From Gluconobacter sp. P1C6_b (GTDB taxonomy: Bacteria; Pseudomonadota; Alphaproteobacteria; Acetobacterales; Acetobacteraceae), in NCBI RefSeq assembly GCF_018811945.1, contig NZ_JACRVU010000004.1, forward strand, positions 62,001 to 126,000: a DNA stretch of 64,000 bases, in the 5' to 3' direction. The translations under genes were made by a program, and so were the position numbers. A model generated the notes under the pieces. That model did no database searches, was not told where the DNA came from, and saw only the letters and a list, made by a program, of their open reading frames with translations. Position 1 is the stretch's first letter, and each line of letters begins with the position of its first letter. Below, piece after piece: positions 1 through 64,000 of the stretch.

Positions 1-907
1 CGAGGGGCGGGATGTAGCGCAGATACATCAGCGTATCACCCAGACCCTCCTCCTGCGTGACGAGGACGCGCTTGCCCTTCAGGTCAAGCGATGGGGAGAT
101 GTTGGGCAGGAGGCGGTCCAGCGGCATGCTGGTATGGCCCGGCAGCCCGAAGCGCCATTCATGTTCCGCCCAGCCCTGCGCCATGCGTCCGCTCTTGAGC
201 ATGGTGATGGAATGATTCAGGCGCAGGCGCGGATCTTTCGGCGCCATCGGGACCGCCTGCCGGTAGAGGTTGGCTGCTTCTTCCATCCGCCCGAGGCTGC
301 TGAGGATGCAGGCCATGTTGCAGATCGGTTCCCAGTCCTGCGGATCGCTCTCGCGCAGGTCGTTCATGACCGCGAGCGCCCCCTCGAAACGGCCCGTTTC
401 CGTCAGGAGAAGGGCGAGCAGGTTGAGCGTGCTGCGGTTGTCAGGACGGCGGTGCAGACTCTGGCGCAGCAGGATTTCCGCCTCGTCAAAGCGTGCGAGC
501 TGGATCAGCACCGTCGCCTCGGCATCCATCAGGCGGGCATCATCGGGTTTGCGTTTTCGGCAGATTTCCAGCAGCGGCAGCAGATCGTCCCGCCGGCGCA
601 TGGAAACGGCTTCGTCCAGCAGCAGGGCAATGGCATGGGGGCCGACATTGGCGCTGGCTTTTTCAAGCTCTTCCGCGCATTCGGCATAGCGGTGAAGCTG
701 AAACAGCGCGCGGGCCCGGACATAATGCAGGGCCGGGATTTCAGTCGCGTCGTCTGCGGAGGGGCCTGCGAGGGCCAGTGCTTCTCCGGGGTTCCTGCGT
801 GCGAGGGCATCCTGTGCCCGGGCCAGACGGCTGGCTGATGTAGGCTGATCTTCTCCGGAGGTCAGGGCCGGATCATCAGGGGCTGGTCTGTCCAGACTGG
901 CAGACAT
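1..907 (-). CDS. TPR-repeat protein, C-terminus cut by window edge
   Basis: The frame opens with ATG at 907 and stays open to the window start, giving 302 visible residues. An AGGAG ribosome site overlaps the stop codon of the response regulator just upstream. After an acidic N-terminus the protein has repeated TPR-like helical pairs from about residue 25 to 230, recognisable by spaced Leu/Ala/Gly and short phrases such as LLTETGRFEGAL and SSLGRMEEAANLY. The last visible part, around residue 270, reads KGKRVLVTQEEGLGDTLMYL, which resembles the start of the GT-B-like domain found behind TPR arrays in many alphaproteobacterial proteins. It is last in a glucose dehydrogenase - response regulator - TPR operon. 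A role in surface glycosylation or protein assembly is inference. Confidence 0.8.
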   Translation of the reverse strand, partial: MSASLDRPAPDDPALTSGEDQPTSASRLARAQDALARRNPGEALALAGPSADDATEIPALHYVRARALFQLHRYAECAEELEKASANVGPHAIALLLDEAVSMRRRDDLLPLLEICRKRKPDDARLMDAEATVLIQLARFDEAEILLRQSLHRRPDNRSTLNLLALLLTETGRFEGALAVMNDLRESDPQDWEPICNMACILSSLGRMEEAANLYRQAVPMAPKDPRLRLNHSITMLKSGRMAQGWAEHEWRFGLPGHTSMPLDRLLPNISPSLDLKGKRVLVTQEEGLGDTLMYLRYIPPL

Positions 908-916
908 GCGGATCTC

Positions 917-1297
917 CTAGTCCGAGGCCCCCAATGTCATGTCCAGAAGGGCCTCCAGAATGCTTGCTAGCGTATAAGGCTTCGAGATGAAACGGTCCCG
1001 CGCGGGATCGCCGGAGGTCTCGTCACGCCGCAGGTCGCCATGGCCGCCGATATAGATGACCGGAAGATCGGGCCAGCGTTCACGGGCTGGCTGGACAAGG
1101 GTCATGCCATCCCCGTCCGGAAGGGTCATGTCCGCCACGAGGGCGTCGAGCTTCGGCTCCGCGCCGATAATGGCGCGGGCTTCGGCGCAGTTGTCCGCTT
1201 CCCTGACCGTCAGGCCGCTGTCGAGCAGGAACTCCGCCAGGCAGGTCCGGATGAGGAAATCATCCTCGATCAGCAGAACGGTAAGGGAAGGGGCCAT
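917..1297 (-). CDS. Single-domain response regulator (receiver only)
   Basis: This 126-residue protein is a lone receiver domain with no output domain. The acidic pair D12-D13, phosphoacceptor D56 and the K106-P107 switch motif are all visible. The conserved Ser/Thr at the end of the fourth strand, which senses the phosphoryl group, is replaced by Gly84 (IYIGGHGD). No histidine kinase lies in the window. It starts 6 nt after the glucose dehydrogenase stop, without an obvious ribosome site, so it may be translationally coupled. It precedes the TPR gene by 9 nt. It could act like CheY/DivK-type regulators through protein contacts; the partner is unknown. Confidence 0.88.
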   Translation of the reverse strand: MAPSLTVLLIEDDFLIRTCLAEFLLDSGLTVREADNCAEARAIIGAEPKLDALVADMTLPDGDGMTLVQPARERWPDLPVIYIGGHGDLRRDETSGDPARDRFISKPYTLASILEALLDMTLGASD

Positions 1298-1303
1298 AAA
1301 GGG

Positions 1304-2104
1304 TTACGAGGACCAGTTGTTTTCGAAATCGCCATACAGGGTCAGACCACCATCGACATACAGGGTCTGACCCGTAATGTAGGTGCTGTCCTCGGCGGCG
1401 AGGAAGGTGACGGCGTCCGCGATTTCGCGGCTCTCGCCCGGGCGCTTCATCGGGATGTGGCTTGAAACGGCCTTGTACTGCTCCGGATCATTGACCCAGG
1501 ACATGTTGATCGGCGTCACGATGGCGCCGGGCGCCACGGCGTTCACCCGGATGCCGCGGCTGGCATATTCCAGCGCCAGCGTGCGGACGATATTGCCGAC
1601 GGCGCCCTTGGACGCGGAATAGCCCAGATAATGCGGCTTGGGGATGATCTGGTGAACGGAGGAGTTCACGATGATCGTGCCCTTGATGCCGTTTTCCAGC
1701 CAGTAGCGGATGACTTCACGACAGGGCAGCATCACGCCCGTGACGTTGACGGCCATCACGCCCTCGAAATCTTCGAGCTTGATGTCTTCGGAGGGGGAGG
1801 GGATCTGATAGCCCGCATTGCAGACCAGAACGTCGAGACCGCCCATGGCCTTGATGCTCTCGGCAACCAGGCGTTTAACGTCGTCTTCTTTGGAAATGTC
1901 ACCCGTGGCGATCGGGTGTTCTCCGCCGGAAACCTTGGGCAGCTTCTCGCGGACGGCGATCAGCTTGTCTTCCTTGCGGCCGTTGAGGGCGACCTGCGCG
2001 CCTTCTTCGGCAAAACGAAGCGCAGTGGCCTCTCCAATTCCCTGGGATGCCCCGGTGACGAGGACTTTCTTGCCGGCGAAGCGGTCTTTGTAAGGGGCAG
2101 GCAT
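1304..2104 (-). CDS. NADP-type glucose 1-dehydrogenase (SDR family)
   Basis: This 266-residue classical short-chain dehydrogenase has the cofactor motif TGASQGIG (17-24), NAG (96-98), catalytic Ser149 and YSASK with Tyr162 and Lys166. Arg43 in NGRK after the second strand favours NADP over NAD. The sequence matches my recollection of the cytosolic glucose dehydrogenase of Gluconobacter oxydans, which oxidises glucose to gluconolactone inside the cell, alongside the membrane PQQ enzyme. GGAGAGG lies just upstream of the ATG. It leads a three-gene operon with a response regulator and a TPR protein. SDR identity is secure; the exact substrate rests on family recollection. Confidence 0.85.
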   Translation of the reverse strand: MPAPYKDRFAGKKVLVTGASQGIGEATALRFAEEGAQVALNGRKEDKLIAVREKLPKVSGGEHPIATGDISKEDDVKRLVAESIKAMGGLDVLVCNAGYQIPSPSEDIKLEDFEGVMAVNVTGVMLPCREVIRYWLENGIKGTIIVNSSVHQIIPKPHYLGYSASKGAVGNIVRTLALEYASRGIRVNAVAPGAIVTPINMSWVNDPEQYKAVSSHIPMKRPGESREIADAVTFLAAEDSTYITGQTLYVDGGLTLYGDFENNWSS

Positions 2105-2165
2105 CTGGCCTCACCTCTCCTTGTGAATGCAGGTTTGAAACCGTGACTGAAAACACATCACGGAA

Positions 2166-2198
2166 GGGGTCTCCTGTGTCGCCAACGCGAGAGACCCC
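2166..2198. repeat. Inverted repeat between carD and glucose dehydrogenase
   Basis: A perfect 8-bp stem GGGGTCTC/GAGACCCC encloses a 17-nt loop in the spacer downstream of carD and upstream of the glucose dehydrogenase gene. No T-run follows on either strand, so it is a weak terminator candidate. It could instead be an operator or a processing site. Confidence 0.4.
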
Positions 2199-2277
2199 GT
2201 CCGGGATGCGAAGAAAACCACAGCCTGATCCATATTGGAGAAGTGCAGCCTTTTCAAACTACGCTCCTGACCGCGCT

Positions 2278-2865
2278 TCAGGCGGCTTTCATGGTCTTGG
2301 TCAGGTTTTCGAGAACCTGTGCAGGATCGACGTTTTCGAGAACGGCGACCTCGGCCACGAAGCGTTCCTGCGCGGCTTCGAACAGCTTGCGCTCGGAGAA
2401 GCTGCCATCCAGGCTGTCGACGTTGCGGCGCAGGTCACGCAGCACTTCGGCGATCTGGATCAGGTCACCGGAGTTGATCTTTTCCTGATAGGCCACGGCG
2501 CGACGGGCCCACATGCCCTTGCTGACATGCGGCTTGCCCTTAATGACGGTCATCGCCTTGTCGACGATGTCGCGCGTGACGATCTTGCGCAGGCCGGCCT
2601 TGCGGGCCTTGGCCAGGGGGATGCGCAGCGTCATCTGGTTGCCGGGGAACGAGATCTGGATCATCTCGATGACGGTATCGGCGACTTCGACCATGCCGAT
2701 CTTGTCCACGCGTCCGACGCCATGCGCGGCGTAGACAATGGAGTCACCTTCGCGGAACGGGTCCGCGTCGTGTTCCGGATCGGTCTGACGGGCAGTGTTG
2801 TTGGCTGCGACACGAGCCATTTCATCGGTCATGCCGCCCTTCTGGGGGCTTTTGAACGTGTTCAT
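2278..2865 (-). CDS. carD: CarD/CdnL family RNA polymerase-binding regulator
   Basis: This 195-residue protein has the CarD_CdnL_TRCF RNA-polymerase-interaction domain at about residues 38-95, with the typical GDSIVYAAHGVGRV opening. A helical C-terminal half follows, with SKGMWARRAVAYQEKI and LRDLRRN. CarD proteins stabilise open complexes at rRNA and housekeeping promoters by binding the RNAP beta lobe and the -10 junction. The first ATG has a poorly spaced GGGGC. A second in-frame ATG at 2832 follows AAGGGC and would give 184 residues, nearer the family length. It stands alone between two spacers. Confidence 0.93.
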   Translation of the reverse strand: MNTFKSPQKGGMTDEMARVAANNTARQTDPEHDADPFREGDSIVYAAHGVGRVDKIGMVEVADTVIEMIQISFPGNQMTLRIPLAKARKAGLRKIVTRDIVDKAMTVIKGKPHVSKGMWARRAVAYQEKINSGDLIQIAEVLRDLRRNVDSLDGSFSERKLFEAAQERFVAEVAVLENVDPAQVLENLTKTMKAA

Positions 2866-2883
2866 AGCCCCGGCTTATAGCAG

Positions 2884-2924
2884 AAAAACCCCCTGCTGTC
2901 TTGTCTGATCGCAAGGGGGGGGGG
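2884..2924 (-). terminator. Probable terminator of the bestrophin gene, with a G10 run
   Basis: Read on the minus strand just past the bestrophin stop, a C-rich arm, a loop of about 20 nt, the arm GGGGG and then TTTTT follow in order, as in an intrinsic terminator. The C arm is a run of ten (plus-strand G at 2915-2924), longer than the stem needs and prone to replication slippage. Confidence 0.6.
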
Positions 2925-2945
2925 AACCGGGGCCTCCTGTGTCCG

Positions 2946-3821
2946 TCAGGGCTGAACGCCGTGAATGGCCTGTATGGGATCGGGCGGGAGATCCCCGATC
3001 GGTTGCAGGAGGTCGCGCTCGATCGTGCGGGCCATGGTCAGCATGGGCAGGGCGTGGACGCTCTTCGTGAACGGTTCCTGAAGGTCGCGTCCGCTGCGGT
3101 CGAGCATCTGGAACAGCATGCCGATGATGCTCGAGCCCAGTGGCGTGATCCAGCCTAGCGTCTGAACGGCCGAGAGCGGCAGGATGATGCAGAACAGATG
3201 GGTCGCGATCTCGGGCAGCAGGGAATACTGTGCGGGAAGCGGCGTGTTCTTGATCCGCTCCAGGCCACCCTGTGCGTTGGCGATGTCGGACAGGATGCGG
3301 TCCACGGTGCCATGCACCGCGCCGTCGATTCCCTTGCGTTCGACTTCGTCCCGTACCCCCAGGCCGATCTGGTAGAGCAGCATGTTGGCCGTGTTCGAGC
3401 AGGAAAAGACCTTTTCGTACATTTCAGGCGTCAGCAGCCTCTTGGTGTCCTCGTTGGGCGGATCACCCCTGAGGGCAGCACGCAGGACATGTGGATAGGC
3501 CGCCATGGCGCGGGCCAGATCCGGACGCCCGCCCAGAAGGGTTGCGGCTTCGCGGCCGAAGGAGCGGCAGTTGTTGGTGATCGCGCCCCACAGGGTCCGG
3601 CCTTCCCACCAGCGGTTATAGGCCGCGTTGTTGCGCATGCTGAGGAAGATTGCGAGCGCCGAACCCATCAGGGAAATCGGCAGAGCCGGCTGTTCCATCC
3701 AGTCCTGATGGTAGATCTGGAACAGGACCACCACGACGAAGTCCCACAGGGTCAGGATGATCAGGGGGGGAAGGGATTCCCGGAAAAGAATGGCCAGTCC
3801 ATGTGGACGGTTGACGATCAA
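2946..3821 (-). CDS. Bestrophin-family (RFP-TM) membrane channel protein
   Basis: The protein carries the bacterial bestrophin pattern: a first hydrophobic helix (about 16-36), a second helix with [25 protein letters not shown], and late hydrophobic helices near 195-225. Homologues such as E. coli YneE begin with MIV followed by an aromatic/basic stretch. Here that point corresponds to TTG at 3821, preceded by GGAG at a good distance (GGAGACAGCCGT-TTG), giving 291 residues. A longer reading to GTG at 3917 adds 32 residues that do not look membrane-targeted and lack a good ribosome site. Family members form pentameric ion channels. The ion carried here cannot be read from sequence. It is divergent from the formaldehyde genes. 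Confidence 0.82.
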
Positions 3822-4001
3822 ACGGCTGTCTCCTCGGATGACGGGATGTGCAGGGAAATTGCGCGGAAGCGTAGCGGCGAAGTCAGTCCCCGGCCAACAC
3901 CAAAGGGTGTCTGTCACTTTACTTTCTTTTGCAGCACCCTCTTGCCGCCATGCCGTTTAATACGACACCCTGTCCGGACCGTTTCAGAGGAGAGTGATGT
4001 T

Positions 4002-5117
4002 ATGGACGTGACCGCCGCCATTGCGTTCGAAGCCGGCAGACCGCTGGAAATCGACACGGTTCAGCTTGAAGGCCCCCGCGACGGGGAAGTGCTGGTCGAG
4101 ATCATGGCGACCGGGTTGTGCCATACCGACAAGTACACGCTCTCCGGACAGGACCCGGAAGGGCTGTTTCCCGCCATTCTCGGGCACGAGGGTGCGGGCA
4201 TCGTCCGGGAAGTCGGGGCCGGGGTGAAGCACCTCAAACCCGGCGATCACGTCATTCCGCTTTATACGCCGGAGTGCCGGGAATGTCCGTCCTGCCTGTC
4301 GCGCAAGACCAATCTGTGCACGGCCATCCGCAGTACGCAGGGCAAGGGCCTGATGCCGGACGGTACATCCCGTTTCTCTTATAAAGGTCAGCCGATCCAT
4401 CACTATATGGGCTGCTCGACCTTCGCGAATTTCACCGTCCTGCCGGAAATCGCACTGGCGAAGATCCGCTCCGACGCGCCGTTCGACAAGGTCTGCTATA
4501 TCGGCTGTGGCGTGACGACCGGCATTGGCGCCGTGCTGTTCACGGCCAAGGTCGAGCCGGGATCGACGGTTGCGGTGTTCGGGCTGGGCGGCATCGGTCT
4601 CAACGTCATTCAGGGCGCAAAGATGGTTGGTGCGAACCGGATCATCGGCATCGATATCAATCCGGAGCGCGAGGCGATCGCGCGCAAGTTCGGCATGACG
4701 GATTTCGTGAATCCGAAGGATCTCGGGCCGGACGGGGATCTTGTCGGACATCTGATCGAGATGACCGGTGGTGGTCTGGACTACACATTTGAGTGTGTCG
4801 GCAATCCGACGCTGATGCGTCAGGCGCTGGAGAGCGCGCATCGTGGCTGGGGCGTGTCCTGCGTCATCGGTGTGGCCGGGGCAGGGCAGGAAATCAGCAC
4901 GCGGCCGTTCCAGCTTGTGACGGGACGCCGCTGGATCGGCTCTGCTTTTGGTGGCGCGCGCGGCCGCACCGATGTGCCGAAGATCGTGGACTGGTACATG
5001 GAAGGCCGGATCGACATCGACGACCTCATCACACACAAGCTCAAGCTCGCTGACATTAATCTGGGTTTCGACATGATGAGCCGGGGTGAGAGCATTCGCA
5101 CCGTCGTGGAGTACTGA
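4002..5117 (+). CDS. frmA: S-(hydroxymethyl)glutathione dehydrogenase (class III ADH)
   Basis: This 371-residue zinc alcohol dehydrogenase oxidises the glutathione adduct of formaldehyde to S-formylglutathione with NAD. Catalytic zinc ligands Cys40, His62 (with Glu63) and a later Cys are in place. The structural zinc has all four ligands (Cys92, 95, 98, 106). The class III stretch [14 protein letters not shown] is present, as are the dinucleotide motif GLGGIGL and the C-terminus SIRTVVEY. The start is ATG 4002 after AGAGGAGAG; the reading frame is open further upstream but only as a shadow. The S-formylglutathione hydrolase gene follows after 2 nt, so both steps of formaldehyde detoxification are co-transcribed. 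Confidence 0.96.
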
Positions 5118-5119
5118 GC

Positions 5120-5968
5120 GTGTCCGACATTGAGGTTCTGGCGCATCACGCCTGTTTTGACGGCTCCGTGCGGTTCATCCGGCACAATTCCGAGGCTCTG
5201 GGCGTTCCGGCGACATTCGGGATCTTCCTGCCGAAAGAGGCTCTGGCAGGGCAGAAGGTCCCCGTCATTCATCTGCTGGCCGGGCTGACCGCGACGCAGG
5301 AGACGTTCCTCATCAAGGCCAACGCCATCCGCTTTGCTGCCGAACATGGCATCGCGCTCGTCGCCCCGGATACGTCCCCGCGCCATACGGGCATAAAGGG
5401 CGAGGACGACAGTTACGATCTGGGATCGGGGGCCGGCTTCTATATCGACGCTACGTCCGAACCCTGGAGCCATCACTACCGGATGGAGACCTATGTCGGC
5501 GAGGAGCTGCCCGCCCTGACCGAGCGGCTCTATCCGCTGGACGGCACCCGGCGCGGCATCATGGGACATTCCATGGGCGGCATGGGGGCGCTGCTTCAGG
5601 CTCTGAAATATCCCGATCGCTGGAAGACCATCTCGGCTTTTGCGCCGATCTGCCATCCGAGCATCGTACCTTGGGGGCAGAAGGCGTTTGATGCGTATTT
5701 CGGCGGCGATCCGGCGAAATGGCAGAGCTGCGACCCGACGCTGTTGCTGCGCGCGAAGCACACCCATCCGTCCACCATCCTCGTGGATCAGGGGCTGATG
5801 GACCAGTATCTGGCGGATCTGTGTCCCGAGGCGCTGGAGGGTGCAGCAAAGGAAGGCGGACAGTCCCTCGAACTCCGCCGCCATGCCGCGTATGACCATT
5901 CCTACTGGTTCGTGCAGAGTTTCATCGCGGACCACCTGATCCACCATGCCAAAGGGCTTTCCGCGTGA
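5120..5968 (+). CDS. fghA: S-formylglutathione hydrolase
   Basis: This 282-residue esterase-D-family alpha/beta hydrolase releases formate and glutathione from S-formylglutathione. The nucleophile lies in GHSMGG (Ser151), a likely acid is Asp228 in LVDQGLMDQ, and the catalytic His260 is in YDHSYWF. The start is GTG 5120, 2 nt after the dehydrogenase stop, with GTGGAG inside the end of the upstream gene. Its own end overlaps the RNase T2 gene by 4 nt (GTGA). Length and motifs match the family fully. Confidence 0.95.
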   Translation: MSDIEVLAHHACFDGSVRFIRHNSEALGVPATFGIFLPKEALAGQKVPVIHLLAGLTATQETFLIKANAIRFAAEHGIALVAPDTSPRHTGIKGEDDSYDLGSGAGFYIDATSEPWSHHYRMETYVGEELPALTERLYPLDGTRRGIMGHSMGGMGALLQALKYPDRWKTISAFAPICHPSIVPWGQKAFDAYFGGDPAKWQSCDPTLLLRAKHTHPSTILVDQGLMDQYLADLCPEALEGAAKEGGQSLELRRHAAYDHSYWFVQSFIADHLIHHAKGLSA

Positions 5969-6729
5969 AGCGTTCCGTTCTTGTCGCTCTTTTCCTGCTG
6001 GGAGGCTGTGTCTCGCAGGCTCCGACCGGGCCTTCGATCACGCCCACGGCCCATACCGATTTCCGGCATGACACGCTGGCCCTGACCTGGCAGCCGGGTT
6101 TCTGTGCCACGGGCGGCGGATGTGAATGGGACCAGACGCATCGCATCTCGATCGGTCTGCACGGGCTTTGGGCCTCCGAACCGCACAGTCTGGAAGCGCA
6201 GGGTGTGCCGGTGCAGGAATGGTGGTCCAAGGGCTGTGATCTCTATGATCACAATGACACGCCGCCGCAGCTCCTGCCGACAACCGTCGAGGCGCTGCGC
6301 GGTGTCGTGCCGCATCTGAAGAAGCCGCTTTACGTGCATGAATACACCAAGCACGCCCGCTGCTTTGGCTATGATGCGGATCGCTTCTTCATCACGTCCA
6401 TGGAAATGCGGGACCGGTTCGCAGCTTCGGCGTTCGGACTGTGGCTGTCGCAGCAGGCCGGATTTCAGGTCAACCGCGATGACATGCTGGCCACCTTCGC
6501 ACGCCTGATGAATGTCCGGGACAGCCGGGCCCTTCAGGTCCGCTGCGAACCGGCCCATAACGGCCAGATGGTGCTGACGCAGCTCTGGTTCACGCTGGAC
6601 CCGAAGAAGCTTTCGCGCTTCCCTTATGAAGGGGCCTATCTGTCCTCACCCGATGACCAGAACGGCTGCCCGGCTACGTTCCTTGTGCCGGGCTGGACGG
6701 CGCCGTCTGCGGTCGATCAGCGACCGTAA
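5965..6729 (+). CDS. RNase T2 family lipoprotein
   Basis: This 254-residue protein starts at GTG within a GTGA overlap with fghA. A lipoprotein signal ends in LGGC, with Cys15 as the probable acylation site. The two RNase T2 active-site segments are visible: IGLHGLWAS with His66, and VHEYTKHA with His125, Glu126 and His130. Cysteines at 47, 53 and 91 probably form disulfides. Family members such as E. coli RNase I cleave RNA without metal in the periplasm. Membrane anchoring is less usual. Its coupling to formaldehyde genes has no obvious metabolic reason and may be only convenient transcription. The 3' end overlaps convergent hisI by 13 nt. Confidence 0.88.
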   Translation: MKRSVLVALFLLGGCVSQAPTGPSITPTAHTDFRHDTLALTWQPGFCATGGGCEWDQTHRISIGLHGLWASEPHSLEAQGVPVQEWWSKGCDLYDHNDTPPQLLPTTVEALRGVVPHLKKPLYVHEYTKHARCFGYDADRFFITSMEMRDRFAASAFGLWLSQQAGFQVNRDDMLATFARLMNVRDSRALQVRCEPAHNGQMVLTQLWFTLDPKKLSRFPYEGAYLSSPDDQNGCPATFLVPGWTAPSAVDQRP

Positions 6730-7127
6730 AGCTCTTCGGCGCTGATTTCGGGCTGCGAGGTGTCGCGCAGTCCGTCCGGCGTTACCCCGTGATAGAAACA
6801 GCTCCGGCGACCGGTGTGGCAGGCCACGCCGGTCTGGTCGACGATCATGAGAACGGCATCCATATCGCAGTCCAGCCGGGCTTCGATGAGCTTCTGCTGC
6901 TGGCCCGAGGTCTCGCCCTTGCGCCACAGCTTCTGGCGGCTGCGGGACCAGTAGCAGACCCGGCCCGTTAGAAGCGTCTCGCGCAGGGCATCCGCGTTCA
7001 TCCAGGCGAGCATCAGCACCACGCCGTCCGGCGCCTGCGCGAGCGCGGAAATCAGGCCGTTCGCATCGAACTTTGCCTGCGCGATGATGTCATCGACGAT
7101 GGACGGGGCGGGGGGAACATAGGTCAC
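6717..7127 (-). CDS. hisI: Phosphoribosyl-AMP cyclohydrolase
   Basis: This 136-residue enzyme opens the purine ring of phosphoribosyl-AMP in the third step of histidine synthesis. Metal-site residues are visible: Asp86, Cys87, Asp88 and Asp90 in DCDMD, then Cys103-His104 and Cys110 in ACHTGRRSC. It is the stand-alone form, without the HisE pyrophosphohydrolase domain. The start is GTG 7127 with GAGGAG upstream, overlapping the ygfZ stop by 4 nt (GTGA). The rest of the his pathway is not in the window. Confidence 0.95.
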   Translation of the reverse strand: MTYVPPAPSIVDDIIAQAKFDANGLISALAQAPDGVVLMLAWMNADALRETLLTGRVCYWSRSRQKLWRKGETSGQQQKLIEARLDCDMDAVLMIVDQTGVACHTGRRSCFYHGVTPDGLRDTSQPEISAEELYGR

Positions 7128-7936
7128 GCACGCATCTCCTCAGGAAACCAGACGGGCCAGACTACAGAAAGCGGCTGCCCGTTGCATGTCAGGTCCGATG
7201 CGGACCATGCGTCACGTCGCAGCATGGCAAGCGCCCGATTGCCGCTGCGGGAGCGGATGTCGCCCACTTCACGCTCACCGGAAACGATGACGCCGCCCTC
7301 GGCGCGGAACGTGCCCTCCGACAGCGCGACGGGCAGGAGGCGGCGCCTGACGAGGCCGCGGTAATGGGTGCGGGCGGTGAGTTCCTGCCCCATATAGCAG
7401 CCCTTTTTCCAGGACACGCCATGCAGCAGGTCCATATCGGCTTCAAGCGCCAGCGTCTGCTCGCTTTCAAAATCCATAACGTCCGGCAGACCCAGCGTCA
7501 GGCGCCGTTCCAGAAATGCTGCGGCCGTCTCACCGCCCTGGGCGGGTTCCGTCAGGACCGCCCGCCATCCGGCCCCCTCGCAGCGCGGATCCGGGGCGCT
7601 CGTGAGGACGGTTTCCGGAACTGCACGGTCTTCCGCGCCGGTGATGACCTGAAAGGGTGAGTTCTCGATTTGCACGTCCGCGCGCAGACGGAAGCGGGAG
7701 AGGCGCTTGACGAGCATCTCCGCGTGATCGGCTGGACAGTCCATCAGGATTTGGTCGGGCGTGGCATACAGGAAGAATTCGCTCAGCCAGCGTCCCTGCG
7801 GTGTGAGCAGCGCGCTCCAGACGGCTGTCGTGTCCGTCAGGTTCTGGACGTCGTTGGTGACAAGCCCCTGAAGAAAGCTGGCGCGGTCCGTTCCCGTAAA
7901 TGACAGGACGGCGCGGTGAGAAAGATATTCGTGCAT
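7124..7936 (-). CDS. ygfZ: YgfZ/GcvT-like folate-binding iron-sulfur assembly factor
   Basis: The protein has an N-terminal GcvT-like domain (FLQGLVTNDV at about 21-30) and the YgfZ signature KKGCYMGQE (177-185), with its invariant Cys180. YgfZ binds folate and supports iron-sulfur cluster enzymes such as MiaB. I place the start at ATG 7936 (270 residues), because homologues begin a few residues before the YLSHRAVLSFTG segment. The reading frame continues upstream to 8008 without family character, and a GTG at 7945 is a second option. It is the first gene of ygfZ-hisI. Confidence 0.9.
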   Translation of the reverse strand: MHEYLSHRAVLSFTGTDRASFLQGLVTNDVQNLTDTTAVWSALLTPQGRWLSEFFLYATPDQILMDCPADHAEMLVKRLSRFRLRADVQIENSPFQVITGAEDRAVPETVLTSAPDPRCEGAGWRAVLTEPAQGGETAAAFLERRLTLGLPDVMDFESEQTLALEADMDLLHGVSWKKGCYMGQELTARTHYRGLVRRRLLPVALSEGTFRAEGGVIVSGEREVGDIRSRSGNRALAMLRRDAWSASDLTCNGQPLSVVWPVWFPEEMRA

Positions 7937-8167
7937 GTAAGACACCGCTGTTCCGACGGCTTCCAGCAAAACCACCCTGCTGGAAAAGTGCCCGACCATA
8001 GCGGGCAAATCCGTCCTCCGCCATCTCTGCGTCGGGATGGAATGCGCGGAAAACCTCTGAGCGGATTATGTGGAAACAGTAAACTTCGGACGTGCAGCCG
8101 TGTTTCAGTTCATGGCTGCGGGTTGCAGTCTGTTAATAGTCGGAGGATATTGGCCTATCGCGGTAGT

Positions 8168-10531
8168 ATGGCCCTGTTCCGCGACCCCGTCTCTGTTCGG
8201 AGTGAAAGAACGTTGTCAGCCGCAGAAATCGTGGACCCAACCCAGAGCCCTGCCAGTGACCGGCGAAGGATCTTCCAGATCCTGGGGCCTCTCGTGGGCG
8301 TGCTTCTGGTCATCGCCGCGATTACAGGCATCAGCCTTCACAATTACCAGACGACCCGCAAGGGCGCGATTGCGCTGTCCAACGATCTTCTGCGCAGCCA
8401 GCAGCGCTATGTGACGCAGGAGGTCAGCGACTATCTGGCCCCGGCCTCCATCGGTGCCCTGATCGCACAGGACATGTTCCGCGATCCGTTGACCAACGCT
8501 ACGCCTGACACGTTCATGCTCTATGGCCGCTCCATCCTGACGCATACGCCGCAGGTGGACAGCTTCTATATTGCGAATGATCAGGGACAGTTCTGGATGA
8601 TCACGCGCCACGGTCAGGACGGGTTCGAGCAGACCCATTTCCAGACCGATGATGGCAGGCAGGTCTATCACCACGTCTATACGGACAAGGACGGCAACGT
8701 TACGGGCGAGAGTTCGGATCCGGCAGAGGGCTATAATGTCGTCACGCGCCCGTGGTTCGCAAAAGCCGTCAAGCATCAGAATGACCCGGAACGGCAGCTC
8801 CACTGGACCGACCCTTACGCCTATATTTCGACGCATCAGTTCATCATCACCGCCTCGCTCGCTTTTGACGGGCATGACGGGCATAAATCGGTTTTTGCGA
8901 TCAACATTTCGCTGAACCAGCTGACCTCGTTCCTTAATAAACTTCAGGTCGGGCGCAGTGGACAGGCGGTGATCGTGGATATGCACGGCCAGATTATCGC
9001 CGGGCACAATGTCGCGGCCGGGCAGGATCCAAAAACCTTCGATCCGGGGAATGTGTTCCTCGATCCCAAGACGCAGCCCGTCTTTATCCACGCTCTCAAC
9101 CGCTTTCGCATCAAGGGACCGGGCACGGGCGTGGTGCAGGCGCGGGGCAAGAATTACGTCACGATTGCCTCCGAACTGCCGTTTGTGCACCGGCACTGGG
9201 TGCTGCTGCTGAATGCGCCGGAAAGCGATTTTGCCGATTTCGCGCAAACGGCGCGGCGGCAGAATATCGGATTTTCTCTGCTGGTGGTCGGACTGGCTTC
9301 GGTGCTCGCGCTCGCGCTGGTCGCGCAGGGGCGGCATGTGGAACGTCTGAGAAAGCGGCTTCAGCGGGGGCGGGATCAGGTCAAGGCGGAAAATGCCTCG
9401 CTGCTGGAAATTGCCAGCACGCCGGACCTGTTTGATTCCGCGCACGAAGTGCCGATCCTGACCGAGGCCCTGACGGCCCGGACTAGCGCGCGGCGTGCCA
9501 GTCTGTGGCGCCTGCTGCCGGACGGGGACCGCCTGCTGTGCGAAGATGCTTTTGATCCGTCGCGCGACGTGCACAGCACGGGCGTCGAGCTCAGCCGGCG
9601 GGACAATGGCAAGCTGTTCGAGGCTCTGGACGAGGGACATACACTTTCGATCGCGGATGCCTCGCAGGACGAGCGCACCCAGAACTTCCAGCGTGTCATC
9701 ATGCGGGCTGTGGGGGCGAATACGCTGCTGTTCCAGCCGGTTCGCAATGCGCACAAGACTGTTGGCGCGATCGTGCTGGAAGATCCGGGGCAGCCGGAGA
9801 CGATGGAGCACATCATCGCCATCGTGGGGTCCATCGTGGCCCTGCGTTTTGCCAAGCCGTTCGATGCGGCGGGGGGTGAGGGGGCGTCCGGTCTGGCGAT
9901 ACCGACCGAAAAGCACGACACGCGGTTTGACGAGGGCTTTCTTCTGGAGCCTTCTGCCACGGCCGGTGAGCCGGTTGCGGCGGGTGTGTATCCGCAGGTT
10001 CCAGTCATGGTCATTTCCTTCGTGGACCCCTATGCGCCGGACCGTGACAGTATCTCGCGCGCCATGAACGTCATCCGTACGCTCAGTCTGGAAATCCAGA
10101 AAATCGCGCGTGACAGCGGGCTGTTCTCCGTTCAGGTGGTGAGCAACCGGCTCGTCCTCGTGGGCGGCTGTTCGCAGACGCCGGACCCGTCAGCGGCTGT
10201 CCGGCTGGCGGATGCGGCGGTCTCGATCCGTGAGGCGTGCCTGTCCTCGCTGGCCGAGGCGGATCTGGATCCCGTGTTCCGGATCGGCATGGATGTCGGC
10301 TCGGTCATGGCTTCGGAACTCGGAGAAGGGCCTTCGGTCTTCAACATCTGGGGCGATGCGCTCAATGGCGCCGAACTTCTGACCGGCAGCGCGCCGGATG
10401 CAGGAACGATCCAGGTGTCCGAACAGGCCTACATGATCCTGCGGGAACATTTCCTCTTCCGGGAGAGGGGGATGTTCTACCTGCCCCATAGCGGGATTAC
10501 CCGCAGCTTTGTTCTGGCGGGGCGCCGATGA
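8168..10531 (+). CDS. CACHE-GAF membrane sensor with degenerate class III cyclase domain
   Basis: This protein of 787 residues runs in order: transmembrane helix (35-57), periplasmic double-CACHE-like sensor (60-355), second helix (367-387), charged linker, GAF-like domain (410-560) and a C-terminal class III nucleotide-cyclase fold (610-787). In the cyclase fold the two metal-binding Asp positions read Ser617 (VISFVD) and Asn660 (VVSNRL). In FNIWGDALNGAELL the base-selecting Asp is Asn726, the transition-state Asn733 is kept, and the transition-state Arg is Leu737. It should therefore be catalytically dead and may act as a ligand-gated protein switch. ATG 8168 lacks a close ribosome site; in-frame TTG 8150 sits 3 nt after GGAGG. 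It overlaps mlaE by 4 nt (ATGA). Confidence 0.82.
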   Translation: MALFRDPVSVRSERTLSAAEIVDPTQSPASDRRRIFQILGPLVGVLLVIAAITGISLHNYQTTRKGAIALSNDLLRSQQRYVTQEVSDYLAPASIGALIAQDMFRDPLTNATPDTFMLYGRSILTHTPQVDSFYIANDQGQFWMITRHGQDGFEQTHFQTDDGRQVYHHVYTDKDGNVTGESSDPAEGYNVVTRPWFAKAVKHQNDPERQLHWTDPYAYISTHQFIITASLAFDGHDGHKSVFAINISLNQLTSFLNKLQVGRSGQAVIVDMHGQIIAGHNVAAGQDPKTFDPGNVFLDPKTQPVFIHALNRFRIKGPGTGVVQARGKNYVTIASELPFVHRHWVLLLNAPESDFADFAQTARRQNIGFSLLVVGLASVLALALVAQGRHVERLRKRLQRGRDQVKAENASLLEIASTPDLFDSAHEVPILTEALTARTSARRASLWRLLPDGDRLLCEDAFDPSRDVHSTGVELSRRDNGKLFEALDEGHTLSIADASQDERTQNFQRVIMRAVGANTLLFQPVRNAHKTVGAIVLEDPGQPETMEHIIAIVGSIVALRFAKPFDAAGGEGASGLAIPTEKHDTRFDEGFLLEPSATAGEPVAAGVYPQVPVMVISFVDPYAPDRDSISRAMNVIRTLSLEIQKIARDSGLFSVQVVSNRLVLVGGCSQTPDPSAAVRLADAAVSIREACLSSLAEADLDPVFRIGMDVGSVMASELGEGPSVFNIWGDALNGAELLTGSAPDAGTIQVSEQAYMILREHFLFRERGMFYLPHSGITRSFVLAGRR

Positions 10532-11352
10532 AAGGGCTGCGCAATCTCGACCGGATCACGATGGTCCGGAGCATGCTGGTGCATCTGGGGTATTTTTCCC
10601 GCACGCAGATGCGTTTTACGCTCATGATGATCGGCGCTGGCTGGGGCATCATGCGCGAGGCGACGCGGCTGACGACCTGGCGGCGGACGGTGCGGATCGA
10701 ATTCTGGGCCTCCCTGCATCAGGCGGTGGGTGGCGGCATTCTCAGTACGCTGGTGACGGCGGCGCTGACGGGCTTCGGCATTGTGGCGCAGACCGTCTAC
10801 TGGCTCGGTTTCGCGGGCATGGCACAGATGACCGGCTCCATCCTCTCCACGGTTCTGGTGCGTGAGATCGCGCCGGTTCTGGTGGGCGTGATTCTGCTGG
10901 GACGGTCTGGCATGCTGATGCTCACCGAACTCGGCACGCTCACGACGGGGGGGCAGATGCGCGCCATGACCGGGATGGGGATCGACCCGTTCATCTCGTT
11001 CCTGCTGCCACGCAGTCTCGCCATGACGATCAGCGGCTTCACGCTTGGCGTCATTTTCAGCATGACGGCCCTTCTGGTCGGCTATGCCGTCTGTCGTGTC
11101 GAAGATGCGATCACGATGCCGATCTGGGCCTTTCTGGATCAGGTGGTCAGCAGCGTGAAGCCGATCGACTATTTTGTGATTCCGGCCAAATTCATTTTCA
11201 GCGGCTATGCCGTCGGCGTGTGTTCGTGCCTGTCCGGCATGGATGTCACCACCGAGGACGACCTGTCGAGCATGCTACCGCGCGGGTTTGCGCGCGGGAT
11301 GCTGTCCATCATGGTCATTAACGTCGTTTTCAGCGTGTGCTTCGATGGCTGA
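10528..11352 (+). CDS. mlaE: MlaE-family ABC transporter permease
   Basis: This 274-residue permease has five or so hydrophobic helices and the MlaE-type core, with VLVREIAPVLVGVILLGRSG and TELGTLTTGGQMRAMTGMGIDP (the coupling helix that contacts the ATPase). In the Mla pathway the dimeric permease sits in the inner membrane with MlaF ATPase and the MlaD ring and moves phospholipid between membranes. Unlike its ATPase partner, it looks intact. The start overlaps the sensor gene by 4 nt and the end overlaps the MlaF-like gene by 8 nt. Confidence 0.92.
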   Translation: MKGLRNLDRITMVRSMLVHLGYFSRTQMRFTLMMIGAGWGIMREATRLTTWRRTVRIEFWASLHQAVGGGILSTLVTAALTGFGIVAQTVYWLGFAGMAQMTGSILSTVLVREIAPVLVGVILLGRSGMLMLTELGTLTTGGQMRAMTGMGIDPFISFLLPRSLAMTISGFTLGVIFSMTALLVGYAVCRVEDAITMPIWAFLDQVVSSVKPIDYFVIPAKFIFSGYAVGVCSCLSGMDVTTEDDLSSMLPRGFARGMLSIMVINVVFSVCFDG

Positions 11353-12064
11353 GACTGACGATGTTTTCCCGAATACGCTGGATGCCCGGCTTGAGCTGCT
11401 GGATGCCAAGCCGCAGTTCGATGAGAGCGGGCTGGTGTCGAGCCGCTACAACCTGCGTCTCAATGCCGGCGAATGCGCCCTGATCGAGTGCCGGGACATG
11501 GGGCAGGCGGCGCTTTTCGCCGATATGTGCGTTGGTCTCATTCCGTTGGGCGATGGTCATGTCCGCTGCATGGGGCTGGACTGGGCCGATCTCGATGAAC
11601 GGCGCAGCAACGCGCTGCGGGGTCGGATCGGACGGGTCGTGATGACGGGCGGATGGGTGGACCTGTACGGGATGCACATGAACATCCTGTGGCCACAACT
11701 GCACCATACACGTATCCCGATCGACAGGCTTCAGTCCCAGGCCGTGCATCTTGCCGTCCGGCTCGGCCTGCCTGGCCTTCCGGTGATCCCGCCGAACCGC
11801 CTGTCGGCGATGGACCGCCAGCGCGCGGCCTGTGTGCGGGCCATGATGGGGGAGCCGGCGCTTCTGCTGCTGGAGCATCCGATGGAAGGGGCCTCGGCCG
11901 GTCTGATGAATGCGTTTCTGTCTCTCGTGACCGATCTGCGGGACCGGGGATGCGCGGTTGTGTGGATGGCTCCGGATGAAAGCGGGTGGGGGGATTATGC
12001 GTCCGATGCCACCATCCGCCTGCGCCTTTATGATGACGGACTGTTTTCGATGCGAGGTTCCTGA
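11345..12064 (+). CDS. MlaF-like ABC subunit with all ATPase motifs lost
   Basis: This 239-residue protein aligns along its length with MlaF-type ABC ATPases but every catalytic motif has decayed. Walker A (GxxGxGKST) reads ECRDMGQAA at 48-56, with no Lys. The signature LSGGQ reads LSAMD at 153-157. Walker B ends Glu177-His178 instead of Asp-Glu. The H-loop His is missing (WMAPDES). The frame is open, codon use looks normal and the overlaps with mlaE (8 nt) and mlaD (1 nt) are tight, so it seems to be maintained as a protein rather than a recent pseudogene. It may be a structural subunit or may pair with an ATPase encoded elsewhere. Confidence 0.85.
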   Translation: MAETDDVFPNTLDARLELLDAKPQFDESGLVSSRYNLRLNAGECALIECRDMGQAALFADMCVGLIPLGDGHVRCMGLDWADLDERRSNALRGRIGRVVMTGGWVDLYGMHMNILWPQLHHTRIPIDRLQSQAVHLAVRLGLPGLPVIPPNRLSAMDRQRAACVRAMMGEPALLLLEHPMEGASAGLMNAFLSLVTDLRDRGCAVVWMAPDESGWGDYASDATIRLRLYDDGLFSMRGS

Positions 12065-13020
12065 TGTTTCGCGTGCGCCAGACCGAAACCGCCCGTCCGC
12101 TCTTTCAGAACCGCTATGCGGATGAATGGGTCGGGCTGCTTGTCCTTGCCGCGATCGTCATGTTCTCGGTCGCCGTTGTGGAGGCCGGTTTCCTGCGCCA
12201 GTGGCTGACGCCGGAAAAGAAACTGCATTTCGTGCTGCCCGAGAGCGGCGTGGCCGGGCTTGCGATCGGCAATGATATCGAGGTCATGGGCGTCCATGCG
12301 GGCGAAATCCGGCGCCTCAAGCTCAACGAGACGGGCCGGATGTATGCGGAAGGAGATCTGGACCCGCAGTTTGCCAATTTCATTCGGCAGGACAGTACGG
12401 CCATCATCCGCCATCGCCTGATCGTGGCGGGCGCAAGCTACATTGAACTGGGCCGGGGCAAGGGCAAGCCGCTCGACTGGGATTACGCGGTCCTTCAGGC
12501 GACGGTCGAGGCCAATCCGGCAGATGTGATCACCCAGACCGTCACGGATCTTCGCAACAAGCTCGTACCAGCCATGAACAACGTCCAGCTCATTACGACC
12601 CAGGTCAACGACATGCTGACCGACATGCGCAAGGGGCAGGGCACGATCGGCGGACTGCTGGTCAAGGATGACGTGCTCGACAAGGCCAATGCCGCGCTGG
12701 CGCATCTCGATACTGTCATCGCGGATCTCAGACCCATTGAAAAACAGGCGGGGGGCGTCATGACGAAGGTTGACGGAACGATGGCCAATGCCAGGGCCGC
12801 GACGGCCAGCCTGCGTCAGAGCATGCCGCAGGTTCAGCAGACCGTGGCGCATGCCAATACGGCCATGGCGCAGCTTCCGGCTCTTCTGGCTCAGGCCGAG
12901 GCGAGTGCGAGCAGTCTGCGAAAACTGACGGATCAGTTGCGCGGGCTGTGGCTGCTGGGCGGTGGGGGCAGCCGGAAGGAGCCCTCGCGTCGTCTGCCGG
13001 CGCAGGCGGTGCGGCCATGA
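12064..13020 (+). CDS. mlaD: MlaD/MCE-domain lipid transport protein
   Basis: This 318-residue protein has one N-terminal membrane helix (about 22-44) and an MCE domain (about 52-130) with LPESGVAGLAIGNDIEVMGVHAGEI, the usual start of the lipid-channel fold. A long periplasmic helical region follows (150-290), rich in Ala, Gln and Thr heptads, as in MCE proteins that form tubes or needles. It should form the periplasmic hexameric lipid conduit on the MlaE dimer. It starts within TGATG at the end of the MlaF-like gene and overlaps the next lipoprotein gene by 4 nt. Confidence 0.92.
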   Translation: MFRVRQTETARPLFQNRYADEWVGLLVLAAIVMFSVAVVEAGFLRQWLTPEKKLHFVLPESGVAGLAIGNDIEVMGVHAGEIRRLKLNETGRMYAEGDLDPQFANFIRQDSTAIIRHRLIVAGASYIELGRGKGKPLDWDYAVLQATVEANPADVITQTVTDLRNKLVPAMNNVQLITTQVNDMLTDMRKGQGTIGGLLVKDDVLDKANAALAHLDTVIADLRPIEKQAGGVMTKVDGTMANARAATASLRQSMPQVQQTVAHANTAMAQLPALLAQAEASASSLRKLTDQLRGLWLLGGGGSRKEPSRRLPAQAVRP

Positions 13021-13919
13021 AGCGGGTTTTTCTGGCCTGCACGGCCCTGATGGTCCTGACGCTGGGCGGCTGCTCGTCTTCAACCGCGACGAAGGGGCCA
13101 AAGCCCGATCAGCCTTATGAAGATGCCATGGATACCGGCAAGAGTGTCTATGGGATCGGTCAGGCCACACAGGCTGAGGCCCAGTACCGGACCGCGATGG
13201 ATCGCGCCCTGATGCGGGATGACGCGGCGTCCATTCACGAAGCCGGGTTCAATCTGGCGACGGTCCTGCTGGCGGAAGACGAGCCGCAGAAAGCCCTGCA
13301 AAGTCTTAACGAGACCGAAGCCGCGCTCAGCCTGCGCGGTGTATCGGATACGTCCGATCTGGCCGTGATCCGAGCGGCCGCCTTGTACAGGCTTCATGAC
13401 ACGGTGTTCGCGTCGCAGGCTGTGGATCGCGCGCTACAGTCTCCGGATATGGGAATCCGTGAACGGGCGCTTTACCTGTCAGGTCTGATCGCAGCGGATC
13501 TGAGGCAGGATACGGTTCTGGCCCAGCGCGTGAATGATCTGGCGGCCTTCCGTAAAACCAGCGCGCAGGTTGACCGGCAGGAACTGACGGCCCGTCTGAA
13601 CCTGTTGCGCGGCCAGCCTGAACTGGCCGGCAGCGAGGCCCTGTCGGTTGTGAAAAGCCGCCGTGACGCGCTGGATTATCGCGGGATGCGCCGGGCGCTC
13701 ACTCTGGCGGCCGATGCGGCCGAGGTGGCGGGGCATCAACCACAGGCTGCGGCCCTTCGGCAGCAGGAAAAAATCAGCGAGCAGGTGGCAGAAAAGCAGG
13801 CTGGAGACGATGGGGCCGCGCCAAAAGAGACCGCCTCTGACAAGGCGGAACCCGGCAAGGTTACGGTCCAGGTTCATGGAACCCCGGTCGACCAGTCAGG
13901 TCTCGGCGCATCCGACTGA
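13017..13919 (+). CDS. Lipoprotein with TPR-like helices, last gene of the Mla-like operon
   Basis: This 300-residue protein has a signal peptide ending LGGC, with acylation at Cys19. Regular helical pairs follow (about 60-260) resembling TPR/SEL repeats, then a charged Lys/Glu/Ala tail (265-300). I do not recognise a named family. It starts in an ATGA overlap with mlaD and is followed by a clear terminator, so it belongs to the same transcript. By position it could be the outer-membrane or periplasmic partner of the MCE complex, replacing the auxiliary lipoproteins (PqiC type) of other MCE systems. That role is inference. Confidence 0.8.
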   Translation: MKRVFLACTALMVLTLGGCSSSTATKGPKPDQPYEDAMDTGKSVYGIGQATQAEAQYRTAMDRALMRDDAASIHEAGFNLATVLLAEDEPQKALQSLNETEAALSLRGVSDTSDLAVIRAAALYRLHDTVFASQAVDRALQSPDMGIRERALYLSGLIAADLRQDTVLAQRVNDLAAFRKTSAQVDRQELTARLNLLRGQPELAGSEALSVVKSRRDALDYRGMRRALTLAADAAEVAGHQPQAAALRQQEKISEQVAEKQAGDDGAAPKETASDKAEPGKVTVQVHGTPVDQSGLGASD

Positions 13920-13927
13920 ACGATCAC

Positions 13928-13967
13928 AGGCTACAGACCTCATAGTTCATGAGGCCTGTAGCCTTTT
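13928..13967 (+). terminator. Intrinsic terminator of the Mla-like operon
   Basis: AGGCTACAG pairs with CTGTAGCCT, and inside it CCTCAT pairs with ATGAGG, with a single A/C mismatch and a 5-nt loop. TTTT follows. It lies 8 nt past the lipoprotein stop. Confidence 0.85.
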
Positions 13968-13978
13968 GGTAACGTCTG

Positions 13979-14269
13979 TCAGAACTGGCCGCGGGTGTTG
14001 CCTGCACGCTTGGCGTCCGCTTCACACATATACGTCCCGTGGGCCGTGGCGCCGTACCAGAAGCTGCCCTGAACGTGATAGACATGCGTCGCGGTGTTGA
14101 CCCAGACCTGATTGCAGGTCTCGCTGTTCGTGCGGTCTGCCGCCTGTGTGGCCCGGGGCTTCTCGCCTGAAGTGGTGCTGGCGACAGCATTCTCAACCTT
14201 GGGCTCCTGCGCGAGAGCCGTGCCGCCCAGAAGTCCAAGAACGAAAAAAGAAGCAAGCATCGTTTTCAT
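13979..14269 (-). CDS. Small secreted protein with a VWVNT...YH...YG...YM motif
   Basis: This 96-residue protein starts at ATG 14269 after AAGGGA. The signal peptide is cut after about residue 20 (GTALA-Q). The mature part has a low-complexity linker and then a conserved-looking module (51-95): VWVNTATHVYH, WYGATAHGTYM, EADAKRAG. The same spaced motif ends many small exported proteins of unknown function in proteobacteria. Cys52 and Cys82 flank it and could form a disulfide. The open frame extends 22 residues further upstream but the signal peptide fixes the start. It shares AT-rich flanks with the porin. Confidence 0.78.
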   Translation of the reverse strand: MKTMLASFFVLGLLGGTALAQEPKVENAVASTTSGEKPRATQAADRTNSETCNQVWVNTATHVYHVQGSFWYGATAHGTYMCEADAKRAGNTRGQF

Positions 14270-14326
14270 GCTGAAAGTCCCTTGGCTGTAATCCTTGTGG
14301 GCTTTCAGGTTATGTAAATGGATATT

Positions 14327-14340
14327 CTGATCCAAATCAC
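14327..14340. promoter_or_regulatory. FNR/CRP-type half-site palindrome upstream of the small secreted gene
   Basis: On the minus strand GTGAT-TTGG-ATCAG is a perfect TGAT-N4-ATCA dyad, close to the TTGAT-N4-ATCAA site of FNR-family regulators. It lies about 58-71 nt before the start codon at 14269, a usual place for an activator site. Confidence 0.4.
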
Positions 14341-14366
14341 GAACGGGTAATTACTATGATGTAGAA

Positions 14367-14403
14367 TAACGTTTCTGTTAAAACTAAAGTAACGTATTTG
14401 TTA
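14367..14403. promoter_or_regulatory. Two TAAC-N6-GTTA boxes spaced 23 bp
   Basis: TAACGTTTCTGTTA (14367-14380) and TAACGTATTTGTTA (14390-14403) are direct repeats with two mismatches. Each is itself an inverted repeat of TAAC/GTTA. The 23-bp repeat distance puts them about two helical turns apart, as for a cooperatively bound repressor or activator. They lie about 100-134 nt before the small secreted gene and just past the porin stop. Confidence 0.45.
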
Positions 14404-14417
14404 TCCATGACTTAATA

Positions 14418-15970
14418 TTACAGGTTCCCGAGAACCTTGAGGCCCACCAGTGTCGCATTCGGAATAACCGAGGTCTGGCCGGGACGCATCATGTACTCAA
14501 ACTCGGGCTGCAGCACGAGACCCGGCCGGATGGGGACGCCGTAATAGGCTTCCAGAATGGCGGAATGGGTCTGCGGGCCGTTGACGAAAGCCCCCATGGA
14601 CATGCCCGCCAGCTGTCTCAGGCGCTGACCGACCGTGATGGCCGGGCTCATCTGATAATAGGAATACATCACGCCGAACCGGTCGAATGGCCGACGGGGG
14701 ATAATGCCAAGCAGCGATGCGCCGACATAGACCTGATCCGAGAATGTCGAAACGCTGGGCGTGTTGTGTACATAGCCGGCGAGGATGTATCCGCCCGCCA
14801 TCTGGTGCTGGCCGCCCTTGCGATACACCATCTGGTCCGCTTCGATATAGAACGTATCGCGCGGTTTGGTGGCGTCATGGAAGACCTCCTTCGCGAACAT
14901 CGCCGGAATGGTCCCGAGGCGATCGGCATAAGGCGATGTGTCATGCGCGAAGCCGAGCTTGTAATGGCCTGGAAGGTTATCTGGACCGATAAAGGGCTCC
15001 CAGGTCAGTCGATCGGAAGCATGACACCGGTTGAGTGTTCACTGCCCCAGGCCCAGCCGCTGGGATTTTCCGTCAGCGCGCCGACCCTGTAGACGCCGGT
15101 TCGCAGGGTCAGGTCCCGTGTGGGTTTGAAACGCAGCGTGCCGCCCCAGTTGGCTTTCGGATAGACGCTCCAGCCCTCGTCGGCCTTGATGGCGGGTGGT
15201 GCGGAGCACTGAACCATGAACGTGCAGAGCAGCACGGACGTCGCATAGGTATGCGTGAGCGTGATGCGGCCGATATTGATGTTGAGACGGTTGTTGAAAA
15301 ACGATTTTTCGAGATAGATGTCCGCCAGATGGGCCGCCGCATGGCCCGAGAGGCTGTAGACCTCACTCAGCAGGACATGATGTTCCCCGACATGGTCGTA
15401 GGACACTTCGCGGCCTGCACGCTCCATCATCACGGCATGCAGGATCCAGCCATCCAGTCCGAGCAGCTTGCCCAGATCCCATCGCGTATTGAAGGTCAGT
15501 TCATGGGCGTAGGACATGCCCTTGCTGATACCGCCCCCGACATTCGCCATGGCTTCTCCCTTGTAGGAGAACTCGAAGCTGAAGCCGCGCTCTGCCAGCC
15601 AGTTCCGGTAAGGCGAGAGCTGGGGCGCAATATGACCGAAGGCTTCCGCCGGTACGTAATAACCGGCGGTGAGATCGCTGCGTCGCAGGGCGTCATCATT
15701 GCGATTGAGCAGCGACGAAATACTCTCCGTATCGAAAATCGCGCCCAGATGGTCGGCGGATGGCGCGGGCGGATGCGGAGGGTGAGCCGGGGTTTTGGGG
15801 ACGGGTGGCAGGGCGATTGCCGAGCCCGTGGAGGGCAACTGGCGAGGCGTCGGAGGGGGAACGCTCTGTGGAGCGACTGCGGCCTGAGCATGAACGGTGA
15901 GTGGAAAAGTGCCAACAGCCGAAAGAATATTAATCTGCAGGAATATTTTTAAAAAATACTTACAAGACAT
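14418..15970 (-). pseudogene. oprB: OprB-type carbohydrate porin, broken by a 1-nt frameshift
   Basis: Two adjacent reading frames together make one OprB porin of about 517 residues. The first part (15970-15005) has a signal peptide ending in HAQA, a Pro-rich linker and OprB strands with FDTESISSLLNRNDD, LTFNTRWDLGKLLGLDGW and NWGGTLRFKP. It stops at TGA 15005-15007 after MLPID. One base over, the frame continues LTWEPFIGPDNLPGHYKLGF through to LKVLGNL at 14418. Restoring one C (ATCGAC-CTGACC) would rejoin them. OprB porins admit glucose and other sugars. ATG 15970 follows AGGAAAG; an ATG at 15994 is less likely. Either the porin is inactive in this strain or the base is a sequencing error. 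Confidence 0.85.
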
Positions 15971-16017
15971 CTTGGTATTCTTTCCTGAGATCATGGTAAA
16001 TATGACGTATTATTTTA

Positions 16018-16046
16018 ATTATATTGCACGAATATAGAATGACCAA
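16018..16046 (-). promoter_or_regulatory. Sigma-70-type promoter for the porin gene
   Basis: On the minus strand TTGGTC (16046-16041), a 17-nt spacer and a perfect TATAAT (16023-16018) are followed by about 40 nt of leader to ATG 15970. The -10 box is consensus and the -35 matches in TTG only. Confidence 0.65.
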
Positions 16047-16097
16047 TGAACGTGTATGGTGCGTTTGTGGCGTTTCATGGAAAGGTAAAGTCCTTAA

Positions 16098-16137
16098 TGA
16101 AGAAAATTCCCAATCACATAATCCGGAATTTTCTTCA
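16098..16137. repeat. Perfect 13-bp inverted repeat in the AT-rich spacer
   Basis: TGAAGAAAATTCC (16098-16110) and GGAATTTTCTTCA (16125-16137) are exact inverted copies separated by 14 nt. Neither side has a T-run, so it is either a weak terminator of the Hsp70-like gene or a protein-binding site upstream of the porin promoter. Confidence 0.55.
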
Positions 16138-16269
16138 CTAAATAAAAAAGTATAATTTATTGTCGTGGATTTGCGTCGCCATTCCGTAATTTGCAGGATG
16201 GCTGACGCAGATTTTCCGAAGACCGGGCTGGTACGGCTTCAGGGGGAATTTGACTGGATCAGGACCTGT

Positions 16270-17571
16270 TCAGGCCTGATGGCGGTCGCGCTCGATCAGG
16301 GCCAGGCCTTCGGCGACCGAGACGAATTCCGATCCGCCGTCCACACGCTCCGCGCCGAAACGACGGTCGAACAGATCGCGGACAGCGGGCACGAAGGATG
16401 TGCCCCCGGTCAGGAAGACCCGGTCGATATCGTCCGGCCCAAGCCTGGCCTGAACCATGGCGTCTTCGATGGCGTCGTCCAGTCGCGCCAGATCAGGCGC
16501 GATCCAGTTTTCGAAATCCGCGCGGGTGATGGTCTCTTCGATCTTCAGGTCACGGTGAATGAAGCGCAGGACGGTGCTGTCCTGACGCGACAGGTCGCTC
16601 TTGGCCTGTCCGACCGCGCGATAGAGGTTCTGGCCTTCCTGATCCTCGATCAGGCGCAGCAGACTGCGGAGCTTTTCCGGTTCGGATGATGTTTTGGCGA
16701 CGTCCGCGATGTCCCGCAGGGTCTGGGGCGTGCGCATCAGCGACAGGCGATGCCAGCGGGCGAGGCTTGCGAACCATTCGGCCGGGACGGGCAGGGGCTG
16801 GCCGCCCATGACGCGATAGGTCGCATCACGCCCCAGTGCCGGCGCGACAGCATGGCTGATGATGCGGTAGTCGAACTGGTCACCTGCAATGCCGACACCT
16901 GAATGTCCGAGTGTGGTGACGCGGGGGCTGCCCTGCGGATCGAAGCGCATGACCGAGAAATCGCTGGTACCGCCGCCGAAATCGCCGACGAGAACCGTGG
17001 CGGGCCTGTCGAGGCGCTGCATGAAGCGCCAGCCTGCGCCCTCCGGTTCGAGAACGATATTGGGTTCGGGAAAGCCTGCTTCCAGAAAGCTCGCGCGCAG
17101 ACGGGCCACACCGAGCGAATCATCGGCCAGTTCGCCCGCAAAGCGTACGGGACGGCCGATCGTAGCACTCACATCGCCCGGGTTCAGCCCGGCCTTGTCC
17201 ATCAGCGACGTCAGAAAGCGCGCAATCAGGGCTTCAAGCGTCATGACGCTGCTGAAAACCCGCGTCTCACGGAAAGACCCCTGCGCGAGATAGGTCTTCA
17301 TCGACATGATGAGGCGGCTCTCGGCCGGATCGTCAAGATACGCCTCGATAGCGTCCAGCCCAATCGCATCCTTCATGACGCGGCGTCGTCCGTCCTGATC
17401 CATCCACAGGCAGAGCAGCGTGCGGCAGGTTTCGCTGGTCGCATGATCCGTGAAGACGAAGCGGGCAGGGTGCGTGTTGCCGTTTTCATCGGCGATCACG
17501 ACCACGCTGTTGGTGGTGCCGAAGTCAATTCCGACGCGGATTTTGGTCTGCTTGTGTCCGGGCGTCGTCAT
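16270..17571 (-). CDS. Hsp70-family ATPase lacking a substrate-binding domain (YegD-like)
   Basis: This 433-residue protein has the actin/Hsp70 nucleotide fold with phosphate 1 loop GIDFGTTNS (14-22), phosphate 2 loop VGDFGGGTSDF and the adenosine motif VFLTGGTSFVPAVRD near 385. It ends where DnaK would begin its peptide-binding domain, so it is like E. coli YegD rather than a full chaperone. What it binds is unknown. GGAAGAAAG precedes the ATG. It is transcribed alone, downstream of the bioB terminator. Confidence 0.88.
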   Translation of the reverse strand: MTTPGHKQTKIRVGIDFGTTNSVVVIADENGNTHPARFVFTDHATSETCRTLLCLWMDQDGRRRVMKDAIGLDAIEAYLDDPAESRLIMSMKTYLAQGSFRETRVFSSVMTLEALIARFLTSLMDKAGLNPGDVSATIGRPVRFAGELADDSLGVARLRASFLEAGFPEPNIVLEPEGAGWRFMQRLDRPATVLVGDFGGGTSDFSVMRFDPQGSPRVTTLGHSGVGIAGDQFDYRIISHAVAPALGRDATYRVMGGQPLPVPAEWFASLARWHRLSLMRTPQTLRDIADVAKTSSEPEKLRSLLRLIEDQEGQNLYRAVGQAKSDLSRQDSTVLRFIHRDLKIEETITRADFENWIAPDLARLDDAIEDAMVQARLGPDDIDRVFLTGGTSFVPAVRDLFDRRFGAERVDGGSEFVSVAEGLALIERDRHQA

Positions 17572-17640
17572 TGGTTCTGCTTTCTTCCGGTTTGGGCAAA
17601 GGGCGTGGGTTTAGGGAAGAAGGGGGCAAAGGCCAAGCAT

Positions 17641-17676
17641 AAAAAAGGGGAAGCGCCCTTTCGAACGCTTCCCCTT
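17641..17676 (-). terminator. Intrinsic terminator of bioB
   Basis: On the minus strand AAGGGGAAGCG and CGCTTCCCCTT form a perfect 11-bp stem with a 10-nt loop, followed by further Ts. It lies just past the bioB stop. Confidence 0.88.
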
Positions 17677-17695
17677 ATCACGCGTGGACCGAGGA

Positions 17696-18736
17696 TCAGG
17701 AGACGGCCATCTCGCAGACCGTCTCTTCCGTCACGGCTGGGCGAAGCGTGCCCATCTCGGCTTCGGACTGCACCATGGGCGACATGCCAAGCGCGGAGAG
17801 GAGCTGCCGGTCCCGGTGTTCGGCCGGGTTCGGCGTGGTCAGAAGCTTCTCGCCACAGAAGATCGAGTTCGCACCCGCTAGGAAGCACAGGGCATGCGCT
17901 TCGTCCGTCATGTTTTCGCGGCCTGCGGCGAGGCGGACATGGCTCTCCGGCATCATGATGCGGGCCGTGGCGATAATGCGGACGAAGGTGATTGGATCGA
18001 CGGCTTCGGCCTCACCCAGCGGGGTGCCTTCGACCCGGACGAGCAGGTTGATCGGAACGCTCTCGGGGTGCTTGGGCAGGTTGGCGAGCGTCATGAGCAG
18101 GCCCGCACGGTCGGACAGGTCCTCGCCCATGCCCACGATTCCGCCGCAGCAGACATTGATGCCCGCGTCGCGCACGTTCGAGAGCGTATCGAGGCGCTGC
18201 TGGTAGGTGCGGGTGGAAATGATGGAGCCGTAGAACTCCTCGGACGTGTCGAGGTTGTGGTTATAGTAGTCCAGCCCCGCATTCTTCAGGCGCTCGGTCT
18301 GCTGGGTGTCGAGCATCCCGAGTGTCACGCAGGTTTCCAGCCCCAGGGACTTCACGCCCTCGATCATCTCGCAGACGGTGTCGAGGTCATGATCCTTCGG
18401 CGTGCGCCAGGCGGCTCCCATGCAGAATCGGCCCGCACCCGCCTTCTTGGCAGCGCGTGCTTCCTTCATGACGGACTCCACGGCCATCAGGCGCTCGGCC
18501 TTGACGCTTTTTTCGTGCAGCGCGCTCTGCGGACAATAGGCGCAGTCTTCCGGGCAGCCCCCCGTCTTGATCGAAAGAAGCGTGGAAATCTGCACTTTTG
18601 TGGGGTCAAAGTACCGGCGGTGCAGGGTTTGTGCGCGGTACATCAGCTCCGGAAAAGGCAGGCTGATAAGGGCTTCGACTTCGTCGCGGGTCCAGTCGTG
18701 GCGGACGTCTGGCTTGGTCGTGGTGGTGGCCGTCAC
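17696..18736 (-). CDS. bioB: Biotin synthase
   Basis: This 346-residue radical-SAM enzyme inserts sulfur into dethiobiotin. The 4Fe-4S ligands are Cys61, Cys65 and Cys68 in [10 protein letters not shown]. Further BioB blocks include [18 protein letters not shown] and [13 protein letters not shown], with the cysteines for the sacrificial 2Fe-2S cluster. The start is GTG 18736 with GGAGA upstream. No other biotin genes are in the window. It is divergent from the ferritin-like gene. Confidence 0.97.
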
Positions 18737-18839
18737 GGATCAATCTCCAAGGGTTGCTGCATCACACCTACCCAAAATTGTCCCATCGTGTCATCTCATC
18801 GTCACTCTTGATGAGCCGGAAAACGGACGAGGTCGCAGA

Positions 18840-19661
18840 ATGAAACACTGGCATATCGATCAGATGGACTGGAACTCCTTTGATCCATCCCGCGTCGATC
18901 CCGAGATCATCCCCCTCGTGAAGGCAGCTTCCGTGGTGGAAAAGAACGGTCTCGATTACGCCCAGTATCTCCGTCGCGTCTTCGTGGGCGATCCGGATTT
19001 CAGCAAGGCCGCCGAGAACTGGGCCGTCGAGGAAGTGCAGCACGGGGACGCGCTCGGCCGCTGGGCCATGCTGGCTGATCCGTCCTGGGATTATGAAAAG
19101 GCGTTCGACCGCTATCGTGCGTCCTACAAGATAGACGCGGATGTGGATGCGTCTATCCGTGGCTCCCGTACGGGTGAGCTGATTGCGCGCTGTATGGTCG
19201 AGACGGGCACGTCGTCGTTCTACACGGCGCTGGCCGATGCGACGGACGAACCGCTGCTCAAGGCCATCTGCAAGCAGATCGCAGCCGACGAATACCGGCA
19301 TTTCAAGCTGTTCTACGATCACATGCACCGCTACCTGAAGCGCGAGAAGCTCGGCGTCTGGGCCCGGACCCGCATTGCTCTGGGCCGCGTGACCGAGAGC
19401 GAGGACGACGAGCTGGCATCCGCCTACCATACCACCAACGAGCCGCCGGGCATGGCTTACGATCACCAGCGCTGCATCGCGGCCTACATGTCCAAGGCCA
19501 TGGGGTTCTACCAGCCCAAGCATATCGACCGGGTGACGGCGATGATCTTCAAGACCATCGGTTTCACGCCGCATTCGCGCTGGCAGAAGCTGGCCGCGAA
19601 CCTGGTCTATCGTCTGATGCAGTGGCGCCGGAAGGTCTTCCAGAAGGCCGTGGAGGCCTGA
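18840..19661 (+). CDS. Ferritin-like diiron protein
   Basis: This 273-residue helical protein has a complete diiron ligand set: Glu34, Glu65-x-x-His68, Glu121 and Glu151-x-x-His154. The arrangement matches ferritin-like/acyl-ACP desaturase-type four-helix bundles. The C-terminus is basic. The substrate is unknown; oxidative lipid chemistry or oxygen scavenging are possibilities for the family. The start is ATG 18840 with GAGG upstream; the reading frame is open earlier but without protein character. Confidence 0.75.
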   Translation: MKHWHIDQMDWNSFDPSRVDPEIIPLVKAASVVEKNGLDYAQYLRRVFVGDPDFSKAAENWAVEEVQHGDALGRWAMLADPSWDYEKAFDRYRASYKIDADVDASIRGSRTGELIARCMVETGTSSFYTALADATDEPLLKAICKQIAADEYRHFKLFYDHMHRYLKREKLGVWARTRIALGRVTESEDDELASAYHTTNEPPGMAYDHQRCIAAYMSKAMGFYQPKHIDRVTAMIFKTIGFTPHSRWQKLAANLVYRLMQWRRKVFQKAVEA

Positions 19662-19761
19662 GTCCGGACACGAAACATTGGGATACTGAAAAAAGAAGAC
19701 GAAACAGGGCGGTTGTGCCATGAAAGGCAGCAGTTTTCCCACCCTGCGTCCGGAGATCGAG

Positions 19762-20397
19762 ATGACCGTTTCCGCCCTTTTCTCCCGTCGTGCCGTCTAT
19801 GGGGCCACTCTGGCGCTCTGTACCGTCGGACTGTATCAGTTTCCGGCCGCAAAAGCGGATCCGTATTCGCTTCCAATCGCCTCATCCGGACCGGTCAAGA
19901 CCGACATGCTCAGCCCCGCCACCCTGTCCGCCCAGCAGCTTGCCAAGCAGGTCGGCTACGCACAGTTCACGGCGCCGGACTGGCATGTCGGTCCGGTCCG
20001 GCACATGGTGATGTTCCGCTACACCAAGGACTCAACGACCGCCCAGCGTGCCGAAGTCTCGGGCCGTTTCCTGCATCTGGTGCAGGACAGCCGCCGTATG
20101 GACGGAAAGCAGGTCGTCGCCAGCATCGAAACCGGCTTTCAGAGCAGCGGGGAAGGGGCGGACGCCGGCCTGCAGCAGGCGTTCCTCGTGACGTTCCGCT
20201 CGGAAGGCGACCGCAACTACTATGTCGGTAAACCTGTTGTAACGGATCCTGCATTCTTTGACCCGGCCCATGAAGCCTTCAAGGAATTTGCAGCCCCCTA
20301 TCTCGAGAAGGTTGTCGTGTTCGACTACACGGTTGCGGCTGAAGTCACTCCTGCCGGGACGGGCGCAAAGGCGAAGAAAGCCACGCATAACCGCTGA
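19762..20397 (+). CDS. Exported Dabb (stress-responsive A/B barrel) domain protein
   Basis: This 211-residue protein starts at ATG 19762 after GGAGA. The N-terminus, FSRRAVYGATLALCTVGL, is a signal peptide with a twin arginine, so Tat export is possible. Residues about 80-195 form a Dabb ferredoxin-like barrel: VRHMVMFRYTKD opens it, FLVTFRSEGDRNYYV and HEAFKEFAAPYLEKVVVFDYT close it. Dabb domains dimerise and some bind small ligands; the function here is unknown. The tail is Lys/Ala-rich. Confidence 0.8.
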   Translation: MTVSALFSRRAVYGATLALCTVGLYQFPAAKADPYSLPIASSGPVKTDMLSPATLSAQQLAKQVGYAQFTAPDWHVGPVRHMVMFRYTKDSTTAQRAEVSGRFLHLVQDSRRMDGKQVVASIETGFQSSGEGADAGLQQAFLVTFRSEGDRNYYVGKPVVTDPAFFDPAHEAFKEFAAPYLEKVVVFDYTVAAEVTPAGTGAKAKKATHNR

Positions 20398-20469
20398 TCT
20401 CGCGGTTTACGTTCCGTCCTTTTGACGAAATGATATTTTATACCTCATTCTAGGGGGCACCACTCTGGA

Positions 20470-22566
20470 ATGAGGTTTAATGTGAAACGATTCCTTACGT
20501 CACGACACGCTCTGAAACACGGAGCCAGCCTGTTTGCCCTGGCAGCAGGACTGATGGTCTCTGGCGCGCAGGCTGCAGGATACAATGCGGGCTGGGGCTT
20601 TGACGAAGCCGGAATGAACCGCGCTGTCCAGCCGGGCGACAATTTCTTCGAGTATGCCAACGGCACCTATCTCAAGAACCTCAAGATCCCCGGCGACATG
20701 AGCAGCTACGGCCCGTTCCGTATTCTCTACGAGCTGTCCCTGTCGCGTCAGAAGACCATTCTTGACGAAGCCTCAAAGAAGTCCGTTGACCAGCCGACGG
20801 ATGACATGGGCAAGATCGGCACCTATTATGCCAGCTTCCTGGACCAGAAGGCCGTGGATCGCCTGGGTGCCAAGCCGCTCGCTGCCGATCTGGAAAAGAT
20901 CCGCAACGTCAATGACGGCAAGGGTCTGGCCGCGGGATTCGGTTCCTCGCTCAAATCCATGGCTTTCACGACATTCCAGATCGGTGTGGAGCAGGACCAG
21001 AAGGACCCCGAGCATTACATGCTGATGCTTGATCAGGGCATGAGCATCGGTGTCGGTGGCGGTCTCGGCCTGCCCGATACGAGCTACTACACAAACCCCA
21101 AGCTGGCGGACAAGAAGAAGGCCTATCAGGCCTATATCGCCAGGATGCTGACGCTTGAGGGCTGGTCGGACGCCGAGAAGAACGCTCAGGCTGTCGTCGA
21201 TCTCGAAACGGCACTGGCCAAGGTCGAAGTCCCGCGTGACCAGACCCGTGATCCGATCAAGACCTACAATCCGATGCCGGTTTCCGAGCTTCAGAAGCTT
21301 GCTCCGGACTTCGACTGGGCCACGTTCCTGATCAGTGCCGGTCTGCCGGCCGAAGGGCTGGAAAACCGCAAGATCGACGTGCGTGAGCCGGCCGGGATCA
21401 AGGCCATGGCCACGGTGTTGAAGAATGCGGATATCGGAACGCTGCGTGCCTGGCTCGCCTTCCACCTCGGCGACAATGCTGCTGCCTATCTGTCCAGCAC
21501 GTTCTATGATGCGTCGTTCGAGTTCAACAGCCATACGCTGTCGGGCGTGGCGCAGCAGTCTCCGCGCTGGAAGCGCGCCGTGCGCGTGACAAACGGTGCT
21601 CTGGGCTGGGCTCTGGGCCATGAATATGTCGCGCGCTACTTCCCGCCTTCCGCACAGGCGCAGATCACGGATCTGGTGCAGAAAGTAAAGGCCTCCTTCC
21701 ACGAGCGCCTCGAGCACAACAGCTGGATGGATGAGCCGACGCGCAAGGCCGCGCTGAACAAGCTTGACCATTTCGCCATTCAGGTCGGTTATCCGAAGAA
21801 ATGGTGGGACTACAGCAAGCTCGAGATCCGCAAGGGCGATGTCTACGGCAATGCCGTGCGTGGCGTAGCGTTCAACTGGCAGCACGATCTGGACAAGCTC
21901 GACAAACCGGTTGACCGTGACGAATGGGGTATGACGCCGCAGACGGTGAACGCCTACAACGATCCGACGATGAATGAGATCGTGTTTCCGGCCGCGATCC
22001 TTCAGCCGCCGTTCTTCGATCCGAAGGGCGACGTTGCCGTCAATTACGGTGCCATCGGTGGTGTGATCGGTCACGAAATGAGCCATGGTTTCGACGATCA
22101 GGGGCGTCATTACGACGAGCATGGTCGCCTGAGCGACTGGTGGACCAAGGCCTCTACGGATGCCTTCCAGAAGCTGGCCGATCGTCTGGGTGCGCAGTAC
22201 GACGCACAGGAAGTCCTTCCGGGCGCGCATGTGAACGGCAAGATGACCATGGGCGAGAATATCGCGGATTCCGGCGGGCTGAACCTCGGCCTGCAGGCCT
22301 ATCATGACTCGCTGCACGGCAAGCCCGCGCCCGTCGTGCACGGTCTGACGGGTGATCAGCGCGTGTTCCTCGGCTGGGCCCAGGTCTGGCGTGAGAAGGA
22401 CCGTCCGGATGCGCTGCGTCAGCAGATGCTGTCGAACGAGCACGCCCCGGCCATCACGCGCGTCAACATTCCGGCTCACAACATCGATGCCTGGTATGAT
22501 GCGTTCGACGTGAAGCCCGGCCAGAAGCTCTATCTGGCACCGGATCAGCGCGTAAAGATCTGGTAA
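20470..22566 (+). CDS. pepO: M13-family zinc metallopeptidase (PepO/neprilysin type), exported
   Basis: This 698-residue protein has a signal peptide ending near GAQA (35) and the full M13 domain. The zinc site is HEMSH at 535-539, with the third ligand in GENIAD (Glu596, Asp600). The substrate motif NAYND lies at 494-498. M13 enzymes cut short peptides outside the cytoplasm. ATG 20470 may be replaced by GTG 20482, which sits 6 nt after GAGG and gives the more typical MKRFL signal start. A terminator follows. Confidence 0.93.
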   Translation: MRFNVKRFLTSRHALKHGASLFALAAGLMVSGAQAAGYNAGWGFDEAGMNRAVQPGDNFFEYANGTYLKNLKIPGDMSSYGPFRILYELSLSRQKTILDEASKKSVDQPTDDMGKIGTYYASFLDQKAVDRLGAKPLAADLEKIRNVNDGKGLAAGFGSSLKSMAFTTFQIGVEQDQKDPEHYMLMLDQGMSIGVGGGLGLPDTSYYTNPKLADKKKAYQAYIARMLTLEGWSDAEKNAQAVVDLETALAKVEVPRDQTRDPIKTYNPMPVSELQKLAPDFDWATFLISAGLPAEGLENRKIDVREPAGIKAMATVLKNADIGTLRAWLAFHLGDNAAAYLSSTFYDASFEFNSHTLSGVAQQSPRWKRAVRVTNGALGWALGHEYVARYFPPSAQAQITDLVQKVKASFHERLEHNSWMDEPTRKAALNKLDHFAIQVGYPKKWWDYSKLEIRKGDVYGNAVRGVAFNWQHDLDKLDKPVDRDEWGMTPQTVNAYNDPTMNEIVFPAAILQPPFFDPKGDVAVNYGAIGGVIGHEMSHGFDDQGRHYDEHGRLSDWWTKASTDAFQKLADRLGAQYDAQEVLPGAHVNGKMTMGENIADSGGLNLGLQAYHDSLHGKPAPVVHGLTGDQRVFLGWAQVWREKDRPDALRQQMLSNEHAPAITRVNIPAHNIDAWYDAFDVKPGQKLYLAPDQRVKIW

Positions 22567-22582
22567 GGTCGTGACAAATCGG

Positions 22583-22620
22583 AACGTGGGGCCTAATCAC
22601 GGTCTCACGTTTCACTTTTT
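22583..22620 (+). terminator. Probable terminator of the M13 peptidase gene
   Basis: AACGTGGG and TCACGTT with the preceding C pair over 8 bp with one G-T wobble. The loop is 13 nt and a T-rich tract ends at 22620. Confidence 0.6.
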
Positions 22621-22641
22621 CTACCTGGCGGACCCATTCTC

Positions 22642-23367
22642 ATGACGCAAATGACGATCGGCCATCTGTACACCTCGTTGCATGCGGGCTGTGCCAGCGC
22701 GGTCGCGCGCGTTCTTGAGGCTTATGAGGTCGAGGTCGAATATGTCGATCTGGACCCCGATGACATCGAGGACGCTCTCGAAGGGGCGGAAGTCGATCTT
22801 CTCGTCTCCGCATGGTTTCCGCGGGACGAAAAGTTTGCCGGTCCGGGGCGTCGGGTTCTGGGCGATCTGTACCAGCCTGTCGTCAGTTTTGCGGCCCTCT
22901 CGCCGCTGGCTGCCGTCGGGACGCTGACATCCGCGGATGTGGACCGCATCATCGTCAGCGATGACAGCCGTCAGGCGCTGGAAGACGCCCTCAAGCAGCT
23001 TCCGGCCCTCTCGGTACTGCCGATCGAAAGCATCGGGGAAGGGGCGCTGATCGAGCGTCTGGAAAAGGCCCGCGATGCCGGGGAGAAGCCGCTGGTCGTG
23101 GCGACACAGCCTCATGCGGTCTTCCATACGGATCTGCTGACCGTGATCGAGGATCCGGCCCATCTGCTGGGCGGGGAAATGTCGGCCCGGATGATCATGC
23201 GTGAAGACGTGGCCCGTCAGGCGGACAGCGATCTGCTCGACGAGCTTTCGGAGATGATGCTCGGCAACAGGGTCATGAGCGCCCTGGATTATGTCATTTC
23301 CGTTGAAGGGCAGGACCCGGAAGGGGCTGCCGAAGCCTGGCAGCGCGGCCGTCTGATCGGTCGCTGA
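22642..23367 (+). CDS. OpuAC-like substrate-binding-domain protein without signal peptide
   Basis: This 241-residue protein resembles the glycine-betaine (OpuAC/ProX) type-2 binding fold: MTIGHLYTSLHAGCASAVARVLE at the start, EVDLLVSAWFPRDEKF where binding proteins have their DVDVFLEGW segment, and a second lobe from about 100. It has no signal peptide or lipobox, and no transporter subunits are adjacent. It may be a cytosolic ligand sensor or an ABC domain that has become detached. Family assignment is by pattern only. Confidence 0.6.
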   Translation: MTQMTIGHLYTSLHAGCASAVARVLEAYEVEVEYVDLDPDDIEDALEGAEVDLLVSAWFPRDEKFAGPGRRVLGDLYQPVVSFAALSPLAAVGTLTSADVDRIIVSDDSRQALEDALKQLPALSVLPIESIGEGALIERLEKARDAGEKPLVVATQPHAVFHTDLLTVIEDPAHLLGGEMSARMIMREDVARQADSDLLDELSEMMLGNRVMSALDYVISVEGQDPEGAAEAWQRGRLIGR

Positions 23368-23368
23368 T

Positions 23369-23403
23369 AAAAAAGGGGGCGCGGGAAACCGGCCCCCTTT
23401 TTT
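23369..23403. terminator. Bidirectional terminator between convergent genes
   Basis: AAAAAAGGGGGC (23369-23380) pairs perfectly with GCCCCCTTTTTT (23392-23403) around an 11-nt loop. It serves both the OpuAC-like gene and the acetoin reductase gene. Confidence 0.92.
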
Positions 23404-23409
23404 ATGATC

Positions 23410-24189
23410 TCAGCGGAAAACGAGACCACCGTCGATCAGGACGGACTGACCCGTCATGTAATCGGCGTCGCTGCTGGACAGATAGGCGACGAAGCCCGCC
23501 ACATCGTCCGCCGTCTCCACGCGGCCAAGAGCGATTCCTTCGACATATTTCTTGTAGGTCGCGCCGATTTCCGTGCCGGTGATTTCGGCCATGCGCTTGT
23601 CGATCGTGACCCACATGTCGGTTCCGACAATGCCGGGACAATAGGAATTGACGGTAATACCCGAGGACGCGAGTTCCTTGGCGGCCGACTGCGTCAGGGC
23701 TCGGACAGCAAACTTGGTTGCAGAATAGGCGCCCAGAAGGGGATAGCCTTCATGCCCGGCGATCGAGCAGGCATTGATGATCTTGCCCTTGGTGCCCTTC
23801 TCCTTGAAAATCCCGGCAGCGGCCTGCATGCCCCAGAGCACGCCCTGAACGTTAATGCTGAAGATCTTCTCGATTTCCGCAGGCTCAATGTCCAGAACCG
23901 GTTTGACCTGACAGATTCCCGCATTGTTGACCATGATGTCCAGGCCGCCGAGCGTTTTTGCGGCATCGGCCAGTGTGCTGCGGAACTGGTCGCGGTTGCT
24001 GATATCGGCCGTCAGGGCCACAGCGCGCCGGCCGAGGGCTTCAACTTCCTTTGCGGTTTCGGCAAGCGTGTCCTGCTTGACGTCGAGCAGGATGACATCC
24101 GCGCCGTCCTTGGCCAGACGAAGTGCAATGGCCTTGCCGATACCCTGGGCTGCACCCGTGACGGCGGCGATTTTTCCAGAAAGGGACAT
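23410..24189 (-). CDS. budC: Acetoin(diacetyl) reductase / 2,3-butanediol dehydrogenase (SDR)
   Basis: This 259-residue SDR aligns closely with Klebsiella BudC: the cofactor motif TGAAQGIG (11-18), NNAGI, INVQGVLWGMQAA, INACSIAGHEG with Ser142, Tyr155, Lys159, and the C-terminus TGQSVLIDGGLVF. Asp36 points to NAD. It should interconvert diacetyl, acetoin and 2,3-butanediol, taking up reducing equivalents during overflow metabolism. ATG 24189 follows AGGATC; a longer frame to 24318 lacks family similarity. It is divergent from a methyltransferase gene across a spacer with two palindromes. Confidence 0.88.
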   Translation of the reverse strand: MSLSGKIAAVTGAAQGIGKAIALRLAKDGADVILLDVKQDTLAETAKEVEALGRRAVALTADISNRDQFRSTLADAAKTLGGLDIMVNNAGICQVKPVLDIEPAEIEKIFSINVQGVLWGMQAAAGIFKEKGTKGKIINACSIAGHEGYPLLGAYSATKFAVRALTQSAAKELASSGITVNSYCPGIVGTDMWVTIDKRMAEITGTEIGATYKKYVEGIALGRVETADDVAGFVAYLSSSDADYMTGQSVLIDGGLVFR

Positions 24190-24283
24190 TGAAAAAAGAT
24201 CCTTCGATTGTCCGTCATCGGCATCTGACTGCCATGACGGCGGGAACCATCGGCTCTTTGCTTTCCGTATTCCACAAAAAATC

Positions 24284-24317
24284 GCCTGCTCGGCAGGCCT
24301 GACACAGGATTGTGTCA
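24284..24317. promoter_or_regulatory. Two adjacent palindromes, one a TGACACA-N4-TGTGTCA operator-like dyad
   Basis: GCCTGC-TCG-GCAGGC (24284-24298) is followed directly by TGACACA-GGAT-TGTGTCA (24300-24317). Both are perfect. The second, 18 bp with a 4-bp centre, has the look of a dimeric regulator site and lies between divergent genes, about 110-130 nt from each start. Confidence 0.5.
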
Positions 24318-24435
24318 AAGGGGACGGGGGCTGTCCTGGGTAAGGATAATTTTCATAAACCTGCTCTGGTCATCTGTGTCCGTGCCTGCGAGGATGCGTT
24401 AAATAAACGTTACGAAGAAGCCTCGGCAGGACTTG

Positions 24436-25314
24436 ATGAACCACCCGGACAGCATTGGCGCCGTTTTTGAGACCTTTGGTGGCATCAGCGACGAGGAATG
24501 GCTTCAGGTTCTGGTGTCGTCCGTCCATATCCCCGAAATCCAGGGCGTGACGATGCCCTCATTTCCGCCGGATGATCTTCAGCGGGAAATTCATGGGCAT
24601 CATGGGGAAATTTCCATCCATGAGGCGCACGTCTTTTTTCGGGAAATCAAGGCGTACTGCGCCTATGCCGGGCGGCCGGTTCGCCCCGAGACGACGCTGC
24701 TGGATTTTGGCTGTGGCTGGGGACGCATCGCGCGGCTGTTCATGAAGGATATCCGGCCGGCCAATCTGTACGGTGCGGAAACCACGGACCGTTTCCTCAT
24801 GGCGGCGCGGCGGGCCAATCCTGCGCTCAATTTCCTGGGAAGCGGTCTGGTTCCGCCGATGCTCCTGACGTCCGAAAGCTTTGACCTGATCACGTCATGG
24901 TCCGTGTTTTCGCATCTGGACGAATTTCTGGCTGGACACTGGGTTCGGGAGTTCCATCGTCTGCTCAAGCCGGGGGGTATGCTGGTCATGACGACGCAGA
25001 GCCGCAGGTTCATCGCCTTCTGCGCCGAGCAGAGGCTCAAGCGGGCGTCGGGCATCCGGCTTGAACACCCCTGGCATGAAGTCTGCGCGGACAGCTTCAT
25101 CGACGAGGCCCGCGCCAATGCGGAATTCGAAGCCGGGCGCTTCCTCCATGCGGCGTCCTCGAAACCGCCGCAGCCCCAGTCGCATTATGGCGAGGCGATC
25201 ATTCCGCGCAATTACATCATCAAGGCCTGGGGCAGTCTGTTCCGTTTGATCGAATACATGGACAACCCCGTGCGGTTGCCACAGGTCCTGATCGTGATGC
25301 AGAAGATCGGGTAG
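24436..25314 (+). CDS. SAM-dependent class I methyltransferase
   Basis: This 292-residue protein has motif I LLDFGCGWGRIAR (88-100), motif II around YGAET, and post-I FDLITSWSVFSHLDE followed by the LKPGGMLVMTT motif. This is the Methyltransf_11/25 type. The N-terminal 70 residues and C-terminal 90 are extra; the C-terminus holds HYGEAIIPRNYI, seen in methyltransferases next to glycosyltransferases. The substrate is unknown. ATG 24436 follows AGGA; a TTG one codon earlier is possible. Confidence 0.8.
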   Translation: MNHPDSIGAVFETFGGISDEEWLQVLVSSVHIPEIQGVTMPSFPPDDLQREIHGHHGEISIHEAHVFFREIKAYCAYAGRPVRPETTLLDFGCGWGRIARLFMKDIRPANLYGAETTDRFLMAARRANPALNFLGSGLVPPMLLTSESFDLITSWSVFSHLDEFLAGHWVREFHRLLKPGGMLVMTTQSRRFIAFCAEQRLKRASGIRLEHPWHEVCADSFIDEARANAEFEAGRFLHAASSKPPQPQSHYGEAIIPRNYIIKAWGSLFRLIEYMDNPVRLPQVLIVMQKIG

Positions 25315-25355
25315 TCATTATTTGTCATGAAGCGGCGGGACGTGAGGAGAAAGGT

Positions 25356-26102
25356 TTGAGAAAAGCCAACATCGGTGGAGCCCTGTTCGCAGCTCTTGTG
25401 CTCATGTCTTTCTCCGCTGCACCTGCCCAGACGACAGAGACCGTGACTGTCACCGGGCAGCATGCGATGCGTGTCGGCAGCTACAAGGGTATCCACTGGG
25501 TCTATGATCGGTTCGATCGCCTGCCCGAACGTGCACGAAAGGATCTGTCGCTGCATTTTCTGGGTGACATCCTGCCCGATCATGCCGTGCCGTCCGAAGC
25601 GCATGTCGTGCTCCATACCAAAGGCGGTGATATTCCGCTCTTCGCAGGGCAGGACCGGGACATGCATTTTCCCCGCTCCGATGCGCTTCTGGCCGAAAAT
25701 CCGCCCGTTCTGCTAACCCTGCCGCCGGGCCGGAAAGTCCAGCTTGAACTGGCGATCGAGGTTGCCCCCCTGTCGACACCGTCTTTCACGAAGGCGCAGG
25801 CTGAAGGCTGGCTTGGCGAAATCAATGCTTCCATCCGGGACTTCTTTGGTGTGATCCTCGCCTTTCTGGCTCCGGACGCCCATCGCCTGAAGGTCGACGT
25901 CGCTCCGGGGGCGCGTTTTGAAGCGGTGGAGAACGGGACGGCGCGGCTTCTGGTCGATAATCAGGGAGCCGTGCCCTACACTTTCATTCTCCGGCCGCAG
26001 GACTATCAGGACGGCACGGTATTCCGCTCCGACCGGCCATTTTCCATGATCCGCGTGAAGGTGCCGACGAACGAGTTCTTTACGCTCAAACGTAAAAAAT
26101 GA
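25356..26102 (+). CDS. Exported protein of unknown function
   Basis: This 248-residue protein starts at TTG 25356, set by the strong site GAGGAGAAAGG. A signal peptide ends near AAPAQ (25). The mature part has no motif I recognise; alternating hydrophobic and charged segments suggest a beta-rich periplasmic protein. It lies 41 nt after the methyltransferase gene, probably in the same transcript, and 72 nt before fabD. Confidence 0.65.
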   Translation: MRKANIGGALFAALVLMSFSAAPAQTTETVTVTGQHAMRVGSYKGIHWVYDRFDRLPERARKDLSLHFLGDILPDHAVPSEAHVVLHTKGGDIPLFAGQDRDMHFPRSDALLAENPPVLLTLPPGRKVQLELAIEVAPLSTPSFTKAQAEGWLGEINASIRDFFGVILAFLAPDAHRLKVDVAPGARFEAVENGTARLLVDNQGAVPYTFILRPQDYQDGTVFRSDRPFSMIRVKVPTNEFFTLKRKK

Positions 26103-26174
26103 CGCGGGATTTGACAGATGGCCCGCAAGGACGCATCACGCGGAACCTTAAATTCACTGCCAACAGGGGGATCC

Positions 26175-27119
26175 ATGTCGGTTCACGCGTTCGTCTTTCC
26201 GGGACAGGGGAGCCAGTCCGTCGGGATGGGTCAGGCCCTGAATGAGGTTTTTGCATCCTCCCGCGCCGTTTTTCAGGAAGTGGACGAGGCCCTCGGCGAT
26301 CATCTCTCACGCCTGATGTTCTCCGGCGATGCGGATGAACTGACGCGGACCGAAAACGCCCAGCCGGCGCTGTTCGCAGTCTCGCTTGCCGCTGTGCGCG
26401 CTCTGGAAAGCGAAGGTGGCTTCAAACTGGCGGACAAGGCGGCTCTGGTGGCCGGTCATTCGCTGGGTGAGTATTCCGCTCTGGCTGCTGCGGGCACGCT
26501 GGGCATTGCCGAAGGTGCGCGTCTGCTGCGCCTGCGGGGACAGGCCATGCAGCGTGCGGTTCCGGCAGGAGAGGGCGGCATGGCCGCTCTTCTGGGCGTT
26601 GATGCCGCACAGGCCCGTTCGATCTGCGATGAAGCCTCCCAGGGTGAGACGCTGGAAATCGCCAACGACAATGGTGGTGGCCAGATCGTGGTCTCCGGTG
26701 TGATGAGCGCCATTGACCGTGCCATCGTCGTCGCCAAGGAGCATGGCATCAAGCGTGCCGTGAAACTCCCGGTCTCCGCGCCGTTCCATTCGTCGCTGAT
26801 GGCTCCGGCGGCCCGTGAAATGGAAGAGGCGCTGGCGACTGCGACCCTCAATGCACCGTCCGTTCCTGTTATCGCCAATGTCACGGCCGCCAAGGTCACT
26901 GACCCTGCCGTGATCCGCGATCTGCTGGTCAAACAGGTGACGGGCACCGTACGCTGGCGCGAAAGTGTGCAGACGATGGTGGCCATGGGTGTGACGAACA
27001 TGCACGAGCTTGGCGCAGGCAAGGTCCTGTGTGGTCTGGCGCGTCGCATTGCTCCGGAACTGGCGACCAGCAATGCCGGGACGCCCGCTGAAATCGAAGC
27101 CCTGCTCAAGACCCTGTAA
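26175..27119 (+). CDS. fabD: Malonyl-CoA:ACP transacylase
   Basis: This 314-residue enzyme loads malonate onto acyl carrier protein. FPGQGSQ (8-14), the nucleophile Ser96 in GHSLGEY and the catalytic His in SAPFHSSLM are present. ATG 26175 follows AGGGGGA. It starts the fabD-fabG-acpP-fabF-mltG block, 12 nt before fabG. Confidence 0.97.
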   Translation: MSVHAFVFPGQGSQSVGMGQALNEVFASSRAVFQEVDEALGDHLSRLMFSGDADELTRTENAQPALFAVSLAAVRALESEGGFKLADKAALVAGHSLGEYSALAAAGTLGIAEGARLLRLRGQAMQRAVPAGEGGMAALLGVDAAQARSICDEASQGETLEIANDNGGGQIVVSGVMSAIDRAIVVAKEHGIKRAVKLPVSAPFHSSLMAPAAREMEEALATATLNAPSVPVIANVTAAKVTDPAVIRDLLVKQVTGTVRWRESVQTMVAMGVTNMHELGAGKVLCGLARRIAPELATSNAGTPAEIEALLKTL

Positions 27120-27131
27120 GGACAACCGATC

Positions 27132-27872
27132 ATGTTCTCTCTTTCCGGCAAGACTGCTCTCGTCACGGGTGCATCCGGCGGCATTGGCGCTGCGATTGCC
27201 CGTCAGCTTCATGCGCAGGGTGCGATGGTCGTGCTCAGCGGTACGCGCGAAGCCGCTCTTCAGGAACTGGCTGACAGCCTGGGCGAGCGCGCCCATATCG
27301 CCGTCGCCAACCTGTCCGACCCGGCCGAGGCTGATGGCCTCGTTGCCAAGGCCGAGGCCGTTGCTGGTGCGCCGCTGGACATTCTGGTCAACAATGCGGG
27401 TCTGACGCGTGATACGCTCGCTATCCGCATGAAGGACAGCGACTGGTCGCAGGTGCTGACCGTGGATCTGGAAAGCCCGTTCCGTCTGGCCCGCGCTGCG
27501 CTCAAGGGCATGCTGCGCCGTCGGGCGGGGCGGATCATTTCCATTGCGTCCGTGGTGGGAACGACGGGCAATGCCGGTCAGGCCAACTATGCCGCTGCCA
27601 AGGCCGGCATCGTGGGCATGAGCAAGTCGCTCGCGCAGGAAGCCGGTCCGCGTGGCGTCACGGTCAACGTCGTGGCGCCCGGTTTCATCGAAACGCCGAT
27701 GACGGATGTGCTGCCGGAAACCGTGCGCGAGAAGCTGGTTGGCTCCATTCCGCTCGGTCGGATGGGGAATACTGGTGACGTGGCGTCCGCAGTAGTATAT
27801 CTGGCTTCCGATGAGGCAGCATGGGTCACGGGTACGACCCTGCACGTCAATGGTGGCATGGCGATGGTCTGA
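27132..27872 (+). CDS. fabG: 3-oxoacyl-ACP reductase
   Basis: This 246-residue SDR performs the first reduction of the fatty acid cycle. TGASGGIG (12-19), NNAG (87-90), Ser140, Tyr153 and Lys157 are all present in the FabG context (SVVGTTGNAGQANYAAAKAG). The C-terminus TTLHVNGGMAMV is typical. It sits between fabD and acpP. Confidence 0.97.
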   Translation: MFSLSGKTALVTGASGGIGAAIARQLHAQGAMVVLSGTREAALQELADSLGERAHIAVANLSDPAEADGLVAKAEAVAGAPLDILVNNAGLTRDTLAIRMKDSDWSQVLTVDLESPFRLARAALKGMLRRRAGRIISIASVVGTTGNAGQANYAAAKAGIVGMSKSLAQEAGPRGVTVNVVAPGFIETPMTDVLPETVREKLVGSIPLGRMGNTGDVASAVVYLASDEAAWVTGTTLHVNGGMAMV

Positions 27873-28092
27873 ATGCTTGGCCTTTTTGGTTAAAGCATGC
27901 TAATCGCGCGCTGCTTTGCCCGGCCTGCTGAAGGCTGATGTCCGGTTCTTCCGGCGGCAACGCCTCCCCTGCGAAGGGGGCGGTCCTGCGCTGGAGGAAC
28001 CTCCGGGCTTCCGGACTGGCAGATGGCAGTACGAGTTTTGATGTAACGCACCGGACGGGCAAAGACCCCGGATGGGCATAAGGAACGAACAG
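27873..28092. other. 220-nt structured spacer before acpP
   Basis: No gene is visible. The stretch contains GC-rich short hairpins, for example GGAGG-AA-CCTCC near 28000. It probably holds an independent promoter for acpP, whose product is needed in far larger amount than its neighbours, but I cannot point to clear -35/-10 boxes. Confidence 0.4.
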
Positions 28093-28332
28093 ATGAGCGA
28101 TATTGCTGACAAGGTAAAGAAGATCGTTGTCGAGCACCTCGGTGTGGACGAAAGCAAGGTAACGCCGGACGCGTCGTTCATCGACGATCTGGGCGCTGAC
28201 AGCCTCGACACGGTCGAGCTGGTCATGGCTTTCGAAGAAGCCTTCTCCGTCGAGATCCCGGAAGATGCAGCTGAGAAGATCGCAACCGTCAAGGATGCCA
28301 TCGACTACATCGAGAAGCAGAAGGCAGCCTGA
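28093..28332 (+). CDS. acpP: Acyl carrier protein
   Basis: This 79-residue acidic four-helix protein carries the phosphopantetheine arm on Ser37 in [15 protein letters not shown] 28093 follows AAGGAAC. It is the housekeeping carrier for the fab genes around it, distinct from the second, sphingolipid-linked ACP at 43.2 kb. Confidence 0.98.
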
Positions 28333-28340
28333 GGCTGACT

Positions 28341-28360
28341 GGAGCCGGTTTTCCGGCTCC
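28341..28360 (+). terminator. Hairpin after acpP (attenuator or processing site)
   Basis: GGAGCCGG-TTTT-CCGGCTCC is a perfect 8-bp stem directly after the acpP stop. No T-run follows, so it may reduce read-through into fabF or protect the acpP mRNA 3' end. Two further hairpins follow before fabF. Confidence 0.5.
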
Positions 28361-28456
28361 GGATTCCCGTCTCGTCATACGAGGCGGAAGACCAGCCGGG
28401 TCTTTTCCTGAGGCCCGGCTGCAAGACCCGGACATAACGTGAGACAAGAGGCATCG

Positions 28457-29743
28457 ATGAGCGGGACTGCAACTAACGGGCGGCGTGTCGTCGTAACCGG
28501 TATCGGTGTTGTCAGCCCACTGGCTGTGGGCGCGGAACTGACATGGAAGCGGCTGATCGAAGGACAGTCCGGCATTGGCCGGATCACGCATTTCGATGCC
28601 TCCGAACTTCCTGCCCAGGTCGCCGGACAGGTTCCGGACGGCCCGACGGCGGAAGGCGGTCTCACGTTGTCCGACTGGGTGCCGGTCAAGGACCAGAAGA
28701 AGATGGACCGCTTCATCCATCTGGGCCTTGCCGCAGCCATTCAGGCTGTCGAGGATTCAGGCTGGAAGCCTGAGGACGAGGACGGTCGCTGCGCCACTGG
28801 CGTGATGATCGGCTCGGGTATCGGCGGTCTCCAGACGATTTATGACGGCTCCCTGACGGTTTCGAGCGGCAAGGCCCGCCGTCTGTCGCCGTTCTTCATT
28901 CCCTCCGCCCTGATCAACCTGATTTCCGGTCACCTTTCGATCCGCTACGGGTTCAAGGGACCGAACCATGCTGTTGTGACGGCCTGCGCGACCGGCGTTC
29001 ACGCCATCGGTGATGCCTCGCGCCTCATCCAGTATGGCGACGCGGACGTGATGGTGGCGGGTGGCGCGGAAGCCGCGATCTGCTCGCTCGGTATTGCCGG
29101 GTTCTGCTCGGCCCGTGCGCTCTCCACCGGCTCCAACGATGATCCGACGAAAGCCTCGCGCCCGTGGGACAAGGACCGCGACGGCTTCATCATGGGTGAG
29201 GGTGCCGGTGTGGTCGTGCTTGAGGAACTCGAGCACGCAAAGCGCCGTGGTGCGAAGATCTATGGTGAAATTGGCGGCTACGGCATGTCCGGTGACGCCC
29301 ATCACATCACGGCCCCGGCCGAAGGCCATGAAGGTGCGTTCCGCGCCATGAAGGCTGCCCTGCGCAACAGCGGTGGCCTGACCACGGCCGACATCGACTA
29401 CGTCAACGCCCACGGCACCTCCACCATGGCCGATGATCTTGAGCTTGATGCGGTCGAGCGCTTCTTCGGCGATGACGCCAAGCGTCTGGCCATGTCGTCC
29501 ACGAAGTCGGCCATTGGGCATCTTCTGGGTGCGGCCGGTGCGGTTGAAGCGATTTTCTGCCTTCAGGCCATCCGTGACGGCATCGTGCCGCCCACGTTGA
29601 ACCTGGACAATCCGGCGCGTGAAAGCGTCATCGACCGCGTGGCGCATGTGGCCCAGCAGCGCAAGATCGACGTTGCCCTGTCCAACAGCTTCGGTTTTGG
29701 CGGCACGAATGCGAGCATCATCCTCAAGCGCTTCAAGGACTGA
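28457..29743 (+). CDS. fabF: 3-oxoacyl-ACP synthase II
   Basis: This 428-residue condensing enzyme elongates acyl-ACP with malonyl-ACP. The catalytic triad is Cys177 (VTACATG), His319 (NAHGTST) and His355 (IGHLLG). The conserved end GFGGTNASIILKRF is present. ATG 28457 follows AAGAGGC. mltG begins 17 nt after its stop. Confidence 0.97.
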   Translation: MSGTATNGRRVVVTGIGVVSPLAVGAELTWKRLIEGQSGIGRITHFDASELPAQVAGQVPDGPTAEGGLTLSDWVPVKDQKKMDRFIHLGLAAAIQAVEDSGWKPEDEDGRCATGVMIGSGIGGLQTIYDGSLTVSSGKARRLSPFFIPSALINLISGHLSIRYGFKGPNHAVVTACATGVHAIGDASRLIQYGDADVMVAGGAEAAICSLGIAGFCSARALSTGSNDDPTKASRPWDKDRDGFIMGEGAGVVVLEELEHAKRRGAKIYGEIGGYGMSGDAHHITAPAEGHEGAFRAMKAALRNSGGLTTADIDYVNAHGTSTMADDLELDAVERFFGDDAKRLAMSSTKSAIGHLLGAAGAVEAIFCLQAIRDGIVPPTLNLDNPARESVIDRVAHVAQQRKIDVALSNSFGFGGTNASIILKRFKD

Positions 29744-29760
29744 GGAAGGGTTCGTTTTCA

Positions 29761-30810
29761 ATGTCTGAAGGTCAGCCGGACGGCGAGGAACCGCGGAAGC
29801 TTGTTCTTCCGCCAAAGGCTGGCCGCAAGCTGGCGCTCTTCGGAGCGCCACTGCTCATCGTCGCAGGACTGGCCGCAGGTTACGGTCATTACACCGATCC
29901 CGGTCCTCTTCAGGACGAAAAGATTTTCGTCATTCCGCACGGCAACAATGCCCGTGTGACAAAGGCGCTTCAGGACGACGGGATCCTCTCCCCGACCTGG
30001 GCATCGGGCACGTTTTTCCGGATTGCCGCGTTCCTGACGCATCGCGATGGTCAGATCCACGCGGCTGAACTCCAGTTTCCGGCCCGCGTTTCGGTCGCGC
30101 ATACCCTTGAGATCCTGCGTCACGGAAAGCCCGTGTCCCATCAGCTTACGGTGCCCGAGGGACTGACGGCCCTCAGGATCGCGGCCATTCTGAACAAGGC
30201 TCCGGCGCTGAGCGGCGATCTGCCCACACTTGCCGAAGGCAGCGTTTTTCCCCAGACGGTCTCTTACGTCTGGGGGACGTCGCGGCAGGCTCTGGCCGAA
30301 AAACTGCAGAAAATGATGGCGGTCAAGCTCGCCGCAGCCTGGGACGGTCGCAATGTCGAAGCGCTGGACGGGCTGATCCAGTCTCCACAGGAACTGCTGG
30401 TTCTCGCATCGCTGATCGAGCGTGAGACGGCCGTGCCGTCCGAGCGGCCGATGGTGGCTCGCGTGTTCCTGAACCGCCTGAAACTGGGTATGCGGCTTCA
30501 GACGGATCCGAGCGTCATTTACGGGCTCAGCAATGGAGCCGGAACACTGGACGCACCGCTGACCCATGAGGATCTGCAGACCCCCGGGCCTTACAACACC
30601 TATCTTCAGGCGGGACTGCCGCCCGGTCCCATCTGCTCGCCGGGGCCGACCTCACTGGACGCCGCAGCGCATCCGGCTGATGGGAAGATGCTGTATTTCG
30701 TGGCGACGGGGACGGGTGGGCATAATTTTGCCGAGACGCTCGCCGATCAGGATAAAAACATCCGGGCCTACCACGCACATCTGTCAGCGACACCTCAGAA
30801 CCAGAACTGA
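29761..30810 (+). CDS. mltG: Endolytic murein transglycosylase
   Basis: This 349-residue YceG/MltG protein has one membrane helix (about 24-42), a LysM-like segment and the catalytic domain with Glu220 in LASLIERET, then QTDPSVIYG and YNTYLQAGLPPGPICSPG. It cuts nascent glycan strands and sets their length. fabF-mltG adjacency is common in alphaproteobacteria. Confidence 0.95.
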   Translation: MSEGQPDGEEPRKLVLPPKAGRKLALFGAPLLIVAGLAAGYGHYTDPGPLQDEKIFVIPHGNNARVTKALQDDGILSPTWASGTFFRIAAFLTHRDGQIHAAELQFPARVSVAHTLEILRHGKPVSHQLTVPEGLTALRIAAILNKAPALSGDLPTLAEGSVFPQTVSYVWGTSRQALAEKLQKMMAVKLAAAWDGRNVEALDGLIQSPQELLVLASLIERETAVPSERPMVARVFLNRLKLGMRLQTDPSVIYGLSNGAGTLDAPLTHEDLQTPGPYNTYLQAGLPPGPICSPGPTSLDAAAHPADGKMLYFVATGTGGHNFAETLADQDKNIRAYHAHLSATPQNQN

Positions 30811-30813
30811 ACT

Positions 30814-30835
30814 CCCGTCCTCCGCAGAGGACGGG
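30814..30835. terminator. Hairpin between convergent mltG and the SYLF gene
   Basis: CCCGTCCTC-CGCA-GAGGACGGG is a perfect 9-bp stem with a 4-nt loop in the 35-nt convergent gap. There is no U-tract on either strand, so strength is uncertain. Confidence 0.55.
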
Positions 30836-30845
30836 CGCAATGCTC

Positions 30846-31730
30846 TCAGTGCTTCAGCGGAGCGAGAGTCTGGCTCTGCACGCTGGACGCCTGTGCCGAA
30901 TACGGCCGAGTGGCGTCATAGGTCGCCGGGTAGGGGTTGTTGCCGACGACGTCCTGCGTGGCGGACGTGCGTGCGGCGGTGGCCGCCTGTGACACGCGGG
31001 ACGTCGCTGTGGCTGCGCTGCTGGTGGGCAGCTTCGCCACGGACATCAGAGCGCGACGCAGCGGGTCGGCGGACGGGTTGTTGACGCGCATCGTCACGAT
31101 GATGTCCTCGGGGCCGACGGTCTGGTTGTAATAGGCCCGGTTGGCGCCACTATCGACGGTCAGCTTGGAACCACCCAGCGCAGCTCCGGCATACAGACCC
31201 TCGTTCTTCTGAGCGGCGTAGATGTCGGTGTTGTGCGCGCCAGCCGTGCTGTCTTCGAGCCCCGAGCCGATGCTGGCGAAGGAGGCGGACGCAGAGGCAT
31301 CAAACTTGAACTGGCTGTCCAGAATGGCCTGGATGCCGCGCTGGGACATGATGAACAGGATCGTTTCCGTGCTCTGCACGCCAAGCTGAAGTCCCATCGA
31401 CGCTGTGCCCAGACGGTAAAATGCCGGGTCGGACCATGAGCCGCGGGCGTCGCGGCTCAGAAGCACGCAGCGTCCCCCGGAACCGCCGATCCCGAAGGAC
31501 ATGTTCAGCACGGACGGGCAGACCATGACGGCCTTGGCTTCTGCCAGCAGCTTCTGGGAGCGGGACTGTGCTGTTGTTCCCGTGAAGAGATCCTGAACCG
31601 CCAGCGTGGCGCGATCGACAATGATCTGCTGTTGGCTGGCCGTGGTCTGAGGCGCATCGGAACAGGCGGACAGGGCGGTGCAACCCGAAGCGACGAGCAC
31701 TGTCGTACGCAGGAGACCTGACAGGGTCAT
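30846..31730 (-). CDS. SYLF/Ysc84-domain lipoprotein
   Basis: This 294-residue protein has a lipoprotein signal ending LSAC (Cys23). A SYLF (Ysc84) lipid-binding domain spans about 60-215, with AKAVMVCPSVLNMSFGIGGSGGRCVLLSR, GLQLGVQSTETILFIMS and a GLYAGAALGGSKL close. The C-terminal 70 residues are Ser/Thr/Ala-rich and look disordered. Bacterial members are envelope lipoproteins of unknown role. It is transcribed alone. Confidence 0.88.
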   Translation of the reverse strand: MTLSGLLRTTVLVASGCTALSACSDAPQTTASQQQIIVDRATLAVQDLFTGTTAQSRSQKLLAEAKAVMVCPSVLNMSFGIGGSGGRCVLLSRDARGSWSDPAFYRLGTASMGLQLGVQSTETILFIMSQRGIQAILDSQFKFDASASASFASIGSGLEDSTAGAHNTDIYAAQKNEGLYAGAALGGSKLTVDSGANRAYYNQTVGPEDIIVTMRVNNPSADPLRRALMSVAKLPTSSAATATSRVSQAATAARTSATQDVVGNNPYPATYDATRPYSAQASSVQSQTLAPLKH

Positions 31731-31816
31731 GGAGGATACCTTCTGCAGTCATCGTAGGAATGTTCCCGCACTATGCGCCAAATGCGGCCAAATCACGAGT
31801 GCGGGGGGAGGGAATG

Positions 31817-32605
31817 TCAGATTTCCACGTCAACAGCCGCAGAGAGCGCCTTCGCAATGCCGGGCGCGGCGGCAAGAATGGTCGCCCCGCCCGTCAGGCC
31901 ACCGGTCTGAAGGAAAGGCGAGACCGCAGCCCCTGCTTCCGAAAGGATGATCAGAGCCGCCGCCACATCCCAGAGCTGGATGACGATTTCCAGATAGCCG
32001 TCGGAACGGCCACAGGCCACATCAGCCAGTGCGAGCGCACCGGACCCGCCGGAGCGCGGCATCGCGCCGAGCGCCATGATGGCGGCAATCTTCTCGTTGA
32101 AGGTCTCGGTCGTCACGCGCGCGGACCAGCCCATCTCGATCATGGCTTCCTGCGTGTTGGTGATGGGGGACGCCTTGATCGGCTTGCCGTTCAGGAACGC
32201 GCCCTTGCCCTTCTGGGCCGTGAAGACTTCGCCAAGCGCCGGAGCATCGATCACGCCGGCAACGGGTTCGTCTCCGTCCAGCAGGCCGAGCGAGACGCAC
32301 CAGCGGTCACGTCCACGGGCATAATTCGATGTGCCGTCAATCGGGTCCACGACCCAGCGGAAGCCGCCCTGACGCGTCGCACCATTTTCCTCACCCTGAA
32401 AGCCATCCTCGGGGAAAAGCTCCTGGATGCGGCGGCTGACAAAGGCTTCGACGGCGCCATCCGTCTCGGTCAGGTAGTCCTGCCGGCCCTTGAGGGTTCC
32501 GGTCGGGCCACCGGGAGCGGGACGCAGGGCGAGGGCCAGCTGGGCTGCGTCCCGCACGACTGAGCGGGCGGCTTCGAGGCGGACGGCAATCGGATCGAAG
32601 GTCAT
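31817..32605 (-). CDS. Inositol monophosphatase family phosphatase
   Basis: This 262-residue protein has the metal sites of the IMPase fold: GEE (71-73), DPIDGTSN (87-94) and Asp213 in LWDVAAALIILSEAGA. Relatives hydrolyse inositol phosphate, fructose bisphosphate, histidinol phosphate or PAP, and SuhB also acts in rRNA antitermination; the sequence alone does not choose. It follows MmcB by 9 nt, with AGGACAG as ribosome site. Confidence 0.85.
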   Translation of the reverse strand: MTFDPIAVRLEAARSVVRDAAQLALALRPAPGGPTGTLKGRQDYLTETDGAVEAFVSRRIQELFPEDGFQGEENGATRQGGFRWVVDPIDGTSNYARGRDRWCVSLGLLDGDEPVAGVIDAPALGEVFTAQKGKGAFLNGKPIKASPITNTQEAMIEMGWSARVTTETFNEKIAAIMALGAMPRSGGSGALALADVACGRSDGYLEIVIQLWDVAAALIILSEAGAAVSPFLQTGGLTGGATILAAAPGIAKALSAAVDVEI

Positions 32606-32614
32606 GGAACTGTC

Positions 32615-33154
32615 CTAGTCTGTGCGCCGTGCAGCGCGGAGGGATGCCGTAATGGCGGGGTCTTCAAGGCTCATGAGACGGCTTGCGGCCGTAGTTGCAA
32701 ACAGATGCAGCAGCGTGCGCCGCCGTGCGGGAGCCAGCTTATGGAGCGCGGGCTCCCGAATGATCGTGCACTCTGCCAGAATACTGTCGCGCAGGGCAGC
32801 GGGGACGGTGCTGACGCTGACGACGATCAGGCCCACATCCGGCGGAATGAGGTCCAGCGGAAAACCGTCATCCACCGCAAAAAACAGCCGGTCGGACCAG
32901 TCCCGGTATTCGGGCCATTTCTGATCGGTCTGGAAATCGCGCAGGCCGGACTTGATCTCGATGCAGGTCAGGGAATGATCGGGCAGAAGCGCCATGATGT
33001 CCGCGCGGCGTCCTGCGGCGGGAAGGGCGAATTCATTGATGGCGGCCCAGTTCATTGTCCGGCACAATCCGAGGACGGCGCGCCGGATGGTCAGCTGCAT
33101 TTCCGGCAGGCCACAGGATGTTGCAGCGGGATTTTCGGCAAGAACCGTACTCAT
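32615..33154 (-). CDS. mmcB: MmcB family DNA repair protein
   Basis: This 179-residue nuclease-like protein has the PD-(D/E)xK pattern Asp52, Glu66, Lys68 (RRADIMALL and CIEIKSG) followed by the family block KWPEYRDWSDRLFFAV and LAPARRRTLL. MmcB proteins of alphaproteobacteria are linked to DNA-damage tolerance. ATG 33154 follows CAGGATGG; a longer frame to 33238 adds a basic stretch without family similarity. Confidence 0.87.
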   Translation of the reverse strand: MSTVLAENPAATSCGLPEMQLTIRRAVLGLCRTMNWAAINEFALPAAGRRADIMALLPDHSLTCIEIKSGLRDFQTDQKWPEYRDWSDRLFFAVDDGFPLDLIPPDVGLIVVSVSTVPAALRDSILAECTIIREPALHKLAPARRRTLLHLFATTAASRLMSLEDPAITASLRAARRTD

Positions 33155-33186
33155 GGTTCCATCCTGCCCCGATCTGCGCTCTACGT

Positions 33187-33207
33187 CTGCCCCGGCAGGT
33201 TTTTTTT
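33187..33207 (+). terminator. Small hairpin and T8 run in the leader of the next gene
   Basis: CTGC-CCCG-GCAG followed by GG-free T8 (33200-33207) has the form of a weak intrinsic terminator, yet it lies 30 nt before the ATG at 33237 with no gene ending before it on this strand. It may be a leader attenuator or chance. Confidence 0.35.
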
Positions 33208-33236
33208 GAAGCTGTATTTTTACGGGAGAGTGCCTC

Positions 33237-34127
33237 ATGCCATTTTTGCGAACGGATCACTGGCGATGCGCCATCGTTCACGCGCCTCTGGCTGAGGTGG
33301 TCGAAGCGGCCAGTCTGAACGGCTTTCCCATCACGACTCTGCCCGATATCGGGGATCACTGTTTCCTGGCCGATCCGTTCGGATTCTGGCGCGACGGAAA
33401 GCTGCATGTCTTTGCCGAGGCCTTCGATTACCGCAAACCCACGGGAACGATCGAGGTCCTGATCTATGACGGGACGGGCCGGCTACTGTCGCGCGAAACC
33501 GTTCTGCAGGAGCCCTGGCATCTCTCCTACCCGTTCGTGTTCGCGCATGAGGGCGAGGTCTACATGCTGCCCGAGGCCAGCGCTTCGGGCCGTCTTTCGC
33601 TCTATCGGGCAAAATCGTTTCCGCGTGAGTGGGAGCGGGTCGAGGCGTTCGATTTCCCCGAAGCCGCGATCGATGCCACGCCATTTCATTATGCCGATCG
33701 CTGGTGGATGTTCTGGACGCCTGCGGGCAACAGGGACGAACGGCAGAGCCTTCTGAACATTTCCGTGGCCGATACCCTGATGGGACCATGGAAAAACCTC
33801 GGGCTTTTCCTGAACGACCGGGCAGGGGCCCGTCCCGGGGGCACGCCGGTTCTTGTGGATGGAAAGATCTTCCTGCCTACGCAGGACTGTCGTGGAACCT
33901 ATGGTCGCGGGATCCGGCTGCTGGAAATCGAAGGGCTGGAGCGGGGTCTGCCAAAAGTCACACCCGGCCTGTCGATTTCCATCCCGGCGTCTCTGCGGAA
34001 GCGGTATCCGGACGGCATGCATACCCTGTCCGCAGCCGGGCAGGTGACGCTGATTGACGTCAAGAAAATCGGGATCGGGCCGAAACGGGACCTGCTCAAC
34101 CTGAAGCGACGGATCTTCGGCGCCTGA
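33237..34127 (+). CDS. Five-bladed-propeller protein, GINT1 N-terminal-domain type
   Basis: This 296-residue protein resembles the N-terminal domain named after plant glucosamine inositolphosphorylceramide transferase, a beta-propeller like GH43: LADPFGFWRDGKLHVFAEA (44-62), EPWHLSYPFVFAHEGEVYMLPEAS, IDATPFHYADRWWMFWTP and GTPVLVDGKIFLPTQD. In bacteria this domain accompanies polysaccharide and glycolipid genes; its activity is not established. GGGAGAG precedes the ATG. It is convergent with the GT4 gene and borders the sphingolipid region. Confidence 0.72.
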   Translation: MPFLRTDHWRCAIVHAPLAEVVEAASLNGFPITTLPDIGDHCFLADPFGFWRDGKLHVFAEAFDYRKPTGTIEVLIYDGTGRLLSRETVLQEPWHLSYPFVFAHEGEVYMLPEASASGRLSLYRAKSFPREWERVEAFDFPEAAIDATPFHYADRWWMFWTPAGNRDERQSLLNISVADTLMGPWKNLGLFLNDRAGARPGGTPVLVDGKIFLPTQDCRGTYGRGIRLLEIEGLERGLPKVTPGLSISIPASLRKRYPDGMHTLSAAGQVTLIDVKKIGIGPKRDLLNLKRRIFGA

Positions 34128-34147
34128 GAAGCGCGTATCCCGGGCGT

Positions 34148-35218
34148 TCAGAAACCCGGAATGCGATTCAGCACGGCATTGCCATTCCTGACGAACGCTT
34201 CAGGCCCGAAGCGTTCCAGTACCCGTTGGCGGGAACGGGCGCCCATCGCCGCAAGATCGGCCGGTCTGCCGATCAGGTCTGCCAGAGCTGCCGCAAGGGC
34301 AGGGGCATTGTCGAAGGGCACGATACGTCCCGTCTCACCGTCGAGAATGCTCGATGGCAGTTCTCCGGCAGGGGTGGCGACAACCGGAAGGCCACAGGAC
34401 ATGGCTTCATGCCCCGCGACACACATGCCCTCCCAGTGCGACGACTGAACGTAAAGATGCAGCGTCTTCAGGAAATCAAACGGTTTTGACTCGTAGCCCA
34501 GCAGGTCGATCGGCAGGTTGCCGGCCGTGATGCGATCCTGAAGCGCTGCGTGTTCGGGACCATCGCCTGCGATCTGAAGACGGAACGGCGGCAGGTCGGG
34601 GTGGTCTTTCAGAAGAGCCACGGCCTCGCACAGAATGTCATACGCCTTGACCGGGTTCAGGCGTCCCAGTGACCCGACGCGCACGACCTCCTCCTCTTTC
34701 CATGGCGTAGCCACAGGAGCGTCCGGATCGGCGCGGAAAATGGGCCAGGCGACGAAATTGTCACTGATGCCGAGTTCTTTGCCGGCAAAGGTGATGACAG
34801 ACTGGGAGTCGGCAACCCACAGCGTCGTGTAGGGGCGACACAGGCGCAGCAGGAAGGCATTGACCGTCTTCAGGCGCCCGCAATGCTGCCAGTGTACTGT
34901 CGGAGTCTTGTGACGCAGCGCAACCAGCTGTCCCAGAAGCGTGGCACGGCTCAGCGACGTCCAGATCAGGTCCGGCTGAAACGCCTCCATCTCGTCGCGC
35001 AGCCAGCGATAGGCAGCGATATGATCCCGCGTCGTGCCTTCCCGGACGCGCACGGGGATGCCGGCGGCTTCGATCAGCGGAATGGCGAGGCCGTCCTTGC
35101 GGGCCAGGGCGAAGACGGTCACATCCCCGCCGCGGGCCTTCAGAACGGATACGATGTCCGGAATGGGAAGCTGCGCGCCGCCACATTCGAGGGAATTGAT
35201 GATGTAGGCGATTTTCAT
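34148..35218 (-). CDS. GT4 family glycosyltransferase
   Basis: This 356-residue GT-B enzyme has an N-terminal acceptor domain beginning MKIAYIINSLECGGAQ, a nucleotide-sugar domain with VGSLGRLNPVKAYD, and the EX7E-type motif in SSHWEGMCVAGHEAMSCGLPVV. The product is probably a glycolipid or surface glycan. It is the last gene of a six-gene operon and overlaps the nucleotidyltransferase gene by 4 nt. Confidence 0.9.
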   Translation of the reverse strand: MKIAYIINSLECGGAQLPIPDIVSVLKARGGDVTVFALARKDGLAIPLIEAAGIPVRVREGTTRDHIAAYRWLRDEMEAFQPDLIWTSLSRATLLGQLVALRHKTPTVHWQHCGRLKTVNAFLLRLCRPYTTLWVADSQSVITFAGKELGISDNFVAWPIFRADPDAPVATPWKEEEVVRVGSLGRLNPVKAYDILCEAVALLKDHPDLPPFRLQIAGDGPEHAALQDRITAGNLPIDLLGYESKPFDFLKTLHLYVQSSHWEGMCVAGHEAMSCGLPVVATPAGELPSSILDGETGRIVPFDNAPALAAALADLIGRPADLAAMGARSRQRVLERFGPEAFVRNGNAVLNRIPGF

Positions 35219-35970
35219 GGTGTCGTCTGGGCCAGGATTTTTTCAGCTAGCGTCAGGTCCGAGGGTTTGTCCACGTCCACGGCCGCGCGCCCGTCCGAAA
35301 GTGTTACCAGACGTACATTTGCGCCCGTCAGCGTCCGGATGCGTCGATACAGGGCCGTGGGATCGAGCGTACGGGTCACGGCCCGCAGCAGGGTGCCGAT
35401 CCCAAGCGTCAGGGCCATGCGGAGCGGGCGTTTGCGGTTCTGTTGAAGGCGCTTCCACAGTTCGATGACATTCCGCCCCTTCGGCGTGCCGATCAGAAAC
35501 AGGTTGCAGCCGGAAAAGCTCATGTCCGACAGGTGGATATAGGTCCGTTTCGTGCCGGGCACGTCGCGCTCGACCGTTGCACGCAGTGCTACAGCCGCTG
35601 CAAGGTCGCATCCCTGTGCTTTTGCAAGAAATTCCTGAATCCATTCCGGCCGTAGAAGTGCGTGATCTGCCGTTGTGACCAGGCAGGGCGTGCCGATCCG
35701 GGCAATGGCTTCGGCAACGCTCTCGCTGGGAGAGGGGGCGGAACGCAGAATTGTGGCGTCACCGGCAAGATCCCTGATGCAGTCGGGATTTTCGATGCTG
35801 ATCGTGACGGGGCCAAGGCCGGGGGTGCGGGCAATTGTATCGAGCACGCGGGCCAGCATGGGCTGACCGGCAACGGGAAGCAGCGCCTTGTGGGAAACCT
35901 GACCGAGTTTCGCAAGGACATCGTTCTCGCCGTCCCGGGACCCGGCGAGAACCAGAACCGGAAGCGTCAT
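35215..35970 (-). CDS. MobA-like nucleotidyltransferase
   Basis: This 251-residue protein has a GT-A nucleotide-binding fold with LAGSR (8-12), HKALLPVAGQPML (27-39, Lys28) and the metal-region TTADHALL. The relation is to MobA/GlmU-type NTP transferases, but the middle (FSGCNLFLIG) and C-terminal helices differ from molybdenum-cofactor enzymes. In this lipid operon it more likely activates a head group or a lipid phosphate. A nucleotidyltransferase of the Caulobacter ceramide phosphoglycerate pathway is a possible counterpart; I recall that only loosely. Confidence 0.75.
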   Translation of the reverse strand: MTLPVLVLAGSRDGENDVLAKLGQVSHKALLPVAGQPMLARVLDTIARTPGLGPVTISIENPDCIRDLAGDATILRSAPSPSESVAEAIARIGTPCLVTTADHALLRPEWIQEFLAKAQGCDLAAAVALRATVERDVPGTKRTYIHLSDMSFSGCNLFLIGTPKGRNVIELWKRLQQNRKRPLRMALTLGIGTLLRAVTRTLDPTALYRRIRTLTGANVRLVTLSDGRAAVDVDKPSDLTLAEKILAQTTP

Positions 35971-36782
35971 GCCGCGCGGTTACGGTCTGCTGCGGCGCGG
36001 GCGGATGCCGGACGTGCGCCGTCGGGACGGTCACGCGGGGGGGAGCCCGTCAGATCCATAACCCACGGATAGCGATGGGCTTCCTCGATATCGTAACCGA
36101 GGTTGAAGACATGCTTGCTGCGGGGCCGGTCGCGGGCTTCGCGGTAAAAGCTGCTGAACAGACGGTCCGGCACGTAGTTCGTGATGCCGTAATTGCCGTC
36201 CTCATCGTGAAAATGGTGCAGGACGTGAAGCTGCTTGATGTCCGCCACCCATTTCCAGCGCGGCTTGTAGGCCAGATGCTGGATGCAATGGAAGAATTCG
36301 TAGATGCAGGTCATGACCAGTGCTGTCGAAAGCGCGCAGAACGCCCCGCTCCAGCCGGCAATCAGCCCGCCGATGGGCATTGTGATGATCGCCATGGTGG
36401 GCACCGTGTTCAGCGGGGAGCCGAACAGGACGTCCAGCAGATGCGGGTCCTGATGATGGTCGAAATGGATGCGCTTCCACAGCGAAGCGGTCCAGTGGTT
36501 GCGGTACAGCCAGCGCCCGTGAAGGATGAAGCGGTGGATCGCATACCAGGCCAGCGGATAGACCACGATCACGACGGGAACGGGGATGAGCGTGACCCAG
36601 AGCGCGGTCGAGAAATGCAGGGCGGCCCAGGCGGACACTGCGATCAGCGCGAAATAGAGCAGGATCGTCGGATAGGTCAGATAGGCGAACCACAGCTGCT
36701 GGAGGTTCATCTTTCCCAGATCGAAGCTGCGACCCGTCCTGATGGCGGACATGTTGCGCCAGGGCGCCTTGAAGTTGCTCAT
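35967..36782 (-). CDS. Fatty acid hydroxylase / sterol desaturase family membrane enzyme
   Basis: This 271-residue integral membrane protein has the diiron histidine motifs of the superfamily: His83-x4-His88, HFDHH (106-110) with His114, HCIQH, and LHVLHHFHDEDGNYG. Four hydrophobic helices surround them. Family members hydroxylate or desaturate fatty acyl chains, sterols, carotenoids or sphingolipids. 2-hydroxyacyl ceramides are known from acetic acid bacteria, so ceramide acyl hydroxylation is a reasonable inference. It is flanked by lptG and the nucleotidyltransferase gene with 4-nt overlaps. Confidence 0.88.
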   Translation of the reverse strand: MSNFKAPWRNMSAIRTGRSFDLGKMNLQQLWFAYLTYPTILLYFALIAVSAWAALHFSTALWVTLIPVPVVIVVYPLAWYAIHRFILHGRWLYRNHWTASLWKRIHFDHHQDPHLLDVLFGSPLNTVPTMAIITMPIGGLIAGWSGAFCALSTALVMTCIYEFFHCIQHLAYKPRWKWVADIKQLHVLHHFHDEDGNYGITNYVPDRLFSSFYREARDRPRSKHVFNLGYDIEEAHRYPWVMDLTGSPPRDRPDGARPASARAAADRNRAA

Positions 36783-37888
36783 CGTTCCTCCATCCGCAAA
36801 AGCCAGGTCAGCCCGAGAAGGGTACCCAGGAGCGGTCCGACGCTGACGGCCAGCGGAGCTGGCAGCGTCCCCGCGTTTCCAAGTGCGGAAATCATTCCCT
36901 GCAGGATGACGAAACCCATTCCAGCGGCCAGAACATACACCGGCAGCGGATTTCGAAGTCCTGCACGGGGAGGGATATAGATCACCGGGAGCGTCAATAG
37001 AAGCATTACTGCAATTTCGACAGGTAAAATCATTCCGCTGAAGAGGGCCATACGATACGTGGCCCGGGGTAGACTTGCAGGTGCGCCCTTGTGAAGAATG
37101 GCGCTGACCTGCCCCGGCGTGACGGTCGCTCCGTTCTGCGAGAGCGTCATGATGACCGAGGGAGTGGCCGGGATGACGAAGGTGCTGTCGCCCTTTGTAA
37201 CATTCACGTACGACTTGTCATCGGACAGGGAAAGATCCTGCGCCCCATCGGGATGCCACTGTCCATTGCGGTATGTCAGGACGTTCGTGTGCTCGGTGCC
37301 GGTCAGCAGGCCCGTGCTGTCACGGTGATAGATCGTCACGTCCCGCAGGAACGTGCCGCCCTGGGCGATCTGCCCGATCCGGACCAGCGTGGGGCCCGCC
37401 CGAAACCACAGGATATTGTCTTCGGGCTGCCCGTCCTGCCCCGCGAGCGGATCTGTGCGGTTCCACCATGTCGTGAGGGCGTTCTCGCAGGCCGGGACAA
37501 GCCAGTACTGGGCGCAGGTTCCCCCGATCCCCGCGATCAGCACCGCGGGCAGGAGAAGACGGTACAGCGCGGGCGTAGAAAGCCCGGCCGCCCGCAGGGC
37601 CGAGATTTCGCTCGACAGGGTCATCTGCGTGAGCAGGAACAGCGTGCCCACCATGAAGGCGAGTGGCAGGATGTCGATGCTCAGGGCAGGCAGGTGCAGG
37701 AAGGCGAAGGTCAGGATGCCCCGAACGCCGAGATGCCGGTTCAGGATCGGCGTCGTCTTTTCAAGAAGCGCCAGAATTTCCAGCAGCGAGACGAGGACGG
37801 CCCCGCACAGCAAAAAGCGTCCCAGGAGGGCACGGTTGAGCGCCTTGATGAGGACATGGCGCGGCATGGAAGGTGTGGAGTCGTTCAT
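36779..37888 (-). CDS. lptG: LptG-like lipid export permease
   Basis: This 369-residue YjgP/YjgQ-family protein has three N-terminal helices, a periplasmic beta-jellyroll (about 135-270) and three C-terminal helices. The cytosolic loop SSEISALRAAGLS is the coupling segment for LptB. Together with LptF it should form the LptB2FG extractor that pulls lipid out of the inner membrane. It lies with lipid-modifying genes rather than beside lptD, the usual alphaproteobacterial place, so a specialised substrate is possible. Confidence 0.88.
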   Translation of the reverse strand: MNDSTPSMPRHVLIKALNRALLGRFLLCGAVLVSLLEILALLEKTTPILNRHLGVRGILTFAFLHLPALSIDILPLAFMVGTLFLLTQMTLSSEISALRAAGLSTPALYRLLLPAVLIAGIGGTCAQYWLVPACENALTTWWNRTDPLAGQDGQPEDNILWFRAGPTLVRIGQIAQGGTFLRDVTIYHRDSTGLLTGTEHTNVLTYRNGQWHPDGAQDLSLSDDKSYVNVTKGDSTFVIPATPSVIMTLSQNGATVTPGQVSAILHKGAPASLPRATYRMALFSGMILPVEIAVMLLLTLPVIYIPPRAGLRNPLPVYVLAAGMGFVILQGMISALGNAGTLPAPLAVSVGPLLGTLLGLTWLLRMEER

Positions 37889-39039
37889 GCCGGCGCCCTT
37901 GTGAACTTGCGCCGCCGCCAGGACCCACGGGAACGGCGCAGAAGGGCCGCCAGACAGCCGACGCAGAACACGACTTCCGGTACCCAGATCGCCAGCCAGA
38001 TGGGAAGGCGTCCGGTCGAGGCAAGGCTGTGGCCGAACATGAGTGTCTGGTCGAAGCCGATCAGGATCACGGCTACCGCAATCAGCCCCCAGACGGATTT
38101 TCTTCGCCGGGCGCTGATGGCCAGCGCAACAGCCAGGGGCGGAATGAACGGAATGGCGATGGCGCGGGCCATACGGAAATCCATTTCGGCCCGGAGTGTG
38201 CGGTATTCGATGCCGGGCAGGCCATAACGCAGGTCATGCGCCAGTTCGAACAGGGTCAGCTCGCGCTCGTCGGCCCCGCGGGAGCGGAAGGAGGTTTCCT
38301 TGTTGGGCCGATCGATAACGCGGACGACGTGTTCGAAATGGGTCACGGTCGGTTTGTGGGGTTTGGTGGCCTGGAACGGATCATCCACAATTTCCCCATT
38401 CCACAGGTCGAGGCGGGTGCTGCGGGTCTTTTCCGAAATGGTCAGCGCGCCCGTCCGGGCCGTGATGATGTGGGCCACGCCATTGGCATTCACTTCCCGG
38501 ATGAAGACCCGTCTGAGGCGGGTGCCGGCATGGCTGACACTGTCTGCCGTCATGACGGCCTTGCTGGACGTGGAGGCAAACATTCCCGCCTGAAGATGCG
38601 GGGCCCAGCCGGTATGCTCGGCAAAATAGAAGCCCGCGCGATAGTCATAGCGGGCCACGGGCTGGATATAGCCGTACAGAAATACGCTGGCCGCCCCGAG
38701 AAGCAGGCCTACGATCATGAAAGGGCGACTGATTCGCATCAGCGAGACGCGCCCGGCCTGAAGCGCGTCGATTTCGTTGTTGTCGCTCATGCTCCGGATG
38801 GTGAGGAACACCGCGATACACAGCGCCGCGGGCAGGGCGATACCAAAATAATGGGGCAGAAGATCCGTCAGGAGCGCGATACATGTTCCGAGCGAACTTC
38901 CTGCCGAGGCCAGATAGTCGAAGAGCGACAGCAGCCGTTCCAGCAGCAGCGCGACCAGCATCGCCAGAAGAGCGATCGCAAATGGCGGTGCCATCTGTGT
39001 CAGCAGATACCGGTCCAGAATATGGGCCCGCTGTTTCAC
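37885..39039 (-). CDS. lptF: LptF-like lipid export permease
   Basis: This 384-residue partner of LptG has the same layout, with the coupling loop DNNEIDALQAGRVSLMRI and a periplasmic jellyroll. I choose GTG 39039: AAGGA lies 7 nt upstream and it overlaps the metallophosphoesterase stop by 4 nt (GTGA), the pattern of every other junction in this operon. An ATG at 39066 would add nine residues (MEPLGKDRG) and a 31-nt overlap. Confidence 0.87.
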   Translation of the reverse strand: MKQRAHILDRYLLTQMAPPFAIALLAMLVALLLERLLSLFDYLASAGSSLGTCIALLTDLLPHYFGIALPAALCIAVFLTIRSMSDNNEIDALQAGRVSLMRISRPFMIVGLLLGAASVFLYGYIQPVARYDYRAGFYFAEHTGWAPHLQAGMFASTSSKAVMTADSVSHAGTRLRRVFIREVNANGVAHIITARTGALTISEKTRSTRLDLWNGEIVDDPFQATKPHKPTVTHFEHVVRVIDRPNKETSFRSRGADERELTLFELAHDLRYGLPGIEYRTLRAEMDFRMARAIAIPFIPPLAVALAISARRRKSVWGLIAVAVILIGFDQTLMFGHSLASTGRLPIWLAIWVPEVVFCVGCLAALLRRSRGSWRRRKFTRAPA

Positions 39040-39977
39040 GCCTCTGTCCTTCCCGAGCGGTTCCATGACGCCCGTTCACTGACGGAGCCATCGAGCCGGT
39101 GACGTGCCAGAGTGATTGTCCAGCCCTTCCTATATGGGTGGATGCTCAGGCGATTCCAGCAGGCCTGACGGTGCGGGCGTTCATCCGTCAGCGAGGCGGA
39201 CGCCACACCAAGCAGCGGAATGTCCGTGCCGGCGATATGGGTCAGCGTTGCGTCGTGGGAGTGTCCATGCAGCACGATCTCCGCTCCGGCCCGCCTGAAA
39301 ACGGCGGCTACCTCGCGGTGATCGAGCAGGGACTTCCGCCAGGGCACGAGCCCGCGCCGGGGGGGGTGATGGATCATTACGACCCGGCACAGCCCCTCCC
39401 GGCCAAGCTCTTCCAGCAGTGCCTCAAGCCGCGCACGCTGCCGGTATCCGACGCGCCCGCAGGCCATGAACGGCGCTGTGGGGATGCCGGAATTGACGCC
39501 GACGATCGCAACCCCGTTCTGGATGCGGACATATGGATACTGCTGGTCCGACCAGCGCTCCCACTGGTGCAGACCGGCCGAGGCCGGCTGACGGACCATG
39601 CAGTCATGATTGCCGGGAATCACGAGCGCGGGAGCCGGCAGGGCATCGAGCCAGCGGGCGGCCGCGGCAAATTCGTCGGGCGTTCCGAAATTGGTCAGGT
39701 CCCCGCTGACGAGGATGGTGTCCACGTCCGAGTGCCCGATATCTTTCACCAGCGCTGCGCAGGTCTGTTCGAGATGGACGTACCGGCGGTGCTTCTTCCA
39801 TGACAGAAGGCTCAGGGCGCGCTTGTTAAGCGCCTCACGCCAGTGGACCGGGGGCGGGGGCAGGTGCGGGTCCGAAATATGGGCCAGGGTGACAGTGGGG
39901 GTGACAGCGGGCGTAGGCGTGATGACAGGGGACGTTTGCCGCGACGAGATGGGATCTGCGGGCAGGTCAGGGGTCAT
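39036..39977 (-). CDS. Calcineurin-like metallophosphoesterase
   Basis: This 313-residue protein has the ordered metal motifs DPH (36-38), GD (92-93), GNHD (122-125), HHPP and GHSH. The closest general pattern is the CpdA/Icc class, but in an envelope-lipid operon a lipid or nucleotide-lipid phosphoesterase such as LpxH-like is also possible. The first 28 residues are Pro/Thr-rich and may not be translated. It is the first gene of the operon running to 34148. Confidence 0.85.
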   Translation of the reverse strand: MTPDLPADPISSRQTSPVITPTPAVTPTVTLAHISDPHLPPPPVHWREALNKRALSLLSWKKHRRYVHLEQTCAALVKDIGHSDVDTILVSGDLTNFGTPDEFAAAARWLDALPAPALVIPGNHDCMVRQPASAGLHQWERWSDQQYPYVRIQNGVAIVGVNSGIPTAPFMACGRVGYRQRARLEALLEELGREGLCRVVMIHHPPRRGLVPWRKSLLDHREVAAVFRRAGAEIVLHGHSHDATLTHIAGTDIPLLGVASASLTDERPHRQACWNRLSIHPYRKGWTITLARHRLDGSVSERASWNRSGRTEA

Positions 39978-40104
39978 GATCAGAAAAGGGCCTTGTCAGT
40001 ATCCACGTCAGAAGCTGGCATCCAGACGCGCCGGGATGCCATGTTCTGGCAGTTCCATCATAGCCGTGCTAGACCCGCCCGCATAGCCGAACGCCATACG
40101 AAGA

Positions 40105-41064
40105 TTGCCTCACCTAGTGCGCATTGCCTTGATCCATAATGCCCGTAGCCGGAAAAACCGCCGGAACGGTTCCAGTTTTGCTGTCGAGGCCCAGGCCCTT
40201 CTGGGGAAGGATTTCGTGCCTTCCGATACTCGGGAGGGGACAACCGAACATGTCCGCCAGCTTTATGAGCGTGGGATCGACACCATTCTCATCGATGGCG
40301 GCGACGGGACGGTCAGCACGGCCCTGACCGCCATTGCACGCGCTTACCCTGCGGACAGGCTTCCGGATATCGTGGTCCTTGCGTCTGGCAACACGAACCT
40401 CATTGCCGGGGACGTCGGTTTTGGCCTGCGCGGGATGGAGGCGATCCAGCGTCTGCGGCAGGGTGACCTGCGTTCCAGCGTGCGAACGCCCATCCGTCTG
40501 TCCTGGCCCGGAACTGACCGGATGCCAGTGCTTGGCCTGTTCGGAGGATGTGCGGGATATGCGCGTGCCGTCCGGATAGCCCATTCACCGACCGTCCTGC
40601 GTTTCGCGCCCCATGATCTTGCGGTGGGCATCACGCTGCTGTCGACATTCGTCAGCCTCATGTTCCGCAAAAGCCGCGAGGAATGGCTCAGGGGCGATCC
40701 GCTGCGGATCGAGACCGGTGGCCATGTCTATGACGGACAGAGCTTCATGTTCCTGACGACAGGGCTTTCGCACCTGTCGCGCGGGATCTGGCCTTTCTGG
40801 GATGCAGAGCCCAATGTCGAAGGACTGCGCTATCTGGATGTCAGCGCCTGGCCCGACAGTCTGCTCCGGGCGACGGCTGCCCTTCTGTGTGGACGCGCAC
40901 CTCGCTGGCTGCGTCGTCACCCGGATTATGTCAGTGGGCGGACGGACGACATGACGCTGGTGACGGAAAGCGATTTCGTGCTCGATGGCGAGGTCTTCAG
41001 CGCGGCACCGGGCGGTGTGCTGCGTCTGGAGCGTGCGTCCCGCTTCCGGTTCCTGCATGCCTGA
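40105..41064 (+). CDS. Diacylglycerol/ceramide kinase-family lipid kinase
   Basis: This 319-residue protein has the DAGK catalytic motif GGDGTVSTAL (65-74) and SGNTN (94-98), then a C-terminal beta domain ending FVLDGEVF...GGVLRLER as in YegS/DgkB. The family phosphorylates diacylglycerol, sphingosine or ceramide. The next gene is a cytidylyltransferase-like gene overlapping by 8 nt, and the serine palmitoyltransferase operon converges on this pair, so ceramide is the favoured substrate (inference). The start is uncertain: TTG 40105 or GTG 40117, neither with a good ribosome site. Confidence 0.82.
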   Translation: MPHLVRIALIHNARSRKNRRNGSSFAVEAQALLGKDFVPSDTREGTTEHVRQLYERGIDTILIDGGDGTVSTALTAIARAYPADRLPDIVVLASGNTNLIAGDVGFGLRGMEAIQRLRQGDLRSSVRTPIRLSWPGTDRMPVLGLFGGCAGYARAVRIAHSPTVLRFAPHDLAVGITLLSTFVSLMFRKSREEWLRGDPLRIETGGHVYDGQSFMFLTTGLSHLSRGIWPFWDAEPNVEGLRYLDVSAWPDSLLRATAALLCGRAPRWLRRHPDYVSGRTDDMTLVTESDFVLDGEVFSAAPGGVLRLERASRFRFLHA

Positions 41065-41995
41065 TGTGCTCGAACAGCGCCTGATCGGCGAACTGACGAC
41101 ACCAGTCGATCCGGGCGTGGTTGCCTTTGCCGACGCGCTGGCCCGTGCCTGTCCCGTCATGCCGCTGGGCGTACTGTTCTATGGCTCGCTTCTGCGCAAA
41201 GCTGATCCGGACGGTATTCTCGATTTCTATATCATTACCGAAAACGCAGCAGGTTTTGCGGGGGGACTGGTGGCCCGGACCGGCAATCTCGTCCTGCCGC
41301 CCAATGTCCGTTATTCCGAATTCCGTCATGACGGCCGGGTTCTGAGAGCAAAGATCGCGGTGCTGTCACGGGCGCAGTTCGAAGCCCGCACGGGCCTCGG
41401 CGCGCTCGACACGACAATCTGGGCGCGGTTCTGCCAGCCGGTACGGCTGGTCTGGGTTCGGGATCCGCAAAGCGCGGATGTCATTCTGTCCCTGATCGCA
41501 GGCTGTGTGACGACGGCGGCCTGCTGGGCGGCTCTTCTGGGCGATGTGTCCATGACGGCACTGGAGTTCTGGCAGACCCTTTTTGCCCATACCTATGCGT
41601 CCGAACTGCGGGTCGAGAAGAAGGGACGGGGCAACAGCATTCTTGAAGGGCAGGAGGCGCGTTACGCTGCCCTGTTGACCCTGGGGTGGACGCGGGGACG
41701 TCTTCAGTTCTCGGCTCATGGGGACAGGCTTGAACCCGTCATTGACGCGGCACTTCGCCGGAAAGCGGCCCGTCGCTGGGCGCTGATCCAGATATCCGGA
41801 CGCCCACGCAATGTGACCAGGCTGCTGAAGGCCGCCTTCACGTTTGAAAACGGCGCGTCCTATCTGGCCTGGAAGATCCAGCGCCATACGGGTTTTGACA
41901 TGCAACTGTCGCCCTTCGAGAGCCGGCACCCACTTGTGATGCTGCCCCGGCTTCTGTGGCGTGCGCGGGACCTTCTGGCGCGTTCGAAAGCCTGA
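41057..41995 (+). CDS. TAM41-like phosphatidate/lipid-phosphate cytidylyltransferase
   Basis: This 312-residue protein shows the nucleotidyltransferase motif FYGSLLRKADPDGILDFYII (41-60; Gly43-Ser44, Asp50/52, Asp56). Its later layout, FCQPVRLVWVRD, a helix of alanines, then ALEFWQTLFAHTYASELRVE, matches mitochondrial TAM41-type CDP-diacylglycerol synthases. Directly after a lipid kinase it could convert a lipid phosphate to its CDP derivative, perhaps CDP-ceramide. The start ATG 41057 overlaps the kinase gene by 8 nt. The assignment is by motif and layout, without a search. Confidence 0.68.
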   Translation: MPDVLEQRLIGELTTPVDPGVVAFADALARACPVMPLGVLFYGSLLRKADPDGILDFYIITENAAGFAGGLVARTGNLVLPPNVRYSEFRHDGRVLRAKIAVLSRAQFEARTGLGALDTTIWARFCQPVRLVWVRDPQSADVILSLIAGCVTTAACWAALLGDVSMTALEFWQTLFAHTYASELRVEKKGRGNSILEGQEARYAALLTLGWTRGRLQFSAHGDRLEPVIDAALRRKAARRWALIQISGRPRNVTRLLKAAFTFENGASYLAWKIQRHTGFDMQLSPFESRHPLVMLPRLLWRARDLLARSKA

Positions 41996-41998
41996 ATC

Positions 41999-42033
41999 AA
42001 AAAGGGGGGATCCGGTGGATCCCCCCTTTTTTT
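41999..42033. terminator. Bidirectional terminator between the convergent lipid operons
   Basis: AAAAAGGGGGGATCC-GGT-GGATCCCCCCTTTTT forms a perfect stem with a 3-nt loop, flanked by A and T runs. It lies 4 nt past one stop and 5 nt before the other. Confidence 0.95.
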
Positions 42034-42038
42034 ATGGA

Positions 42039-43232
42039 TTACAGCCCGAAATGTCTGGCGACTTCGCCGAAGACGGCAACGGCGCGGTCGATTTCCTCAG
42101 GCGAATGGGCCGCCATGACCGAGCAGCGCAGGAGCGGCCGGTTGTCAGGCGTCGCCGGCGGGAGCGAGAGGTTCACATAGACCCCGTTTTCCAGCAGTGC
42201 GTTCCAGAAACCCACGGCCTGATCCACGGTCTCCAGCGTCACGGCGACGACCGGGGAGACGTGCTCGCCCGTTCTGAGGCCGACCTTCTGGAGCCCTGCA
42301 TGCAGACGGGCAGCGTTTTCCTGAAGCTTTGTCCGCAGTTCCGGGCGGGCCTGCATGTCTTCAAGCGCCGCCATGGTGGCTGCGATGATTTCCGGAGGCA
42401 GGGACGCCGTGAACATGTAGGGACGCGAGCACAGGCGCATCAGGTCCACGCCATCATGGTTCGTGACGCAGTAGCCGCCCACAGTCCCGAGAGACTTGGA
42501 GAAGGTCCCGACCACGAAGTCGATCCCGTCCTCGCAGCCCTGCATTTCGGCAACGCCACGGCCATGCGTACCAAGAACACCGAACGAATGGGCTTCGTCA
42601 GCCATCAGATACGCGCCGTGGCGTGTCTTGATGTCGACGAACTTGTCCAGCGGGGCGACATTGCCCGTCATGGAATAGATGCCCTCGGCCACGATCAGCT
42701 TGGCGCCCGGATGGTCCTTCAGGCGTGCCAGACGCTTTTCCAGATCGACCGGATCGTTGTGGCGAAAGCGGATGACCTGCGCGCCCGACAGCTTGGCGCC
42801 GTCATAGATGCTGGCATGGCTGTCCGCATCGAGCAGCAGGACGTCGTCCTTGTTCACCAGAGCTGAGATCGTGCCCAGATTGGCCTGATATCCGGTCGAG
42901 AACACCATGCAGTGCTTGCGGCGGAAGAACTCGGCGAGCTTTGCCTCCAGCTTGCGGTGCAGACCGAAGGTCCCGTTCGCAATGCGGGAGCCCGTCGTAC
43001 CAACGCCCATCGTCTCGGCCGTTTCCACGGCTGCTTCGATGGCTTTCTTCGACTGGCTGAGACCAAGATAGTTGTTGGTCCCGAAGAGCAGCGTCTCGCG
43101 GCCTTCGATGATCCCGACGCTTGCGGAGATCGGACGCTCGATCACGACCTCGAACGGGTTGCGCGGGGAGGCGGCCGTAAGGCCTTCATAGGCCTCGCGC
43201 AGGCCGTGGTGCTTGGCGAAAATATCCGTCAC
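42039..43232 (-). CDS. spt: Serine palmitoyltransferase
   Basis: This 397-residue PLP enzyme of the alpha-oxoamine synthase family has Lys246 in GTFSKSLGTVGGY, Asp212 and His215 in DEAHSFGV, and His139 stacking on the cofactor. The sequence fits soluble bacterial SPT (Sphingomonas, Caulobacter) better than KBL or HemA. It condenses serine with a long acyl thioester to 3-ketosphinganine, the first step of sphingolipid synthesis. It overlaps the dedicated ACP gene by 4 nt, so an acyl-ACP donor is likely, as in Caulobacter. Confidence 0.9.
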   Translation of the reverse strand: MTDIFAKHHGLREAYEGLTAASPRNPFEVVIERPISASVGIIEGRETLLFGTNNYLGLSQSKKAIEAAVETAETMGVGTTGSRIANGTFGLHRKLEAKLAEFFRRKHCMVFSTGYQANLGTISALVNKDDVLLLDADSHASIYDGAKLSGAQVIRFRHNDPVDLEKRLARLKDHPGAKLIVAEGIYSMTGNVAPLDKFVDIKTRHGAYLMADEAHSFGVLGTHGRGVAEMQGCEDGIDFVVGTFSKSLGTVGGYCVTNHDGVDLMRLCSRPYMFTASLPPEIIAATMAALEDMQARPELRTKLQENAARLHAGLQKVGLRTGEHVSPVVAVTLETVDQAVGFWNALLENGVYVNLSLPPATPDNRPLLRCSVMAAHSPEEIDRAVAVFGEVARHFGL

Positions 43233-43483
43233 GCGTGGGCGACCTTCAGCGTGTGCAGGCAGCCGGCAAGGTCGTTGATGGTGCGGATATCGGCCAGCTT
43301 GTCGAGCGGTACGGAGACGTCGAGCTCGTCTTCGATTTCCATGACGAAGTTCATGACGGCCAGACTGTCAAAGGCCAGGTCTTCGACAATCTTGCTGTTG
43401 CCATCGATGTCCCGGGGAACTTTCGGATTGGCAAGCAGTTTCTCAATGATCATTCCGGAAATACCGGCGACGCTGTCAGTCAT
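43229..43483 (-). CDS. Dedicated acyl carrier protein for sphingolipid synthesis
   Basis: This 84-residue carrier protein has the phosphopantetheine site in LAFDSLAVMNFVMEIED. It differs strongly from the fatty-acid AcpP at 28.1 kb. ATG 43483 has GAGAG upstream; a TTG three codons earlier is possible. It lies between the acyl-AMP ligase and serine palmitoyltransferase genes, matching the acp gene of the Caulobacter sphingolipid cluster. Confidence 0.9.
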   Translation of the reverse strand: MTDSVAGISGMIIEKLLANPKVPRDIDGNSKIVEDLAFDSLAVMNFVMEIEDELDVSVPLDKLADIRTINDLAGCLHTLKVAHA

Positions 43484-43613
43484 GGACTTCAACTCTCGAT
43501 GTCTGTGTACGCTTGGGTCTGTGCAATCTTGGGCAAGCCTTATGCTCCAAACCGGCCCCGTTCGCCACCCCTTTGCCTTTTCAGGCGCTCGGGCAGCCGG
43601 GGCCGGTGGAGTA

Positions 43614-45425
43614 TCACGCGACCGAAGACGTGGTTTCGGGCTGCTGCTCGAACTGACCGGAGAGCAGCATGGTCTTGGCCTTCGCGCGGGTCAGCTTGCC
43701 CGACGAGGTCTGGGGAAGTGTGCGGGGCGGCACAAGAATGACGTCGACATCCACGCCGTGCTGGCGGCGGAACAGACTCGTGACCTCGTCGCGAAGCTGG
43801 TTGCGGCTCTCATCCTCGGTCGCGCGGCACTGGACGAGTGCGACGATCTTCTCGCCTTCGTCGCCATCCACGGAGAAGACGGCAACATCACGCGAACGCA
43901 AGGAAGGGACTTCGCTTTCGGCGGACCATTCCAGATCCTGCGGCCAGATATTGCGGCCGTTGATGATGATCAGGTCCTTGGCGCGGCCGGTGACGACGAT
44001 CTGGCCATTGAGGTGATAGCCAAGATCGCCCGTGTTCAGCCAGCCATCTGCATCGAGGACGGCTTCGGTCTCGTCGGGACGGCGGAAATAGCCGCACATG
44101 AGACTCGGTCCACGGACATAGACGGTGCCGACCTGTCGGTCTGCCAGATCATGTCCTGCAGCGTCGCGGACCTCGATCTGATGATCGGGAAGGGCCTCGC
44201 CACACAGGACGAAGGTCCGCAGCGGATGGGACGGATCATTGGACGGCTCGGCAATACCGTCTTTCTCAAGGCGGCGCAGATCGATTGTGTCGGTCTGGAT
44301 GCCGGTGTCGAGCGGGGCGAAGCTGATGGCAAGCGTCGCCTCGGCCATGCCGTAGCTCGCGACGAAGGACGTGGCCCGAAAACCGTTCGATGCGAAACGC
44401 TCGGCAAAGCCTTCGAGGATATGATGGCGGATCATGTCACCGCCAATGCCGGCAATGCGCCAGCACGACAGGTCCAGATCGGCCTGACCGCTGCGGCGGG
44501 CGCAGAGTTCGTAGCCGAAGGAGGGGCTGTAGGCGATTGTGCCGCGGTTGCGGGAAATCAGGTCCAGCCAGACATGCGGGCGACGCGCGAATTCGCGGGT
44601 GGGCAGCAGATCGACGGAAAGCTGGCAGGTCAGGGGCGTCAGGAAGAAGCCGACCAGCCCCATGTCATGATAGAGCGGCAGCCAGGAGACGCAGCGGTCA
44701 TCGCGTGGGTCTTCGGCCGGGTAGACGTGAAGACCGTCACGGGCGATGGCGCGGGCATTGGCCATGCCGGCCGCCTGCGTGACCGAAACACCCATCGGAA
44801 AGCGTGTGCTGCCCGACGAAAACTGCAGATAGGACAGGGCTGTCGGGGAGATTTCCGGCAGTTCTACGCGGGCTTCGGCGTGACGGTACAGATCGGCCGG
44901 CGAGCCGCCGAAGACCAGATCGAGACCATCCACGATATCCGCCGTCCAGCTTCCGATCACGTCGGGCACCACAACGGCGCGGGCCGCGGCGCTCTGGATC
45001 ATGCCGCGCAGCGTCGTCACATAGCCCTCGCGTCCGCCGAAAGCGACCGGCAGAGGGAGCGGCGCCGGGACCAGACCGGCATACTGGCAGCCGAAGAAGA
45101 TCCGGGCGAAGTCGCCATCGCTTTCCGCCACGATCGCAACGCGATCGCCTGGGACCAGACCAAGACCCAGCAGGCGGCAGGCCATGGAACGGGCCTGCTC
45201 GCGCAGCAGGCGGTATGGCAATGCCTCGAGAAGCTGCCCCCGGCCGGAATAGATGTTGAATCCGCTCTCACCCTGGGCCGCATAATCAAGGGCGGCCGCA
45301 AAGCTGGGGAAATCTCCGTAACGTCTTTCCAGGCCGGAGCGGCTTGGCGTCGGAACGGGATTGGCGGTTGGGTTCTGGTTGGCCTCGGTCAAACCTGGAC
45401 TAGCTCCGTTTGGATTACCTGACAT
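43614..45425 (-). CDS. Fatty acyl-AMP ligase / acyl-ACP synthetase
   Basis: This 603-residue adenylate-forming enzyme has the P-loop QFSSGSTRFPMGV (201-213), YGMAE (358-362) and DGWLNTGDLGY (460-470), and a C-terminal domain with SGKLTRAKAK. The sequence is FAAL-like: it activates a fatty acid as acyl-AMP and passes it to a carrier protein, here presumably the ACP downstream. It corresponds to the acyl-ACP synthetase of bacterial sphingolipid clusters. The first 30 residues are low-complexity. It overlaps the upstream transferase gene by 1 nt. Confidence 0.9.
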   Translation of the reverse strand: MSGNPNGASPGLTEANQNPTANPVPTPSRSGLERRYGDFPSFAAALDYAAQGESGFNIYSGRGQLLEALPYRLLREQARSMACRLLGLGLVPGDRVAIVAESDGDFARIFFGCQYAGLVPAPLPLPVAFGGREGYVTTLRGMIQSAAARAVVVPDVIGSWTADIVDGLDLVFGGSPADLYRHAEARVELPEISPTALSYLQFSSGSTRFPMGVSVTQAAGMANARAIARDGLHVYPAEDPRDDRCVSWLPLYHDMGLVGFFLTPLTCQLSVDLLPTREFARRPHVWLDLISRNRGTIAYSPSFGYELCARRSGQADLDLSCWRIAGIGGDMIRHHILEGFAERFASNGFRATSFVASYGMAEATLAISFAPLDTGIQTDTIDLRRLEKDGIAEPSNDPSHPLRTFVLCGEALPDHQIEVRDAAGHDLADRQVGTVYVRGPSLMCGYFRRPDETEAVLDADGWLNTGDLGYHLNGQIVVTGRAKDLIIINGRNIWPQDLEWSAESEVPSLRSRDVAVFSVDGDEGEKIVALVQCRATEDESRNQLRDEVTSLFRRQHGVDVDVILVPPRTLPQTSSGKLTRAKAKTMLLSGQFEQQPETTSSVA

Positions 45426-46555
45426 CAGGCAGCCCTTTTCAGAAAATCGACAATTGCATCCGCGGCAGCGGGGGCAGTGGGCTCATCGCCCAGTGTTTCG
45501 AATGTCTCTAATACATATTGGCGCTGCGCCTCAAGAAAACGAGGATGCGTTTCGAAAGCATTCTCTATCTTGGAGCCCAGATCCGATACATTTTCCGTCA
45601 CTGGCCCCAGCGTCCAGAACTGGTAGTCCGGATTTCCATGCCATTTGACATGGTGGGCGTTGAGAAAGAGACAAGGGCGCGGGCGGATCATGAACTCGGC
45701 CACCTGGCTGCTGACATCACCCAGATAGAGGTCTGCCCCCATCGTGTAGGTCATGTCGATGCTCCGGTGGCTGCCCGGGTCGATCAGCATGTGCGGCAGA
45801 TGTCCATACTGGCGCCTCAGGGCTTCCCCCTCTTCGCGGTGATTGTCGAAGAGACGGAAATGTGGTGCGAAAACAAGGTTGTAGCGATCCTGCGTGGCAA
45901 AGAACTGCAGGACCTGATGTCCCATTTCCGGCCATGAGGACAGGCGGCGCAGGAAATGCGGATTATACAGGATCGTCGGCCGGTTGTTGTTGAAGAGTTT
46001 CGGCCGTTTCGCATCCATGCGCCGCACGAGATCAAACTTGGCGTAGGTGCCGCGATGGTAGGCGCCGGGGCGGATGATGCCCTTTTCCAGCATGCGCTGT
46101 TCCACCTTGCGTCCGGGAACCAGCAGGAAATCGAACTTTCCGAGATGCCGGGCAAAACCGATCGCCCGGTCACCGGCGCCATGGCCCGTCCAGATCATCT
46201 TCGGCCGCCCTACGCCCATGCGGCGGAGCTGCAGGGACGTTGCTTCCGGCACGATGATCGCATCGAAGGTCCGGAAATAATGCCGGGAGGCGAAAAGCCC
46301 GATCAGGCGGTCCACCACCCGAAGCCCGTGCAGTTCGATCCGGCGACGGAGCTTGGGAGAGATCGGGAGGAGGTCGAACTGCACCCGGGCTTCCGGATAG
46401 AGCGTGGCCAGCGAGCGTGCCAGTTCCAGATGGCTCACGGTCAGGCACGAGACATGGACCGCAACGTCCGGATGACGCGCGGAGACTTCCAGCGCGATCG
46501 GCAGGGCGTGCAGGGTCTGGTGACGCTGGCCGATGAGGGGAAAAGCCACCTTCAT
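45425..46555 (-). CDS. GT-B-like transferase (CDP-glycerol glycerophosphotransferase-like), unassigned
   Basis: This 376-residue protein has two Rossmann-like halves. The second, with TILYNPHFLRRLSSWPEMG, LVFAPHFRLFD, DMTYTMGADLYLGDVSSQVAEFMIRPRPCLFLN, resembles the donor-binding half of TagF/CDP-glycerol transferases (their DYSSV and ADLLITD motifs). I do not recognise the exact family. It could add a head group to a lipid. ATG 46555 overlaps the flippase stop by 4 nt; the open frame upstream to 46708 lies inside the flippase gene. Confidence 0.62.
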   Translation of the reverse strand: MKVAFPLIGQRHQTLHALPIALEVSARHPDVAVHVSCLTVSHLELARSLATLYPEARVQFDLLPISPKLRRRIELHGLRVVDRLIGLFASRHYFRTFDAIIVPEATSLQLRRMGVGRPKMIWTGHGAGDRAIGFARHLGKFDFLLVPGRKVEQRMLEKGIIRPGAYHRGTYAKFDLVRRMDAKRPKLFNNNRPTILYNPHFLRRLSSWPEMGHQVLQFFATQDRYNLVFAPHFRLFDNHREEGEALRRQYGHLPHMLIDPGSHRSIDMTYTMGADLYLGDVSSQVAEFMIRPRPCLFLNAHHVKWHGNPDYQFWTLGPVTENVSDLGSKIENAFETHPRFLEAQRQYVLETFETLGDEPTAPAAADAIVDFLKRAA

Positions 46556-47919
46556 GCCGCAAGCCCCTGCGGACTGCGGGCCGTGCGGATCACGAAGACA
46601 AGCTGGATCGTGATCAGAAGGGTGACGCCACATAATGTCGCCGGCCCGACGCCGCTCAGACCGTAATGGCGAACCATCATCACCAGGGCCGGGAGGAAGA
46701 AGGTACATTCCAGAATACGGGCTCCGATCGCGGCGCCGGAGCGGTTGGTCGTGAACAGGAGCGGCTCCAGCGGCAGGCCCCAGACGGTGACCACCTCAGC
46801 GGCCAGCAGCCACAGCGTGACGGGAAGGGCTTCTGTTGCGCCCTTGTGGCCGATATAGAGCTGAAGGAGCGGGCGTCCGGCAAACAGTGTCAGCAGAAGC
46901 AGGGCCGTTCCGATTCCGCCAGCCATCAGGGCAATCTGGCCTGTCAGGCGATAGAGCCGGTTCATGGCCCTGTCGCGCCACAGCCGGGCCATTTCGGGAT
47001 AGACGGTTGTCTGGATCAGGGTTGCGGGCTTGGCGATCCCTGCCGCGATCTGGCTTGCGATCCGGTAATAGCCGGCGCTCGTCGGGCCGACAAAGGCGCC
47101 GACCACGAGGGTGCCGATATGCCCGAAAGCGAGGGCGAGCGTGGAATTGAGGTTCGTATTGAGCGCGAAACGCCAGATCCCCGGATAGGTGCGGAAAAAC
47201 TGTCCGTTCAGGATCTCGGGAAGGATAGCGCGCATTTCATGGAAGAGGCCGCGGATCAGGTCCCGGCGATACATCTCGCGGGCCGCCATGAAAAAGATCG
47301 TGCCCCAGGCTGCCACTTCCGCTGCGATCCAGACACTGGCAAGTGCCGTCACGGACGCCCAGCCCAGAGCCATCGAGGCCGTACCGATCACGCGGACGAT
47401 GGTGGCCACGGTGCCCTGTACGGCCAGCAGGTCGTATCGGTCGAAAACCCTCAGCAGGCCCGTTGCGGTGGCAGATGCCATGAAAAGGATGGAGATGCAG
47501 TAGACGACGCCGATGACGTGGATCTCAGGCGGCCAGCCCAGAAGATTCATGGCCAGAAGGCTGATGAGGACGCCCCCGCCAAAACCCAGCAGACCGCCGA
47601 CGCTGTCCAGCAGCAGACTGAAGGAGACGATTTTCTGGAAACCGCGACGATCACCCTGCGTTAGGGGGCGCAGACCATAATGCAGAACGGTCTGCCAAGA
47701 CTGGAAATCCACGATGTCGCCCATCGTCCGCGCGAAGGCATACATCATCGCGACGAGTCCGAAGCTGTAGCTCCCCAGCAGATGGGTCGCCATCCAGATA
47801 TGGATGAGGCTCAGCGGAGCGTTGACTGCGCGCCCTCCCAGAAGGACGCCCAGATTGCTTATGACGCGCTGGACACCGCCGGGTCTTGCAGCCTGAGAAG
47901 ACGATGAGTCGTCTGACAT
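46552..47919 (-). CDS. Wzx/MATE-type lipid-linked oligosaccharide flippase
   Basis: This 455-residue protein has 12-14 hydrophobic helices and the polysaccharide-flippase layout (GGRAVNAPLSLIHIWMATHLLGSYSFGLVAMMYA near the start, paired helices to the end). It should move a lipid-linked substrate across the inner membrane. First in the operon with the transferase, acyl-AMP ligase, ACP and serine palmitoyltransferase genes, it may flip a sphingolipid intermediate rather than an undecaprenyl-linked glycan. ATG 47919; a TTG one codon earlier is possible. Confidence 0.85.
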   Translation of the reverse strand: MSDDSSSSQAARPGGVQRVISNLGVLLGGRAVNAPLSLIHIWMATHLLGSYSFGLVAMMYAFARTMGDIVDFQSWQTVLHYGLRPLTQGDRRGFQKIVSFSLLLDSVGGLLGFGGGVLISLLAMNLLGWPPEIHVIGVVYCISILFMASATATGLLRVFDRYDLLAVQGTVATIVRVIGTASMALGWASVTALASVWIAAEVAAWGTIFFMAAREMYRRDLIRGLFHEMRAILPEILNGQFFRTYPGIWRFALNTNLNSTLALAFGHIGTLVVGAFVGPTSAGYYRIASQIAAGIAKPATLIQTTVYPEMARLWRDRAMNRLYRLTGQIALMAGGIGTALLLLTLFAGRPLLQLYIGHKGATEALPVTLWLLAAEVVTVWGLPLEPLLFTTNRSGAAIGARILECTFFLPALVMMVRHYGLSGVGPATLCGVTLLITIQLVFVIRTARSPQGLAA

Positions 47920-48067
47920 CAATTTATGGAAACTTTCGTGACAGTCTTGCCGTTAACTCAGTTGGGCACCAGAAATAGGCGTTTCCCCGGAAATCTGAAC
48001 TCACTTTTTGTGACCGAAGATTGCATTCGCATGCAGCGCATGGCGTCTTGTTGCGCAGAATTCCCGA

Positions 48068-48090
48068 TGTGAAAAGTCCGGTGTGAAAAG
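48068..48090. repeat. Direct repeat TGTGAAAAG in the alr upstream region
   Basis: TGTGAAAAG occurs at 48068-48076 and 48082-48090, 14 bp start to start, about 70-90 nt before alr and in the divergent promoter region shared with the flippase operon. It may be a regulator site. Confidence 0.3.
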
Positions 48091-48158
48091 AGGGGCATGA
48101 CATTGCTTCGTGGGACTGGAGTGCCATAAGAAAGCATTGCAGTCTTTTGGGCAGCCTC

Positions 48159-49262
48159 ATGCAAACAGTTTTCCAGGATGCAGCATCGGCACGGGCCGGA
48201 GCCTGGCTGGGTGTCAGCCTGCGGGCCATCGCAGAAAATTACGATTTCGTTGCCGCTCTTGGCGTCGGCGCGGAATGTGCGGCCGTCGTCAAGGCCGATG
48301 CCTATGGGCTGGGCGCGGATCGTGTGGCGCCCGTTCTGGCCGCACGCGGGGCGGGAACATTCTTCGTGGCGCATCTCGACGAGGGGATCGCCTTGCGGGC
48401 CACGCTTCCTGAAGTCCGCATTTTCGTGCTGCACGGTTTCATGCCGGGCTGTGAGGACAGCATGCAGGCCCATGGCCTGAGTCCCGTTCTCAACGATCTC
48501 GAACAGGTTCACAGCTGGCAGCGGCTTTGCAGCGAAAAGGGCTGTGCCTTTCCTGCGGCACTCCAGTTCGATACCGGGATGTCCCGGTTTGGTCTGAGTG
48601 ATCAGGACCTTCAGGACCGTTCGGTTTTCGAAGGGCTGAACCTGCAACTGGTGATGAGCCATCTGGCCTGCGCGGATACGCCGGACAATCCTGCCAACGC
48701 GATGCAACGGAAGCGCTTTGTGGAAATGGCCGCTGGCTTTCCGGGCGTGCCGCGGTCTCTGGCGGCGTCTTCGGGGATTTTTCTTGGCCCGGACTATCAT
48801 TTCGAGCTGATCCGTCCTGGGGCTGCCCTGTATGGGATCGCGCCTTTCGAAGGGAACCGTGTCCTGAAGCCGGTTGTCTCGCTCGATGCGCGGATCGTGC
48901 AGATCCGGACGGTGCAGGCCGGAAACCGTGTGGGATACGGGCTGGGCTGGACAGCCACGAAACCCACACGGATCGCTACCCTGGGGCTTGGTTATGCGGA
49001 CGGCTTCTTCCGCGCTCAGGCCGGGCACGGGGCTGTCTGGTACGGCCAGACCCGGCTTCCGGTCATTGGGCGCGTTTCTATGGACAGCATTTCCGTGGAT
49101 CTGAGCGATGCTCCTGCCGGTCTGAAAGCGGGGGACGTGCTGTCGGTGCTGGGGCCGGCGCAGGATGTGGATGCGCTGGCGCGTTCGGCAGGGACAATCG
49201 GTTATGAGGTCCTGACGGCGCTGGGAAGCCGTTTCCACCGCGTCTATGTGTCGGATGACTGA
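48159..49262 (+). CDS. alr: Alanine racemase
   Basis: This 367-residue PLP enzyme makes D-alanine for peptidoglycan. Lys45 in AVVKADAYGLG binds PLP and Tyr260 in NRVGYGLGW is the second catalytic base. SMDSISVDLS and the C-terminus are typical. I use ATG 48159; a TTG at 48147 is in frame. It is convergent with the TonB-dependent receptor gene, 6 nt apart. Confidence 0.95.
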   Translation: MQTVFQDAASARAGAWLGVSLRAIAENYDFVAALGVGAECAAVVKADAYGLGADRVAPVLAARGAGTFFVAHLDEGIALRATLPEVRIFVLHGFMPGCEDSMQAHGLSPVLNDLEQVHSWQRLCSEKGCAFPAALQFDTGMSRFGLSDQDLQDRSVFEGLNLQLVMSHLACADTPDNPANAMQRKRFVEMAAGFPGVPRSLAASSGIFLGPDYHFELIRPGAALYGIAPFEGNRVLKPVVSLDARIVQIRTVQAGNRVGYGLGWTATKPTRIATLGLGYADGFFRAQAGHGAVWYGQTRLPVIGRVSMDSISVDLSDAPAGLKAGDVLSVLGPAQDVDALARSAGTIGYEVLTALGSRFHRVYVSDD

Positions 49263-49268
49263 GCCCGG

Positions 49269-51923
49269 TCAGACCGATTTGCGGATGGAAAACGAGATGG
49301 TCCGTCCGAGCGGGTCGAGAAAGGCTGGTTCATAGCCGGCGGGTGTGATGCCCGAGCCGTTGCGGGCGCGGATGCGGCTGTTGAACAGGTTGCTGACCGA
49401 GACCATGATCCGGAAATTCTTGGCCCAGTTCCGGTTCTGCCAGCGGGGGATTTCTCCCAGATCGGCGAAGGCCGTCATATCCACGGTCGCCAGATCGCTG
49501 AAGAACAGGCTGTTGGCGTGGGTGCTGGCGAGGGTGGAGGTTGCCGACTGCCATTTGGTAACCAGACGGAAGCCCAGACCGTTCTTGAACACGCCCCCCT
49601 GAAGCTCGACTTCATGGCGTGGCTGACCTCCGGTGCCGCCGATCGTCCCGCCATTGAGCAGGTCGATTGGCGCCAGGCCCGACCGGAGCTGTACCGTGTC
49701 CTTGAGGCGCCAGACCTGCGTCAGAACGATGTAATAGCGGCCGCCAGCGCCATGTTTGCCGCCTTTTCCTTCGGGTTTCTTCCCGAGTGGTCTGGAAAAC
49801 GAGAAGGTCGCATTCCATTCATTGCGCTTTTCCATAAGCGCATTGACCGGACGGATATCGACGACATCCAGGATCCCGTCCGAATTGCGCTGGTAACGGT
49901 CCGGGAAGGCTTCCTCAATGGCGGCCGTTGCAGTCGGCAGGCTTATGACCGGGTTGTGGTTGCGGTCCCGGACATAATTTACGTGCAGCCGGGCTCCTTC
50001 CAGAAAGGTCGGGGAAAGGATCGTGCCGATGCTGATCTCGTGCCGGTCCGCCGCGCGCAGGTTCCGGTTGCCCCCCGAGATGGTCGTCACCTGTACGGAG
50101 CGCCCCGTGACATAATCATACGTCGTGACGTTGGGGGTCTCGATCTGCGGGGCGACCAGACTGGTGGCGCTGGGCGCTTCTGTCCGGTCCGTCACGGAGA
50201 AGGGGAACTGGACCCAGGGGACGGGCTCCCACGTCACGCCTCCGCCAATCGTCCCGAGTGTTCCGAAATGGGATACCTGACTGACGGCACCGTTGACGTT
50301 CGCATCCAGCTTTCCCAGGAATGACAGGACATGCTTTTTCGCACTGGCAATGGGAATGTCGCCGTTGATCTGAAGGGTGCCGACATCACGGCTGATATGG
50401 GTGCGCTGCAGCTTGCCCTGGCTGATGGAGGTCGCGTTCTGTTCGGTCAGGGTGCCGGTGGGTGCAATACTGGTCGAGACATCTCCGGCGGGGAGGGAGA
50501 AAAGTGAGCCGGAGACCAGGCCGCTGATCTTGCCGGTCGTGCCGGTGGTATGGCCCTGATTGACCAGCCGGCTGTTCAGCCAGTTGCGGTCCACTTCCGA
50601 GAACGGGTCGAAGCCGACCAGCCCCTCCGTCAGCGCCGTCTGGGCCGCGCTCAGATCAAGGCCGGTCTGGCTGTTGGTCACGGTGGTGGAGCGGTCGAAA
50701 CTCCCGGTGCTGTTCCACTTCCAGTTCCCCACGTCGCCATTGAAATTCAGCCCGGCATGAACGGAATCCGTATGGGACCTCTGCTGAAGCGCAGAGACGT
50801 TGGTGTAGTCCCGGTACAGAAGCGTGTCCTGCGAGAACGGCGAGTAAAGGCTGCCGGACGGGAGGGTCAGGATGCCACGCGCCGGTCCCTGAAGGCTTTC
50901 GGAATTGCTGTGGGTGTAGCTGGCGTTGAAGGAGGCCGAGACGCTCTTGAAGATCTGGTCCGCATAGACACCGTTCAGGTTCAGTTCATGCGTTCTGGGC
51001 TGAAGGCTGTAATCCGAGGCGTCTGAACTGGCATGTGGTGCATTGGCATATGTCGTGAAATCCTGAAGGGTCGGGATCTGACCCGATGCGAGCGATGGCA
51101 CACCCGCGGATGTCACGCTCTGCCCGACGAGCGCATCAAGCGCCGGATCGAGACTGCCGCCATCCGTGGATGTGACGTTGCCGGCATTGGAATAGAGGCT
51201 GCTGGCGGAAGGGGGCGTGACGCCGCGGTCGCTGTCCAGAAGACGCGCCTGTGCTTCATAGCGCGCGCTCAGATTGATCCGCCGGTCTCCGGAGAGCTTT
51301 GTGAAGCTGGCGCCCAGAACGCCATCATCGCCGCCGCCATCCGTGGATGTGCTGCCATAGGCCCGCATCCGCACGGCCCGGAAATTCTTCACGGTGATGA
51401 TGTTCACCACGCGCTCGTCGGCCGGATAGCCGTAGCGCAGGGCCTCTTCCTCGGTGAAGATTTCGACCCGCGCGATGGCTTCGAAGGGAAGGTCATTGAC
51501 TTCCTGCATCCCCGAAATGCGCTTGCCGTTCAGCAGGACGACCGGCGTGTTGCCGGTCGCGCCGCGCCCTGAACGGGTTTCCGGCGCAATGGCCGTCAGC
51601 AGATCCGCTGCGGTATCGACGCCATAAGAGCGGATTTCATCGGCCTGGATCTGCATGATCGGCTTGGCATCCCCCAGCACGGCGCTGGCGGGTTTATGGG
51701 CTTTGACCTCGATTTGCTCGCCGCCATTGATGGACGTCGTGGACGTGGTCACGGTTGCCGCGCTGTTCTGGGTGGTGGACGGCGTGGCGAGGGTGTTCGC
51801 AGCGGTCTGCGCGAGCGCGGAAGGGGCGGAGAGGAGGCTGCCGAGGCCCCAGACAAGACCGAGAGCCGGACGCAGCCCCGGCCGTGCCGGTGCCGCTGGG
51901 GTTTTCAGGTCATGATCTGGCAT
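49269..51923 (-). CDS. TonB-dependent outer membrane receptor
   Basis: This 884-residue protein has a signal peptide ending near ALAQ (39), a low-complexity Thr/Ser stretch, a plug domain (about 70-190: EIRSYGVDTAADLLTAIAPETRSGRGATGNTPVVLLNGKRISGM) and a beta-barrel closing in ...RTISFSIRKSV. The plug lacks a clear siderophore-type TonB box at the exact N-terminus. The substrate cannot be told. It belongs to the large receptor group of alphaproteobacteria sharing the ALRYGYPADERVVNIITVK segment. Confidence 0.87.
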   Translation of the reverse strand: MPDHDLKTPAAPARPGLRPALGLVWGLGSLLSAPSALAQTAANTLATPSTTQNSAATVTTSTTSINGGEQIEVKAHKPASAVLGDAKPIMQIQADEIRSYGVDTAADLLTAIAPETRSGRGATGNTPVVLLNGKRISGMQEVNDLPFEAIARVEIFTEEEALRYGYPADERVVNIITVKNFRAVRMRAYGSTSTDGGGDDGVLGASFTKLSGDRRINLSARYEAQARLLDSDRGVTPPSASSLYSNAGNVTSTDGGSLDPALDALVGQSVTSAGVPSLASGQIPTLQDFTTYANAPHASSDASDYSLQPRTHELNLNGVYADQIFKSVSASFNASYTHSNSESLQGPARGILTLPSGSLYSPFSQDTLLYRDYTNVSALQQRSHTDSVHAGLNFNGDVGNWKWNSTGSFDRSTTVTNSQTGLDLSAAQTALTEGLVGFDPFSEVDRNWLNSRLVNQGHTTGTTGKISGLVSGSLFSLPAGDVSTSIAPTGTLTEQNATSISQGKLQRTHISRDVGTLQINGDIPIASAKKHVLSFLGKLDANVNGAVSQVSHFGTLGTIGGGVTWEPVPWVQFPFSVTDRTEAPSATSLVAPQIETPNVTTYDYVTGRSVQVTTISGGNRNLRAADRHEISIGTILSPTFLEGARLHVNYVRDRNHNPVISLPTATAAIEEAFPDRYQRNSDGILDVVDIRPVNALMEKRNEWNATFSFSRPLGKKPEGKGGKHGAGGRYYIVLTQVWRLKDTVQLRSGLAPIDLLNGGTIGGTGGQPRHEVELQGGVFKNGLGFRLVTKWQSATSTLASTHANSLFFSDLATVDMTAFADLGEIPRWQNRNWAKNFRIMVSVSNLFNSRIRARNGSGITPAGYEPAFLDPLGRTISFSIRKSV

Positions 51924-52077
51924 GCGCGCGTCTGCCGGCTCCTGTGTCTGGTGCGGGCCTGGAACGTCTGCATCCGATGCAGAATGTCACGAATCTGCAA
52001 AGATAGCGTAACAGTGGAAGGCCATTTGGAGCCGTTTCTGGCGGATTTATGTTACGATGTCGAGCATAAAGGGCCGT

Positions 52078-52665
52078 TCAGCCCGGAACCATGTTCCGGC
52101 TTCGCATCATGTTCCGTCGCGTTTCCTCATCGAGAATGGCACGGATCCGGCGCGTCAGTTCCGTGGCATCGGTATATTTGCGGCCATAGGTCAGATTGAA
52201 CGTATGGTCGAAATCATCCGGATTGAGACCGGCATTGTGCTGGCTGATGGTCTCGATCTTGTCGAAGGCCTTGGCCAGCCGGGCTTCGGGAGAGGCTGCA
52301 TTTTCATATTCGTCCCACAGCGCCAGAAACTCGGCCTGAAGCTCGTCAGGCAGCGGTGCCATGATTGTCAGCAGATCCTCGCGCTCCTGCGCGGCTTTGT
52401 TGGCTGAGGCGTGTACCGAAATCGCGGGCACATCACCGTGAATGGCTTCCCCGAGATCATGCAGGATGCAGATTTTCAGCAGCTTCAGAAGGTCGATGCC
52501 CTCAAGCTGGTCGGCGAAGGTCATGACCAGCAGGCAGAGCGCCCATGTATGCTCCGCCGTGCTCTCGGTCTGGCCACCATGGGTGTAGGTCCGCCTCAGG
52601 ATGTCCTTGAGGCGCGACGCTTCCCGGAGAAAGTCGAGACGCTTTTCAAGATCGCCTTTTGTCAT
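52078..52665 (-). CDS. HD-domain 5'-nucleotidase-like phosphohydrolase (YfbR/HDDC2 type)
   Basis: This 195-residue protein has the HD metal site His39, His69-Asp70 (ILHDLGEAIHGD) and Asp135 (KAFDKIE), the pattern of YfbR and HDDC2 that dephosphorylate deoxynucleoside monophosphates. AGGA lies 8 nt before the ATG. A 41-residue membrane protein gene lies 48 nt upstream on the same strand. Confidence 0.87.
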   Translation of the reverse strand: MTKGDLEKRLDFLREASRLKDILRRTYTHGGQTESTAEHTWALCLLVMTFADQLEGIDLLKLLKICILHDLGEAIHGDVPAISVHASANKAAQEREDLLTIMAPLPDELQAEFLALWDEYENAASPEARLAKAFDKIETISQHNAGLNPDDFDHTFNLTYGRKYTDATELTRRIRAILDEETRRNMMRSRNMVPG

Positions 52666-52713
52666 GCTGGGGTCCTGTCTGTGGCGATGCGCATCGCGGC
52701 GGTGGCGAAGGCC

Positions 52714-52839
52714 TTATCCGACCAGCGCATGCAGGACTTCATATCCCACAAAGACCGCAGCGACCAGAAGCCCGAGCAACACAAGAAAACCGGGCCCCTC
52801 CTGAATGGACTTGAAGATTTTCACCATCAACTGAGCCAT
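52714..52839 (-). CDS. Small single-helix membrane protein (41 residues)
   Basis: ATG 52839 follows AGAGG at 6 nt and leads to TAA at 52714. The peptide has an amphipathic start (MAQLMVKIFKSIQEG), one hydrophobic helix (GFLVLLGLLVAAVFVGYEV) and a short tail (LHALVG). A good ribosome site, clean membrane helix and co-direction with the HD gene make it a likely real small protein. Function is unknown. Confidence 0.68.
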   Translation of the reverse strand: MAQLMVKIFKSIQEGPGFLVLLGLLVAAVFVGYEVLHALVG

Positions 52840-53047
52840 GAAACCTCTTTCCTGAAAAGAAGTGCAGTCCGGGAGCGCCAGTCAACAGGACTTCTGTTCG
52901 CGAACGGTTATAGCATTTCCAAGCATCCGTCTGCCGGAATATCCCCGCAAAATCCGGCGCTGTCATTGTCCGTTACGTTCCTGTCCTTGAGAATACCACA
53001 TTTCATCGGTCATCCTCGGCACCGAAGCATTGCTGATGGAGCATCTC

Positions 53048-53248
53048 ATGAAAAAGATTCTTGCTCTGGCTCTCGGAGCCGGTCTGACCCTGTCGCTGAC
53101 CGCCTGTTACGGCCCTTATGATGACCGCCGCGGTGGGCATCACCATCATCGTGGCGACGACCGCGGTTATGGTCAGGGTGGCATGGGCGGCCAGGGTATG
53201 GGTGGTCAGGGAATGGGCGGCGGTCAGGGGCGGCAGGGCGGCTGGTAA
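53048..53248 (+). CDS. Small Gly/His-rich lipoprotein
   Basis: This 66-residue protein has a lipoprotein signal ending LTAC (Cys20), then a HHHH stretch with Asp/Arg and a tail of GGQGMG-type repeats. The His and Asp residues might bind metal; the Gly/Met repeats are unstructured. ATG 53048 follows GGAGC; two earlier in-frame starts are less convincing. It stands alone and is followed by a hairpin. Confidence 0.75.
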   Translation: MKKILALALGAGLTLSLTACYGPYDDRRGGHHHHRGDDRGYGQGGMGGQGMGGQGMGGGQGRQGGW

Positions 53249-53259
53249 CAGCGTCCTCC

Positions 53260-53286
53260 GGGACGTGCCGGGCAAAGGCACGTCCC
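53260..53286 (+). terminator. Hairpin after the Gly-rich lipoprotein gene
   Basis: GGGACGTGCC-GGGCAAA-GGCACGTCCC is a perfect 10-bp stem 11 nt past the stop codon. No T-run follows, so it may be a factor-dependent terminator or an mRNA end protector. Confidence 0.55.
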
Positions 53287-53387
53287 CGCACCTGAAGGCA
53301 TGGAACTGCCGGATTTGACCTTCCGGCCGGCCTGTCGCTGAATGCGGCACGCAAGCGTCTCCCCCGATCCGGAAAATCCGTGCCTCG

Positions 53388-54809
53388 ATGAACACCCAGC
53401 CTCACCATTCCAGCCCGGATTCCCCTCAGGACGGCGGCTGGTTTCCCATTTCCATCCGTCTTTCAGGCGCTCGGGTCCTGCTCGTGGGCGGCGGGGAAAT
53501 TGCCGTCAACAAGGGGCGGCTGCTGCTCGATCACGGAGCGCGGATCGACGTTCTGGCTGAAAAGCTGCACCCGGTCGTGCAGGGCTGGGTTAAGAATGGC
53601 AGGGTCCGCCAAGTTGGCGAACGCGCGGATGATGCGGTGTTGCGCTGCCTGCTTCCGGGCTGCCGGCTGGTCTATGCCGCGACCGACAGCCGGGACATCA
53701 ACCGTCAGGTTGCGGCCCTGGCTGACGAACTGAATATCCCCGTCTGCGCGGTGGACGACCTAGGCCCTTCCAGCTTCATCACGCCTGCTCAGGTGCGCCG
53801 GGGCATGGTGCGCGTGGCTGTCTCCACCGGAGGCGCGGCGCCCGTTCTGGCGCGCCGCCTGCGCGAACAGATCGAGACGCTGCTGCCCGAAGGCACAGGC
53901 CGTCTGGCGGCCTATATGCAGTCGCGCCGGGCCCTCGTTTCGGGGCGCTATCCCAATGTTCAGGACCGCAAACGCATCTGGGAGGATTTTCTGGATGGTC
54001 CTGCTGCGGAAGCCGCGCGTTCCGGGGATGAAAGCCGGGCGGACGCGCGACTGGAGGCGCTTCTGGACGGGGATCGCAAGCCGGGAGAAGTCTGGCTGGT
54101 CGGGGCCGGTCCCGGCGATCCGGATCTGCTGACCCTCAAGGCGCTGCACCTGATGCAGAATGCGGATTCCGTTCTTTATGACAATCTGGTCTCGCCAGCT
54201 CTGCTGGATATGGTGCGGCGGGATGCCGAACTCGTCTTCGTCGGCAAGCAGCGGGACCGTCATGCCCTGCCGCAGGACGAGATCAACCGCGAGATGGTCC
54301 GCCGTGCACAGGCCGGCGAGCGTGTCCTGCGTCTCAAGGGCGGGGACCCGTTCATTTTTGGGCGTGGCGGTGAGGAAATCGAAGCTCTGGTCGCCGCCGG
54401 GGTCGCGTTCCGGCTGGTTCCGGGCATTTCCGCGGCCAATGGATGCGCAGCCTATTCCGGCATTCCGCTGACGCATCGGGACTGCGCGCAGGCCTGCCTG
54501 TTCGTGACCGGACATGCAAAGGCGGATGGCATTCTGGATCTGCCCTGGGACGACATGGCCGATCGCCGCCAGACGGTCGTGATCTATATGGGCATTTCGA
54601 CCCTGCCGCAGCTTGCCGCCGGACTTCTAGGAAAAGGACTGCCGGCTGACTGGCCGGTAGCGATCGTGGAGCGGGGCACGCAGCCGGGGCAGCGGGTCTT
54701 TACCGGAACGCTGTCCACCATCGCGCAGCAAGCAGCCGAAGCGCAGGTGAAATCGCCTGCGCTGGTGATCGTCGGACAGGTGGTTCGCCATCGGGTCGTC
54801 TCGCCCTGA
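53388..54809 (+). CDS. cysG: Siroheme synthase (trifunctional)
   Basis: This 473-residue fusion has an N-terminal precorrin-2 dehydrogenase/ferrochelatase part (VGGGEIA at 33-39, FITPAQVRRGMVRVAVSTGGAAP) and a C-terminal uroporphyrinogen-III methyltransferase part from about 228 (GAGPGDPDLLT at 239, LRLKGGDPFIFGRGGEE). It converts uroporphyrinogen III to siroheme, the cofactor of sulfite and nitrite reductases. No cys or nir genes are adjacent. Confidence 0.96.
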   Translation: MNTQPHHSSPDSPQDGGWFPISIRLSGARVLLVGGGEIAVNKGRLLLDHGARIDVLAEKLHPVVQGWVKNGRVRQVGERADDAVLRCLLPGCRLVYAATDSRDINRQVAALADELNIPVCAVDDLGPSSFITPAQVRRGMVRVAVSTGGAAPVLARRLREQIETLLPEGTGRLAAYMQSRRALVSGRYPNVQDRKRIWEDFLDGPAAEAARSGDESRADARLEALLDGDRKPGEVWLVGAGPGDPDLLTLKALHLMQNADSVLYDNLVSPALLDMVRRDAELVFVGKQRDRHALPQDEINREMVRRAQAGERVLRLKGGDPFIFGRGGEEIEALVAAGVAFRLVPGISAANGCAAYSGIPLTHRDCAQACLFVTGHAKADGILDLPWDDMADRRQTVVIYMGISTLPQLAAGLLGKGLPADWPVAIVERGTQPGQRVFTGTLSTIAQQAAEAQVKSPALVIVGQVVRHRVVSP

Positions 54810-54961
54810 CGTGAGTGGATCTGCAGGGCAGGCAGATGCAGTCTTTCAGCCATGCTTTGAGTGCATATCGCTCCGTATGATCCTGCGGGTTGCTCACGGG
54901 CTCACCTGCCTGTGAAACTCCTGTTCTTTCAGTCACATCGCGTTTCACAGTCCGGGGCCCC

Positions 54962-55918
54962 ATGAGCACAGTTGCGTCCATTATCGTCTCGATCGCAGAG
55001 GAAATGCGCACGGCCTCCGAGCGGGGCACGGTCGCCAACTACATTCCCCCGCTCGCACGGGTGGATCTGAACCGGTTCGGCATGGCCGTTGTCGGCATGG
55101 ACGGGGAGACGCATACGGTCGGGGATGCGGAAGTCCCCTTCTCGGTCCAGAGCGTGTCCAAGGTCTTCAGCCTGAGCATGGCGCTCAATGCGATGGGTGA
55201 CGAGCTGTGGGGACGGGTGCGTCAGGAGCCGTCAGGCAGCGCGTTCAATTCCATCGTCCAGCTTGAAAACGAGCACGGCATCCCCCGCAATCCGTTCATT
55301 AATGCGGGCGCCATCGTCATCGCTGATATTCTGGTCTCGCGTTATGGCCGCGAGAATGCCCAGACGCGCCTTCTGGATTTCCTGCGTCCGCTGGTTAGTG
55401 ATCCGTCCTCGATTGACATTGATACCGATGTCGCCCGGCAGGAGCGTGAGACCGGTTTTCGCAACATGGCGCTGGCGAACTACATGCGGACCTTCGGGAA
55501 TATCCGCAACGTGGTCGAGGACACGCTGGATTTCTATTTCCATCAGTGCGCACTCACCATGAGCTGTCACCAGCTGGCGCAGGTCGGGACCTGTCTGATG
55601 ACGGGCGGCCGGAACCCACTTACGGGCGAGCGCGTCATGTCCGAGCGCAATGCGCAGACAATCCTCGCGCTGATGATGATGTGCGGCCATTATGACGGCT
55701 CCGGCGCTTTCGCCATCCGTGTCGGTCTGCCGGGAAAATCCGGTGTCGGGGGCGGGATCCTCGCCATTGCGCCGGGCGTGGCGTCCATTGCCGTCTGGTC
55801 GCCGGGACTGAATGCTCAAGGCAATTCCCTGCTGGGCACACGTGCGCTGGAACGGCTGGTGCAGCATACGGGATGGTCAGTTTTCCGCGCCAGCCCCTGG
55901 GTTGCCAACCCGGCCTAA
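54962..55918 (+). CDS. glsA: Glutaminase
   Basis: This 318-residue enzyme of the serine-dependent beta-lactamase fold hydrolyses glutamine to glutamate and ammonia. Ser64-x-x-Lys67 is the nucleophile pair (SVQSVSK). [10 protein letters not shown], the catalytic-Tyr region NYMRTFGNI and [11 protein letters not shown] are conserved. ATG 54962 is favoured; the open frame extends 24 residues upstream without similarity. Confidence 0.95.
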
Positions 55919-55924
55919 TGAGTC

Positions 55925-57259
55925 TCAGCCCGCCAGCGTGTCGTAAAGCAGCTTGAAGTTCAGCAGCAGGATCAGTCCCGCAACGCCCCAGGACAGGACG
56001 CGGACGGGTGCCGAGATCACGAATTCGCCCATTTTCCGATGGTCCGAGACGAACATGACCAGCGGTATGACGGCAAACGGCAGTTGCAGCGACAGGATGA
56101 CCTGACTGGCCATCAGCAGATCGCCTACGCCCCGGTTGCCATAGATCAGCGTGACGATTGCCACGGGAACGATGGCCAGTCCGCGTGTCAGAAGTCGTCT
56201 GGCCCAGTGAGGGATGCGGAGGTGCAGAAAGCCTTCCATGATGATCTGTCCGGCCAGCGTGCCGGTGATCGTCGAATTCGTCCCTGCTGCCAGAAGGGCA
56301 AGCGCGAACAGCGTGGACGCCATGCCAAGCCCGAGGATCGGGGAAAGCAGCCTGTAGGCATCCTGGATTTCCGCTACGTCCTGATGGCCGGAAGTGTGGA
56401 ACGCGGCGGCCGCTACGATCAGGATCGCCGCATTGATGAACAGCGCCAGTGTCAGGGCAATCGTGCTGTCCCAGGTTGTCCAGCGGATCGCATCCCGCCG
56501 CCCGGCTGGTGTGCGGTCATAGGCGCGGGTCTGCACGATCGAGGAATGCAGATACAGGTTATGCGGCATGACCGTGGCACCAATGATGCCGATGGCGACA
56601 TAGAGCATCCCCGGCGTCGTCACGATCTTCGGATCGGGGAGGAGCCCGGCCAGAATGCTGTGTACGGGCGGAGCTGCAGCGACAAGCTGGATCCCGAAGC
56701 ACAGCGCGATCACTCCCAGAAGCGCGATCACGAATGCTTCCAGATAGCGGAAGCCCTGATTCATCAACAGCAGCACGATCAGCGCATCCAGAATGGAGAG
56801 GAGTGCGCCGCCCAGAAGCGGCAGTCCGAACAGAAGCTGAAGCGCCACTGCCGTACCAATCACTTCTGCCAGATCGCAGGCAATGATGGCCAGTTCACAC
56901 GCCAGCCACAGCACGATGTTCACGCTCGGCGAGAAATGATCCCGGCACGCCTGCGCCAGATCGCGTCCCGTCGCGATCCCGAGGCGGGCGGAAAGGGCCT
57001 GAAGCAGAATCGCCATCAGGTTTGACAGCATGATGACGCAGAGCAGCGTATAGCCGTAGCGCGACCCGCCCTGCAGGTCGGTGGCCCAGTTGCCGGGGTC
57101 CATATAACCGACCGAAACCATGAACCCCGGCCCCACAAAAGCCAGGAAGCGCCGGAACCAGGACGCATCCGCTCCCGGAACCCGGATGCTGGAAAAGGCA
57201 TCGGGCAGGCTCGGGCGCATCTCCGGGGACGGTGTGTGGGGCGAGGGGGTGTCTGACAT
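55925..57259 (-). CDS. mntH: Manganese/iron transporter, Nramp family
   Basis: This 444-residue, 11-helix membrane protein has the metal site DPGNW (54-58) in helix 1 and MPHN in helix 6. It imports Mn(II) with protons. The start is probably ATG 57259; an ATG at 57280 adds seven residues. The gene is divergent from mntR, so regulation by manganese is direct and local. Confidence 0.95.
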
Positions 57260-57428
57260 CAGGAGTGTATTCAATCCCATCGGGAATGAATATTCAACAT
57301 GCTATATTGATGAGCCTCATGAAAAACCGGGATATCGGGAAAACGTGATGGATCCTACTGGCACACATGTCGGGAATGTTTTATTCCGCCGTGAATAATG
57401 TTTTCTGCATGGAGGCACAGGGCGGGGC
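57260..57428. promoter_or_regulatory. mntH-mntR divergent control region
   Basis: An imperfect 15-bp palindrome CAACATGCTATATTG (57295-57309) next to the perfect TGAATATTCA (57287-57296) lies 28-50 nt upstream of the mntH start and is the best MntR-box candidate. CGGGAATG occurs twice, at 57281 before mntH and at 57371 before mntR. Confidence 0.5.
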
Positions 57429-57920
57429 ATGGAACGGAAAAGACGTCTCAGGGATATCGCGCCCAAGGAGACGCTGCCTGACGTCGAAACCCATTCCGAA
57501 GGGTTCCGCGCCAATCGCGAGGCGCGGCGTAATGTGCTGGTCGAGGATTATGTGGAACTGATCTCGGATCTGCTGTCCGAAGGGCAGGAGGCCCGGCAGG
57601 TCGATATCGCCGGGCGTCTGGGCGTGTCGCAGCCGACGGTGGCGAAGATGCTCGCCCGCCTTGCAACGGAAGGCTACGTAACACAGAAGCCCTATCGGGG
57701 TGTTTTCCTCACGCCTGCTGGACAGGACATGGCGGACAGGGCGCGGCATCGGCACCGGATCGTGGAAGCGTTCCTGCTGGCCCTGGGCGTGAGCGAGGAA
57801 AATGCCCGCGTCGATGCCGAAGGCGTGGAGCATTACGTCGGGAGCGAAACCCTGACCCTGTTCGAAAAGGCGCTTCGCGGAAATCTGAAACAGTTCATGC
57901 AGGCGCTGCCCGACGCCTGA
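57429..57920 (+). CDS. mntR: Manganese transport regulator MntR (DtxR family)
   Basis: This 163-residue repressor matches E. coli MntR along its length: [12 protein letters not shown], the winged helix-turn-helix [22 protein letters not shown], and the metal-binding dimer domain with [29 protein letters not shown]. With bound Mn(II) it should repress mntH across the shared control region. Confidence 0.96.
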
Positions 57921-57929
57921 GAACGGGAG

Positions 57930-58748
57930 TCAGGTGCAGATTTCGAGCTTCACGTCGTCCTGCGCCAGAGCCTTGGCGATGGACGGCTTGAGATGTGAGT
58001 CCGTCAGAACCCGGTCGAATTCCGACAGGGATGCCAGACGGTGCAGGCCGCCCTTGCGGAATTTCGTGCTGTCCACCAGCAGGACGCACTGATCCGCAAT
58101 GTCCATCATGGCCCGCTTGACCTTCACCACGTCCTGATCGTTCTGGAACGCGGTTCCGTTGTGGATGATGGATGTCGAGAGGAACATCATGTTTGCCCGC
58201 AGCGACTGTGCCGCCTGTTCGCAGACCAGGCCGAAAAATGCGTTGCGCGGTGGATTGTAGTCGCCGCCAAGGCAGATCAGCTTCAGATTGGGATAGGGCG
58301 AGAGTGCCTGGATCACGCCGACGGCGTTCGTAATGATCGTCAGTGGCGCCAGGGCCGGGAGCAGGGGCAGCATCGCCGCGACGGTCGTGGAATCGTCCAG
58401 GACCAGAACCTGCTCGGGCTGGATCAGCGAGATAGCCCGCTGGATGATGGCGTCCTTGAGATCCGTAGCCCGGGAGCGGCGGAAATTGACGGTTTTCTGC
58501 GTTGTAACCTTGTTGCGCAGAACGATGCTGCCATGCAGCTTGTCAATCAGACCCTGCTGGACCAGCGCATGCGCATCGCGATGGATCGTCATGCGGCTGA
58601 CATCGAAACGCTCGGCCAGACCTTCGATCGTGGCGCTGCCGGTTTCGAGAAGAACGTCGAGGATCTGTTTCTGGCGGGCCGAATTATCCCGTCGTTTTGA
58701 ACTCTGCGGCAAGGCGGTGGGGATCACGGAGCCCGAACCATCAGTCAT
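57930..58748 (-). CDS. DeoR/GlpR-family transcriptional regulator
   Basis: This 272-residue protein has an N-terminal DeoR helix-turn-helix (about 24-75: QKQILDVLLETGSATIEGLAERFDVSRMTIHRD) and the sugar-phosphate-isomerase-like effector domain with VLDDSTTVAAMLPLL, FLSTSIIHNGTAF and VDSTKFRKGGLHR. Such regulators sense phosphorylated sugars or glycerol-3-phosphate. It lies just downstream of mqo, so it could control carbon oxidation genes here, but its target is unknown. Confidence 0.88.
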   Translation of the reverse strand: MTDGSGSVIPTALPQSSKRRDNSARQKQILDVLLETGSATIEGLAERFDVSRMTIHRDAHALVQQGLIDKLHGSIVLRNKVTTQKTVNFRRSRATDLKDAIIQRAISLIQPEQVLVLDDSTTVAAMLPLLPALAPLTIITNAVGVIQALSPYPNLKLICLGGDYNPPRNAFFGLVCEQAAQSLRANMMFLSTSIIHNGTAFQNDQDVVKVKRAMMDIADQCVLLVDSTKFRKGGLHRLASLSEFDRVLTDSHLKPSIAKALAQDDVKLEICT

Positions 58749-58866
58749 GTCTCAAATCGATTCCTGAGCGTGAAAGCAAACAGATGAATGTAAAATCACA
58801 TCCACCATATCAGGCCGGAACAGGTCTGTAACGCCTCATGGACACAATCCGGCCTTAAAAAGGTGA

Positions 58867-60369
58867 TCATCCGGCCTCTTCCGCAATTCCCAGGACCTTT
58901 GCCGTGTCGCGGCGCAGCGTTGCGCAGGCTGCTGCATCCTGCGTCAGATCCACGCCATAGGCGGGAAAAACCTGACGCAGACGGGGCAGCCAGTCACCCT
59001 CGACAAGCCGTTCGGGGAAGCAGCCCTGTACGACCTGCAGCGCCACGGATGCTGCAATAGAGGCGCCGGGAGAGGCGCCCAGCACCGCGACGAGAGAGCG
59101 GTCGGCGTTTTTGACAAGTTCAGTGCCGAAGCGGAGTTTTCCGTGCAGGCCTCTGTCCGGCCGGATAATCTGCACCCGCTGCCCGGCCACGACCTTGCTC
59201 CAGTCTTCGGGCCGCGCGGTCGGATAAAAGTCCAAAAGCGCCCGGAAACGTGCCTCGTTCGTCTGGAGGACTTGCTTTGCGAGATAGTCCAGCAGGCCAA
59301 GATTGTCTTTTCCGGCCGTCAGGGCCGGGATGATGTTTTTTGGCGTGAGGGAGCGGAAATAATCCGTCCACGACCCGCTCTTGAGAAACTTCGTGGAGAA
59401 ACCGGCATACGGCCCGAAGAGCAGGCAGGATTTCCCGTCGATCACGCGCGTATCGAGATGCGGGACCGACATGGGCGGGGAACCGACAGGGGCCTTGCCG
59501 TAAACCTTGGCGTGGTGCTGGCGCGTGATGGCCGGGTCGGTGCAGCGCAGCCAAAGCCCGCTGACCGGGAAGCCCGCGTAATGCGTCGCCTCGGGGATGC
59601 CGGATTTCTGAAGCAGCGGCAGGGCATTGCCGCCGGCGCCGATGAAGACGAAGCGCGTCAGGACCGTTGTGGCATAACCGCTTTCGGTATCCGTTGCCGT
59701 AACGCGCCAGCGGCCGTCTTCGGTTCGGGTCAGATCCGTGACGCGATGGTTGTAGTGGATGGAGACGTTACGGTCTGTCCTGAGCGATGCGGTCAGGGCA
59801 TGCGTCAGGGCGCCGAAATTGACGTCCGTTCCTTCCTTGATGCGCGTGGCCGCGACGGGCTGTGTCGTATCGCGACCCGCCATGGCGAGCAGGGCCCATT
59901 GCGCGATGATGGCAGGATCATCGGTGTATTCCATGTCGGCAAAGCAGTGATGAGCGACCATGGCCTCATAGCGGGCCCTGAGGAACGCCACATTCTCCGC
60001 ACCCCAGACCAGACTGATATGCGGGCAGGGCTGCACGAACGAGGCCGGATCGGCAATGCGGCCTTCACGGACCCAATGGGCCCAGAGCTGCCGGGAGAGG
60101 TCGAACTCCGTATTGACGGCCAACGCTTTGGAAATATCGACGCTGCCATCCGCGCGCTGGGGTGTGTAGTTCAGTTCGCAGTTGCCCGCATGTCCGGTCC
60201 CGGCATTGTTCCAGGCATAGGAGCTTTCCTGCCCGCAGTCGGAAAGGGTCTCGAACATCACCATCGAGAGCGACGGATCCAGCTCGCGCAGCAGGGCGGC
60301 AAGCGTGGAACTCATGATCCCGGCACCGATCAGGACGATATCGGGGCAGAGGCTGGAGAGTGACGGCAT
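58867..60369 (-). CDS. mqo: Malate:quinone oxidoreductase
   Basis: This 500-residue FAD enzyme passes electrons from malate to ubiquinone. The FAD site GAGIMS (15-20), the Mqo blocks SYAWNNAGTGHAGNCELNYTP and LDTRVIDGKSCLLFGPYAGFSTKFLK, and the end SPGASIAASVAL are present. In Gluconobacter, with its incomplete citric acid cycle, it is one of the few cycle-type oxidations left. It is followed downstream by a DeoR regulator and preceded by D-lactate dehydrogenase, all on the minus strand. Confidence 0.95.
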   Translation of the reverse strand: MPSLSSLCPDIVLIGAGIMSSTLAALLRELDPSLSMVMFETLSDCGQESSYAWNNAGTGHAGNCELNYTPQRADGSVDISKALAVNTEFDLSRQLWAHWVREGRIADPASFVQPCPHISLVWGAENVAFLRARYEAMVAHHCFADMEYTDDPAIIAQWALLAMAGRDTTQPVAATRIKEGTDVNFGALTHALTASLRTDRNVSIHYNHRVTDLTRTEDGRWRVTATDTESGYATTVLTRFVFIGAGGNALPLLQKSGIPEATHYAGFPVSGLWLRCTDPAITRQHHAKVYGKAPVGSPPMSVPHLDTRVIDGKSCLLFGPYAGFSTKFLKSGSWTDYFRSLTPKNIIPALTAGKDNLGLLDYLAKQVLQTNEARFRALLDFYPTARPEDWSKVVAGQRVQIIRPDRGLHGKLRFGTELVKNADRSLVAVLGASPGASIAASVALQVVQGCFPERLVEGDWLPRLRQVFPAYGVDLTQDAAACATLRRDTAKVLGIAEEAG

Positions 60370-60425
60370 GATGCTGAAATCCGGCAGGGACTGGAAAGAA
60401 AGGCGGCTGAAAGATCCCCGAAAGC

Positions 60426-61859
60426 TCAGCCCGTGTAAACAGGGCCGGCCAGCAGGAGCTTGCCGGGGTTGAGGATATGGTGCGGATCCATCGTATTCTT
60501 CAGGGCACGCATGACGCTAAGGCTTCCCGCACCATGCTCGGTTTCCAGAAACTCCAGCTTGCCCATGCCCACGCCATGTTCCCCGCTGCATGATCCATTC
60601 AGGGACAGCGCACGGGCGACGATCTTGCGGTCCAGATCAAGGGCGAGCTGATGTCCTTCGGGAGTATCGTCCGTGATGATGAGCGTATGGAAATTGCCGT
60701 CGCCCACATGGCCCAGAAGGGGCGCGCGCAGGCCGGACGCCTCGATGTCGCGGTGCACGCCCTCGATCAGCTCGCCCAGACGGGAAATCGGGACGATGCA
60801 GTCCGTGGAAATAACACGTGCGCTGGGAACGATGGCCTTCGCGGCCCAGTAGGCGTCATGCCGCGCTTTCCACAGGCGCGTGCGCTCTTCGGGGCTTTCG
60901 GCCCAGGCAAAGCCCAGTCCGTTATTGCCGGAGGCGATGGCTTCGGTCGTCTCGACCTGTTCCCGTACGGCTGCGGGCGAGCCCGTGAACTCGAAGAACA
61001 GCGTGGTCAGGGGCTGATATTCGCTCAGGCCGGAATACTGGATGGAAGCCGCCATCTGCATGCTGTCCATCAGTTCCACGCGGGTGATGGGGATGCCGCA
61101 CTGGATGATTTCCATGGCGGTCTGGATCGCGTCATGCAGACTTTCGAACTGGCAGATTGCAGCCGAAACACTGTCCGGGCGCCCGTGCAGACGGAGCTGG
61201 ACTTCCGTAATGATCCCGAGCGTACCTTCCGAGCCGACGAACAGGGATGTCAGGTCATAGCCGGTGGACGACTTGCGCACGCGGCCGCCCGTGCGGATGA
61301 TTTCGCCAGTTGCGAGAACGACCGTCAGCCCCAGCACATTCTCCTTCATCGTGCCGTAGCGCACGGCGGCCGTGCCAGAGGCGCGTGTGGCGCACATGCC
61401 GCCGATCGTGGCTTCCCCGCCCGGATCGACCGGAAAGAACAGGCCCGTATCGCGGATTTCCACGTTCAGGGTCTGGCGCGTGATGCCCGCTTGCACCCGG
61501 CAGTCCAGATCCTCGGCATTCAGTTCCACGATGGCGGTCATGCGGGACAGATCAAGGCTGATGGCCTGTTCGGGCGGCACGACATGGCCTTCGACCGAGG
61601 TTCCGGCGCCGAACGCCACGACCGGAACGCGCCATTCATGGCAGTGCCGCAGGACGGTTGCGACATCCTGCGTGCTTTCCGCAAACACTACCGCCTCGGG
61701 CAGGCGGGAGGCATTCATGGCCTCGCCGTGGCTGTGTTCTTCGCGCACGGAGGGTGCCGTGCTGATCCGCTTGCCCATGACAGGCTGGAGGGCTTTGAGA
61801 ACGGCCTGAAGGCGGTCCGGAGCGGAGGCGGAAGAGACGGTCATGACTGGTTCCGGCAT
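60426..61859 (-). CDS. dld: FAD-linked D-lactate dehydrogenase
   Basis: This 477-residue flavoenzyme has an FAD_binding_4 domain (PVVAFGAGTSVEGH at 79-92, DPGGEATIGGMCATRASG) and an FAD-oxidase C domain (LLGHVGDGNFHTLI, SGEHGVGMGKLEFL, MDPHHILNPGK). It should oxidise D-lactate or a related 2-hydroxyacid to the keto acid and feed the respiratory chain. I recall the Gluconobacter homologue (GOX2071) as a D-lactate dehydrogenase. The start may be ATG 61844, which has CGGA upstream. Confidence 0.9.
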   Translation of the reverse strand: MPEPVMTVSSASAPDRLQAVLKALQPVMGKRISTAPSVREEHSHGEAMNASRLPEAVVFAESTQDVATVLRHCHEWRVPVVAFGAGTSVEGHVVPPEQAISLDLSRMTAIVELNAEDLDCRVQAGITRQTLNVEIRDTGLFFPVDPGGEATIGGMCATRASGTAAVRYGTMKENVLGLTVVLATGEIIRTGGRVRKSSTGYDLTSLFVGSEGTLGIITEVQLRLHGRPDSVSAAICQFESLHDAIQTAMEIIQCGIPITRVELMDSMQMAASIQYSGLSEYQPLTTLFFEFTGSPAAVREQVETTEAIASGNNGLGFAWAESPEERTRLWKARHDAYWAAKAIVPSARVISTDCIVPISRLGELIEGVHRDIEASGLRAPLLGHVGDGNFHTLIITDDTPEGHQLALDLDRKIVARALSLNGSCSGEHGVGMGKLEFLETEHGAGSLSVMRALKNTMDPHHILNPGKLLLAGPVYTG

Positions 61860-61987
61860 GAAGAAAGGATGCCCTTCATAAGCCGGATCGGAGCCCCGGG
61901 AAATATCTTCGGATCAATATGGGGGAAGAAAATGGAATAATCTGTCGGCAAATGAATGTACGATGCAAGATCAGATATTATCCGTGA

Positions 61988-62434
61988 CTATCTCAGGAAA
62001 ATATTGCTCGCCCGGCTGACAAAGATATAGGTCCGGTAATCGTCCTTGTTGTTCACGATGATCCCCTGTTCGAGATCAGCGCCAACCTTCATGGCAGACC
62101 CGATCACAAGGATCTTGCGGTTCAGAACCATCTTGCGGAAATCGCCACCGAAACGGATATCGGCATTATAGGCTACGGCTGACGTGATCTGCACGGCGAC
62201 ATTGGCCCGGTCCAGATAGGTCTCTTCCGAATTGAGGAAGACCATCTTGTTGAAGACATTTACGCTTTTCACGGTCATGACGAACGTGCCGGGCACGACG
62301 GTCCGGTTCGTGGTCTCGCGCAGGGTATCCGCAGGTGTCAGCCGTTTCTCGAGAACCACATCACCGGAACATGCTGCCTGTGTGAGGAGAGTGGTGAACA
62401 GGGCAAGCGAGAGAAGGGCTTTACGGACGGTCAT
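61988..62434 (-). CDS. Small lipoprotein of unknown function
   Basis: This 148-residue protein has a lipoprotein signal ending QAAC (Cys22). The rest, about 120 residues of alternating strands (TFVMTVKSVNVFNKMVFLNSEETYLDR, VQITSAVAYNADIRFGG), looks like a small beta domain. I recognise no family. It sits alone between lactate dehydrogenase and purU. Confidence 0.72.
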   Translation of the reverse strand: MTVRKALLSLALFTTLLTQAACSGDVVLEKRLTPADTLRETTNRTVVPGTFVMTVKSVNVFNKMVFLNSEETYLDRANVAVQITSAVAYNADIRFGGDFRKMVLNRKILVIGSAMKVGADLEQGIIVNNKDDYRTYIFVSRASNIFLR

Positions 62435-62535
62435 CTGAATAGTGCTGCCGGCTATGAACTGATAAAGCCGAGCCTAGGAGAGAATATTCCGGGTGTCGTG
62501 CGAAATTTTCATGTCCGGCAGAAGGACAGAAACCT

Positions 62536-63414
62536 TCAGGGCGTGAAGACGACTGTCCTGTTGCCGTTGATGATGGTCCGGCGTTCAATGTGATACCGCA
62601 CGGCACGCGCCAGAACGCGGCGCTCGATATCGCGTCCTTTGCGGATCAGGTCATCGGGTGTGTCGGCATGGGAAATGCGCTCCACGTCCTGTTCGATGAT
62701 CGGGCCTTCATCCAGATCGCGCGTGACGTAATGGGCTGTCGCGCCGATCAGCTTCACGCCACGCGCAAAGGCCTGATGATAAGGACGCGCGCCCTTGAAT
62801 CCCGGCAGGAAGGAATGGTGAATGTTGATGCAATGCCCTGACAGGCTGGCGGCCATTTCGTTGGACAGGACCTGCATGTAGCGTGCGAGAATGACCAGTT
62901 CGGCTCCCGTTGAGGCAAGCAGGTCCAGAATTTGTGCTTCCTGCGCTGGCTTGGTATCTTTCGTGACGGGAAAGTGGTGGAACGGAATGCCGTAGAAGTC
63001 GAGATCCGCAAAAACCTCACGCGGATGGTTTGATACGATCCCGACCGGCTTGATCGGCAGTTCCCCAATCCGCCAGCGATACAGCAGATCCACCAGGCAG
63101 TGATCGAAACGCGAGACCATCAGCAGAACCTTCGGCTTCACGCTCCGGTCATGCAGCGCCCAGTCCATGCTGAACGTCTCACCCAGAACAGCCAGCGCCT
63201 CGCGAAGCTGCTGCATGCTGGTCTGGCCATCCGTGATCTCGAAAACGATCCGCATGAAGAAGACCGTGCTGTCGCGGTCATCGAACTGCTGGGCTTCGGT
63301 GATGTTGGCGTTCAGTTCCGCAAGCCTGCCGCTGATTGCCGCCACGATGCCCGGGCGGTTGGGGCAGGAGAGCGTCAGGACATAGGTGGTCTGCGGAACT
63401 GAAATGGCCGTCAT
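62536..63414 (-). CDS. purU: Formyltetrahydrofolate deformylase
   Basis: This 292-residue protein has an N-terminal ACT domain (about 10-85) and a formyltransferase-like domain with [17 protein letters not shown] (His200 region) and [15 protein letters not shown]. It hydrolyses 10-formyl-THF to formate and THF, balancing one-carbon pools. It follows metH by 38 nt on the same strand, an apt link: both act on the folate one-carbon pool. Confidence 0.96.
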
Positions 63415-63452
63415 GGAATGTCTTTTCTTGTCTTTTTTTAAACCTGCCGTCC

Positions 63453-64000
63453 TCAGACGGTGAAGTATTTTGCCCGCGGGTTCAGCATCACGAGGGCCGA
63501 TGTCGACTGCTCGGGGTGAAGCTGATAGCCGTCCGAAAGCGAGACGCCGATGCGTTCGGCATCGAGCATTTTCAGGATCGGTTCCTGATCCTCAAGCCGC
63601 GGGCAGGCGGGATAGCCGAAGGAATAGCGCGAGCCGCGATAGGACTGTGACAGCAGCTTCTCCATGTCGCGGTCGTCCTCGCCGGCAAAACCCAGTTCGG
63701 CGCGGATGCGCTTGTGGGTGTATTCCGCCATGGCTTCCGCCATCTCGACCGACAGGCCATGCAGGTACAGATAGTCCTGATAACGGTTTTCCTCGAACCA
63801 CACCCGGGCCAGATCGGACGCCTTCTGCCCGACGGTCACGACCTGAAGCCCGACCACATCGCGGACGTCATCGCTGATGTCCCGGACGAAATCGGCGATG
63901 CACTCGCCGTCATCCTTGGGCTGGCGCGGCATGGTGAAACGCGCGGCTTCCGTCGTGCCGTCCTCTTCAAACAGCACGAGATCGTTCCCGTCGCCTGCGG
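63453..64000 (-). CDS. metH: Cobalamin-dependent methionine synthase, C-terminal part (cut by window)
   Basis: The frame is open through the window end, so only the last 181 residues are seen. They form the AdoMet-binding reactivation domain of MetH: the segment [49 protein letters not shown], and [13 protein letters not shown] with the AdoMet motif, then [18 protein letters not shown]. The rest lies beyond 64000. A GTG within the visible part is internal, not the start. Confidence 0.93.

What the first reader, a model, noticed from the sequence alone, without database searches (positions are those of the whole stretch)
8168..13967. Operon joining a pseudo-cyclase sensor to an MCE lipid transporter with a pseudo-ATPase
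Five genes overlap by 1-8 nt and end at one terminator: sensor, MlaE, dead MlaF, MlaD and a TPR-like lipoprotein. Two catalytically degenerate signalling/energy proteins beside intact transport parts suggest an undescribed, sensor-gated lipid transport complex.
Basis: partly seen in the sequence, partly recalled or inferred. Interest (0 to 1): 0.75.

Follow-up and report, generated by a model that had tools for sequence, protein, structure and literature searches.

The report
Sensor-linked lipid transporter with dead ATPase
Acetic acid bacteria and a few relatives carry a conserved five-gene set that looks like a lipid pump between the two cell membranes, but its energy-supplying part has lost the residues needed to use ATP and it travels with a sensor whose signalling enzyme also looks dead, so how such a machine is powered and controlled is an open, testable question.

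Summary
Window 8213-13919 (Gluconobacter) encodes a dCache-GAF-pseudocyclase membrane sensor, MlaE, an NBD-fold MlaF without catalytic motifs, a long-tailed MlaD/MCE protein and a TPR lipoprotein; overlaps are 4, 8, 1 and 4 nt and a strong hairpin follows. It is not a local accident: 61 of 200 Acetobacteraceae genomes (own included) have the pseudo-MlaF, and in all 60 others sensor, MlaE, pseudo-MlaF and MlaD are adjacent in the same order. The sensor profile hits those 61 genomes plus 3 at contig ends. Flanking genes recur in 0-31 of 60 loci. None of 87 aligned pseudo-MlaFs has the Walker A lysine, yet the gene is under purifying selection (median dN/dS 0.07) and predicted to fold as an NBD (pLDDT 91). 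Eight genomes of two other alphaproteobacterial families carry it; one genus keeps the transporter but lacks the sensor. Ten library searches, of which I saw the top rows, listed no description. Best reading: an MCE lipid conduit not powered by its own NBD and controlled by the sensor. Complex, transport, gating and energy source are inferred; a borrowed ATPase is the main rival.

The parts
8213..10531 (+). Sensor gene: TM (residues 33-60 of the 787-aa frame), dCache, TM (365-391), GAF, C-terminal pseudo class III nucleotide cyclase.
   Evidence: Pfam dCache_1, GAF, Guanylate_cyc; all 30 aligned homologues hit dCache_1 and Guanylate_cyc; start codon comparison; hydropathy
8528..9166 (+). dCache_1 domain (residues 121-333)
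9458..9826 (+). GAF domain (residues 431-553)
10061..10513 (+). Degenerate cyclase domain (residues 632-782): second metal Asp is N660, purine Lys is Q656, purine Asp is N726, transition-state Arg is L737
10528..11352 (+). MlaE-family permease, 274 aa, no N-terminal extension
   Evidence: PF02405 130 bits; 4-nt overlap with the sensor
10960..10962 (+). MlaE R145, where the two canonical MlaE of the same genome have Asp, in the stretch that I take, from recall of MlaFEDB structures, as the NBD-contacting helix; Arg or Lys in 24 of 28 aligned homologues
11345..12064 (+). Pseudo-MlaF: ABC nucleotide-binding-domain fold without catalytic motifs, 239 aa
11489..11521 (+). Position of Walker A: CRDMGQAALFA instead of GGSGSGKSVLL; predicted as strand then helix, no P-loop
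11801..11824 (+). Position of the ABC signature: LSAMDRQR instead of LSGGMQKR
11861..11881 (+). Position of Walker B: LLLLEHP instead of IMFFDEP
11972..11974 (+). Position of the switch histidine (H-loop): Pro
12064..13020 (+). MlaD/MCE protein with one TM (18-46), one MCE domain (63-129) and a tail of about 170-190 residues
   Evidence: PF02470 37 bits; TIGR00996 mycobacterial Mce match over 23-281; hydropathy
13017..13919 (+). TPR lipoprotein; lipobox Cys19 invariant in 24 of 24 aligned, no Asp after it in any
   Evidence: alignment A5, recount; AlphaFold2 all-helical solenoid, pLDDT 87; Foldseek TPR proteins incl. PilW/PilF
13928..13964 (+). Terminator-like hairpin ending in TTTT
   Evidence: not listed by the scan

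Best explanation
A conserved inner-to-outer-membrane MCE lipid conduit that has given up ATP hydrolysis by its own NBD and is controlled by a dedicated sensor. Proposed working: MlaE forms the inner-membrane gate; MlaD copies form an MCE ring with a helical needle across the periplasm; the TPR lipoprotein holds or receives the needle at the outer membrane (the layout reported for Brucella Mpc and E. coli Pqi). The pseudo-MlaF dimer sits under MlaE as a structural clamp, not a motor. The sensor's dCache domain binds a periplasmic ligand; the change passes through TM2 and GAF to the dimeric pseudo-cyclase, which acts as a protein-interaction module that locks or releases the clamp. Lipid then flows down its gradient or with another energy source; PqiA/LetA systems are precedents for MCE conduits without an ATPase. 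Shown here: the genes, their linkage, co-inheritance, loss of catalytic residues, purifying selection, two predicted folds. Inferred: complex, stoichiometry, transport, direction, ligand, gating, energy source.
For: Linkage: 60 of 60 fetched family loci have sensor, MlaE, pseudo-MlaF and MlaD on one strand in this order; 61 of 61 genomes with pseudo-MlaF (of 200 searched) have the sensor, and the only 3 sensor-only genomes have it cut by a contig end; ten flanking genes recur in 0-31 of 60; all 8 loci from two other families have the four genes plus the lipoprotein. Dead NBD: Walker A Lys in 0 of 87, both signature Gly in 0 of 87, Walker B Asp plus catalytic Glu together in 0 of 87, H-loop His in 2 of 87; new conserved residues instead (Asp at the signature Q/M position in 83, Glu at the Walker B Asp position in 83 of 87). 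Kept functional: median dN/dS in the genus 0.069 for pseudo-MlaF, 0.032 MlaE, 0.041 MlaD, 0.055 sensor, 0.127 lipoprotein. NBD fold pLDDT 91.1, nearest PDB folds YbbA, LolD, MlaF. Permease changed too: Asp to Arg/Lys in 24 of 28. Pseudo-cyclase: second metal Asp in 2, transition-state Asn in 1, Arg in 2 of 30. Sensor-less loci are nested among sensor-bearing ones (supports 0.78 and 0.99), which points to loss. In E. coli, MlaF K47A and E170Q fail to complement (PMC7367683, passages), so a natural family without these residues needs another mode.
Against: No protein-protein or transport evidence. Of 74 holder genomes tested, 73 also have a canonical-strength MlaE (best E 5e-69 or better); the exception, G126, has a decayed locus. 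So a partner ATPase is available in principle. The sensor is absent from G266 and G292 although the transporter is kept, so gating by it is not indispensable. Gaps of up to about 200 nt (once about 1 kb, L098) between sensor and mlaE in several genera allow separate transcription there. The catalytic Glu position of Walker B is Glu in 10 of 87, and 11 of 29 pseudo-MlaFs still match Pfam ABC_tran at 1e-3. The first metal Asp of the cyclase is kept in 19 of 30 and the purine Lys in 11 of 30. Only two canonical comparators, both from the window's genome, were used for the MlaF and MlaE motif alignments.
Confidence: 0.45

Rival explanations
1. Borrowed motor: the pseudo-MlaF pairs with, or is exchanged for, a canonical MlaF made at another locus, so the transporter is ATP-driven with one dead and one live subunit or with regulated recruitment.
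For: 73 of 74 holder genomes also carry a canonical-strength MlaE; in the own genome both further loci have MlaF with intact motifs (L001, L002). Mycobacterial Mce complexes use MceG, which that paper suggests may be redistributed among Mce systems, and a regulator, Mce1N, competes with it for the permease (PMC10517005, passages).
Against: Both faces of the pseudo-NBD are degenerate (Walker A and signature), so a mixed dimer would have no complete site; the permease Asp is Arg/Lys in 24 of 28; no dedicated partner gene is linked.
Confidence: 0.25
2. Receptor rather than pump: MlaE-MlaD-lipoprotein report the lipid state of the envelope to the sensor through pseudo-MlaF, and the sensor passes a signal on, with little net transport.
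For: Two dead enzymes and a sensor in one operon; dCache in 30 of 30 and GAF in 25 of 30 sensors.
Against: No output domain or regulator gene is seen in the operon; the cyclase looks dead; the four transport genes persist where the sensor is lacking.
Confidence: 0.15
3. Pseudo-MlaF still binds a nucleotide or other ligand in a non-canonical way and is regulated by it, without hydrolysis.
For: New strongly conserved residues at old motif positions (Asp at signature, Glu at Walker B).
Against: The P-loop is predicted as a helix start and its lysine and serine positions vary across the family.
Confidence: 0.1
4. Decaying relic of an Mla locus.
For: Broken-looking copies in small genomes G126 and G136.
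Against: Purifying selection, presence in 61 of 200 family genomes, open frames in most loci.
Confidence: 0.03

Closest known systems
E. coli MlaFEDB phospholipid transporter (PMC7367683, passages)
   Same: MlaE-type permease, MCE protein, NBD-fold subunit encoded together
   Different: NBD without catalytic residues, no MlaB/STAS, MlaC or MlaA gene in the operon, long-tailed MlaD, TPR lipoprotein, sensor gene first
Brucella Mpc (chimeric Mla-Pqi system; PMC12436622, passages)
   Same: Four-part layout: permease, NBD, needle-type MlaD, outer-membrane lipoprotein
   Different: MpcF is described there as the ABC ATPase, MpcE has an N-terminal STAS domain, MpcA is PqiC-like; here pseudo-NBD, no STAS, TPR lipoprotein, plus sensor
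E. coli PqiABC and LetAB (as summarised in PMC12436622)
   Same: MCE conduit whose membrane protein lacks an ATPase domain
   Different: Membrane protein is PqiA/LetA, not MlaE; here an NBD-fold subunit is retained
Mycobacterial Mce1 with MceG and the regulator Mce1N (PMC10517005, passages)
   Same: MCE protein with a long tail; regulation at the permease-NBD contact
   Different: The YrbE1A/B-MceG complex hydrolyses ATP; Mce1N is neither a dCache sensor nor a pseudo-NBD
Class III adenylate cyclases of the mycobacterial Cya type (PDB 5o5k, 4p2m)
   Same: Homologous C-terminal domain
   Different: Second metal Asp, purine-selecting and transition-state Arg residues lost in the window's protein
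Veillonella MlaEFD (PMC10665443, passages)
   Same: Mla system without MlaA and MlaC, with an elongated MlaD
   Different: MlaF there is described as closely resembling those of model diderms; MlaD carries an outer-membrane barrel

Membership tests
Mla-type MCE ABC transporter (MlaFEDB) | MlaE-family permease (PF02405) | tested here: met
   130 bits, cut-off 22.5
Mla-type MCE ABC transporter (MlaFEDB) | MCE-domain protein (PF02470) | tested here: met
   37.1 bits, cut-off 25.1
Mla-type MCE ABC transporter (MlaFEDB) | ATPase with Walker A/B, signature and H-loop | tested here: not met
   0 of 87 keep the Walker A Lys; below ABC_tran cut-off; 11 of 29 members match ABC_tran at 1e-3
Mla-type MCE ABC transporter (MlaFEDB) | MlaB/STAS subunit in the operon | tested here: not met
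   Genes overlap, so no further ORF lies between them; MlaE is 274 aa without extension
Mla-type MCE ABC transporter (MlaFEDB) | Phospholipid transport | not testable with these tools
   needs experiment
Mpc (Brucella) | needle-type MlaD | tested here: inconclusive
   long tail and TIGR00996 match; no structure of MlaD was predicted
Mpc (Brucella) | PqiC-like lipoprotein | tested here: not met
   no PqiC-type family among Pfam or NCBIfam hits; predicted TPR solenoid
Pqi/Let | PqiA/LetA-type membrane protein | tested here: not met
   permease is MlaE
Active class III nucleotide cyclase | two metal Asp, transition-state Asn/Arg | tested here: not met
   metal-2 Asp 2 of 30, Asn 1 of 30, Arg 2 of 30; metal-1 Asp 19 of 30, aligned by eye
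ABC NBD fold | overall fold | tested here: met
   AF2 pLDDT 91.1; Foldseek E 2e-15 to 4e-15 to YbbA, LolD, MlaF

The most novel reading that the evidence does not exclude
An MCE lipid transport machine in which a former ABC ATPase has become a non-hydrolysing clamp and a former cyclase receptor has become its allosteric input: a ligand-gated, ATP-independent lipid channel across the cell envelope, built from two pseudoenzymes.
Probability: 0.35. Interest if true: 0.88.

Novelty: new variant of a known kind. Interest (0 to 1): 0.72.

Why it matters
In E. [quoted passage not shown] A clade-wide natural transporter that kept the NBD fold but lost the catalytic residues separates the structural from the catalytic role of the NBD. 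Its near-constant co-inheritance with a dCache sensor gives a concrete case in which envelope lipid traffic may be switched by a periplasmic signal, in acetic acid bacteria, where envelope tolerance to acid and alcohol matters industrially (general knowledge).

Tried and rejected
Rejected: isolated pseudogene (61 of 200 genomes, purifying selection). Rejected: sequencing error in MlaF (87 of 87 without the Walker A lysine). Rejected: general synteny as the cause of linkage (flanks recur in 0-31 of 60; the outermost flanking genes lie near the edge of the fetched stretches and some stretches end at contig ends, which lowers those counts). Not excluded: borrowed ATPase; could not separate it because holders also have canonical MlaE genes.

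Led nowhere: promoter scan; searches for a Gluconobacter mutant phenotype (no paper; 43 papers, 8 listed; main texts of two knockout-collection papers searched for a few terms, no relevant hit; their supplements were not read); MlaD with Gluconobacter (22 papers, 10 listed, none relevant by title). Searches for a prior description: (4 of 4 listed; 7 of 7; 15 of 569; 10 of 72; 10 of 95; 12 of 2,650; 10 of 290): listings and abstract starts only, plus passages of PMC12436622, PMC7367683, PMC10665443 and PMC10517005; the library lacks most subscription papers and holds no bioRxiv preprints.

Dropped rows and limits: L113 (166 aa) left out of the MlaF motif count. In one search, 15 gene rows in 13 loci are flagged as ending inside the hit or at a contig end (recount); I take some as extraction artefacts where the tblastn hit runs upstream of the start, but did not check each. 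Searches report a stop inside some profile matches (genus g33 pseudo-MlaF; sensors of G040, G122, G158, G173); one search gives open frames of expected length for the MlaF of the three g33 loci and the sensors of G040, G122 and G173. L045 lacks the sensor because its contig begins inside mlaE. dN/dS used only pairs with dS 0.05-1.5 (92 of 120 for pseudo-MlaF). One search also listed 35 genomes whose best hit was under 90 bits, taken as ordinary ABC ATPases without checking each. Alignments A1-A5 hold chosen subsets of the loci. The tree (28 chosen loci, 14 distant ones, 2 outgroups) has moderate support at the deepest splits (0.59 and 0.83).
Full report
What is there. The window is from a Gluconobacter (pseudo-MlaF 99% identical to those of G. 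sphaericus NBRC 12467 and G. oxydans NBRC 14819). Five genes on the + strand overlap by 4, 8, 1 and 4 nt and are followed by a hairpin at 13928-13964. Pfam gives dCache_1, GAF and Guanylate_cyc in the first, MlaE in the second and MlaD in the fourth; the third scores below Pfam's ABC_tran cut-off and the fifth reaches no family's cut-off. NCBIfam and PDB sequence searches relate the third to NBDs, best 40 and 42 bits. The sensor's likely start is TTG 8213.

Is it more than chance? A search of 200 family genomes, own included, with the single pseudo-MlaF sequence gave 61 with at least 80 bits; the next best match is 48 bits. I fetched the surroundings of all 60 non-own ones. In all 60, the best matches to sensor, MlaE, pseudo-MlaF and MlaD lie on one strand in this order; the lipoprotein was found in place in 52 of 60 at E 1e-3, and four of the eight misses lie within 500 nt of a contig end. 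In the 12 Gluconobacter loci that hold all five genes the overlaps are identical. From the other side, the sensor profile hits 64 of 200 family genomes: the same 61 and three more (G091, G108, G163), each cut by a contig end on its downstream side. As control, ten flanking genes of the window recur in 0 to 31 of the 60 loci. The genomes are related, so these counts are not independent events.

Range. With a profile of 29 pseudo-MlaFs, 138 of 250 order-level genomes match at 1e-25, all listed as the own family (whether the sample held other families was not shown). In 385 class-level genomes 41 pass 1e-20, but only six score above 240 bits, two of them outside the family; 398 phylum-level genomes, an overlapping sample, add no further family at 1e-30. 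In the two outside families 5 of 17 and 3 of 39 genomes have it, and all 8 of those loci keep the sensor, MlaE, pseudo-MlaF and MlaD and the lipoprotein. Of six divergent loci in the own family, four have the sensor (one, L147, cut by a contig end) and two (G266, G292, one genus) do not, nor does the profile find it elsewhere in those two genomes (the same profile found sensors in 64 genomes). In a tree of concatenated MlaE, MlaF and MlaD rooted on the genome's two canonical systems, the two sensor-less loci group together (support 1.0) inside a clade whose other five members have the sensor (0.99): loss is likelier than late gain.

The dead NBD. Aligned with the two canonical MlaFs of the same genome, none of 87 pseudo-MlaFs has the Walker A lysine or both signature glycines; the Walker B Asp is Asp in 2, the catalytic Glu is Glu in 10 (never both) and the H-loop His is His in 2 of 87. 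Instead there are new conserved residues: Asp or Glu at the signature Q/M position in 86 of 87 and Glu at the Walker B Asp position in 83 of 87. Synonymous change far exceeds non-synonymous change (median dN/dS 0.069; 16 sequences of the genus, 92 of 120 pairs). AlphaFold2 predicts an NBD fold (pLDDT 91.1) in which the P-loop segment has become the start of a helix; the nearest solved folds are YbbA, LolD and MlaF. In MlaE, the Asp of the stretch that I take as the NBD-contacting helix is Arg or Lys in 24 of 28.

The dead cyclase. By alignment to mycobacterial Cya structures, the window's sensor lacks the second metal Asp, the purine Lys and Asp and the transition-state Arg; it keeps the transition-state Asn, alone among the 30, and probably the first metal Asp. 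Across 30 sensors the second metal Asp is kept in 2, the Asn in 1, the Arg in 2, the purine Lys in 11 and the first metal Asp, aligned by eye, in 19, while W728 and G729 are kept in 29 and 30 and N726 in 28. All 30 match dCache_1 and Guanylate_cyc, 25 GAF.

The outer part. MlaD has a tail of about 170-190 residues after the MCE domain and matches a mycobacterial Mce model along 23-281, suggesting a needle, not modelled here. The last gene is a lipoprotein with an invariant lipobox Cys (24 of 24) and a predicted helical solenoid (pLDDT 87) whose best matches are TPR proteins, PilW and PilF among them.

How it may work. I propose an MCE conduit whose NBD dimer is a clamp instead of a motor and whose state is set by the sensor through its pseudo-cyclase. 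Linkage, co-inheritance, dead sites, selection and two folds are shown; complex, transport, ligand, gating and energy are inferred. The main rival, a borrowed canonical MlaF, stays open because 73 of 74 holder genomes also have a canonical-strength MlaE and a mycobacterial study suggests that MceG is shared among Mce systems. E. coli MlaF Walker mutants fail to complement, which makes a natural family without these residues surprising.

Known or new. The layout resembles Brucella Mpc and Mla, but fails the ATPase, STAS and PqiC criteria. Ten full-text searches, of which most showed only the top rows, listed no description of this gene set; the library is open-access only. I file it as a new variant of MCE systems.

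Noticed in passing
window 14418-15994 (-): An OprB-family porin gene seems split over two frames: the ORF 15005-15994 matches only the first half of the OprB profile and the ORF 14418-14900 reads by eye like its C-terminal part; gene break or sequence error.
   Followed up: partly
L062 (G136), L113 (G126): In two small genomes (about 2.0 Mb) the operon looks partly broken: sensor in two pieces in G136, several fragments in G126; G126 also has no strong canonical MlaE match.
   Followed up: partly
L144 (G266), L145 (G292): Two genomes of one genus keep MlaE-pseudoMlaF-MlaD-lipoprotein without a detected sensor; a natural experiment on whether the transporter works without it.
   Followed up: yes
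own genome: L001, L002, L004-L006: The genome has two canonical MlaE/MlaF systems (one with a 443-aa MlaE carrying a long N-terminal extension without a Pfam hit), two single-MCE proteins elsewhere and a 566-aa frame with three MCE matches.
   Followed up: partly
window 18801-19661 (+): Protein with a weak FA_desaturase_2 match (PF03405, 29 bits, cut-off 22.7) of unclear role.
   Followed up: no
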